Assembly (NCBI GenBank): GCA_016186945.1
Contig: JACPKR010000060.1
Location: 1 to 35,874, forward strand
Length of the DNA stretch: 35,874 nucleotides
Source of the DNA: Deltaproteobacteria bacterium
Lineage (GTDB): Bacteria; Bdellovibrionota_B; Oligoflexia; Oligoflexales; Bog-1112
Reading direction: 5' to 3'
The position numbers and the translations under genes were made by a program. Under the pieces are notes generated by a model, which saw only the letters and a list, made by a program, of their open reading frames with translations, was not told the origin of the DNA and did no database searches. Of the stretch, positions 1 through 35,874 are shown piece after piece (position 1 is the stretch's first letter; each line of letters starts with the position of its first letter).

Positions 1-143
1 TATTGGCCGCGAAACGAGTGACGTTGTCACCGGAAATCTCAACCGAGATGTCTTAGAAAGGCTTGAGCCGTGTGCGGGGAAACTCGCACGCACGGTTCTT
101 AGGGGACTTCTGGGGAGCAATCCCCAGAGGTTACCCGACCTAC
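1..143 (+). mobile_element. Group II intron, 3' end (domains V and VI)
   Basis: Positions 65-98 form a 34-nt hairpin with the hallmarks of group II intron domain V: it opens GAGCCG, contains the AGC catalytic triad (66-68), a GAAA-type tip and the closing CGGTTC. It is followed by a second stem-loop (about 107-130, arms around CTGGGGA/TCCCCAG) and then a CCGACCTAC tail, as expected for domain VI with its branch-point A. The 3' splice site is probably near 143, after the AC. Only the end of the intron lies in the window. The intron-encoded reverse transcriptase, if there is one, would be to the left and cannot be seen. Domain identification is direct from sequence; the exact boundary is inferred. 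Confidence 0.85.
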
Positions 144-221
144 TTGAAAATCTATAATTCTCTGGAGTTTTTCTGACCAATAAGGCGCTCGGAGTTTTTT
201 GATGAAAGGACTAGCGACTTC

Positions 222-596
222 TTATTGTGCCAGCCAGGGGTCGGTTCCACTCATTGGATTCCAGGGGTCGATATTGATAGATGCGGGGCGAGGCATGACG
301 ATCGTATCAGGCAGTTGCCAATAGAAGAGAAGGCCCAGTCCATAGGTGAAGAGGGAGACCACTAGAGTCGAAAATGTGAATTTTCTAGTTACCCTCATAA
401 CGTTTGACTGACCATTTTCCTTCGCCTTTATTTCCACAGTAGCGCGGCTCCCCCACGACGGGATTTCGACGACCGATCCTTTTCCCTCGTATTGTCCGTC
501 AACGAATACTTGGGCATGTTTTGAGTTTGTGATAACGCTTGTTGTCGTGCAACTTACAAGACTTATGAGAGTAAAAATGAGTATCAAGTTTTTCAA
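222..596 (-). CDS. Small PEGA-like lipoprotein
   Basis: This 124-residue protein has a lipoprotein signal ending in LVSC with the lipidated Cys at residue 16. Residues about 26-60 (HAQVFVDG...) look like a PEGA-type beta domain, and a hydrophobic stretch lies at about 75-95, followed by a Trp/Pro-rich tail with two DPW motifs. It starts at a TTG that overlaps the stop of the upstream gene in the tetranucleotide TTGA (593-596), so translation is very likely coupled to that gene. Function is unknown. The pairing with a beta-barrel-like protein suggests an envelope-associated couple. A lipoprotein call is well supported; the PEGA assignment is by eye only. Confidence 0.7.
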   Translation of the reverse strand: MKNLILIFTLISLVSCTTTSVITNSKHAQVFVDGQYEGKGSVVEIPSWGSRATVEIKAKENGQSNVMRVTRKFTFSTLVVSLFTYGLGLLFYWQLPDTIVMPRPASINIDPWNPMSGTDPWLAQ

Positions 597-1096
597 AATC
601 CAATCCCTACGCTTATATTAGGAAATAGCAGTCTACTATTCTGGTGTGTAAATAGACCTGCTGTTACGCCTAGCTCGATTCGGAAATTGACCGAATCACC
701 GCGGCCAATTAAATAGCCAAATTTTCCGTCAACTCCTAATCCTCGGGCAGTTTCCTCTTTTGCTGTGAAAGCGTTGTGGCTTAATCCGGCGCCGGCGTAA
801 AACGTATTCCTGGAAGAGGAAAAAGGCTTCAGTCCATGTATGCCGAATTGGAAAATACTTGCATCTTTCGAATCGGTAAACACAAACTCGAATCCAGCCA
901 TGTAGTCACGAATATCGTAAAGCCAAGAAATTATAAACATAGTCAGAGCATAGTTCTCTTTTTTTGTATTTATGGCCCCTGATTGTCCCAATCGCAGTTG
1001 GAATGATTTGTTCGCTGTTCTTGTGGCATAGGCCTCTGATTCGGACTCAGTGATCAAAGCATAGTCTTGGGATACTGCTGCTTTTTGTCTTCGCAC
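593..1096 (-). CDS. Outer-membrane beta-barrel-like protein, start uncertain
   Basis: The 167-residue product has alternating, aromatic- and Gly-rich strands (for example FYAGAGLSHNAF and FRIELGVTAGLF) and ends in Phe, typical of small outer-membrane beta-barrels. The first usable start is GTG at 1096. No ribosome-binding site or signal peptide is visible there, and the frame is open only to about 1129, where a stop closes it. Either export information is missing (a 5'-truncated or frameshifted gene) or the true start lies in a disrupted upstream part. Its stop overlaps the TTG start of the downstream lipoprotein gene. No specific family was recognised. Confidence 0.55.
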   Translation of the reverse strand: MRRQKAAVSQDYALITESESEAYATRTANKSFQLRLGQSGAINTKKENYALTMFIISWLYDIRDYMAGFEFVFTDSKDASIFQFGIHGLKPFSSSRNTFYAGAGLSHNAFTAKEETARGLGVDGKFGYLIGRGDSVNFRIELGVTAGLFTHQNSRLLFPNISVGIGF

Positions 1097-1123
1097 GACT
1101 GAGACGGCAATCCGTGTTAGAAC

Positions 1124-1345
1124 TCAGAATTTTGTCAGAAACATTTGTTCCAATGACCGGCTTAATAGTCGGCGCCTAAACCGATATTCCCAATCCAAAT
1201 CGTTATTAATATGGGAAGAATCAAAAAACATCTCATCATAAAAAAGCCTTTTGCAAACAAAAGAAATGGATATCTCTTTAGGGGCGGGTAGTTGACAGCC
1301 CCCCCCCAAAAAAAAGATCGTACCAAATGCTCGAGTGGTTGTCAT
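1124..1345 (-). CDS. Possible small ORF with homopolymer tract
   Basis: A 73-codon frame starts at ATG 1345 and stops just upstream of the barrel-like gene. Residues 7-16 are mildly hydrophobic and lead to a GGGC that could be a poor lipobox. The codons run through 8 T and 9 G in a row on the coding strand (1299-1315), a tract prone to slippage or sequencing error. It could be a remnant of the 5' part of the neighbouring gene, a tiny lipoprotein, or not a gene. No family was recognised and no ribosome-binding site stands out. Confidence 0.2.
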   Translation of the reverse strand: MTTTRAFGTIFFLGGGCQLPAPKEISISFVCKRLFYDEMFFDSSHINNDLDWEYRFRRRLLSRSLEQMFLTKF

Positions 1346-1455
1346 CTATCACGCAGGGGGCGGCTCCACAGCCGGTGTTGATCGAATCAGATATCGAAAG
1401 AAAGGTATTGCGTTAAAGCGTCCAAAACAAGGGCGGTTGTGTAGGCTGAACTTTT

Positions 1456-1497
1456 CTAGCTAGACCCTGGCGCTTTTCGCGCCAGGGTCTAGCCTAG
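1456..1497. terminator. Strong hairpin, possible terminator
   Basis: A perfect 14-bp stem (1460-1473 with 1479-1492, CTAGACCCTGGCGC and its complement) closes a 5-nt loop. It can be lengthened by about 4 bp with one bulged base. It lies about 80 nt beyond the stop of the glycosyltransferase gene on the minus strand. There is no clean T-tract on either side, so termination is inferred. It could also be the trace of a palindromic repeat. The stretch 1346-1575 holds no other feature I can support. Confidence 0.4.
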
Positions 1498-1575
1498 CTA
1501 TAATGTTTTCTGTAAAGCGCCTGCGTGACTCAAGCTTTTGGTACGGTTTCTCTATTGTTTCAGCTTGATGAACTG

Positions 1576-2556
1576 TTAATGGGCGGATGTTTCAATATTG
1601 AGAGATCTTCGGTAAATCCGACCTGCAGTACACTGACATTCTTTGAGATCTTTGATAGATTTTTCTTTGAGTCCTTGACTTAGGTGACCTGCAAACTTAA
1701 AAATCTTGGCGTTTCTGAAAATGCGAACCACGAAAGATGGGTCATCATAGTTTAAGAGTTCATCTCCCCACGGAGGCCCAGGCATTCCTTCAGAAGAATC
1801 CACAACCTCAAGACGATCCTGGACGATCTCGGGAATCTCCATCTGGCTTACTCGCAAAAAGCTCACATGCTGGGTCAGATAGTTGGCCGCCTCTTTAGGA
1901 AAGGCATTGCTGAATTGTAAAGTCTTAAATAAAGGATGACTCAAGATATCAAGACTCTCTTCGCGATTATTCCAGTATTGACGAAAGATTGTTTGCCAAA
2001 CCGTAATGATTTTGTTCCCCTTGGATGATGCTAAAAACCAGTTCTCGATACCTTCTTTCGTCCCCGGACGGCTATAGCCACTATTAAGAAACGCAACCAT
2101 ATCAAAACGGTTGCATCTAATCGGCTCCCATGCCCAAGATGTCAGATCCTTCAAAAGAATTGAACTACTATCCATCCAGATGCCACCGTGATCGCGCAAA
2201 AGTAACGCTCGCACATGATCACTCCGTTGCTGCGCCATTTTCATTTGGGAAAAACCTTCCGGAAGATCTTCTTTTTTGATGAAATTCAAGTAATGGTTAG
2301 GGCTGCCCTCAACCTCATCAACGACAACGATCTTCCAGTCTGGAGACTGAGATCTCCAAGTTTCCAAATTGAGCTTATTGAAGTCTCGTAGGTTCTCAGC
2401 TCCACTATTCCAAAAGGTCCAGATGACTTTTTTCCCTGCATCTCGATCATCACAGCTCTCAACAACTTCTTTTTTTATTGCATTCCGATATCCGAAGAAT
2501 TTACAACCCGGGAAAATCAAAATACACATGAGCCAAACTTCGATCAGACGGGACAT
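1576..2556 (-). CDS. Caps_synth/GT32-like glycosyltransferase
   Basis: The 326-residue protein has an N-terminal hydrophobic segment (about residues 5-18, ending in PGC) and then a core resembling capsular-polysaccharide glycosyltransferases with a DXD-like site. Visible landmarks are KKVIWTFWNSG (42-52), the SD at 112-113, RDHGGIWMDSS (121-131) and a later aspartate-rich C-terminal part. In this family the SD...GGxW.D block binds the nucleotide-sugar and metal; here the metal site reads D-S-S, comparable to the D-A-T seen in Caps_synth members. It would transfer a sugar to an envelope polysaccharide. Donor and acceptor are unknown. The N-terminus may be a membrane anchor; the FPGC sequence is a poor lipobox. 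Confidence 0.7.
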   Translation of the reverse strand: MSRLIEVWLMCILIFPGCKFFGYRNAIKKEVVESCDDRDAGKKVIWTFWNSGAENLRDFNKLNLETWRSQSPDWKIVVVDEVEGSPNHYLNFIKKEDLPEGFSQMKMAQQRSDHVRALLLRDHGGIWMDSSSILLKDLTSWAWEPIRCNRFDMVAFLNSGYSRPGTKEGIENWFLASSKGNKIITVWQTIFRQYWNNREESLDILSHPLFKTLQFSNAFPKEAANYLTQHVSFLRVSQMEIPEIVQDRLEVVDSSEGMPGPPWGDELLNYDDPSFVVRIFRNAKIFKFAGHLSQGLKEKSIKDLKECQCTAGRIYRRSLNIETSAH

Positions 2557-2762
2557 ATCGTTCCAAAAAAAAATCTTGTTGATCTACCACCTTGAAAAAT
2601 GAACCCCTAGGACGAACAACGACTAAAACTGTGGTCGATATTGAAATTTTATACGATCTTTTGAGGGTCGACAACTACCCCAAGCTTTATATTTTGTGGG
2701 GCATAAACCGACGGAAGGGTGCCGTGATCTGGGTATCGCCTTCCTGACCTGTGAAAATGAGA

Positions 2763-3890
2763 TCATTTTGAAAAGGAATATTGGAAGCGGATGACGTCGA
2801 AATTTGGACAATCTTTAGAGGTTTCACTGCTCTTACAACATCGTGTAATGGTGAGCCAATAGAGGTTCGTTTTGACATCAGGTGAAACCTTAAAACTTGC
2901 CGCTTTCTTTTGCATTGCCAAGGGAAGAAGGTCCGAGCGAGAGTCCTTGCTGGAAATGCCCTGCTGGGTTGAACTTACAAAGGACGCGCTCTTAAGCTCG
3001 CAAATTTCCGGTCTTTCCTCGACAACAGTCACGTAAGTTTTGGAGAATGAGTTCAAGACATCACCATCCAAGGGGAACTTGAGTCGGGTACCCATCACTT
3101 CACTTTTCGCCAAAAGTTCTTCCATTTGAAAAACCAAGGAGGGAGCATTCGCAACAGTTTCTTGGGCCTCTGACGTCTCTGCTACCGAGTAAAAAAATGA
3201 CAGGTTGGCTAGTTTGCTGTCTTTTATCCTTTTGGCAAGCGCATCGACCGAAAAGTCTTGGTGGTCTACTGAATCTTCCGCGTAGGTTGGTGCGTCTGAC
3301 ACGTAGATAAGTGCATTTCGAGAGTCCTTTCGTTCGGGTGTACTTCGAATGAAATCTTTTAATTTATCAAGGGCGATGGAAACACCCGCCTGCCCCGCCT
3401 CCTGAAAGTCGTCACCGTCCACCATTTGCCAGTTTCCCAAATATCTCTGCAACGTTTCTGCATCGAGAAATGGAATGGTTCTAAACTCGTTGATATGGTC
3501 TGCAAACCCAACAGCCGCAAACCTCACATCCCAATTGTGGGCGCGCAGTTTGCGGGCCAGATCGAGGGCACCTGTTTTGACAGCTTCAACGCTGTCCCGC
3601 ATGCTCCCCGTAATGTCTAATACAAAAACAATATTTAGCGGCCTTGTCAAATCTTCGCGACGGGACTGCGTTCCCTGTTTAGGGCAGTAAGGCTCAAAGA
3701 CGAATTGGTAGTCTTCTGCTTTTCTAAGCATCTGAAGATTTCGTTCGTCGGACTCCTCGACGTCACAGGTAAGCGCTATCGTGTCTTTTTTGTAAGCTTC
3801 CAAACCTGCACCTGGCTCCGCCTGAAATTTGCGAACCGGCGCGCAGGAAAGGAGCAAAAAGAAAAAAAGAAGTGTCAGTCTTTTTTCCAA
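2763..3890 (-). CDS. VWA-domain lipoprotein
   Basis: A 375-residue exported protein starting at TTG 3890, just after a GGGGGAA ribosome-binding-like stretch. The signal ends in the lipobox LLLSC (Cys16). A von Willebrand factor A domain begins near residue 85, with a perfect MIDAS motif DITGS (92-96), and continues with the typical later acidic/Thr positions (VDGDDFQEA; YVSDAPT). The C-terminal roughly 120 residues are unassigned and contain a CC pair. VWA domains bind partner proteins through a metal ion, so this is probably a periplasm- or surface-facing binding protein. It lies 105 nt downstream of the chaperone cassette on the same strand; whether it is co-transcribed cannot be told. Confidence 0.8.
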   Translation of the reverse strand: MEKRLTLLFFFLLLSCAPVRKFQAEPGAGLEAYKKDTIALTCDVEESDERNLQMLRKAEDYQFVFEPYCPKQGTQSRREDLTRPLNIVFVLDITGSMRDSVEAVKTGALDLARKLRAHNWDVRFAAVGFADHINEFRTIPFLDAETLQRYLGNWQMVDGDDFQEAGQAGVSIALDKLKDFIRSTPERKDSRNALIYVSDAPTYAEDSVDHQDFSVDALAKRIKDSKLANLSFFYSVAETSEAQETVANAPSLVFQMEELLAKSEVMGTRLKFPLDGDVLNSFSKTYVTVVEERPEICELKSASFVSSTQQGISSKDSRSDLLPLAMQKKAASFKVSPDVKTNLYWLTITRCCKSSETSKDCPNFDVIRFQYSFSK

Positions 3891-3995
3891 TGGATTCCCC
3901 CGTTATCACTCTCTTATCGACCCGATTGGGAATATATTTATGTCTGCCTTGCAGAATCTGTGGACGTATTGGCATGGGGAGCTTGATGAAATCTC

Positions 3996-4415
3996 TTAGT
4001 TCTTGGCAACAATCACTTCGGCGTAACGTAAAACAAGATCGTTCCATCTATAGCCTTTTCTGATGACTTCGATCATATCCCCATCAGCCATTTCTGCGCA
4101 AGGTTTCGTAGCAACAATTCGTGCCTCACTTGATACGGGTTGCTGATTTCCAAAAGTAATTTCCGATACTTGACATTGTCCGAGGACTTTCAAAATACGT
4201 CGTTTAATTTTGGCAAGTGCTGCTTTGAGATCCTCCTGTCCCTGGTTCGGTGGCATTGATGAAATCGAGTCGACGAGATCGATAAGATCAATGACCCCAA
4301 GAAGCACTTTTTGCATCGTATCATGGCTATTTTTCTCAAGAGCTGCATTGGCTAGGCTGCTTTCCACAAGGGATCTTTGAATAGCGATGATGTCTATACG
4401 AAGTTGATCGAGCAC
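3996..4415 (-). CDS. GrpE-like protein
   Basis: The 139-residue product is recognisable as GrpE-related mainly from its C-terminus. There DGDMIEVIRKGYRWND followed by LVLRYAEVIVAK matches the GrpE pattern 'tVxxVlqkGYxlndRvlRpAxVxVa'. The N-terminal half is helical and shorter than the usual GrpE coiled coil, and the G-x-x-FDP-x-x-HEA segment is only vaguely retained (FGNQQPVSSEA). It starts at GTG 4415, directly after the TAA of the J-like gene and behind a GGAGGA ribosome-binding site. GrpE proteins exchange nucleotide on Hsp70. Here the partner is most likely the Hsp70 of the same operon. It is the last gene of the cassette. Confidence 0.75.
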   Translation of the reverse strand: MLDQLRIDIIAIQRSLVESSLANAALEKNSHDTMQKVLLGVIDLIDLVDSISSMPPNQGQEDLKAALAKIKRRILKVLGQCQVSEITFGNQQPVSSEARIVATKPCAEMADGDMIEVIRKGYRWNDLVLRYAEVIVAKN

Positions 4416-4694
4416 TTATCCTCCCCAGTGGGGCAAGGGTCGAATGGAATCTATTCCTGCATCGGAGGATCTGTGTTTGGCTGATTCACTCACACGAGGG
4501 GACAGATGCTCGGGAAAATCAAAAAACTCCATGAGGATTCTTTTCCCAGGATCAAATAGATCGGCCTGAGCCTGCCGATACCGCACCATATTTTCAGGAC
4601 TCTGGGACAGTTTCTCCATGACCTTCCGCAAGACCTGCCCTCGATCGCACCAGCGATCCATTCCCAAAATTTCAAAAGCTTCTTTTTCGCTCAT
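4416..4694 (-). CDS. J-domain-like protein lacking the HPD motif
   Basis: The 92-residue protein begins EAFEILGM, like the J-domain opening 'dYYeiLGv'. It then has a basic helix (VLRKVMEKL) and closes with YRQAQADLFDPGKRILMEF, which mirrors the J-domain ending 'inEAYevLsDpekRxxYD'. The HPD tripeptide, needed by J-proteins to stimulate Hsp70, is replaced by SPE in the sequence LSQSPENM. The remaining roughly 25 residues are a low-complexity tail. The ATG overlaps the stop of the 557-residue gene by 4 nt, and the GrpE-like gene follows with no gap. It is either a degenerate J-protein that recruits without stimulating, or a structural J-like subunit. The family call is by pattern only. Confidence 0.6.
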   Translation of the reverse strand: MSEKEAFEILGMDRWCDRGQVLRKVMEKLSQSPENMVRYRQAQADLFDPGKRILMEFFDFPEHLSPRVSESAKHRSSDAGIDSIRPLPHWGG

Positions 4695-6364
4695 GAATTC
4701 CCCAAGTTAATAATTTGTTCCCAATCCTGACGGTTGACCAGGCGGAGAGGCATCTCGTTTTTTGTCCTTTCCTGAATGTTCGGGTCGCCGCCTATTCTTT
4801 GGAAATGCCCGACAATCGACTTACAACAATCATGACATCCACAGTCTAAAGCACGTTCCTCAACCTTTAAATGTCCCGGTAACAGACGTTTTATTGCGGG
4901 GGTGTCAAAATAATTCTCGGTCATTTCTAAAATTCGATCTTCGTCGAAACTGTCTTTGAACCACGAAAACGCATAGGCAATCGTCAGGAACCAGTCCCAA
5001 ACCGCATCATCTTTCGTCCGTGCTTTTTTCAATTTCTTAAATGACGAAGCATATCCATTCTTGAAAAGATCCTCTATCTTTCTGACCCGCTGAATAGAAC
5101 CATTGATTTTCATTTTAATAGTTGAGTCTTGTAAAAGTTGTTGGGTCTCTATCAAGAAGTTCTCCAGATGCGCGGTGTTTCCCAACGCAAAGGGTGCCTC
5201 TTGCCAAAAACGCGCCAAAGCTACAACGCTCTTCAGATTCAACAGCTTGGGGGTCATGGCGTTTGTGGGTAACTGTACCAATAACTGTTCCCATAATGTT
5301 TTTTTGGGGGCACTGACTATGGCATCCAAGGGGCATTGGTCTTCTAACGTTTTTAGAAGATGTGTGGGGATCTCCTCGTTTTCTTTTTTCCATTTCTGAA
5401 GATAGTAGGTCCCGCGCGAGTGATTTGTTTTTAAGCCGAGGATGGCCATCTCAAGGTCAATATTGGGGAGATTCCAAAACGTCTGGGGTTGTTTTGATCG
5501 ACGATCTTTTTCAAGGGCAGGAATATCCCAATAATCGTGTTGAAACAAAAACCAGGAATACCCTTCAGGTTCGTAATAAGACCCCACTGTGGGCATAGCG
5601 TCCTTATTGATTCCCAGCCAGGCTGAAAATTTCGCCCTTAGAGCGTTCTGTTCCGATAATTTTTGGAAATGCGTCGGAGACACCAGGGTTTTGAAAGGAG
5701 GGTCACTTATTTTTTTTTCAAGTATTGCTTCGAGCATGCCATCAAGAACATTTTGTTCCTGACTCAAAATTTTCTTGTATTCTTCGTAGGACGGATGATC
5801 TGACATCCACTGGAACAGTTCCTGCATTAGCACACCCAGGAGCATTTTTGGGGCTGCAAGTTCTTTTCGCTGAAGGCAATAGCTTGCGCTTGCGGTAAGG
5901 AACTGGCCGCCAAACGTGAACGCATCGCATTGATTTGGTGTCCGTACACGATAGAAAGTTTTCACGTAGTTCAAGAATATGTCCAAATCCCAAGTAGACT
6001 TCGACGGCGAAAAAATTTTCAAGAGGGTTTCAAAATCACGAGATGACCAGAGCTTGTCAACATTGTCGTTAAACAGTCGAACGAATGTGGGATGACCCCA
6101 TTCCAGTCGTTTCGATAAGCGTATGAGCGCGTTGTTATCCGGCACCGCTTTGGAGTCGCAATGCTCAAGCGTTTCATAATAGTCAAGGACGTGACGAGTC
6201 AGTATTGCAATTTGCTGTTTAAATTCTTCGGAAGCATCATCATAAAGAGAAGACCAGGACTGTAAAGCTGCCAAATAGTCCTGTTTCTTTAAGAAAGCCA
6301 ACCCTTGGCTATAAAGGTCATCGCGACTTACTTTTTTCGGAGAGGACTGTTTCGATGCGGACAC
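4691..6364 (-). CDS. Unrecognised 557-residue protein of the Hsp70 cassette
   Basis: I do not recognise this protein. Residues about 14-50 (DLYSQGLAFLKKQDYLAALQ and what follows) look like a TPR-type helical pair. The rest is mostly alpha-helical and rich in aromatic residues, with no signal peptide or membrane segment. Near the C-terminus there is a compact cysteine cluster, CGCHDCC (Cys508, 510, 513, 514), that could hold a metal. It lies 17 nt downstream of the zinc-ribbon protein gene, and its stop overlaps the J-like gene by 4 nt, so it is firmly inside the chaperone operon. A client, scaffold or substrate-recognition role for the Hsp70 is inferred from position alone. Confidence 0.8.
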   Translation of the reverse strand: MSASKQSSPKKVSRDDLYSQGLAFLKKQDYLAALQSWSSLYDDASEEFKQQIAILTRHVLDYYETLEHCDSKAVPDNNALIRLSKRLEWGHPTFVRLFNDNVDKLWSSRDFETLLKIFSPSKSTWDLDIFLNYVKTFYRVRTPNQCDAFTFGGQFLTASASYCLQRKELAAPKMLLGVLMQELFQWMSDHPSYEEYKKILSQEQNVLDGMLEAILEKKISDPPFKTLVSPTHFQKLSEQNALRAKFSAWLGINKDAMPTVGSYYEPEGYSWFLFQHDYWDIPALEKDRRSKQPQTFWNLPNIDLEMAILGLKTNHSRGTYYLQKWKKENEEIPTHLLKTLEDQCPLDAIVSAPKKTLWEQLLVQLPTNAMTPKLLNLKSVVALARFWQEAPFALGNTAHLENFLIETQQLLQDSTIKMKINGSIQRVRKIEDLFKNGYASSFKKLKKARTKDDAVWDWFLTIAYAFSWFKDSFDEDRILEMTENYFDTPAIKRLLPGHLKVEERALDCGCHDCCKSIVGHFQRIGGDPNIQERTKNEMPLRLVNRQDWEQIINLGNS

Positions 6365-6381
6365 TTTAAGACTCCACTAGA

Positions 6382-6900
6382 TCATCTAGCGGCCTGCTCA
6401 TGCCGTTTGGATGACTGATTTCTATTCTTGAGGTTTAAGGCTGCTGTTTCATCAGCCAGCTTATTTATTTTTTCGGATAACTCAGTCATCTTGCCGTCAA
6501 GGTCCGACATTTGATCCTTCATCATTTTGTTGTCCTGTGTTTGGACGCTCAGGATGTCGACAAGTTTCATGATGACAAGTGTATCCGTTTTGTGTGCTTC
6601 GTCCTCTTGCGCAGGTTGAAGAGGTGGCCGCGAGAGTTGTTTTGAGATCTCATAGAGATGCAGATTGACCAGCGTGATGCCAGCCAAAATTACACAGAAA
6701 TAGAAATATTTTATTGCCGTTTTAATTCCAGTCATCGGTCCTGACTCCAAACGTTCATTTGGCTTCCTAGGGGTGTTTGATTCCTCCATAACGTGCTTGA
6801 TCTTGTTTAGCACTTTATGAACTCGCAGGTGAGAAGCACATTGAGGGCACGAATGTTCTCCCCCTTTTAGCGCAGCCAGGCAAACGGGGCATTGCGTCAT
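6382..6900 (-). CDS. Zinc-ribbon, single-TM, coiled-coil protein
   Basis: The 172-residue product has three visible parts. An N-terminal zinc ribbon contains two CxxC pairs (Cys4/Cys7 and Cys18/Cys21). A transmembrane helix spans about residues 62-83. A heptad-rich coiled coil runs at about 118-160 with MSDLDGKMTELSEKINKLAD-type repeats. The zinc ribbon probably faces the cytoplasm, so the coiled coil would be outside. No known family was recognised. Its ATG overlaps the TGA of the Hsp70 gene (ATGA, 6897-6900), which implies translational coupling. It may tether the Hsp70 system to the inner membrane; this is inferred from architecture and operon position. Confidence 0.75.
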   Translation of the reverse strand: MTQCPVCLAALKGGEHSCPQCASHLRVHKVLNKIKHVMEESNTPRKPNERLESGPMTGIKTAIKYFYFCVILAGITLVNLHLYEISKQLSRPPLQPAQEDEAHKTDTLVIMKLVDILSVQTQDNKMMKDQMSDLDGKMTELSEKINKLADETAALNLKNRNQSSKRHEQAAR

Positions 6901-9155
6901 GTCGCGACTGTTCGTTCAACATCACGGTCGAATTTTGTCATTTTACCAATGGGACCATCAAGCATGACCTCGTATAAGTAAAGTTGCTTTTTCCGATTTT
7001 CGAGATCCTGCATATCGCCGCGCGCATATGCCTGCAAGCATTCAGAAATCAGTTTACGAATTCGAGCGGCTTCGGCCTTCGATTCTTTTTCCACGAGCAG
7101 TGCGCAATTTGCCGCACGCGTAACCGTGTATGCAAGGTCGCCAAATATGGACTTCAGATAGTCGGAAAGAATGACGCCTTGCTTTTCCAGAAAATCCGCA
7201 TCTTCGAGGGCGATCATAGCAACGCGGTATTGATGGAGTAGCTCGTCCAATTTCGCCTTTTGCTCATCGTTCAACACCACGGACAAAGTCTCTCTCGCTA
7301 TCTTATGGAACTGGTATTGTGACACGAGGTGAAGGTCTCTCAATTGAAGTTGCTGAAAGGTTGAAAGTTGCTTTTGAGCAAGTCGTTTTTTTTCGTGATT
7401 CACGACACCGGTTAGGGGATTGCTGATCTGTAATATAGTTCTAACAATCGTCTCACTGAGCACAATCAAGTCATTTGCGTCATCCAGGTCGATCGATTGT
7501 GATGCCAACAGAGCAAGGTAATTTTCAAGTTTCTGTAGCAGCTGTAACTCGATTCCGCTCCTGGAAAGGACGAAATGTTGCTTTTTCTCCGATCTTTCAG
7601 TATCCCTCAATTCAACAGAAAGGATATTGTCTTCTGAAATTTGAAAGCAGAATTCGAATCGCACCTTTCTTTGCCCAGATATCAAACCAAAATTATCAAG
7701 ATACTCCAGCAAAGAATATCTGTGGTACCAAACTTCACCCACCGGTTCGAAAACGTTATCAACAAGATTGAAAATTCGGATGCGTCCCAAAAATTGGGAC
7801 TCCGAAACAAACGACAATTCTTCTTTGACCTGAAGGGGGAGAGGTGAATTTTTCTTCACGAGTAGCAATCTCTTAGCATTCGCAAGCTGTATATAATAAT
7901 CATGTGCAACGGAGTGCATAAAATGCAGTTTCGTCTGCTCGTCATCGGTGTCCTTAGCATCGAGACGATGAGCCATCTTTGCAGCCCCCTCCGAGACCGC
8001 AAGTAGGGGCCGAGGATGCACTTTCACCTTTCCCTCACCAAAAATTTCAATAAGCAGGCTTTGAAAGGCTGGAATCAGCGAAGATCCGCCCACCATCAGA
8101 ACGTAATCAATTAGCTCAGGAGAAAAATGAATATCGTCAAGAAGTGCATGCGTAATCTTTCTCGTTTTTTCGACGAGCGGCTGAATCAACGTGTCAAATT
8201 CTTCACGACTTATGTCGATATCTATGTCTATGAATTGTCCATCTTTCTTTTTGAGAATGCCAAAACAGTCGATATTAGCTCTTAACTCAGTACTTAAGGT
8301 AATCTTCGCTAATTCCACCTTCTCTTTCATTTCCACAAAAAAGCGAAGGCGTTGAGCTTCCGCAAGCTGACCGATCTGTTCACTGACGTTGACTCCAGGG
8401 TTCTCTTTTTCAACGGCGAGAAACACATGCTGGATGAGCAATTGGTCGATATCATCCCCCCCTAGCCAATTATCGCCTCCCTTTGCGAGTTCCATATAAT
8501 GGCCGTTGGCTGTTGTGAGAATCGAAATGTCGAAAGTTCCCCCCCCCAAATCAAAGACCATCAATGTCAAACCTCTTGCGGTCTCGTCTTCATCAAAATC
8601 AAAAGTGATAGCCGCTGCTGTAGGTTCAGCAAGCAACCTCTTGAGCTTAAGCCCCGCCAACTCACAGGCAGCGCGGGTCGCGAATTTCTGCAGGTCATTG
8701 AAATAGGCAGGCACCGTTACAACCGCTTCCTCAATGGGTTCATTGAGATGGCGAGAAGCATCGCGAACGAGCTTTTTTAAAATTTCGGCAGAAATCTCTT
8801 CCGGCGAGTACGACTCATTTTTTAAGAGGATCTTGATTGCATCTTCCGATTCCTTATCACCAATGATCTTGTATGAAAAACGATTTTCGACAAGAAATTT
8901 TTGAATTTCATCATCATCGAAAAACCGACCCATAAGACGTTTCACTGATGAAACTGTTTCGGCGGGATGCAGCTTCTGCAAATTTTTCGCGTGCTCTCCC
9001 ACAACAAATCGCTGACCCGCGTTGTCATCGACTCTTGCCACAATGGAGGGCGTAAAGTCTTTGCCCTCTGCGTTTCCAAGCGTCCGACTCTGTAACGAAA
9101 AGATGGATACCGATGAATTCGTTGTCCCCAAATCGATTCCCACACGTTGACCCAT
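6897..9155 (-). CDS. Divergent Hsp70 (DnaK-like) chaperone
   Basis: The 752-residue protein has a well-preserved Hsp70 nucleotide-binding domain: GIDLGTTNSSV (6-16), VKRLMGR with the catalytic Lys72, AEPTAAA (176-182), FDLGGGTFDIS (201-211) and MVGGSSLIPAF (354-364). The ATPase core therefore appears intact. After residue 400 it departs from DnaK. The acidic-hydrophobic linker (VLLLD in DnaK) is not seen, and the beta-sandwich region has little identity. The helical C-terminal part (about 535-752) makes the protein over 100 residues longer than DnaK. It heads a five-gene operon with GrpE-like and J-like genes, so it is an accessory Hsp70 with dedicated partners rather than the housekeeping DnaK. 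Myxococcus SglK with GrpS is a known precedent for such a pair. No heat-shock promoter was seen upstream. Confidence 0.9.
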   Translation of the reverse strand: MGQRVGIDLGTTNSSVSIFSLQSRTLGNAEGKDFTPSIVARVDDNAGQRFVVGEHAKNLQKLHPAETVSSVKRLMGRFFDDDEIQKFLVENRFSYKIIGDKESEDAIKILLKNESYSPEEISAEILKKLVRDASRHLNEPIEEAVVTVPAYFNDLQKFATRAACELAGLKLKRLLAEPTAAAITFDFDEDETARGLTLMVFDLGGGTFDISILTTANGHYMELAKGGDNWLGGDDIDQLLIQHVFLAVEKENPGVNVSEQIGQLAEAQRLRFFVEMKEKVELAKITLSTELRANIDCFGILKKKDGQFIDIDIDISREEFDTLIQPLVEKTRKITHALLDDIHFSPELIDYVLMVGGSSLIPAFQSLLIEIFGEGKVKVHPRPLLAVSEGAAKMAHRLDAKDTDDEQTKLHFMHSVAHDYYIQLANAKRLLLVKKNSPLPLQVKEELSFVSESQFLGRIRIFNLVDNVFEPVGEVWYHRYSLLEYLDNFGLISGQRKVRFEFCFQISEDNILSVELRDTERSEKKQHFVLSRSGIELQLLQKLENYLALLASQSIDLDDANDLIVLSETIVRTILQISNPLTGVVNHEKKRLAQKQLSTFQQLQLRDLHLVSQYQFHKIARETLSVVLNDEQKAKLDELLHQYRVAMIALEDADFLEKQGVILSDYLKSIFGDLAYTVTRAANCALLVEKESKAEAARIRKLISECLQAYARGDMQDLENRKKQLYLYEVMLDGPIGKMTKFDRDVERTVAT

Positions 9156-9300
9156 TTCCCAAACCCCTTGATGCTAAAAAATCGTTAATATGATGCTTTC
9201 CCATGGTAGAAGGAAAAAAGCAAGTGTAACCCGTGAGCTGTTTGTGGCAAAAAAGGGAGGTTGGGGTTTGGGGCAGGGTATGTTCATATGAGAATGGAAT

Positions 9301-9514
9301 GAGAAAAAATAACGTCATTGCGAGAAGGGCGAAGCCCGACGAAGCAATCCAGGTTGTCTGCCGCTTACAAGGTGGGCAAATTTCAGCCTGGATTGCTTCG
9401 CATTCGCTCGCACGAGGGAAAAGCCAGCCCTGAGCAAAGCCGAAGGGTCGCTCCCCCAAGGGATTTGTTGGAGGAACAAGCTGCGCAGTTTCCTCCAAAC
9501 CACATCCTTGCCAC
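9301..9514. repeat. Composite intergenic repeat cluster
   Basis: The 391-nt gap between the Hsp70 cassette and the GMC gene is mostly repeats. First is a CGTCATTGCGAG...GAAGCAATCC unit with inverted arms GAAGCAATCCAGG (9341-9353) and CCTGGATTGCTTC (9387-9399). This type of sequence is common as an interspersed bacterial repeat. Then comes a CTGAGCAAAGCCGAAGGG stretch (9430-9447), and then (9461-9514) a plus-orientation copy of the GGAGGAA...TTTCCTCC repeat found elsewhere in the window. Nothing else was recognised between 9156 and 9300 or in 9515-9540. Confidence 0.75.
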
Positions 9515-9546
9515 AATCGGATTAAGTAGACATTGGGGGAGGGCAC

Positions 9547-11124
9547 ATGGAAATTTTCGACGTTGTTGTGATCGGAAGCGGTTTTGGGGGAAGCGTCTCT
9601 GCGATGCGACTTGCGCAGAAAGGTTACAAAGTCGCGATCCTTGAGATGGGAAAACGATACCGGCCCAAGGATTTTCCCAAAACAAATTGGAACGTCAAAA
9701 AATATTTCTGGTTTCCCTTGCTCCGTTGTTTCGGCTTTCAGAAAATTACCCTCCTCAAGAAAATCATGGTCCTCCACGGTGTGGGTGTGGGAGGGGGGAG
9801 TCTAGTTTATGCCGCGACACTTCCTCGTCCACTTTCCAAGTGTTTCGAAAGCAAAGCCTGGCCAGGCTCCATAAATTGGAGGGAAGAATTGGTTCGCTGG
9901 TACGAAACTGCTGAAACGATGCTGGGAGTCGCGAAAAACCCGAAAATGTTTGAGGGTGAAAAAGTCTTGGCAGACCTAGGTCAAGAGTTGGGCTGCGATG
10001 AAACATACGGACCCACAGATGTCGGCATCTACTTTGAAAAGCCAGGCGAAACGGTAAGCGACCCGTACTTCGGAGGAGACGGTCCCGATAGAACGGGCTG
10101 CATCCATTGCGGTGCCTGTATGATCGGGTGCCCCCATGGGTCAAAAAATACACTCGACTTCAATTACCTGTATTTTGCAGAGAAGTGGGGAGCACAAGTC
10201 TTTCCCGAAACAAAAGCTACCGTGATAACCCCTCCGAAGCATGAGAACGAACCCTACGTTATCGCAACAGTGTCTTCCACAAAGTGGTTCAGAAAGAAAG
10301 GACCTTCGTTTAAGGCAAGAAAAGTGATTTTGGCGGCAGGAGTGCTGGGGACGGTCGAACTCCTTTTAAAAAACAGGGACATTTACAAAACACTTCCCAA
10401 CCTTTCCCCCCAGCTCGGAAAAACGGTGCGCACCAATGGGGAATGTTTGTTGGGTGCTACAAGTCTGGAGAGCACGCACAATCTCTCCCAAGGAATTGCG
10501 ATCGGTGCCTCCATCAATGCAGGGGAGGAGATAAAAATCGAGCAGGTCCGTTACCCCAAAGGAAGCAGCGCCATGAGGTTGCTAGCAGTCCCCCTGACGG
10601 GAAAAGGGAACTTCCTCGTCAGACCACTCAAACTACTTGCCAACATTGTCCTCCACTTGCCGACTTTGCTCCGTCTGCTCACCGTATGGGATTGGGCGAG
10701 CCGTACGGTGATCCTTCTTGTGATGCAGACGAGCGATACGGAGCTGAACTTGACACTGTCGCGATCGCTTTTCAGTGGGTTTAGAAAGGTTCTCTCAGGC
10801 TTTTCCGTAGGGAACGCGGTTCCCACATTCATGCCACTCGCTCAACGAGCCGCGAAATTTGTCGCGAAACGGATAAACGGAATTGCTCAGAATGCGATCT
10901 CCGAAGTACTGCTTGACACACCGCTGACTGCACACATCCTTGGGGGGGCGGTTTTAGCGGATTCTCCCGAAGAGGGAGTGGTTGACACTCACCATCAGGT
11001 GTTTGGCTACAAAGGACTTTACATCTGTGATGGGAGTGTCGTTCCCGCTAATCTTGGGGCTAATCCCAGTTTGACTATCACTGCACTTGCGGAAAGATTC
11101 TGCAGCCTCATCCCACGTCACTGA
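9547..11124 (+). CDS. GMC / cholesterol-oxidase-like FAD oxidoreductase
   Basis: The 525-residue flavoenzyme starts with a classic FAD-binding Rossmann motif (VVVIGSGFGGSVSA, 7-20, with the acidic residue in ILEMG at 31-35). It has the GVGVGGGSLVY block at about 78-88 and ends with DGSVVPANLGANPSLT, the flavin-contacting C-terminal signature of GMC and cholesterol-oxidase-like enzymes. Residues 185-195 read C-x2-C-x2-C-x3-C followed by P, a ferredoxin-like spacing. Comparable Cys-rich stretches occur in ChoD-like relatives. The substrate is probably an alcohol or sterol-like molecule and is not predictable. The ATG follows a GGGGGAGGG ribosome-binding site. The 3' end overlaps batE head to head. 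Confidence 0.85.
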   Translation: MEIFDVVVIGSGFGGSVSAMRLAQKGYKVAILEMGKRYRPKDFPKTNWNVKKYFWFPLLRCFGFQKITLLKKIMVLHGVGVGGGSLVYAATLPRPLSKCFESKAWPGSINWREELVRWYETAETMLGVAKNPKMFEGEKVLADLGQELGCDETYGPTDVGIYFEKPGETVSDPYFGGDGPDRTGCIHCGACMIGCPHGSKNTLDFNYLYFAEKWGAQVFPETKATVITPPKHENEPYVIATVSSTKWFRKKGPSFKARKVILAAGVLGTVELLLKNRDIYKTLPNLSPQLGKTVRTNGECLLGATSLESTHNLSQGIAIGASINAGEEIKIEQVRYPKGSSAMRLLAVPLTGKGNFLVRPLKLLANIVLHLPTLLRLLTVWDWASRTVILLVMQTSDTELNLTLSRSLFSGFRKVLSGFSVGNAVPTFMPLAQRAAKFVAKRINGIAQNAISEVLLDTPLTAHILGGAVLADSPEEGVVDTHHQVFGYKGLYICDGSVVPANLGANPSLTITALAERFCSLIPRH

Positions 11125-11912
11125 TTTCTTGGAGGAACCAGCTGCGCAGTTTCCTCCAAACCACCTCCTTGCGGCGAGTGACTAAATATAGCGACGTTAG
11201 CTCTTGCTAACCAGCCCTTTTTCCCATCAGCAAGTTCAATACGGACCCAGTCGTTTTCCTCGAGGTCGACGACGAAGGGCGCTCCTTCGTGCAATTCAAA
11301 CACAACGGTGTTACTTGCTCCCGGTCCTGAAAAAACAGGGGCTGTCGATTGGATGACCGCACCCCACTGCTCCTCGAAGGTTAGACTTACCGTAAAAGCA
11401 GCGAAAGCTAAGATAGAACCCAGAAGGACACCCTGACCCCATACCTTCAAGGCTGCTCGTTTCAAGAGGAGCGATAAGAACAGAAGGACAAAGCCCAGGC
11501 TTCCTCCCATCGCTGCAAAATAGAGCAGCTCTTTGGGGGTTGACCAATCGAGCCAAAAAAACATCATGCGAAAAAAGGATGAGCGACTTGTTGCAAGATT
11601 ATCTTTCCCCTGAGCATGGACGAATTTTAGATTGGCGCGAATGTCAGGGTCGCGTGGCGTCAAACTTCTTGCCGCGAGATAGGCGGCAACAGCTTTCCCT
11701 TTTTCCCCTCTGCGGTAATACGAATTGCCCAGATTATAATACAAAGAGCCATGAGCAGGGCTTTGAGTTGCCAGTTGGGAGAACAGTTTTGTGGAAGTGT
11801 CGTAGTCCCCTTGATCGTAGGCTATGAGAGCTTCCGATAAAACAGATGTCTTAGTTTCTGCTAATGACGGAGGGGTCCCCAGGACGAGCCATGCGAGGAT
11901 GAATCTTAGCAT
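11118..11912 (-). CDS. batE: BatE-like TPR/SH3 protein
   Basis: The chosen ATG at 11912 follows a GGAG-containing stretch, overlaps the batD stop (ATGCTAA), and opens a clear signal peptide (MLRFILAWLVLGTPPSLA). Further upstream codons in frame lack such features. The mature part has TPR helices (YDQGDYDTSTKLF; LYYNLGNSYYRRGEKGKAVAAY), two membrane segments in the middle, and an SH3-like end (GAPFVVDLEENDWVRIELADG). This is the architecture of BatE, the last gene of Bat operons, thought to support VWA proteins in the envelope. The last 17 or so residues (from QGGGLEETAQ on) are encoded by a copy of the dispersed repeat, so the native C-terminus has probably been replaced or extended. Confidence 0.85.
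   Translation of the reverse strand: MLRFILAWLVLGTPPSLAETKTSVLSEALIAYDQGDYDTSTKLFSQLATQSPAHGSLYYNLGNSYYRRGEKGKAVAAYLAARSLTPRDPDIRANLKFVHAQGKDNLATSRSSFFRMMFFWLDWSTPKELLYFAAMGGSLGFVLLFLSLLLKRAALKVWGQGVLLGSILAFAAFTVSLTFEEQWGAVIQSTAPVFSGPGASNTVVFELHEGAPFVVDLEENDWVRIELADGKKGWLARANVAIFSHSPQGGGLEETAQLVPPRNQ
11123..11172 (+). repeat. Dispersed GGAGGAA/TTCCTCC repeat, copy 2
   Basis: This copy lies at the convergent junction of the GMC gene and batE. It begins inside the GMC stop codon, and on the other strand it encodes the tail of BatE. Core: TTGGAGGAACCAGCTGCGCA followed by GTTTCCTCCAAACCACCTCC. The outer GGAGGAA and TTCCTCC are inverted repeats around a CTGCGCAG palindrome. Confidence 0.85.
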
Positions 11913-13714
11913 TTGTCTTCTATCTCCCTCACTACATTCTCGATGATTCCCATCCATTCGGTCTGATCTTGATCGAGGGTTTTGCCTCCATATTCCCAGG
12001 ACTCCAGAGTTTTCAAAAGGTCGACCGCTTTTTGGGTAATGTCTCTATTCAATCGAGAATTTGAAAGAATGCTTTCTATTTCTTTCAACGTCAGAGCACT
12101 TCCCTGCTGGTTGAATTTATCCCCCACGTATTCTCGAAAAAGAAGATAGCCCTGAGCTAAAGCATCAGAAACACCCTCTCGCCCCTCTCGCTCAAGTTTC
12201 TCCTTCTTATTCCTGAAGGTTCGAAACGCTCGCGAACGTCGGCGTGCCACCATGTCCCGTTCACGTTCGGTAGCCCATCGGAATAGAAACACGACTAGAG
12301 ACAGAAGAGCAGGCGTTCCCACCATTCCTGCCACGAGCAGGTAGTCTCCGTTTGTCAGTGCTTGTCCTTTTTCCAGGGGGATCGTACGGTGCATATCCAC
12401 GAGGTCTGTTGCCAGCGCCCTTACGTCAGACTTTGCGACGGAGGGTGCTTCCTGCGCTTGCCCGGCGATGGCTTCCGCTTCCCCACCTTCGACCTTCAAG
12501 GTGCCTAGCGAAGCCCGTAATTCCTCAAACTGTCTTTTTTCAGGGTCAAAGTAGGAAATAACGACGTCGGGAAGAACGATGTCTCCAGAACGTGTGGGAA
12601 CCAAGGCAAATTTGAAGGTTCTCTTGGATACCAAGCCCCATTTCTCGGAAACTTCCTCTTCATTTTGGGGTTGATCTGCATAAATCTTAATGTTTGGCCC
12701 CAAATCAAGGTTCCATTTTCCAAAAACATCCAGTGTTCCCACTCCATCGAGAACCAAAGTCAGGGTAGTTGTATCGCCTACTTTCAACGAAGTCTGGCTT
12801 AGATCACTTTTCAGACGGAAATTTCCCACCAGTCCTCTATAACCCTTCGGCCTGTTTTCAGCAACGGGTGACACGTCCAAAATAGCAGCTTCGCTTGAAA
12901 TGGTGCGATTGACCACCCGTCCCTGGGCGTGTCCGAAGAAGTCACCGAAAAAGTCGTCGATGTCGCCGATCCCTCTCCTCCGACGCTTTCTTTCTTCCCT
13001 TGGCATCACAATGCTGGCCTTGATGCGAAATGGGGGTAGGTGGATTTGCCCAGATTTTCCCGGGATCAAGACCTGCTTATAAACAATGACGTTGTAAAGA
13101 TATGGACCTTTTTGTTCCTGAGTCTTGTATTGTTTTAGATCGATCACTCGCACGCCGGATAGTTTTTCTCCGACCGCTTCAATCCCAGCTAATTCAACGC
13201 GATGGTAGATTTTCACCGTACTGACGACAGGCTCTCCCTCCACAAGGGAAGCTTTGGAAAAATCTCGTTCGATGAACACACTCGGTAAGCGTTCATCCTG
13301 ATCCGCCTGATTTGCGGTTCCACCTGAGCCGACCTGAAACGTCAAAGGTTGTGTACGTATCCAATCTCCATCAATTTTCAATTTGAGAGCAGGGATTGTA
13401 TAGGTACCCTCCTTCTGTGGGTCGAGGATGAAGTTGTAGGACACTTCTTTTTTATAGACACCGTTGATCCATGAAATCTGGGTAGAGGAACCTGTTGCTG
13501 TTGTTGTGACGTCAGGAATTTCAGGGACCTCGACGTCCCCATCGAGGGAGCCTTCGATAACTATGCTCAATTGGAAGCTTTCTCCTATGGTTCCCACCGT
13601 TTTGTCGAGACTTGGGATCGCTGAGCCGGCTAAGACGTAGGGAGGTGTCAGGAAAAGAAGGAGACACATCGCTCCGACAATCCCCGTTTTTCTTCTTAAA
13701 ATCGAAACCTTCAT
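11906..13714 (-). CDS. batD: BatD-like oxygen-tolerance protein
   Basis: A 602-residue protein with a signal peptide (hydrophobic about 12-29), several Ig-like beta domains (IGESFQLSIVIEG; VGDTTTLTLVLDGVGTLDVF), one transmembrane helix near residue 455-475 (DYLLVAGMVGTPALLSLVVFLF) and a charged cytoplasmic tail of about 125 residues. This matches the BatD (BatD/'oxygen tolerance') family in length and order, with a large periplasmic part facing the VWA proteins BatA and BatB. It starts at ATG 13714, immediately after the TAG of the preceding gene, and its stop overlaps the start of batE. The 3' tail includes conserved-looking helical sequence rather than repeats. Confidence 0.9.
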   Translation of the reverse strand: MKVSILRRKTGIVGAMCLLLFLTPPYVLAGSAIPSLDKTVGTIGESFQLSIVIEGSLDGDVEVPEIPDVTTTATGSSTQISWINGVYKKEVSYNFILDPQKEGTYTIPALKLKIDGDWIRTQPLTFQVGSGGTANQADQDERLPSVFIERDFSKASLVEGEPVVSTVKIYHRVELAGIEAVGEKLSGVRVIDLKQYKTQEQKGPYLYNVIVYKQVLIPGKSGQIHLPPFRIKASIVMPREERKRRRRGIGDIDDFFGDFFGHAQGRVVNRTISSEAAILDVSPVAENRPKGYRGLVGNFRLKSDLSQTSLKVGDTTTLTLVLDGVGTLDVFGKWNLDLGPNIKIYADQPQNEEEVSEKWGLVSKRTFKFALVPTRSGDIVLPDVVISYFDPEKRQFEELRASLGTLKVEGGEAEAIAGQAQEAPSVAKSDVRALATDLVDMHRTIPLEKGQALTNGDYLLVAGMVGTPALLSLVVFLFRWATERERDMVARRRSRAFRTFRNKKEKLEREGREGVSDALAQGYLLFREYVGDKFNQQGSALTLKEIESILSNSRLNRDITQKAVDLLKTLESWEYGGKTLDQDQTEWMGIIENVVREIEDKC

Positions 13715-15496
13715 CTACCAATCCTTCTCTGGTGGCTGTTCCGGTCGGGCAATGTGAGGCGGTAGGCCATAGACTTCCTCTTGATCTTGGATGGAGCGCA
13801 ACAATTTTTCAGCCTGTTCCTGAGACATTTCCTTTAACTCACCTGCTTTTTCTTTTTGCTCCTCATGTTTTTGTTCGCCGCCCTCTTGTGTATCCGAGGG
13901 TTTTTCCTTCCCCTGTTCTTGCCTTTGCTTTTCTTCTGACTCCTGGCTTTGTTGCTGATTTTGCTCCTCTTGTGTTTTGTCTTGCTCTTGGGCTTTGTCT
14001 TGTTTCTGGTCGTCTTTTTTCTCTTTTTTATTCTCTTCTTTTTTCTCTTGTTCCTGCTGCTCTTGTTTTTTCAGTTGTTTCTGGACCCATTGAAGATTTT
14101 CTATCGCTGCTTTATCTTGCGGATTGATCTTAAGGGTGTCTTCGTACGCTTTTGCTGCCTCGGCAAGTTGGCCTTGTGCAACGAGGGTGTTCCCCAGGTT
14201 GAAAGTCGCGGGGGCGGCAAGTGTTTTATCCGGGGACTGTGCTGCTTTGGAGAAGCCCTGTGCGGCTTCTTGGTATTGTCCATTGTGGAACTGGCTCACG
14301 GCTCGGTTGTAAGAATGCTGCAAATTGTCTGGCTCTTCGATTTCCGCCTTGAGGAATTTGTCCGAGGCTGTTTTGTAATCCTTGTGCTCAAAAGCTTTCT
14401 CAGCGTCTCCCACGTTGTTAGCAAAAAGGTCTGTCGCTCCCCCCAGCAAGACAGTAAGGAGGAGGACGCTGAGTTTTGCCAGGTTCTTCTGTTTGTTTTT
14501 GGGAACAAAATCACGGACGAGAAATTCGAGGATGATGAGGAGCAAAGCAATCGCAAGAAAAATTGAGTATCGTTCAAACCAGACTTTTTGCCTGAAGCTT
14601 CCTGTTTCTCCAGCTTCGATGGAGGAGCGGATACCTTTTTTGTAGATCGTCTCAAGGTCCAGGTCGCCAGTCGTGGACCGAACGTACATACCATTTGTCG
14701 TTTGTGTAATTTCCTGGAGGATCTTTTCGTCGAGTTTCGAGACGATGAGGTTACCGGATCGATCTTTCTTGAATCCTCCGCCTGGCAGCGGGATAGGTGC
14801 GCCATCAGTACCTCCGATACCGATAGCATATATTTTGATTCCCTTTTCTGCTGCTAATTGAGCAGCTTTTAACGGTTCGGTCTTTTGATCTTCTCCGTCG
14901 GTAATCAGGATAATCGCTTTTCCTTGGTTGTCTTGGGCGGAAGCTTTTTCGAGGCTATTGACTGCACGGTTGATGGCTTCCCCGAGGGCTGTTCCTTGGA
15001 CGGGGATAAGGTCGCTGTCCAGTTGTTGGATGAAAAGGCTAGCCAGTCTATAGTCCACGGTCAGGGGGCTATGCACAAAGGAGACACCTGCAAAGGCTAT
15101 AATGCCAATGCGATCACCTTCCAAGATGTCGAGCAGGTCGATGATTTCTCGTTTCGCACGCTCCAATCGGTTAGGTGAAATGTCGGTGGCAAGCATAGAG
15201 GAGGAAAGATCCAGGGCAATCATAATGTCGATCCCCCCTTTGGGGACCTCTTTCCATTCGAAGCCCCAGCGTGGGCGTGCAAGTGTAAGGACTAGAAGGG
15301 TTAGGACGAGAATAAAGGCACCGGCCTTCAATACGGTTCTATGGCTTTTCCATACAACGTTGAGAAGTTCCTCCATTCTTGCACTAGCGAACGTGCTTAA
15401 GCGTCTTCGTATAGTGCGCACCTCAAGCAGCAGCACGATTCCCAAAAAGGGGACTGCCCAAAGAAGCATGAGGATATGGCTCTCCACAAACATCAT
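13715..15496 (-). CDS. batB: BatB-BatC fusion: VWA domain plus TPR
   Basis: The 593-residue protein joins two usual Bat components. The N-terminal part has two membrane helices (about 8-24, 58-73), the LARPRWG motif, a VWA domain with MIDAS DLSSS (96-100) and ITDGED, and a third membrane helix near 312-330, as in BatB. A second hydrophobic segment (about 342-362) then leads to a periplasmic TPR part (residues about 365-470) as in BatC. About 90 residues of nearly pure Glu/Gln/Lys follow, and a short end with PPEKDW. In Bacteroides and Leptospira batB and batC may be separate or fused. The start ATGATG overlaps batA by 4 nt. The charged spacer also creates a false long ORF on the other strand. 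Confidence 0.9.
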   Translation of the reverse strand: MMFVESHILMLLWAVPFLGIVLLLEVRTIRRRLSTFASARMEELLNVVWKSHRTVLKAGAFILVLTLLVLTLARPRWGFEWKEVPKGGIDIMIALDLSSSMLATDISPNRLERAKREIIDLLDILEGDRIGIIAFAGVSFVHSPLTVDYRLASLFIQQLDSDLIPVQGTALGEAINRAVNSLEKASAQDNQGKAIILITDGEDQKTEPLKAAQLAAEKGIKIYAIGIGGTDGAPIPLPGGGFKKDRSGNLIVSKLDEKILQEITQTTNGMYVRSTTGDLDLETIYKKGIRSSIEAGETGSFRQKVWFERYSIFLAIALLLIILEFLVRDFVPKNKQKNLAKLSVLLLTVLLGGATDLFANNVGDAEKAFEHKDYKTASDKFLKAEIEEPDNLQHSYNRAVSQFHNGQYQEAAQGFSKAAQSPDKTLAAPATFNLGNTLVAQGQLAEAAKAYEDTLKINPQDKAAIENLQWVQKQLKKQEQQEQEKKEENKKEKKDDQKQDKAQEQDKTQEEQNQQQSQESEEKQRQEQGKEKPSDTQEGGEQKHEEQKEKAGELKEMSQEQAEKLLRSIQDQEEVYGLPPHIARPEQPPEKDW

Positions 15497-16530
15497 GGCA
15501 ACCTTCTAAAGCGAGTGACCCTGAGGAGAAATTCCAATAAGAGCAGGCATAGTGCTGGCCACACAAAGACGGCAAATTTTTCTTCATAGTTACGGAACAC
15601 TTCTGTCTCGACTTTTGTCTTTTCCAGTTTGTCGATCGTGCCATATATTTCGAAAAGTTTTTCCGTATCGCTTGCCAGGAAATATTGGCCGTCTGTGTTT
15701 GTAGAAATTTCCTTCAGCAAGCCTTCGTCAAGGTTCATCCTGACGTTTTGAAGACCGAAGGCGGTGGGCATGGGAACGAGGCCTTTGCTTCCTACTCCTA
15801 TCGCATAAATCTTGATACCGAGCACTTTTGCGGCTTGTGCAGCTTCGCGAGGGTCTAGTTTGCCGGCAGTATTTTCCCCGTCAGTAAGTAGAATGATCAC
15901 TTTGCTTTTTGCGGGAATATCTTTCAGACGATTGGCTGCTACACCGATGGCGTCCCCAATCGCGGTGGATTCTCCCGCCATTCCGATCTCCATACTTTCT
16001 ACGTAGCGTTGCAGTACGTCATGGTCGAGGGTAAGGGGGACTTGAGCGTAGGCGTGCGTTCCGAAGATGATCATTCCCATGCGGTCATCGTGTCGCTTGT
16101 TGATAAAATCCGTAAGTACTTTTGACACAACATAAAGCCGGTCTCGACGTTTCCCTTCCAGAACAAAGTCTAGGGCCTTCATACTTCCGGACGTGTCGAC
16201 GACAAGCATGATGTCGATGCCTTCTGTTCGCTGCTTGGCGTGACTTCTTCCTGCTTGCGGGCGCGCCATAGCGAGCACCAGCAGTGTGAACGCAAGGCAA
16301 CGCAAAATAAAAGGGGTATGCCTAAGCCAGACCCATCGCGACCGGGAAACCTTGCTCACTCTCTTGAGGGTAGGGAAGACGATAGCTTGCTGTCTCTTTT
16401 TGATATAGTGGAAGATCCCTAGAATCAAGAAGAGGAGCAGTAGCAAATACAAAGGTTGTGCAAAACTGTACTCTATGGGTTCTCCTCTCTTGTAGAGGCG
16501 GAGTGTTTCGGCCGCATGAATCTTACCCAC
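15493..16530 (-). CDS. batA: BatA-like VWA membrane protein
   Basis: The 345-residue product has membrane helices at about 26-41 and 74-89, the signature ARPQAG, a VWA domain with perfect MIDAS DTSGS (112-116), LLTDGEN, and a C-terminal membrane helix. This is the standard BatA layout. The start is uncertain. GTG 16530 overlaps the preceding gene by 58 nt, whereas a good ribosome-binding site (GAGAGGAGA) sits just before codon 19, where only ATA is available. The true N-terminus may therefore be about residue 19-27. BatA and BatB are thought to form an envelope complex controlled by the MoxR ATPase of the same operon. Confidence 0.88.
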   Translation of the reverse strand: MGKIHAAETLRLYKRGEPIEYSFAQPLYLLLLLFLILGIFHYIKKRQQAIVFPTLKRVSKVSRSRWVWLRHTPFILRCLAFTLLVLAMARPQAGRSHAKQRTEGIDIMLVVDTSGSMKALDFVLEGKRRDRLYVVSKVLTDFINKRHDDRMGMIIFGTHAYAQVPLTLDHDVLQRYVESMEIGMAGESTAIGDAIGVAANRLKDIPAKSKVIILLTDGENTAGKLDPREAAQAAKVLGIKIYAIGVGSKGLVPMPTAFGLQNVRMNLDEGLLKEISTNTDGQYFLASDTEKLFEIYGTIDKLEKTKVETEVFRNYEEKFAVFVWPALCLLLLEFLLRVTRFRRLP

Positions 16531-17024
16531 TGTAATACATGGGCATGACTATCAACTGCTTCCTGAAAATCCGTAACGATGCCAGCGTATTTAACATACT
16601 CGCTCCGTTCCAGGAATTTGAGGACGTCTTCAATATTGTCCCTCGACAGGGGGCAGCGGTCTCTAAGAGGCCCACGCAGTTCTCGTAACGTGAGGTCCGT
16701 AGCGCGGATGGGCGCGCGTGCTTCGATGTATTGGCGGAATGTCATGTTGAGTTCGAAAAAATAGTCGATGGCCTTTTTTCCATGAAAGTCTTTTGGTGGC
16801 AACATGTTGCTGAGTTTCTTCTCAAGGGTCAAGAGGGGGTCTTCTCTTGGTTCGGGAGCGACGGTCCTTGACCTGTTTTTCCACCACCAGGCGAACAGGA
16901 TGCACGCAATCATCAATCCCGCCACGACGAGCCACCACCATGCCCCTAGAGAAAATGGGTAGGCTATCAGGCCCTTCAGCCCGTGGGGAAGGTGGTCCAG
17001 TGTGCTGGAGGTGTCAGGGTTCAC
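16473..17024 (-). CDS. DUF4381-like Bat-operon protein
   Basis: The 183-residue protein has one transmembrane helix (about residues 28-48, rich in Trp) followed by a soluble helical domain (PLLTLEKKL; YIEARAPIRATDLTLRELR; VLKFLERSEYVKYAG). Small single-span proteins of this type sit between the DUF58 and batA genes in many Bat operons. It starts at GTG 17024, overlapping the DUF58 gene by 4 nt. The function is not known; an accessory role for the MoxR/VWA complex is inferred from position. Confidence 0.75.
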   Translation of the reverse strand: MNPDTSSTLDHLPHGLKGLIAYPFSLGAWWWLVVAGLMIACILFAWWWKNRSRTVAPEPREDPLLTLEKKLSNMLPPKDFHGKKAIDYFFELNMTFRQYIEARAPIRATDLTLRELRGPLRDRCPLSRDNIEDVLKFLERSEYVKYAGIVTDFQEAVDSHAHVLQWVRFMRPKHSASTREENP

Positions 17025-17902
17025 CTACGCTTCCTCCGTTCTCTCAAGTGCATGTACGCGACCAAAGGTGCAACGACTGATTCTGATGTGTTGATTTTGA
17101 AGAGATCGATTTGTTTTTTACGTAGCATTTCTGCGAAGGATTCGTCTTCTCTACGTGCCAGGGTCTCGAATTGCTTGCGTAGTCTTAAATCGTTGCTGTC
17201 GATCACAAGGTGTTCCCCGGTCTCAGCGTCCAAGAGTTCCAGGAAACCACAGGGTGCTAGCTGTTTTTCACGTTGATCCTCTATTTTTACGCACACGAGA
17301 TCGTGACGGCGAGACACAACGTTGAGAGCTTTCTCGTAAGCATCTGCACAGAAGTCTGACACGAGAAAGCTCATCGTTTTGCGTTTGCATACTTTGCTGA
17401 GGTAGTCCAAAGCTTCTCGGATATTTGTCGCCTTTCCTTTTCCTTTGTGGGTAAGGACTTCACGAATAATTCGCCAGACATGGGCGCGTCCTTTCTTAGG
17501 TGGAATGTATAGTTCCACATGATCAGAAAAAAGGATGAGGCCAACTTTGTCATTATTCTTCGTAGCTAGAAAGGCGAGGATGGCTGCCAGTTCTGCGGAA
17601 GCTTCGTTTTTCATCTTCCCTGTTGTACCGAAAGCTTGCGAGGGGCTGACATCGACAAGAAGCATCAGCGTTAATTCTCGTTCCTCGCGGAAGACCTTGA
17701 CGTATGGTGTTCCCATGCGAGCGGTCACGTTCCAGTCGATGGAGCGGATGTCATCCCCGGGGGCGTACTCACGCACCTTTTCAAATTCCATCCCAACACC
17801 TTTGAATACGGAAACGTACTCCCCCGCGATGGCTTCTGTAACCAGGTGGCCGGCTTTAATCTCGATATTGCGAATTTGTTGTATAAGTTCTGGTGACAGC
17901 AT
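17021..17902 (-). CDS. DUF58 protein of the MoxR/Bat operon
   Basis: The 293-residue soluble protein carries the DUF58 hallmark REYAPGDDIRSIDWNVTAR (44-62), then a degenerate VWA fold with DVSPS (84-88) in the MIDAS position and LVSDF later on. DUF58 proteins are the usual partners of MoxR AAA ATPases and are thought to link them to the VWA membrane proteins. The ATG lies 4 nt after the moxR stop, and the stop overlaps the next start, which indicates strong operon packing. Confidence 0.92.
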   Translation of the reverse strand: MLSPELIQQIRNIEIKAGHLVTEAIAGEYVSVFKGVGMEFEKVREYAPGDDIRSIDWNVTARMGTPYVKVFREERELTLMLLVDVSPSQAFGTTGKMKNEASAELAAILAFLATKNNDKVGLILFSDHVELYIPPKKGRAHVWRIIREVLTHKGKGKATNIREALDYLSKVCKRKTMSFLVSDFCADAYEKALNVVSRRHDLVCVKIEDQREKQLAPCGFLELLDAETGEHLVIDSNDLRLRKQFETLARREDESFAEMLRKKQIDLFKINTSESVVAPLVAYMHLRERRKRR

Positions 17903-17906
17903 AGTT

Positions 17907-18890
17907 TTAAGGTACGTCCACTTGCTCCATTATTTTACCGATCAGTGATTCTGAGGAAATATTTTCTGCTTCGGCTTCGTAAGTTGGTTTGACGCGGTGT
18001 CTCAAGATGTCGAAGGCTACGTCTTTGACATCCTGCGGGGTCACAAAGGAGCGCCCTTCGAATAACGCGTTTGTTCGTGCCGCCCTGTCAATATAGATGG
18101 AAGCTCGAGGGCTGGCTCCCCATTCGATGAGACGCGCCAGATCTGGAAATCCATGCTTTTTGGGATTTCTTGTAGCGTGGACAAGGTTGACAATATAGGT
18201 CCGAATTTTGTCTGCAATGTAAATCCGGTCTATGAATTTCCTCATCGCCAGGATGCTTTCCTTTCCAGCAACTTTTTCAAGTTGAATGGCATCGCGGTTT
18301 GACGCGCGCTTTACAATCTCCACCTCGTCTTCGGGGCTGGTATATGTAATGTTGAGTTTAAAAAAGAAGCGATCGACCTGCGCTTCCGGTAAGGGGTAGG
18401 TGCCTTCGTGTTCTATGGGGTTTTGGGTTGCCATGACGAGGAAGGGTTCTTCCAAGCGCCAGGTATTTTCCCCGATTGTGATTTGCTTTTCTTCCATCGC
18501 TTCAAGAAGCGCGGACTGCACTTTGGCTGGTGCGCGATTGATTTCGTCAGCGAGGAGAAGGTTTGTGAAGATAGGTCCTTTCTTGACTTTGAACTCAGCA
18601 GAGCGGGGGTCGTATATCTGTGTGCCGACCAAGTCAGCGGGGAGAAGGTCGGGGGTGAATTGAATTCTCTTAAAGGCCAGGTCAGTTACTTGTCCCAAGC
18701 TTTTGATCGACGTCGTTTTTGCCAGACCAGGCAAGCCTTCTAGGAGGACATGTCCTCCAGAGATCATCGCCATAAGTAGCCTGCGGCCGATTTGGTTTTG
18801 GCCTACGATGACTTTGTTAGTTTCGGCCAATATTTTTTCGACGTTCGCCGTTTCATTTTTGACTTCTGCTTCGAGGTCCATATTGTGCAT
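17907..18890 (-). CDS. moxR: MoxR-family AAA+ ATPase
   Basis: The 327-residue ATPase has the MoxR-type Walker A GLPGLAKTT (52-60), Walker B LLLADEINRAP (111-121), the conserved sensor stretch VMATQNPIEHEGTYPLPEAQVDRF and a C-terminal lid with RHRV. MoxR proteins act as chaperone-like ATPases that mature or activate VWA proteins, here BatA and BatB. This is the first gene of the seven-gene Bat operon. The ATG at 18890 follows AGAGGA. The region upstream is taken up by a repeat element, so the operon promoter must lie within about 50 nt or inside the element. Confidence 0.95.
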   Translation of the reverse strand: MHNMDLEAEVKNETANVEKILAETNKVIVGQNQIGRRLLMAMISGGHVLLEGLPGLAKTTSIKSLGQVTDLAFKRIQFTPDLLPADLVGTQIYDPRSAEFKVKKGPIFTNLLLADEINRAPAKVQSALLEAMEEKQITIGENTWRLEEPFLVMATQNPIEHEGTYPLPEAQVDRFFFKLNITYTSPEDEVEIVKRASNRDAIQLEKVAGKESILAMRKFIDRIYIADKIRTYIVNLVHATRNPKKHGFPDLARLIEWGASPRASIYIDRAARTNALFEGRSFVTPQDVKDVAFDILRHRVKPTYEAEAENISSESLIGKIMEQVDVP

Positions 18891-18937
18891 TGTATCCTCT
18901 GTTTAGTAATTCGTAACCCGCTTGTGGCTATGGATTG

Positions 18938-19044
18938 TAATGCGTAAGCCACTTGGGGCAAGGAGCTGGTTCCTCCAAGAAATCCCTTGGGGGAGCGACG
19001 GTTCCCTCGCCCCCCCAAACCCCCCTCTCCCTATTTGCCCCAAG
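18938..19044 (-). repeat. MITE-like element A (damaged), with dispersed repeat copy 3
   Basis: The left end TAATGCGTAAGCCACTTGGGGCAA (18938-18961; written here in one piece only for its 24-bp role, see element at 33016) is nearly identical to that of the element at 33016-33157. At the other end only the inner 10 bp TTGCCCCAAG (19035-19044) remain inverted. Compared with the 33-kb element it is in the opposite orientation and lacks about 22 bp in the middle of the GGAGGAA/TTCCTCC unit. It occupies the divergent region between moxR and nupC. Confidence 0.7.
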
Positions 19045-19113
19045 AGGTAAAACCTGCTATGAACCGTAGCCTATCCCATCATAGGAATTAAGCCTTTCAC
19101 TTTCAATTGAATT

Positions 19114-19120
19114 AAGGAGG
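19114..19120 (+). promoter_or_regulatory. Ribosome-binding site deciding the GTG start of nupC
   Basis: AAGGAGG lies 4 nt before the GTG at 19125 and is the only good Shine-Dalgarno sequence near the beginning of the transporter frame, which fixes the start. Confidence 0.75.
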
Positions 19121-19124
19121 AGCG

Positions 19125-20336
19125 GTGGAACAGCGTCTCATGAGTGCCTTAGGTTTGTGTCTCATGATGTTACTGGCTTGGGGTCTTTCTAACAATCGAA
19201 GGAAGATTGAGTGGCGAGCCATTTTGGGGGGCTTAGGCCTCCAATTTTTTTTCGCGTACATTGTCCTTTGCACTGAGCTTGGCAAGACGTTTTTTGATCT
19301 TACCAAGGATGCGGTCAATGCCGTCATGGCGATGTCAGATCAAGGGGCCCGTTTCTTGTTTGGAGATTCCCTGACTGGTGCGGGCATTTTTGCGTTCAAG
19401 GTTTTACCTACGATCATTTTCGTCTCTTCCTTGTCTTACGTACTCTTCTATTGGGGTGTGATTCAAAAAATTGTTCAGTCGATTGCATGGGTAATGAAAG
19501 TGGCCATGAACATATCAGCAATTGAGGGTTTGGTTACGGCTGCTAATATTTTTTCCGGACAGACGGAAGCTCCTCTTTTTGTAAAACCGTATCTTCGATC
19601 AATGACTCGTTCGGAGATCATGACCATGATGACGGGTGGTATGGCGACTGTGTCGGGGGGTATCATGGCAGCCTATGTAAGTTTTGGGGTTTCCCCTGGG
19701 CACCTCCTCGCGGCGTCCATCATGTCTGCCCCTGCGGCGATCCTGATTTCCAAGCTCATACATCCGGAAACGGAGGAGTCTCCTACGAAGGGAAAAATTC
19801 GAGTCCATCTGGAGATCGGTGACTCCAATACGTTCGAGGCTGCGTGTACGGGTGCGTCTGAGGGACTGAAACTTGCGCTGAACGTCGGAGCCATGCTTAT
19901 CGCCTTCATTGCTCTTGTTGCCCTTGTCAATCTCATGGTTGACCGTGTGGGGGGGGTGTTCGGTTTTCATACGACCCTGGAAAACATGCTGGGTGTTTTT
20001 TTCCAACCCCTGTCTTTTCTGATGGGAGTTAGCTGGGAGGAGAGTGCCATTATAGGGCGACTCTTTGGGGAAAGAATGGTGCTCAACGAATTCCTTGCCT
20101 ACATTCACCTAGGTTCAGAAATCAAGGCGGCTACTCTTTCCGAACGCTCGGTTGCGATTGCCACTTACGGCCTATGTGGGTTTGCAAACTTCTCGTCGAT
20201 CGCCATTCAAATTGGGGGGATCGGAGCGCTGGAGCCTTCTCGCAAGGGGGATTTTGCGGCTTGTGGGTTTAAGGCTATGTTGGGGGGAACGCTCGCCTGT
20301 TTCATGACGGCCTGTATTGCAGGAATATTACTGTAG
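19125..20336 (+). CDS. nupC: NupC-type concentrative nucleoside transporter
   Basis: The 403-residue integral membrane protein has about ten hydrophobic segments. It shows the CNT family landmarks: LPTIIFVSSLSYVLFYWGV, the GQTEAPLFVKPYL motif in the core (about 146-158), GGMATVSGGIMAAYV and the late NEFLAYIHL. These proteins import nucleosides with H+ or Na+. The length is normal for the family. It is a single gene on the plus strand, divergent from the Bat operon and convergent with the hybrid kinase. Confidence 0.93.
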   Translation: MEQRLMSALGLCLMMLLAWGLSNNRRKIEWRAILGGLGLQFFFAYIVLCTELGKTFFDLTKDAVNAVMAMSDQGARFLFGDSLTGAGIFAFKVLPTIIFVSSLSYVLFYWGVIQKIVQSIAWVMKVAMNISAIEGLVTAANIFSGQTEAPLFVKPYLRSMTRSEIMTMMTGGMATVSGGIMAAYVSFGVSPGHLLAASIMSAPAAILISKLIHPETEESPTKGKIRVHLEIGDSNTFEAACTGASEGLKLALNVGAMLIAFIALVALVNLMVDRVGGVFGFHTTLENMLGVFFQPLSFLMGVSWEESAIIGRLFGERMVLNEFLAYIHLGSEIKAATLSERSVAIATYGLCGFANFSSIAIQIGGIGALEPSRKGDFAACGFKAMLGGTLACFMTACIAGILL

Positions 20337-20345
20337 TCCAGCAAA

Positions 20346-20420
20346 GGATTTCTTGGAGGAACCAGCTGCGCAGTTTCCTCCAAACCACCTCCTTGCCACC
20401 AGCAACCACCTCCTTGCTAC
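20346..20420 (+). repeat. Dispersed repeat copy 4 with partial tandem tail
   Basis: A full plus-orientation copy (20346-20396) of the GGAGGAACCAGCTGCGCAGT / TTCCTCC repeat sits in the 87-nt convergent gap between nupC and the hybrid kinase. It is followed by a short duplication of its end (CAACCACCTCCTTGC, 20403-20417). The hairpin could serve as a bidirectional terminator; this is inferred. Confidence 0.8.
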
Positions 20421-20423
20421 TAG

Positions 20424-22823
20424 CTATTTTTCGACCGCATTCCTTAGCATTTTTAGCGTATCTTCTATGCTGAGAATCGGTTTTTGAATGATGGCTTTTG
20501 CACCCTTTGTCAGGCATGCCTGACTTTCGGGGCTTTCCTTATCACTACCTGTGACTATAAAAACAGCGGTCTTGGGTGATTCCTTTTTTAGTGTTTCTAC
20601 AAGGATAAGTCCGGAAGTGTCTTTCATAAACAGATCGCACATGGCAACATCATATTCTTTTTCCTTGATTCGCTTAAACGCCGTCGGAGCGTCACCCGCT
20701 GTGTCTACGTCGAAATGATTGCCGAAGATGAGGGAAAACATTTCAAGAAGAGAAGGTTCATCATCGACGATCAGAAGCGTAGGAATTCGGCCCTCTTGGG
20801 GTTTCCCTTCGTGCGAGATGTTCAAGGCAAACTCTTTCTCTTGTGCCTCCTCTTTTTCGGAGGCGATAACGTCTACCAACTTGCCGACGAAGGCATCTCG
20901 GGAAGGGAGGGGCTTGAACACAACTGCTGCTGCTCCCATTGCTATCGCCTCCTCCACTTCATTATCCGACTGCGCATGACCTGTCAGGACAATGACGGGA
21001 GTTTGTTTATTCTTTGCTGGGATTTTGGACATGAACTCCAAACCGTTCATCCCAGGCATCCTGATATCGACGAGGATAAGGTCAAACTGTCTGGTTTTCA
21101 GAATTTTCAGTCCCGTTTGCGGATTTGCAATGGCCTCTACTTCGAAATAGGATTCGAGGAATGATTTCACTACATCGAGAACTATAGATTCGTCGTCAAC
21201 AACCAGAACACGTGGCTTCTTTGAGAAAAATTGACTAAGTGTGGCGCGACTGGCCATACTCGTTTCTGAAGTGGAGGGAGCCTCTTCCATGGCAAGCTCT
21301 TGAGTGGTCGAGGGAAGAATGATGCTAAACTTGGTTTCCTTTCCTTCAACGCTACTACACTCGACCGAACCGCTATGCTTCTGAATAATCCCGTGCACAA
21401 TAGATAGTCCAAGCCCTGTCCCTTTTCCGACTGGCTTTGTGGAAAAAAAAGGATCAAAGATTTGCGACATCTTTGACTTGGGGATGCCGCTTGCGTTGTC
21501 GCGGAAATTTATCACGATTGAGTTATCTCCCCTATTTTTGGCATCGATTAGGATTTTCTTGGCCCTTTCGTCGTTTATTTCTTCAAAGGCATCGATGCTG
21601 TTAGAGAACAAGTTATGGAACACGCTTTCAATTTCGTTAGCATCTCCAATGATATTTCTTAAGTCCGTAGAGATTTTCACGACGACTTCGATGCCGAGCA
21701 ATCGAATGCGACTGCCGAGGAGAAACATGGCATCGTCAACGGGCTTGCGAATATCAAGAACCTTGGGATCTTCCTTGGAAGTGTCACTGGAGAAGCGTCT
21801 AATATGTTCGACTGTTTTTTGCATCCGTTCACTTGCCTGCACAATCCGTTTTGCAAATCCTTTAATAGCGTCTGTGGCCTCCCCGTGGTTATTGATGAGC
21901 TGCGCAAAGCCTTTCACTCCTGCCAAGGGGTTGTTGAGTTCGTGAGCCACCCCTGCTCCCAGTGTTCCCAGTGAAGCGAGTTTTGCGGAATGTTGGAGCT
22001 GGGCTTCCATAGCTTTTTTTTCTTTTTCCGCTTTGTGTTGCGAGGTGAGGTCCCGTGCAATCACGACTGCACCATCGGCCGTCCCCGCATCTTTCCTAAT
22101 GGGGGAACACGAAAGTTGGACTGGTATCTGTTTCTCTCCTATTGCTAGATAAACCTCTGTAGACAGGGTATGGCCTTTGCTAAAAGAATCGGCAATAGTT
22201 TCTAAGCGCTCACCATGTTTTGTTTCATTTCTCCTCAGTATGTTTATGATGTCGACCCCCAGGAGAAGCTTATCCTGGAATTGTTCGGAACAAACTTTAT
22301 TGACTTCAATGATCATGCGATCTTTATCACAGACAAAAACAAAGTCTGTCATCGAGTTGATAACATTCTCTATAAAATTCTTCTTCACCAGTTGCGATCG
22401 TGCTTCCTTGAAATTCATCAGCATTCGATTGCTTACTTTGAGAAGATCCCCAAGCTCATCGTTTCCAGGAAGTTTCAAAGGCTCGAGGGAATCCAGATCT
22501 GATGTAGAGAAGTGCTGCTTTAAGAGGTACATGCGAAGAAAGATCGAACGCAGGGAAAGAAACGTGAAAATAGTCGCGCCAAAAAGAATGAGCATCATCC
22601 AGATACCAATTGCCAAGCCATAATTGCGAATACGGTCATTGATTTCGTTGACGACGGTATCAAACTGTTCATTGTTTTCAGCTAGTAAAGCTGCAACATT
22701 TGCGTCTGAAAATTGTTCCTTGGTAAAATCGAGGAAATTATTTGTAAAAACAGCTGCCAAGACACAGGAAAACAGAAACAGGAAGAGTACTAAGAAAAAC
22801 TTGTGCCGGACGCTAAAGGTCAT
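20424..22823 (-). CDS. Hybrid sensor histidine kinase with two receivers
   Basis: The 799-residue protein has two membrane helices (about 9-27 and 69-92) around a short periplasmic part, a HAMP-like region, a PAS-like domain (about 150-260), a HisKA domain with the phosphorylatable His294 in GVAHELNNPL, and an HATPase domain (N-box NLFSNSIDAF, G-boxes DNASGIP and GKGTGLGLS). It ends with two receivers with phospho-acceptors Asp586 (LILVDIRMPG) and Asp730 (VAMCDLFMKD). No DNA-binding output is present and no response regulator is adjacent, so phosphate must pass to an unlinked partner. The ATG follows GGGAGGAG. The signal is unknown. Confidence 0.93.
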   Translation of the reverse strand: MTFSVRHKFFLVLFLFLFSCVLAAVFTNNFLDFTKEQFSDANVAALLAENNEQFDTVVNEINDRIRNYGLAIGIWMMLILFGATIFTFLSLRSIFLRMYLLKQHFSTSDLDSLEPLKLPGNDELGDLLKVSNRMLMNFKEARSQLVKKNFIENVINSMTDFVFVCDKDRMIIEVNKVCSEQFQDKLLLGVDIINILRRNETKHGERLETIADSFSKGHTLSTEVYLAIGEKQIPVQLSCSPIRKDAGTADGAVVIARDLTSQHKAEKEKKAMEAQLQHSAKLASLGTLGAGVAHELNNPLAGVKGFAQLINNHGEATDAIKGFAKRIVQASERMQKTVEHIRRFSSDTSKEDPKVLDIRKPVDDAMFLLGSRIRLLGIEVVVKISTDLRNIIGDANEIESVFHNLFSNSIDAFEEINDERAKKILIDAKNRGDNSIVINFRDNASGIPKSKMSQIFDPFFSTKPVGKGTGLGLSIVHGIIQKHSGSVECSSVEGKETKFSIILPSTTQELAMEEAPSTSETSMASRATLSQFFSKKPRVLVVDDESIVLDVVKSFLESYFEVEAIANPQTGLKILKTRQFDLILVDIRMPGMNGLEFMSKIPAKNKQTPVIVLTGHAQSDNEVEEAIAMGAAAVVFKPLPSRDAFVGKLVDVIASEKEEAQEKEFALNISHEGKPQEGRIPTLLIVDDEPSLLEMFSLIFGNHFDVDTAGDAPTAFKRIKEKEYDVAMCDLFMKDTSGLILVETLKKESPKTAVFIVTGSDKESPESQACLTKGAKAIIQKPILSIEDTLKMLRNAVEK

Positions 22824-22912
22824 GAAGGCTCCTCCCTCATTATTATTGCCCAGGGTCGGAAGTTCTTAACACTTTTATTAGGGATTTTTACTTTGTCTTG
22901 ATTTTCAGGAAC

Positions 22913-23725
22913 TTAACGGACACTGTGGGCACTCCAGTTCTTCCTTATAAACGAAGGCGGTAAGTGGAGTTCATGGGCGTACTCGATATCGAGGCCTATG
23001 AGTCGGGTGGACAAAAAATGCTGGACCCACGGAGGCCCACTGACTAGAAGTTGTCGCCAGGGACCATCAGCGACGACCAGTCCTTCATTGATAACGACAA
23101 TACGGTCCGCGAAGCGGATGGCTATTTCTACATTGGAGCTAGCTACCAGCATGGTTTTCTTCCCTCCTTTTCCCCCCAGGGCGTCGATCATGTTCAGGAT
23201 AATCGTTGAGGTAACCGGGTCGAGTCCTGCTGTAGGTTCGTCGAAAATGGCGATATCAGGGTCTGTGCAGAGTGCTCGGGCAATGCCCACACGCCTTTTC
23301 ATCCCACCTGAGAGTTCGTGGGGAAACATGCCTTCGGTCTTCGGAAGTTTAACGCCTGCCAGGAGGCGTTTCAGGTCGTACTCCATTTCTTCGCCGTCTT
23401 TGTCCGTCATGTGTTCCATGGCGAAAAGCAGGTTTTCCCGCACGGTCATGAAATCGAAAAGACCGCCCTGTTGAAATGCCATGCCCACCCGCTTCAAGAC
23501 ACTTTGCCTCTTGTCCTCGTCCGAGTGGCACATGTCGGTAGAAAACAGAAGTGCCTCCCCTTCGTCAGGGGGTACCAGGCCGAGCAGTATTTTCAATACG
23601 GTTGATTTCCCACACCCGCCTGGGCCGATGAGGCTCACGCGTTCGCCTTCCTGCACGGTGAGGCTTATGCCTTTCAACAGGGGGGCTCGGTTAAAATTCT
23701 TCACGATATTCTGGAGTTTTATCAA
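22913..23725 (-). CDS. ABC transporter ATPase, MlaF-like
   Basis: The ATPase has Walker A GPGGCGKST, Q-loop AFQQGG, signature LSGGMKRRVGIARAL, Walker B IAIFDEPTAGLDP and the H-loop region altered to VASSNVEIA (the switch His is not evident). The signature and its surroundings are most like MlaF-type ATPases of phospholipid (Mla/Mce) transport. I start it at TTG 23725, preceded by GGAG at 5-nt spacing; this leaves 271 residues. The frame continues open for 40 more codons, but those are the translation of a dispersed repeat. No permease or Mce gene is next to it, so partners must be elsewhere. Confidence 0.85.
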   Translation of the reverse strand: MIKLQNIVKNFNRAPLLKGISLTVQEGERVSLIGPGGCGKSTVLKILLGLVPPDEGEALLFSTDMCHSDEDKRQSVLKRVGMAFQQGGLFDFMTVRENLLFAMEHMTDKDGEEMEYDLKRLLAGVKLPKTEGMFPHELSGGMKRRVGIARALCTDPDIAIFDEPTAGLDPVTSTIILNMIDALGGKGGKKTMLVASSNVEIAIRFADRIVVINEGLVVADGPWRQLLVSGPPWVQHFLSTRLIGLDIEYAHELHLPPSFIRKNWSAHSVR

Positions 23726-23750
23726 AGTTAGCTCCGCTCGGAATACACCT

Positions 23751-23815
23751 GTGGCAAGGAGGTGGTTTGGAGGAAACTGCGCAGCTGGTTCCTCCAAGAA
23801 ATCCCTTGTTGCCAC
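23751..23815 (-). repeat. Dispersed repeat copy 5 with short inverted ends
   Basis: A minus-orientation copy with core GGAGGAAACTGCGCAGCTGG followed by TTCCTCC. It is bounded by the inverted heptamers GTGGCAA (23751-23757) and TTGCCAC (23809-23815). It lies in the divergent region between the ABC ATPase and HMG-CoA reductase genes. Confidence 0.85.
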
Positions 23816-23848
23816 ACGCGGCTGATGCATTACAAATTGTACCACTTC

Positions 23849-23876
23849 TTGGAAGACCTTCGACCGTGTTTATGGT
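23849..23876 (+). promoter_or_regulatory. Possible sigma70 promoter for the HMG-CoA reductase gene
   Basis: TTGGAA (23849-23854) and TATGGT (23871-23876) with 16-bp spacing, 44 nt before the TTG start. It is a weak match, listed because it lies just outside the repeat. Confidence 0.3.
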
Positions 23877-23920
23877 AGTTAAAGAAACAACTTTGAAAAG
23901 AATTTAGGGAGTATGCGGCT

Positions 23921-25126
23921 TTGGAGCATGGCCACGAACGATCATCACGGTTACCAGGATTTTACACTCTTCCTATTAGCGAACGTGCAAAACTCGCCGC
24001 CCGATTTAGCGGCCTGAGTGAAGAAGAGGCACTATCTCTCAGCGGGCTTGGCTCTTTGACGGGGGAGTTGGTCGATATTTTTATTGAAAATGCGGTGGGC
24101 AGTTTCAGCTTGCCTTTGGGTATTGCCACAAACTTCTGCGTAAATGGGAAGGATGTTCTGGTGCCAATGGCGGTGGAAGAGACCAGCGTCGTTGCGGCGG
24201 CAAGTCACGGGGCGAAACTTGCTCGTTTTGGCGGCGGTTTCCGCACACGAAGTTCCGAGCCGATCATGACAGGGCAGATCCAGCTTTACCTGAAACATGA
24301 GGTTGATTTCGACCGCATCCTTACAGAGGAGAAGGAGAGTCTTCTTGAGTATGCCAACCGCGGGCAAGACCGGCTTCTGAAAAGGGGCGGTGGGGCGAAG
24401 GACTTGACCTGGTATTTCATCCCAGAAATTCAAAGTTTAGTTGTCCTTCTTCACATCAATACAGTCGACGCTATGGGTGCGAACATCGTGAACACGATGG
24501 TGGAAAAGCTTTCCGCCTTCATGCCCGGACTCATAACCGGGTGCGAAGTTGGCCTGCGCATCCTGACTAACCTGACAGAACGTCGCTTGGCTTATGCGGA
24601 ATGTACGATTCCTGCAGAAGCGTTTCGCCATACGACCTTTGAAGGGCATCATGTCGTCGATAAGATCGTCGGTGCGTGGGCTTTCGCCTGGCACGATACT
24701 CACCGTGCAACGACCCACAACAAAGGGGTTATGAACGGGATCGACCCCGTACTGATCGCTACTGGAAACGACTGGCGTGCCATTGAAGCGGGTGCCCACG
24801 CCTTCTGCTGTCGCGAAGGCAAGTACCGCCCCATGACCACTTGGAAAAAAACTAAGGAGGGGCACCTCCACGGCAGCATTGAAGTTCCGATGGCTGTAGG
24901 TACCGTGGGGGGAGTGACAAAATTGCATCCCACGGCGCAGGCGGCTCTGAAACTTCTTGGCCACCCCGGCGCTCAGGAATTAGCGGAGATCATTTGCGCC
25001 GTGGGCCTTGCCCAAAACCTCTCTGCGCTCAGGGCCTTGGCCACCGAGGGAATCCAGCACGGGCATATGGGCCTACATCAAAAAAACATCGACCTTTTGC
25101 AAAAGCAAATGCGGGCTATTCAATAA
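23921..25126 (+). CDS. mvaA: Class II HMG-CoA reductase
   Basis: The 401-residue enzyme interconverts HMG-CoA and mevalonate. It opens SRLPGFYTL, and has VPMAVEETSVVAAAS (81-95) with the catalytic Glu, DAMGAN (183-188) of the NAD(H) site typical of class II, Lys268, Asp284 and His382 (GHMGLH). These residues correspond closely to the catalytic Lys267, Asp283 and His381 of the Pseudomonas mevalonii enzyme. The start is TTG 23921, the only start codon in the open frame; AGGGAG lies about 10 nt upstream. There is no other mevalonate-pathway gene in the window. A biosynthetic role in isoprenoid supply (quinone side chains) is inferred from the neighbouring menaquinone gene. Confidence 0.92.
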   Translation: MEHGHERSSRLPGFYTLPISERAKLAARFSGLSEEEALSLSGLGSLTGELVDIFIENAVGSFSLPLGIATNFCVNGKDVLVPMAVEETSVVAAASHGAKLARFGGGFRTRSSEPIMTGQIQLYLKHEVDFDRILTEEKESLLEYANRGQDRLLKRGGGAKDLTWYFIPEIQSLVVLLHINTVDAMGANIVNTMVEKLSAFMPGLITGCEVGLRILTNLTERRLAYAECTIPAEAFRHTTFEGHHVVDKIVGAWAFAWHDTHRATTHNKGVMNGIDPVLIATGNDWRAIEAGAHAFCCREGKYRPMTTWKKTKEGHLHGSIEVPMAVGTVGGVTKLHPTAQAALKLLGHPGAQELAEIICAVGLAQNLSALRALATEGIQHGHMGLHQKNIDLLQKQMRAIQ

Positions 25127-25162
25127 CTGGAAAGCACCTGTTTGCGTTTAGGAAAGGAATCC

Positions 25163-27307
25163 ATGGATTCGTTTTTTAGGGTTAAAGAAAAGGTTCTCAG
25201 CGGTGAGCGACTTACCGAGTCCGATGCTGTAACCCTCTTTGAAACACCCTACATATATGAGCTGGGTGCCTTAGCGGACCAGGCGAATCTGCAAAAAAAT
25301 CATAAGTCAGTCTTCTACAACCTCAACTCTCATCTTAATCCGACAAATATTTGTGTCATGAGTTGCAAGTTTTGCAGTTTTGCGCGCAAGCCAGGTGATG
25401 AAGGGGCCTTCGCCTATTCACTTGAGGAAATCGTTTCGAAAGCGGAAGTGGCCGCAAGAAACGGGGCAAAGGAAATCCATATGGTGGGAGGCCTCCACCC
25501 TCGTTGGAAACTCGACTACTACGCTGACATGTTCCGCTCCATCAAGGAACGCTTCCCGTCTGTCCATATAAAAGCACTTACGGCAGTGGAAATAGACTGG
25601 CTGTCTCGCAAGTCACGCAAGAGTCACGAAGAAACTCTGCTTTTCCTGAAAGAAGCAGGGCTTGACTCCTTGCCAGGCGGGGGGGCTGAAATCTTCCACC
25701 CAGACTGTCGGGAGCTAATTACCGCCAAGCTCTCCACCGAAAATTGGCTTGCCATTCACAGAACCGCACACGGTCTGGGATTAAAATCGAATTGCACCAT
25801 GCTTTACGGACATGTGGAAACCTACATTCATCGAGCCTATCATTTGCAAAAGCTTCGTGAACTGCAAGATGAAACAAACGGATTCAATTGTTTCATTCCG
25901 CTCGCCTTTCAACCTCATAATAATGAAATGGGGATCAGCCGTTACACCTACGGGGTCGATGATCTGAAGACGATAGCTGTAGCCCGCCTCTTTCTCGACA
26001 ACTTCAAGTCGATCAAGGCATTCTGGGTCATGCTGGGTCAGGATATAGCCCAGGTGGCACTTCATTTTGGAGCGAACGATTGCGACGGCACAGTACTAGA
26101 TGAAAAAATTTCCCTAATGGCTGGTGGGCGTTCGGGAGCAGGGATGATGCAAAAAGACATCAAACAATTGATCGTAAAAGCGCAACGCTATCCTCAGGAA
26201 CGAGATACGATCTACAACATTATCGGTAGTCAGCTCAGTAAACAATTGGATCCCGCGGTCAAGCCGCGGGATGACAATGGAGAGGACGAGTGCCCGGACA
26301 CCGTGACTTATCTGCTCAATCAGGCTGCGGAAGCTAAGGAGCTTTCTTCTGACGAGTTGCTGCGCGTAGCCAAAACATCTGATTTTGTCACCCTTACCCT
26401 CGTCGCAGACCACGTCAAGAAACGATTGAATGGTGCGGTCGTAACTTATTGCCCCGGAAAGGTCTTCGACGTATCGACCTTGCTGGATGGCTCCGTGGGA
26501 AGTCCCGCGGTCGCAAGGTCCCTTGTGTTTGATGTCGCGGGCTTTGCAAATTTACAGGGGCATAGCGTTTCTCTGGAGAAGCTTCTTGCCTTGGTCGCGC
26601 GTTATCGGGGACCAGGCATGAGCCTTGGACTTGCGGGTTTCTGTGGGCTTTGGGCGCTAGCCCAGGCTGAATCCCTACCTTTGGGAGAACTTTTCAAGCG
26701 CCTGGCGCGCGGAGGTATTTCGGTGATCCTCCCCTCGTCTCAGGAGAACGAGTCAGGGCTAACGAATAGCGAAATGATGAACCTGCACCGCTTGGCTCAT
26801 AGCAAGGGTATACAAACTGTGGCGAAGGTGGAAATTTGCTGCCCCCTTACGGATCCAGCTCCGCTTTGGAAGCCCTTTTTCGATCGTCTGCTAGCGTTTC
26901 GGGAGCTGCAGAAGACGTCTCCCGGTATCCTTGCTTTTGCTATCGAACCGGCCCACGAAAGTTGGGTGACAGCTTACGAAGTGTTACAAGCAGTCGCCCT
27001 GGGAAGGATTGCCCTGCAAGGTGTACAGCACCTGATCTGCCCCGTAGCGGCGCTGCCCACAAGCCAGGAGAGAACGAAGGCTGAAGCTGGAACTTTCCTT
27101 AAAGGACAAGAGAAGTACGCCCCCCTGGCATTGGTGGGCGGGGCAGACGATTGGGGCATGGTGCCCCCTGATAGTGTAGCTGTCATTGGGGAAGAAATCG
27201 CGTCTGTGAAATTGGAGGCCCGCCAACGCGATTTGCTTTTTCAAATGCCTGTGATAAAGAGCGAAGGCAAACAAGCTGGAGAACTCACCCATGAACCTTA
27301 TCCTTGA
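25163..27307 (+). CDS. mqnE: MqnE-like aminofutalosine synthase with a second, cysteine-less domain
   Basis: The ATG at 25163 with GGAAAGGA just before it is preferred to TTG 25142. Residues 1-355 are a full MqnE-type radical SAM enzyme: CxxxCxxC at Cys64, Cys68 and Cys71, MVGGLHP (107-113), LDSLPGGGAEI and the C-terminal AGGRSGAGM. MqnE makes aminofutalosine from SAM in the futalosine menaquinone route. Residues about 380-714 continue with a second barrel-like half that starts like MqnC (SSDELLRVAKTSDFVTL, VVTYC) but has no CxxxCxxC cluster. The linker (362-372) is encoded by a palindromic repeat. MqnE alone is usually about 370 residues, so this is a fusion. The stop overlaps the dedA-family gene by 17 nt. 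Confidence 0.88.
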   Translation: MDSFFRVKEKVLSGERLTESDAVTLFETPYIYELGALADQANLQKNHKSVFYNLNSHLNPTNICVMSCKFCSFARKPGDEGAFAYSLEEIVSKAEVAARNGAKEIHMVGGLHPRWKLDYYADMFRSIKERFPSVHIKALTAVEIDWLSRKSRKSHEETLLFLKEAGLDSLPGGGAEIFHPDCRELITAKLSTENWLAIHRTAHGLGLKSNCTMLYGHVETYIHRAYHLQKLRELQDETNGFNCFIPLAFQPHNNEMGISRYTYGVDDLKTIAVARLFLDNFKSIKAFWVMLGQDIAQVALHFGANDCDGTVLDEKISLMAGGRSGAGMMQKDIKQLIVKAQRYPQERDTIYNIIGSQLSKQLDPAVKPRDDNGEDECPDTVTYLLNQAAEAKELSSDELLRVAKTSDFVTLTLVADHVKKRLNGAVVTYCPGKVFDVSTLLDGSVGSPAVARSLVFDVAGFANLQGHSVSLEKLLALVARYRGPGMSLGLAGFCGLWALAQAESLPLGELFKRLARGGISVILPSSQENESGLTNSEMMNLHRLAHSKGIQTVAKVEICCPLTDPAPLWKPFFDRLLAFRELQKTSPGILAFAIEPAHESWVTAYEVLQAVALGRIALQGVQHLICPVAALPTSQERTKAEAGTFLKGQEKYAPLALVGGADDWGMVPPDSVAVIGEEIASVKLEARQRDLLFQMPVIKSEGKQAGELTHEPYP
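26246..26276 (+). repeat. Palindromic repeat inserted in frame in mqnE
   Basis: Perfect 9-bp arms ATCCCGCGG (26250-26258) and CCGCGGGAT (26264-26272) flank TCAAG. Together with TTGG and GACA they form the TGGATCCCGCGGTCAAG...GATGACA motif known as an interspersed palindrome in many bacteria. It is read as LDPAVKPRDDN without a stop and lies exactly between the two halves of the protein. Confidence 0.8.
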
Positions 27308-27956
27308 ACTTCTCAACTTTTTGGAACCTTATGAACATCTTGCCTATATCATCATGTTTCTCATCCTTCTTGCCTGTGGCTTTGGCCTTCCTCTTCCCGA
27401 AGATGTCATACTGGTGACAGGCGGCATCTTGGCCTCGCGCGACGTAACGGACTTTCGCACGACTGTGCTAGTGACTATGGCAGGCGTGCTGATTGGGGAC
27501 GGCATCATCTATATGATTGGAAGAAAAGTCGGGCCGCATATAAAAGAGACAAAATTTTTCAGGTTTATCATGACCGAAAAAAGGGATGAACGGATCACCT
27601 ACTGGTTTAGCAGATATCATGAAAAGGTTATTTTCTTCGCTCGTTTTATGCCAGGGTTAAGGATGCCCCTCTTTCTCACTGCGGGGATTTATCGCGTTCC
27701 TGCGTGGAAATTCTTCGCTCTCGACGGGTCCGCAGCTATTATTTCCGTACCTCTCTGGATCTGGGTCGGGTATATTTTTGGAGAAAACCTGGAAATTCTC
27801 GAACAAAAGATTCGAAAACTACAGTTCGGAATTTATGGAGTTTTAGCAGGAGTCCTCGTCCTCTTTTTTGTGATTTGGCTTATAAAGAAAAACTCTCGAA
27901 AGTTTTTTGAATCACGGCCGATAAAACATAAAGACGATGAAGACATTCACCCTTAA
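27291..27956 (+). CDS. DedA-family membrane protein
   Basis: The 221-residue protein has the DedA (SNARE-associated/VTT) pattern: a re-entrant-type segment CGFGLPLPEDVILVTGG (about 29-45), the core F-x-R-F-M-P-G-L-R (116-124) with a downstream AG and a tryptophan-rich membrane helix, and a final transmembrane helix (about 180-200) with a basic, charged tail. DedA proteins flip or move lipid carriers such as undecaprenyl phosphate or phospholipids. It overlaps mqnE by 17 nt and aat by 20 nt, so the three are likely read from one mRNA. Confidence 0.92.
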   Translation: MNLILELLNFLEPYEHLAYIIMFLILLACGFGLPLPEDVILVTGGILASRDVTDFRTTVLVTMAGVLIGDGIIYMIGRKVGPHIKETKFFRFIMTEKRDERITYWFSRYHEKVIFFARFMPGLRMPLFLTAGIYRVPAWKFFALDGSAAIISVPLWIWVGYIFGENLEILEQKIRKLQFGIYGVLAGVLVLFFVIWLIKKNSRKFFESRPIKHKDDEDIHP

Positions 27957-28524
27957 TCCTCAAATCCTCGTTGCTGCGTACTCGCAGGGCTTTTTCCCCA
28001 TGCCTGAAGAACAGACTGAGGAAGTCCGGTGGTACCGTCCGGACCCACGAGCCATTATCCCGCTCCAAGGCTTTCACATCTCGCGTTCCCTCCAACGTCG
28101 ACTCAATAGGAAAGATTTTAGTTTCACGTTCAACCAAGAATTTCGAGAGGTCATGAAAGCCTGCTCCCACAGGGAAGAAACCTGGATCAACGACGAATTC
28201 TTGCATGCCTATGGACGCCTTCACGAATTGAATAAAGCACACTCAGTCGAAATCTGGCGAAACAATCGCTTGATCGGTGGACTATACGGAGTCAGCCTCG
28301 GAGGTGCCTTTTTCGCTGAGTCGATGTTTCATAGAGAGCCTGATGCTTCCAAAATCGCCCTCCATGCCCTTGTACAGCATCTGATCGAACGACGTTTCAC
28401 CCTGCTGGAGTGTCAGTTCCTGACGGCTCACTTGAAACGTTTGGGGGCTATAGAAATTTCTGATCAGGAATACATGAAACGACTCAAACTTGCCCTCGCC
28501 CAAGACGTCGAATTCCATTCTTAG
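27937..28524 (+). CDS. aat: Leucyl/phenylalanyl-tRNA-protein transferase
   Basis: The 195-residue enzyme carries the Aat signatures: AAYSQGFFPMP, WYRPDPRAIIPL, WINDEFLHAYGRLH, HSVEIWRNNRLIGGLYGVSLGGAFFAESMF, and LLECQFLTAHLKRLGA. It attaches Leu or Phe to N-terminal Arg or Lys of proteins, marking them for ClpS/ClpAP degradation. It has the short, complete form typical of the family. The ATG overlaps the dedA-family gene by 20 nt. Confidence 0.96.
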   Translation: MKTFTLNPQILVAAYSQGFFPMPEEQTEEVRWYRPDPRAIIPLQGFHISRSLQRRLNRKDFSFTFNQEFREVMKACSHREETWINDEFLHAYGRLHELNKAHSVEIWRNNRLIGGLYGVSLGGAFFAESMFHREPDASKIALHALVQHLIERRFTLLECQFLTAHLKRLGAIEISDQEYMKRLKLALAQDVEFHS

Positions 28525-28565
28525 AAGAGTTAGCCCTTTGGGGCACCACGTGAGGGGGGGCGTAG

Positions 28566-31334
28566 TCACAAACGCCAGAGCTTGATCCCCCTTGTTTCCG
28601 CTTCTTGTCGATCAAAGATGCCTTTCAAATCAACAAGAAGTTTAGCTGGAGATAATTTCGCAAGGATGGAATCCCAGGATAGTCCGCTTACAAATTCCTT
28701 ATGCCTGACCGCACCTATAATTGCATCGCAGACGGGCACTTCCTCCCACTTTGTCAGCGTCCGTTGATACTCCTTGTGAAATTCCTCCTCATAACAGACA
28801 GGATCAACACAGAAAACTTTGACACCGAATTCTTCCAGCGACTGAACGACATCAACAACCTTTGTGTTACGAAGGTCGGGAACATTTTCCTTGAACGTCA
28901 TACCCAACACGGCGACTTTAAGCTTATCTCTCCCCACCTGAGTATGATTAAGGATAAGTTTCATTGTTTTCTGTGCGACGAAAGCGCCCATAGAATCGTT
29001 GATACGTCGGCCTGCCAAGACCAGTTGGGGGTGGAAGCCCAGACCTTTTGCCACATGCGTTAAGTAGTAGGGATCCACACCGATACAGTTATGGGTTATA
29101 ATTCCGCCATCGGTAACGACTGCATGTGTGCCTTCGACTTCGAGGGAATAAACGGTATCAAGCACGATTTGCTCAATCTTCTTTATCGGTGCGGTTACAT
29201 AACCCCGGTAACGTTCAAATATCTTACTTCTTGGGAAACGCACTTTATTTGTGAGATAAACAGCTAGTTTTTTCTTTTTAGAATCTAAGAAACAATCATA
29301 CAGTTTTTCCAGGTTTTCTGTGCCATGAACCTCAAGAAGAAGGTCTCTTTTGCTTCTGTTAAAAGAAATGGCAAAATTCATAAACAGTAGTTCGACGCCG
29401 TGAATTAATTCGGGGCTAATAGAAAAATAACTTATCGAGGTTATCTTTCGCCTATGAGAATATTTTTTGCCATTTTTTACATAAGGACGGCGTGAATCCT
29501 CGAATTTAACACCACCATCGCCACAAAGCAGGCCCTTTAATACGTTCCAGCGTATCTCTTGAGAACCATATAACATTTCTTCTGGTATGCGGGCATCCTC
29601 ACTTCTAACGCCGCAGTTTAAAATTGTTTCCAGTAAAAAACTTAATAGCTCGGACGATGCTTTGATAGTCGTAGCTTGAAAAGTCTTGTCCTGATAGATG
29701 CTTAGTCTATGTAGGCCCATGCCTTTGAGCAATTGGCTGCAATCCGCTATTGTTTCATGCTCCGACCTATTGAAAGTGAAGCAAACCCGGGCTGAACCAT
29801 CGTGGCTAATGCACCCCTCGGACAAGTAATATCCGACTAGCCGGGCAAGATCAGGCGTAATAGGTATGACTGCGGGAAGCATTTGAAACGAACCCCCGCC
29901 TCTGCCACTTACCAGCATAAGTTCTCGTCGGGCAACAGGCATAAAGCCGCTAGCTTCCAGCTTCAAAAAAACCTCTAGCGGAAGATAATCGAGGTTATAA
30001 AAATTGGAAGCTTTCTTTCCCGTGTTCTTTTTTATCTGCAAAACGTCTTTAATTTCTCTCCATGTTCCTGCTTTTCTTTTTACTCTATAGCGGGAATGCC
30101 ATGCCGTAGGTATTTCCCCTATCAAGTCGATTGAGGTCCGAATACCATCTCGGCTTGGCAAGTCTTGCAGGAGTGGGATTCTGTCTCCCACGACTACATT
30201 TTCCGCTAACTTCACAAACCATTCACCGGATTCATCTATCACCATAGGGTGTTTGCTGGTTATCTCTATGGAATGATGGGCCCCGGTTGTTATTTTAAGC
30301 CCTGGCTTGCTGCCACTTTTAGAAAAAAAGGCGACCTTTGCTAAAACTGCTTTGCCAACCGTGCGATCGAACGAAAGAGTTTGGATTGGTTCAAGTGGTT
30401 TAATAATTTCGGTGTCACCTACCTTCAGAACCCTACCCTTTTTCCTCTCAACCAATTCATTCCAATAAGTTTCAAAACTTCTTATTTTATGATGTCCGTG
30501 ATTAACGAGTGTTAGGGTATGCTTGCCAGAGTAGCAGTGCCCTCCCACAAGCCCTGGTGTGAAAGGCAGGAAATTCCATTTCGTGCCTGCTGCGGCTAAA
30601 ACATCCTGAGTGTCTAAGCCTAGGCGATCAAACAGCATGGCCAGCTCGTTAATCAAGGCAACGTTCAAATCCCTCTGCGTGTTCTCAATGACTTTCGCTG
30701 CTTCTGCAGTTGCGATATTGGGGGCCGTGTGGATCCCCCCCTCGATCACACTTCCATAAATGCTGGTGACAAGTTCCAAAACTTCAGGAGATGAAGCAGA
30801 GACCACTTTCTTGATGCGTTCAATAGTATGCTCACGATCGCCAGGATTTACCCGCTCGGGAGAATAGGCAAGGTGGAAGTCAACTTGGTATTTCAAACCG
30901 TTCGCTTCGAGGACTTGTCGACAATCGTTCTCCGTACAACCAGGGTAAACTGTCGACTCGTATACGACGACAGTCCCTTTCCTCATATGTTCGCTTATCG
31001 TGCGGGATGCTGACAGGAGCGGGGAAAGGTCTGGAATCTTGAACCTGTCGACTGGTGTAGGTACCGTTACGATGATGACAGGACTCTCACCCAAACACTC
31101 GGGGCGATCGGTATAACTTATGTTGCGTGCCAGAAGTGTCTCGGGTTCGGGAACCTCCCTGGTACGGTCGTAACCTCTCCTCAATTCTTCCACGCGGCCA
31201 CTGTCAATATCAAAACCAACAACTCTGAATTTCTTCGCCAGCAGACAAGCTAAGGGCAAGCCGACGTAACCCAACCCTACAATAGCTATGGGATCCTTCT
31301 TGTCTGAGAGCCTTGCCAATATATGGGAATCCAT
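28566..31334 (-). CDS. tviB: UDP-sugar 6-dehydrogenase (TviB/WbpA type) interrupted by an intein
   Basis: The 922-codon frame contains a 439-residue host enzyme and a 483-residue intein (residues 267-749). The host has a Rossmann GLGYVGLP (20-27), TVPTPVD, YESTVYPGCTE, AEAAKVIENTQRDLN, KWNFLPFTPGLVGGH|CIGVDPYYLTH and GMTFKENVPDLRNTK. These closely follow TviB/WbpA, which oxidise UDP-GlcNAc-type sugars to uronic acids; a UDP-glucose substrate cannot be excluded. The catalytic Cys750 is also the +1 residue for splicing, so the precursor is inactive until spliced. The ATG has an AGGAAGG ribosome-binding site and the gene follows the epimerase by 13 nt. Confidence 0.93.
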   Translation of the reverse strand: MDSHILARLSDKKDPIAIVGLGYVGLPLACLLAKKFRVVGFDIDSGRVEELRRGYDRTREVPEPETLLARNISYTDRPECLGESPVIIVTVPTPVDRFKIPDLSPLLSASRTISEHMRKGTVVVYESTVYPGCTENDCRQVLEANGLKYQVDFHLAYSPERVNPGDREHTIERIKKVVSASSPEVLELVTSIYGSVIEGGIHTAPNIATAEAAKVIENTQRDLNVALINELAMLFDRLGLDTQDVLAAAGTKWNFLPFTPGLVGGHCYSGKHTLTLVNHGHHKIRSFETYWNELVERKKGRVLKVGDTEIIKPLEPIQTLSFDRTVGKAVLAKVAFFSKSGSKPGLKITTGAHHSIEITSKHPMVIDESGEWFVKLAENVVVGDRIPLLQDLPSRDGIRTSIDLIGEIPTAWHSRYRVKRKAGTWREIKDVLQIKKNTGKKASNFYNLDYLPLEVFLKLEASGFMPVARRELMLVSGRGGGSFQMLPAVIPITPDLARLVGYYLSEGCISHDGSARVCFTFNRSEHETIADCSQLLKGMGLHRLSIYQDKTFQATTIKASSELLSFLLETILNCGVRSEDARIPEEMLYGSQEIRWNVLKGLLCGDGGVKFEDSRRPYVKNGKKYSHRRKITSISYFSISPELIHGVELLFMNFAISFNRSKRDLLLEVHGTENLEKLYDCFLDSKKKKLAVYLTNKVRFPRSKIFERYRGYVTAPIKKIEQIVLDTVYSLEVEGTHAVVTDGGIITHNCIGVDPYYLTHVAKGLGFHPQLVLAGRRINDSMGAFVAQKTMKLILNHTQVGRDKLKVAVLGMTFKENVPDLRNTKVVDVVQSLEEFGVKVFCVDPVCYEEEFHKEYQRTLTKWEEVPVCDAIIGAVRHKEFVSGLSWDSILAKLSPAKLLVDLKGIFDRQEAETRGIKLWRL
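29088..30536 (-). mobile_element. Intein with LAGLIDADG homing endonuclease
   Basis: The insert runs from Cys267 (block A, CYSGKHTL) to Asn749, with the terminal block VYSLEVEGTHAVV...IITHN just before Cys750. Penultimate His748 and Asn749 are the canonical C-terminal splicing residues. Block B has ITTGAHHSIEITSKHP with His362. A homing endonuclease of the DOD class is seen in LVGYYLSEG (499-507, acid Glu506) and LKGLLCGDG (599-607, acid Asp606). The catalytic acids are present, so the endonuclease may still be active. The insert DNA is visibly more AT-rich than its flanks, suggesting acquisition by transfer. A UDP-glucose dehydrogenase intein is known from Methanocaldococcus jannaschii. Confidence 0.95.
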
Positions 31335-31347
31335 AAACCTTCCTTTG

Positions 31348-32295
31348 TTAATGTGCTTCTTGATACCATCGCACGAATTGCGGAATACCCTGCTCTAAGT
31401 TAACGGTGGGTTTGTACCCCAAGTCTTCCCGGGCTGCGCTCGTGTCGGCGAAGGTCTCTTCCACATCTCCTGGTTGAATAGGGAGAAATTCTTTCTTCGC
31501 ATCCACGCCCAAAGCTTTCTCCAACATGGCGATCATATCTTTGAGCAGCTCTTTTTTTCCCCGACCCAAGTTGTAAACTTTATTCATCTGAGGGTGTGAA
31601 AGAGCGGACAATACTCCATCCACAATGTCATCAATGTACGTAAAATCGCGAATCATGTTGCCATAATTATAGATTTCAATCGCCTCGCCCTTTAACATTC
31701 TGTGTGCAAATTTAAAGAGGGCCATGTCAGGACGTCCGTGGGGCCCATAGACCGTGAAAAAGCGAAGGCCGGTGTTCTTAATACCGTAAAGGTGGCCGTA
31801 GGTTCTTGCTACTAACTCGTTCGCCAGCTTCGTTGCTGCATAAAGGCTTATGGGGTGGGACACATTCTGTTTCTCGTGAAAGGGAAATTCCTTGTTCCCC
31901 CCATATACGGAACTGGATGAGGCATAGACAAAGTGTTCGGGTTGACTGTGCCTCACAAGTTCGATGATATTTTGAAACCCGACCACGTTCGATTGAATGT
32001 ACGCATGAGGATGTTCCAGGGAATAACGAACACCGGCCTGAGCTGCTAAATGAAGGACATGGCTAGGCTCGAAATTTCTATACGACGCGGAGAGGAGATC
32101 CTCATTTTCGAGCAGCCCTTTTCGGAAAGTAAAGCGATCGAAGTCATGGAGCAACGACAACCTGTTTTCCTTATATTTGGGGTCGTAGTAGTTGTTGACA
32201 GCATCATAACCAAAGACTTCATGCCCTTTCTTCAGTAGGGCCAATGCTGTATGGAAACCAATAAAACCGGCTGCTCCTGTCAGGAATACTTTCAT
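31348..32295 (-). CDS. UDP-glucuronate 4-epimerase-like SDR
   Basis: The 315-residue protein is an extended short-chain dehydrogenase. It has GAAGFIG (7-13), the DxxNNYYDPxYKxxRL segment typical of UDP-glucuronate 4-epimerases, a Ser cluster at 127-129 and the catalytic Tyr152-x3-Lys156 (YAATK), and RDFTYIDDIV. The product is the C4 epimer of a UDP-uronic acid. Paired with the upstream-acting dehydrogenase it would supply UDP-galacturonate or its N-acetyl form for a surface polysaccharide. The ATG has an AAGGAAG ribosome-binding site, and it lies 6 nt after tmk. Confidence 0.92.
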   Translation of the reverse strand: MKVFLTGAAGFIGFHTALALLKKGHEVFGYDAVNNYYDPKYKENRLSLLHDFDRFTFRKGLLENEDLLSASYRNFEPSHVLHLAAQAGVRYSLEHPHAYIQSNVVGFQNIIELVRHSQPEHFVYASSSSVYGGNKEFPFHEKQNVSHPISLYAATKLANELVARTYGHLYGIKNTGLRFFTVYGPHGRPDMALFKFAHRMLKGEAIEIYNYGNMIRDFTYIDDIVDGVLSALSHPQMNKVYNLGRGKKELLKDMIAMLEKALGVDAKKEFLPIQPGDVEETFADTSAAREDLGYKPTVNLEQGIPQFVRWYQEAH

Positions 32296-32301
32296 CTTCC
32301 T

Positions 32302-32931
32302 TCACTCGCCTTTCCTTGCGAAAATACGTTTCACAGCAAGATCAACGAGAACATCGGCTGTCTGGCTAGCGTCCAGCACCACAAACCTATCCCGAAACTC
32401 TTTCGCCAACTGAAGGTATGCGTCCCGAATCAACTGATGGTGTTGACGTTGCGCCGTGTCGAAACGGGTCTGCCTGATCCCTTCAGACGTCCTTTTTTTT
32501 ACGCGACTGAGAGCGATATCAACATCGCAATCAAGGAGAAAGGTGAGGGTGGGTTGGAGTCCAGAAGTGGAGAAGGGCACCACCCGATCGAGCATGTCCC
32601 GTGTTATGCCCCCGAGTACACCTTGGTAAACGTAGGTCGAATCGAAAAAGCGATCAGAGATAACCCAGTCCCCTCGCGCCAGAGCTGGTTTGATTCTGTA
32701 GGCTACGTGCTGAGCACGCGCCGCGGAAACAAGGAGAAATTCACCTTCAGGCGTGAAGGGGTCGTCTTCCGGAGGATGGTTAAAAAGAGAGCGCAAGCTT
32801 TCTCCCAGAGGGCTGCCCCCCGGCTCTCTTGTTACAACGGTACTCTGCCTTGCGTTCTTCAATTCAGCAGCAAGGCCCTTGACGAACAAGGACTTCCCGA
32901 CACCTTCTCCACCTTCTACACTTATAAACAT
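32302..32931 (-). CDS. tmk: Thymidylate kinase
   Basis: The 209-residue P-loop kinase phosphorylates dTMP to dTDP. It shows the P-loop EGGEGVGKS (6-14), TREPGGSPLGE, the DRFFDSTYVYQG block and the lid RVKKRTSEG. The length is standard. It is the first gene of an operon with the two UDP-sugar genes, and a sigma70-like promoter lies upstream. The combination of a nucleotide kinase with sugar-nucleotide genes is probably just operon sharing. Confidence 0.96.
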   Translation of the reverse strand: MFISVEGGEGVGKSLFVKGLAAELKNARQSTVVTREPGGSPLGESLRSLFNHPPEDDPFTPEGEFLLVSAARAQHVAYRIKPALARGDWVISDRFFDSTYVYQGVLGGITRDMLDRVVPFSTSGLQPTLTFLLDCDVDIALSRVKKRTSEGIRQTRFDTAQRQHHQLIRDAYLQLAKEFRDRFVVLDASQTADVLVDLAVKRIFARKGE

Positions 32932-32978
32932 GTCCCCGCTTTCATGGCGTGTTTTCTCCCTTTTGATGAATACGAGTT

Positions 32979-33007
32979 ATAATAGGAAAAAGACAGAGTA
33001 ACGGCAA
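32979..33007 (-). promoter_or_regulatory. Sigma70-like promoter of the tmk operon
   Basis: On the minus strand TTGCCG (33002-33007) and TATTAT (32979-32984) are separated by exactly 17 bp, 48 nt before the ATG of tmk. The spacing and -10 box are close to consensus. The left end of the MITE-like element starts 9 nt beyond the -35 box. Confidence 0.6.
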
Positions 33008-33015
33008 ACGGATTG

Positions 33016-33157
33016 TAATGCGTAAGCCACCTGGGGCAAATAGGGAGAGGGGGGTTTGGGGGGGCGAGTGAAGCGTCGCCTCCCCCGGATTTCATGGAGG
33101 AACCAGCTGCGCAGTTTCCTCCAAACCACCTCCTTGCCCCGGTTGGCTTACGCTTTA
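33016..33157 (+). mobile_element. MITE-like element B with 24-bp inverted ends, containing dispersed repeat copy 6
   Basis: The ends 33016-33039 and 33134-33157 are inverted repeats matching at 21 of 24 positions (GCGTAAGCCA is shared). The 142-bp element has a G-rich stretch (33041-33064) and a full copy of the GGAGGAA...TTCCTCC repeat (33087-33137). It has no coding capacity and so would depend on a transposase elsewhere. Its relative at 18938 suggests mobility or a shared origin. It sits between the divergent tmk and kinase genes. Confidence 0.8.
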
Positions 33158-33182
33158 CCCATTGGGGAGTAGAGGCAGGAAG

Positions 33183-35000
33183 ATGGCCGAGCGTTTCGTT
33201 CTTTTCAAAAAACTTGCCCGTGGGGGGATGGCCGAAATTTATCTTGGCAAACTCCTCGGACAAGATGGTTTCGAGCGTATGTGCTGCTACAAGCGCATCC
33301 TACCTCATTTGGCCAAAGACACAGACTTCATCGAAATGTTCCGAGACGAAGCCCATATTGGCAAACGCCTTCAGCATGCCAATATCGTCCGCGTCGAAGG
33401 GTTCGAGGAAGTAGACGACTCGTATGCGATCATCATGGAATTCGTCGCCGGGGCGGACTTACGCACCTTGCTGTCTGCCTGCGAGCAGCAAAACACTCGC
33501 CCTAGCATTCCTATGGCTGCTTACATCATCGCCGAGGCAGCACGCGGGCTTCACTACGCCCACATTAAGACTGACGATGTTACGCACAAGCCGCTCGGGA
33601 TCGTCCATCGTGACATTTCGCCTCAAAACATCCTGGTCAGTTTTGAGGGGGAGGTGAAAGTCACAGACTTCGGTATCGCTGAGGCGGAAAACAAACTTAC
33701 AGAAACAAAAACGGGGATCGTCAAAGGCAAGTTCTCCTATATGAGTCCCGAACAGATAAGCGCTCAAACCGTGGATGCTCGCACAGATGTGTTTGCCCTG
33801 TCGATCCTCCTGTGGGAGATGCTTGCCATGCGACGCCTGTTCCACGCCGAGACGGAGGTGGCGACCATCCAGCTCGTGCGAGACTGCGTGATCCCCATGG
33901 ACCTTGCCACACTGAATCCGGAGGTGGATGAGGATTTACAGAAAATTGTTTTCAAAGGACTGGCGAAGGATGTGGGCGATCGCTACAAGACCGCAGCTCT
34001 CTTTGAAAAGGATCTGCGCCGCTATCTGAACAAACACTATCCGGACTTTACCGCTGACGATCTCAGCGAGTTCCTAAAAAGAAACCTCAGAGAAAAACGG
34101 GAAGAACTCCTATCGAATATCCAGGCACTGCTTAGTCAAAAGGGGAAAATCGCAGGACCCGAAGACAAGACCGCGATCAAGGCTCCCTCCGAGTCCTCAG
34201 CAAGATCAGAAGTTCCCTATGAAGAAAAAGAGGACACAGATTTTCGCCTCGACACTGGTTTCACTGGCCAGCGGGCAGCCGCCCCAACCACGCAGCCGGA
34301 ACCGGGTCCTCCCCCCCAGCCGAGGGCGGAAACGATTAGCCCTCGACCGAGCACGGTGCGACCTACCCCGCCCCCTCGTTATCAAGCAACGGTACCCGCG
34401 CGAACGGGAAGTTTTGCGAGGTTTCTGCTCAGCCTCCTCTTAATAGGAGCTGTAGCTGCAGGCGCGTTCTATTTTTACCAACAGAGAAAGACCCCACCTT
34501 CCATCCAGTGGGAAATTTCCACAGTGCCGAACACTGTACAGCTGGAACTCGATGGGGTGGCTCTGTTCGAAAGTGAATATGCAAGAACCCCCCTCACTCT
34601 TCGCAAAGTCAAAGACGGATCTCATCAGCTCACAATTAAGCGACCAGGCTTCGAGTCGGAAACCATCACCGCTACGCTAAGCAAGGGAGAATCCACCAAA
34701 AGTGAGGTGGTTCTCAAGCAGCTCGATAAGATGGCTCCCCTCCGCATCAGCTTGAAAAGCGGGAGAAGTGTGAAAATTCGCATCGACGATGGAATTTTCC
34801 AAGACACGCTCGGCTCTCAATCTCCCGTCAATGTAGATTTCATAACTTTCGGAGAAGAACACACCCTTTACATTCTTGATGCGGCGACGCAGGTGTTCCA
34901 ATTTCAATGTGTCTTCACCCCACGGGCACAAAGTTGGCTGGCACCTTTCCTCGTCGTCATTGACAGCGAGCAACAAAAGTGTAGTTATCCTCTGAGATGA
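33183..35000 (+). CDS. Ser/Thr protein kinase with C-terminal PEGA-like domain
   Basis: The 605-residue kinase starts at ATG 33183 behind AGGAAG; an upstream TTG at 33162 is less likely. The kinase domain (about 5-285) has LARGGMAEIY, Lys37, Glu56, HRDISPQN (142-149), DFG (162-164) and SPEQ in place of APE. All catalytic residues are present. A Pro-rich linker (about 340-405), one membrane helix (about 412-431) and an extracytoplasmic part with a PEGA-like repeat (about 440-512) follow. It would sense the periplasm and phosphorylate cytosolic targets. HRDISPQN is typical of myxobacterial and bdellovibrio-type kinases. The stop overlaps the nuclease gene by 4 nt. Confidence 0.94.
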   Translation: MAERFVLFKKLARGGMAEIYLGKLLGQDGFERMCCYKRILPHLAKDTDFIEMFRDEAHIGKRLQHANIVRVEGFEEVDDSYAIIMEFVAGADLRTLLSACEQQNTRPSIPMAAYIIAEAARGLHYAHIKTDDVTHKPLGIVHRDISPQNILVSFEGEVKVTDFGIAEAENKLTETKTGIVKGKFSYMSPEQISAQTVDARTDVFALSILLWEMLAMRRLFHAETEVATIQLVRDCVIPMDLATLNPEVDEDLQKIVFKGLAKDVGDRYKTAALFEKDLRRYLNKHYPDFTADDLSEFLKRNLREKREELLSNIQALLSQKGKIAGPEDKTAIKAPSESSARSEVPYEEKEDTDFRLDTGFTGQRAAAPTTQPEPGPPPQPRAETISPRPSTVRPTPPPRYQATVPARTGSFARFLLSLLLIGAVAAGAFYFYQQRKTPPSIQWEISTVPNTVQLELDGVALFESEYARTPLTLRKVKDGSHQLTIKRPGFESETITATLSKGESTKSEVVLKQLDKMAPLRISLKSGRSVKIRIDDGIFQDTLGSQSPVNVDFITFGEEHTLYILDAATQVFQFQCVFTPRAQSWLAPFLVVIDSEQQKCSYPLR

Positions 35001-35743
35001 GAAAAAAACATTTACTCTACCTTTTGTTCCTTCCGGTCGCTTACTACCTTACACAAGGGGAAAGGACCAAGCCTGAGGCTCCCCTACAAACTAAAGGCAA
35101 CACGGTCGTCAGTGATTTTAAGGAGGCAAAAAAACTGGCGAGGGAAATTTATCGGGACATGCCACAAACGTTTTACTGTGGGTGCCGTTTTGAGGGAAAC
35201 ACGGTAGATTTCAAGAGCTGTGGCTTCGCGCCGTTGGACGATTTAAAGCGCGCCCGCCGGGTCGAGTGGGAACATATTGTGCCAGCATCCGACTTCGGAC
35301 GTTCTTTCCCCGCCTGGCGCGATGGGGATCCTCAATGCGTTACAAGGAAAGGGAAAAGCTACCGCGGCAGAAACTGCGCCCGACGGGTGTCGGAAACCTT
35401 CCGGCACATGGAGGCCGATCTCTACAACTTGGTCCCCGCTATCGGTGAAATCAACGGTAAACGAGGGAACGCCCGCATGGGTCTTTTGCCCAAGCTTGCT
35501 CCTATGTTCGGAACCTGTGCCACAAAAATTGCCGACGGCGTCATCGAACCTAGGGAGGAAGTCCGTGGTTTCATAGCCCGTACCTATAAATACATGCACG
35601 CAAGCTATCCCCACCACGGCATCATATCACGGAAGAATGAAAAGCTTTTTGAGGCATGGGATAAGATGTATCCCATTACGGAAGATGAGAGCAAACGTGC
35701 GGAGCGGATCGCTAAGATCCAAGGGAATCGAAACCGCTACTAA
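34997..35743 (+). CDS. Endonuclease I (EndA/Dns family), exported
   Basis: The 248-residue nuclease has an N-terminal hydrophobic export segment (about 5-19) and then the endonuclease I core: FYCGCRF, VEWEHIVPASDFG with the catalytic His, and DLYNLVPAIGEINGKRGN containing the metal-binding Asn. Cysteines in CGC, SCGF, QC and NC probably form the disulfides seen in Vibrio Dns and E. coli EndA. It degrades DNA non-specifically outside the cytoplasm. The ATG overlaps the TGA of the kinase gene, so translation is coupled to the kinase. Positions 35744-35874 hold no feature I can support. Confidence 0.93.
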   Translation: MRKKHLLYLLFLPVAYYLTQGERTKPEAPLQTKGNTVVSDFKEAKKLAREIYRDMPQTFYCGCRFEGNTVDFKSCGFAPLDDLKRARRVEWEHIVPASDFGRSFPAWRDGDPQCVTRKGKSYRGRNCARRVSETFRHMEADLYNLVPAIGEINGKRGNARMGLLPKLAPMFGTCATKIADGVIEPREEVRGFIARTYKYMHASYPHHGIISRKNEKLFEAWDKMYPITEDESKRAERIAKIQGNRNRY

Positions 35744-35874
35744 AAACCTGGATAACTCTGGGCCATCAGGCTATTAGCTAATTCGCTCTCCGTTAATGTC
35801 CGTTTCCGGCGTGTAACTGGAGTCCTGGAGGGGCGGTCATTCTTGGTAGAATTAACTCCTCCGGTGGCGGTAAG

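Follow-up and report, generated by a model that had tools for sequence, protein, structure and literature searches.

Inteins in bacterial UDP-sugar dehydrogenases are already on record, and the one described here adds one bacterial lineage to them. For a 'udp' intein allele, Soucy et al. (2014, PMC4071816) list as carriers 7 Halobacteria, 6 further members of the Euryarchaeota, and 2 bacteria, namely Dictyoglomus thermophilum and a Fervidibacteria bacterium. This allele, which includes the intein of Methanocaldococcus jannaschii, lies in the same enzyme superfamily as the host studied here, although the 'udp' hosts are annotated in that report as UDP-glucose 6-dehydrogenases and our host is TviB-like. 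The allele likely sits at the same insertion residue as our intein. Throughout this superfamily of NDP-sugar dehydrogenases, the cysteine of the GGXC motif is the covalent catalyst, or catalytic thiol (PMC4794789).

The window (the whole stretch of DNA that was analyzed, 35,874 nucleotides long) contains a single 922-amino-acid (aa) open reading frame (ORF) at positions 28566 to 31334 of the minus strand that encodes the precursor of a UDP-sugar dehydrogenase. An insert at 29088 to 30536 translates without a stop, starts with CYSGKHTLTL, and ends with GGIITHN, with GLVGGH before it and CIGVDPYY after it. Translation bore out the coordinates, the 483-residue length, and the exact junctions that the earlier note had assigned to it. 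The features of the locus are as follows.

31348..32295, minus strand: NAD-dependent sugar-nucleotide epimerase/dehydratase, adjoining the dehydrogenase upstream (PF01370, E = 4.6e-55)
30537..31334, minus strand: N-extein, host residues 1 to 266, covering the NAD-binding domain and the larger part of the central domain, ending in GLVGGH
29088..30536, minus strand: intein of 483 aa (C1 to H482-N483) with a LAGLIDADG homing endonuclease domain, residues 267 to 749 of the precursor
30162..30536, minus strand: N-terminal splicing half, about intein residues 1 to 125, with Cys1 and block B (T93-x-x-H96), from the same-site alignment and PDB profile matches (edge approximate)
29247..29855, minus strand: LAGLIDADG endonuclease domain, about intein residues 228 to 430, from PF14528, the PI-PkoII alignment, and the model (edges approximate)
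29088..29219, minus strand: C-terminal splicing half, about intein residues 440 to 483, with block F (YSLEV) and block G (GGIITHN), from TIGR01443 over its cut-off
28566..29087, minus strand: C-extein including the stop codon, with Cys as first residue (codon 29085-29087)

With residues 267 to 749 removed, the host is a protein of 439 aa with a computed mass of 48.8 kDa, and the free intein has a computed mass of 54.7 kDa, in agreement with the values of about 48 and 55 kDa predicted beforehand. The spliced host scores 373.5 bits against the nucleotide sugar dehydrogenase model TIGR03026 (cut-off, 189.8), matching profile positions 3 to 412 of 413, and the solved UDP-ManNAcA dehydrogenase 4r16 aligns across the host junction, where it reads VGGHC; the host without its insert is thus collinear, a result that the earlier note had named as support for the intein call. 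The proposal of a TviB-type host held in part: the best-matching family is the model for the TviB UDP-GlcNAc C-6 dehydrogenase (NF011729), but the score of 425 bits falls under the equivalog cut-off of 592, and on this profile comparison "TviB-type" is a nearest-family label and the host no certified TviB. The same genome carries a second dehydrogenase, uninterrupted and of the GGSCFPKD type, at C42.

The epimerase gene is probably cotranscribed with the intein-bearing dehydrogenase. Its homologue neighbors the uninterrupted dehydrogenase in two related genomes (G007 and G011) and a second dehydrogenase copy in a congener, G001, and the genes further upstream are syntenic with those of the same genus. 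At the corresponding place in G001 (L003), the epimerase is missing and the dehydrogenase directly abuts a homologue of ORF 32302-32931; the G001 epimerase is placed instead beside the second dehydrogenase copy (L015).

The residues of a class 1 intein are complete in the insert: Cys1, the block B TxxH motif (here T93-S-K-H96), H482-N483, and a +1 Cys. In an alignment of 22 same-site inteins, C1, H96, S464, E466, H482, and N483 are invariant. Two LAGLIDADG motifs are present and both keep their acid, E240 in LVGYYLSEG and D340 in LLCGDGG, the first being a Glu rather than an Asp, as it also is in PI-PkoII. The splice residues and endonuclease acids are therefore intact, as first noticed, and the insert is indeed more AT rich than its flanks, with a G+C content of 42.7% compared to 50.8% in the N-extein and 46.9% in the C-extein; all other 1449-bp stretches sampled in the contig have a higher value.

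The identification of the insert as an intein was upheld by profile and structure comparisons. It scores over the cut-off against the NCBIfam intein C-terminal model (intein_Cterm, TIGR01443) and Pfam LAGLIDADG_3 (PF14528) and just under the cut-off of 35.8 against Pfam Intein_splicing (PF14890; E = 2.7e-7, 30.9 bits). These matches are far beyond chance. Models for archaeal proteins that carry inteins, DNA polymerase II and Tes among them, match as well. A PDB search with the single insert sequence gave PI-PkoII as its sole match, and one with a 22-sequence profile gave 18 chains, nearly all of them inteins or intein hosts. An AlphaFold2 model, made with the 22-sequence alignment as input, has a pLDDT of 91 and a pTM of 0.90, and the insert as modeled has the HINT fold. 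The best matches of this model in a Foldseek search of the PDB are intein endonucleases, namely PI-PkoII (E = 2.2e-26), TliVMA, PI-PfuI, PhoVMA, and PI-SceI. PI-PkoII of Thermococcus kodakarensis (2cw7) shares with our intein the combination of intein and LAGLIDADG folds; its YYVSEG and IGDGD motifs align with those of E240 and D340, and the first acid falls in a YY-SEG motif in both proteins. In contrast, the Foldseek identity between the two is only 16%, and PI-PkoII does not come from a sugar dehydrogenase; its host is a DNA polymerase.

Our analysis established the anatomy, the residues, and the modeled fold of the intein, a host that is collinear without it, relatives with the empty site, inteins at the same residue in other phyla, and separate histories for intein and host. 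The insert is almost certainly a full-length class 1 LAGLIDADG intein placed just before the catalytic Cys of its host, and we infer that it splices and cuts DNA in the cell. In the proposed mechanism, Cys1 of the intein would undergo an N-S acyl shift aided by the block B His, the +1 Cys would attack the thioester, and the terminal Asn would cyclize with the assistance of His482. A final S-N shift would restore the catalytic Cys and yield the complete 439-aa enzyme, and the endonuclease would be released as a free 55-kDa protein that could then cut intein-free copies of the conserved dehydrogenase motif and so spread the intein by homing. Since the Cys after the junction is the GGXC/GGHC Cys of the host superfamily, the +1 splicing nucleophile is also the catalytic thiol, and the earlier suggestion that one Cys serves both reactions stands. 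Because of this double role, the precursor is predicted to be inactive, and the unspliced host should lack activity.

Uninterrupted orthologues of the host are found in the same genus, family, and order, with identities of 67%, 62%, and 58%, respectively. The sequence GLVGGHCIGVDPYY is uninterrupted in same-genus G001 and same-family G007, and the junction in the genus, family, and order orthologues always reads PGLVGGHCIGVDPYY. No intein homologue was detected in 57 other genomes of the window's phylum at an E value of 1e-5, which gives no sign of homing inside the lineage. A phage origin of the intein was also considered and is unsupported, as searches of phage records, plasmids, viral contigs, and PHROGs gave no homologue of it; a tblastn search of plasmids with two related inteins likewise gave no same-site relative.

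We scanned 84,980 species genomes with a degenerate DNA pattern (two hydrophobic residues, any residue, H, N, and C, followed by the dehydrogenase motif) and obtained 30 matches (L021 to L050), each a UDP-sugar dehydrogenase frame in which HN immediately precedes the catalytic Cys. Wherever the sequence includes the other end, the first residue of the insert is the Cys of GGHC. As the pattern required particular residues, the count is a lower bound, and at least 30 same-site inteins exist. By record title, 23 are bacterial and 7 archaeal (mostly Woesearchaeota), the bacterial hosts comprising Aquificota, Chloroflexota, Desulfobacterota, Abditibacteriales, Eisenbacteria, Endomicrobia, Paceibacterota, and two further bacteria. 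Nine of the 30 hosts, one of them partial, are bacterial and of the CIGVDPYY (TviB-like) type, with Aquificota, Desulfobacterota, and Paceibacterota among them. The claim that a bacterial TviB-type case would extend this insertion site does not hold in view of these inteins and of the bacterial 'udp' carriers reported in PMC4071816.

The inteins at this residue exist in several states: most are full inteins, and others are endonuclease dead, mini-inteins (175 to 186 aa; L023, L028, and L029), or DUF559 bearing. Our copy falls in the full class and is apparently intact, judged by its residues. A Desulfobacterales metagenome-assembled genome (MAG) has a same-site intein (L038, 3102-4529, plus strand) in which both LAGLIDADG acids are lost (YYLSRGG and LSGGE) and the splice residues are intact; as read from these motifs, it is in the endonuclease-dead state. 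In an Anaerolineae MAG, the same site holds a 329-aa intein (L030, 4049-5035, minus strand) with a DUF559 nuclease domain in place of LAGLIDADG (PF04480, E = 4.5e-28), and the hosts of L023 and L029 are near identical to the L030 host yet carry 186-aa mini-inteins. The insertion residue, the catalytic Cys of an enzyme outside DNA metabolism, carries inteins in small-genome archaea and in no fewer than seven bacterial phyla. Because full-length, endonuclease-dead, mini-, and rearmed (DUF559) forms coexist there, the site lends itself well to tests of the homing cycle and to the study of transfer among distant lineages, among them small-genome bacteria that are probably Patescibacterial.

The closest intein, L045, comes from one such small-genome bacterium of 1.3 Mb (uncultured bacterium Loc090907-8-6m bin-405, CAIZMI010000014.1) and is 57% identical to ours over 483 aligned residues. 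Both are inserted at the identical residue, with a GGHC start and an HN-Cys end, whereas the L045 host is only 47% identical to our host and lies on another branch. In the intein tree, our intein is sister to L045 (support, 100/100), while in the host tree our host is sister to that of the intein-free congener G001 (support, 99/98). Forcing the two intein-bearing hosts into one clade costs 105 log-likelihood units and is rejected by the AU test (p-AU = 2e-58). Since the two trees disagree, the intein moved separately from its gene; by these phylogenies it is a horizontal transfer without the host gene, as expected under homing. No further relative of the intein was found in 379 other genomes of the L045 phylum at an E value of 1e-40. 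Coconversion of flanking DNA from L045 was rejected, as 41 of 60 flanking bases match, compared to 40 to 50 in intein-free relatives.

An alternative is a splicing intein whose endonuclease is dead and which has been inherited vertically after one past transfer, a reading that we regard as possible but rather doubtful. The 57 relatives without copies and the degenerate LAGLIDADG motifs at the same site, such as those of L038, are in its favor; however, our intein retains both acids, its endonuclease region aligns with L045 over the whole length (483 versus 483 residues, at the identity given above), and the domain is modeled with high confidence. Returning to the splicing and homing intein that we prefer, its position before the catalytic thiol raises the question of a redox- or stress-responsive switch, in which the enzyme would stay off until conditions permit splicing. 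Such a switch would fit a host that, given where the insert lies, cannot work unspliced, and it would fit reports of other inteins acting as environmental sensors (PMC6195587), but the sequence gives no sign of conditional splicing. Inteins commonly insert in or close to active sites, a preference explained by conservation and selection (PMC3359363), and a switch is very unlikely. Equally improbable, in our judgment, is the wider proposal of a thiol-based on/off control of surface-polysaccharide precursor synthesis under suitable redox conditions, with selection keeping inteins here in many phyla. An assembly chimera or a nonfunctional insertion that destroyed the gene can be virtually dismissed, for although the genome is a draft in 76 contigs, the frame is open throughout with exact junctions and all splice residues intact, the flanking genes keep the synteny of the genus, and 30 other records hold inteins at this site.

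Two other places in the window are of note. The 721-aa product of 25142-27307 (plus strand) appears to be an unusual fusion, in which the first ~361 residues match the aminofutalosine synthase MqnE over the cut-off, with no Pfam or NCBIfam family matched by the other ~360. At 9547-11124 (plus strand) there is a gene for a GMC-type oxidoreductase whose match to a cholesterol oxidase model is almost full length (E = 2e-172) but under the cut-off; a gene for HMG-CoA reductase lies at 23921-25126 in the same bacterium.
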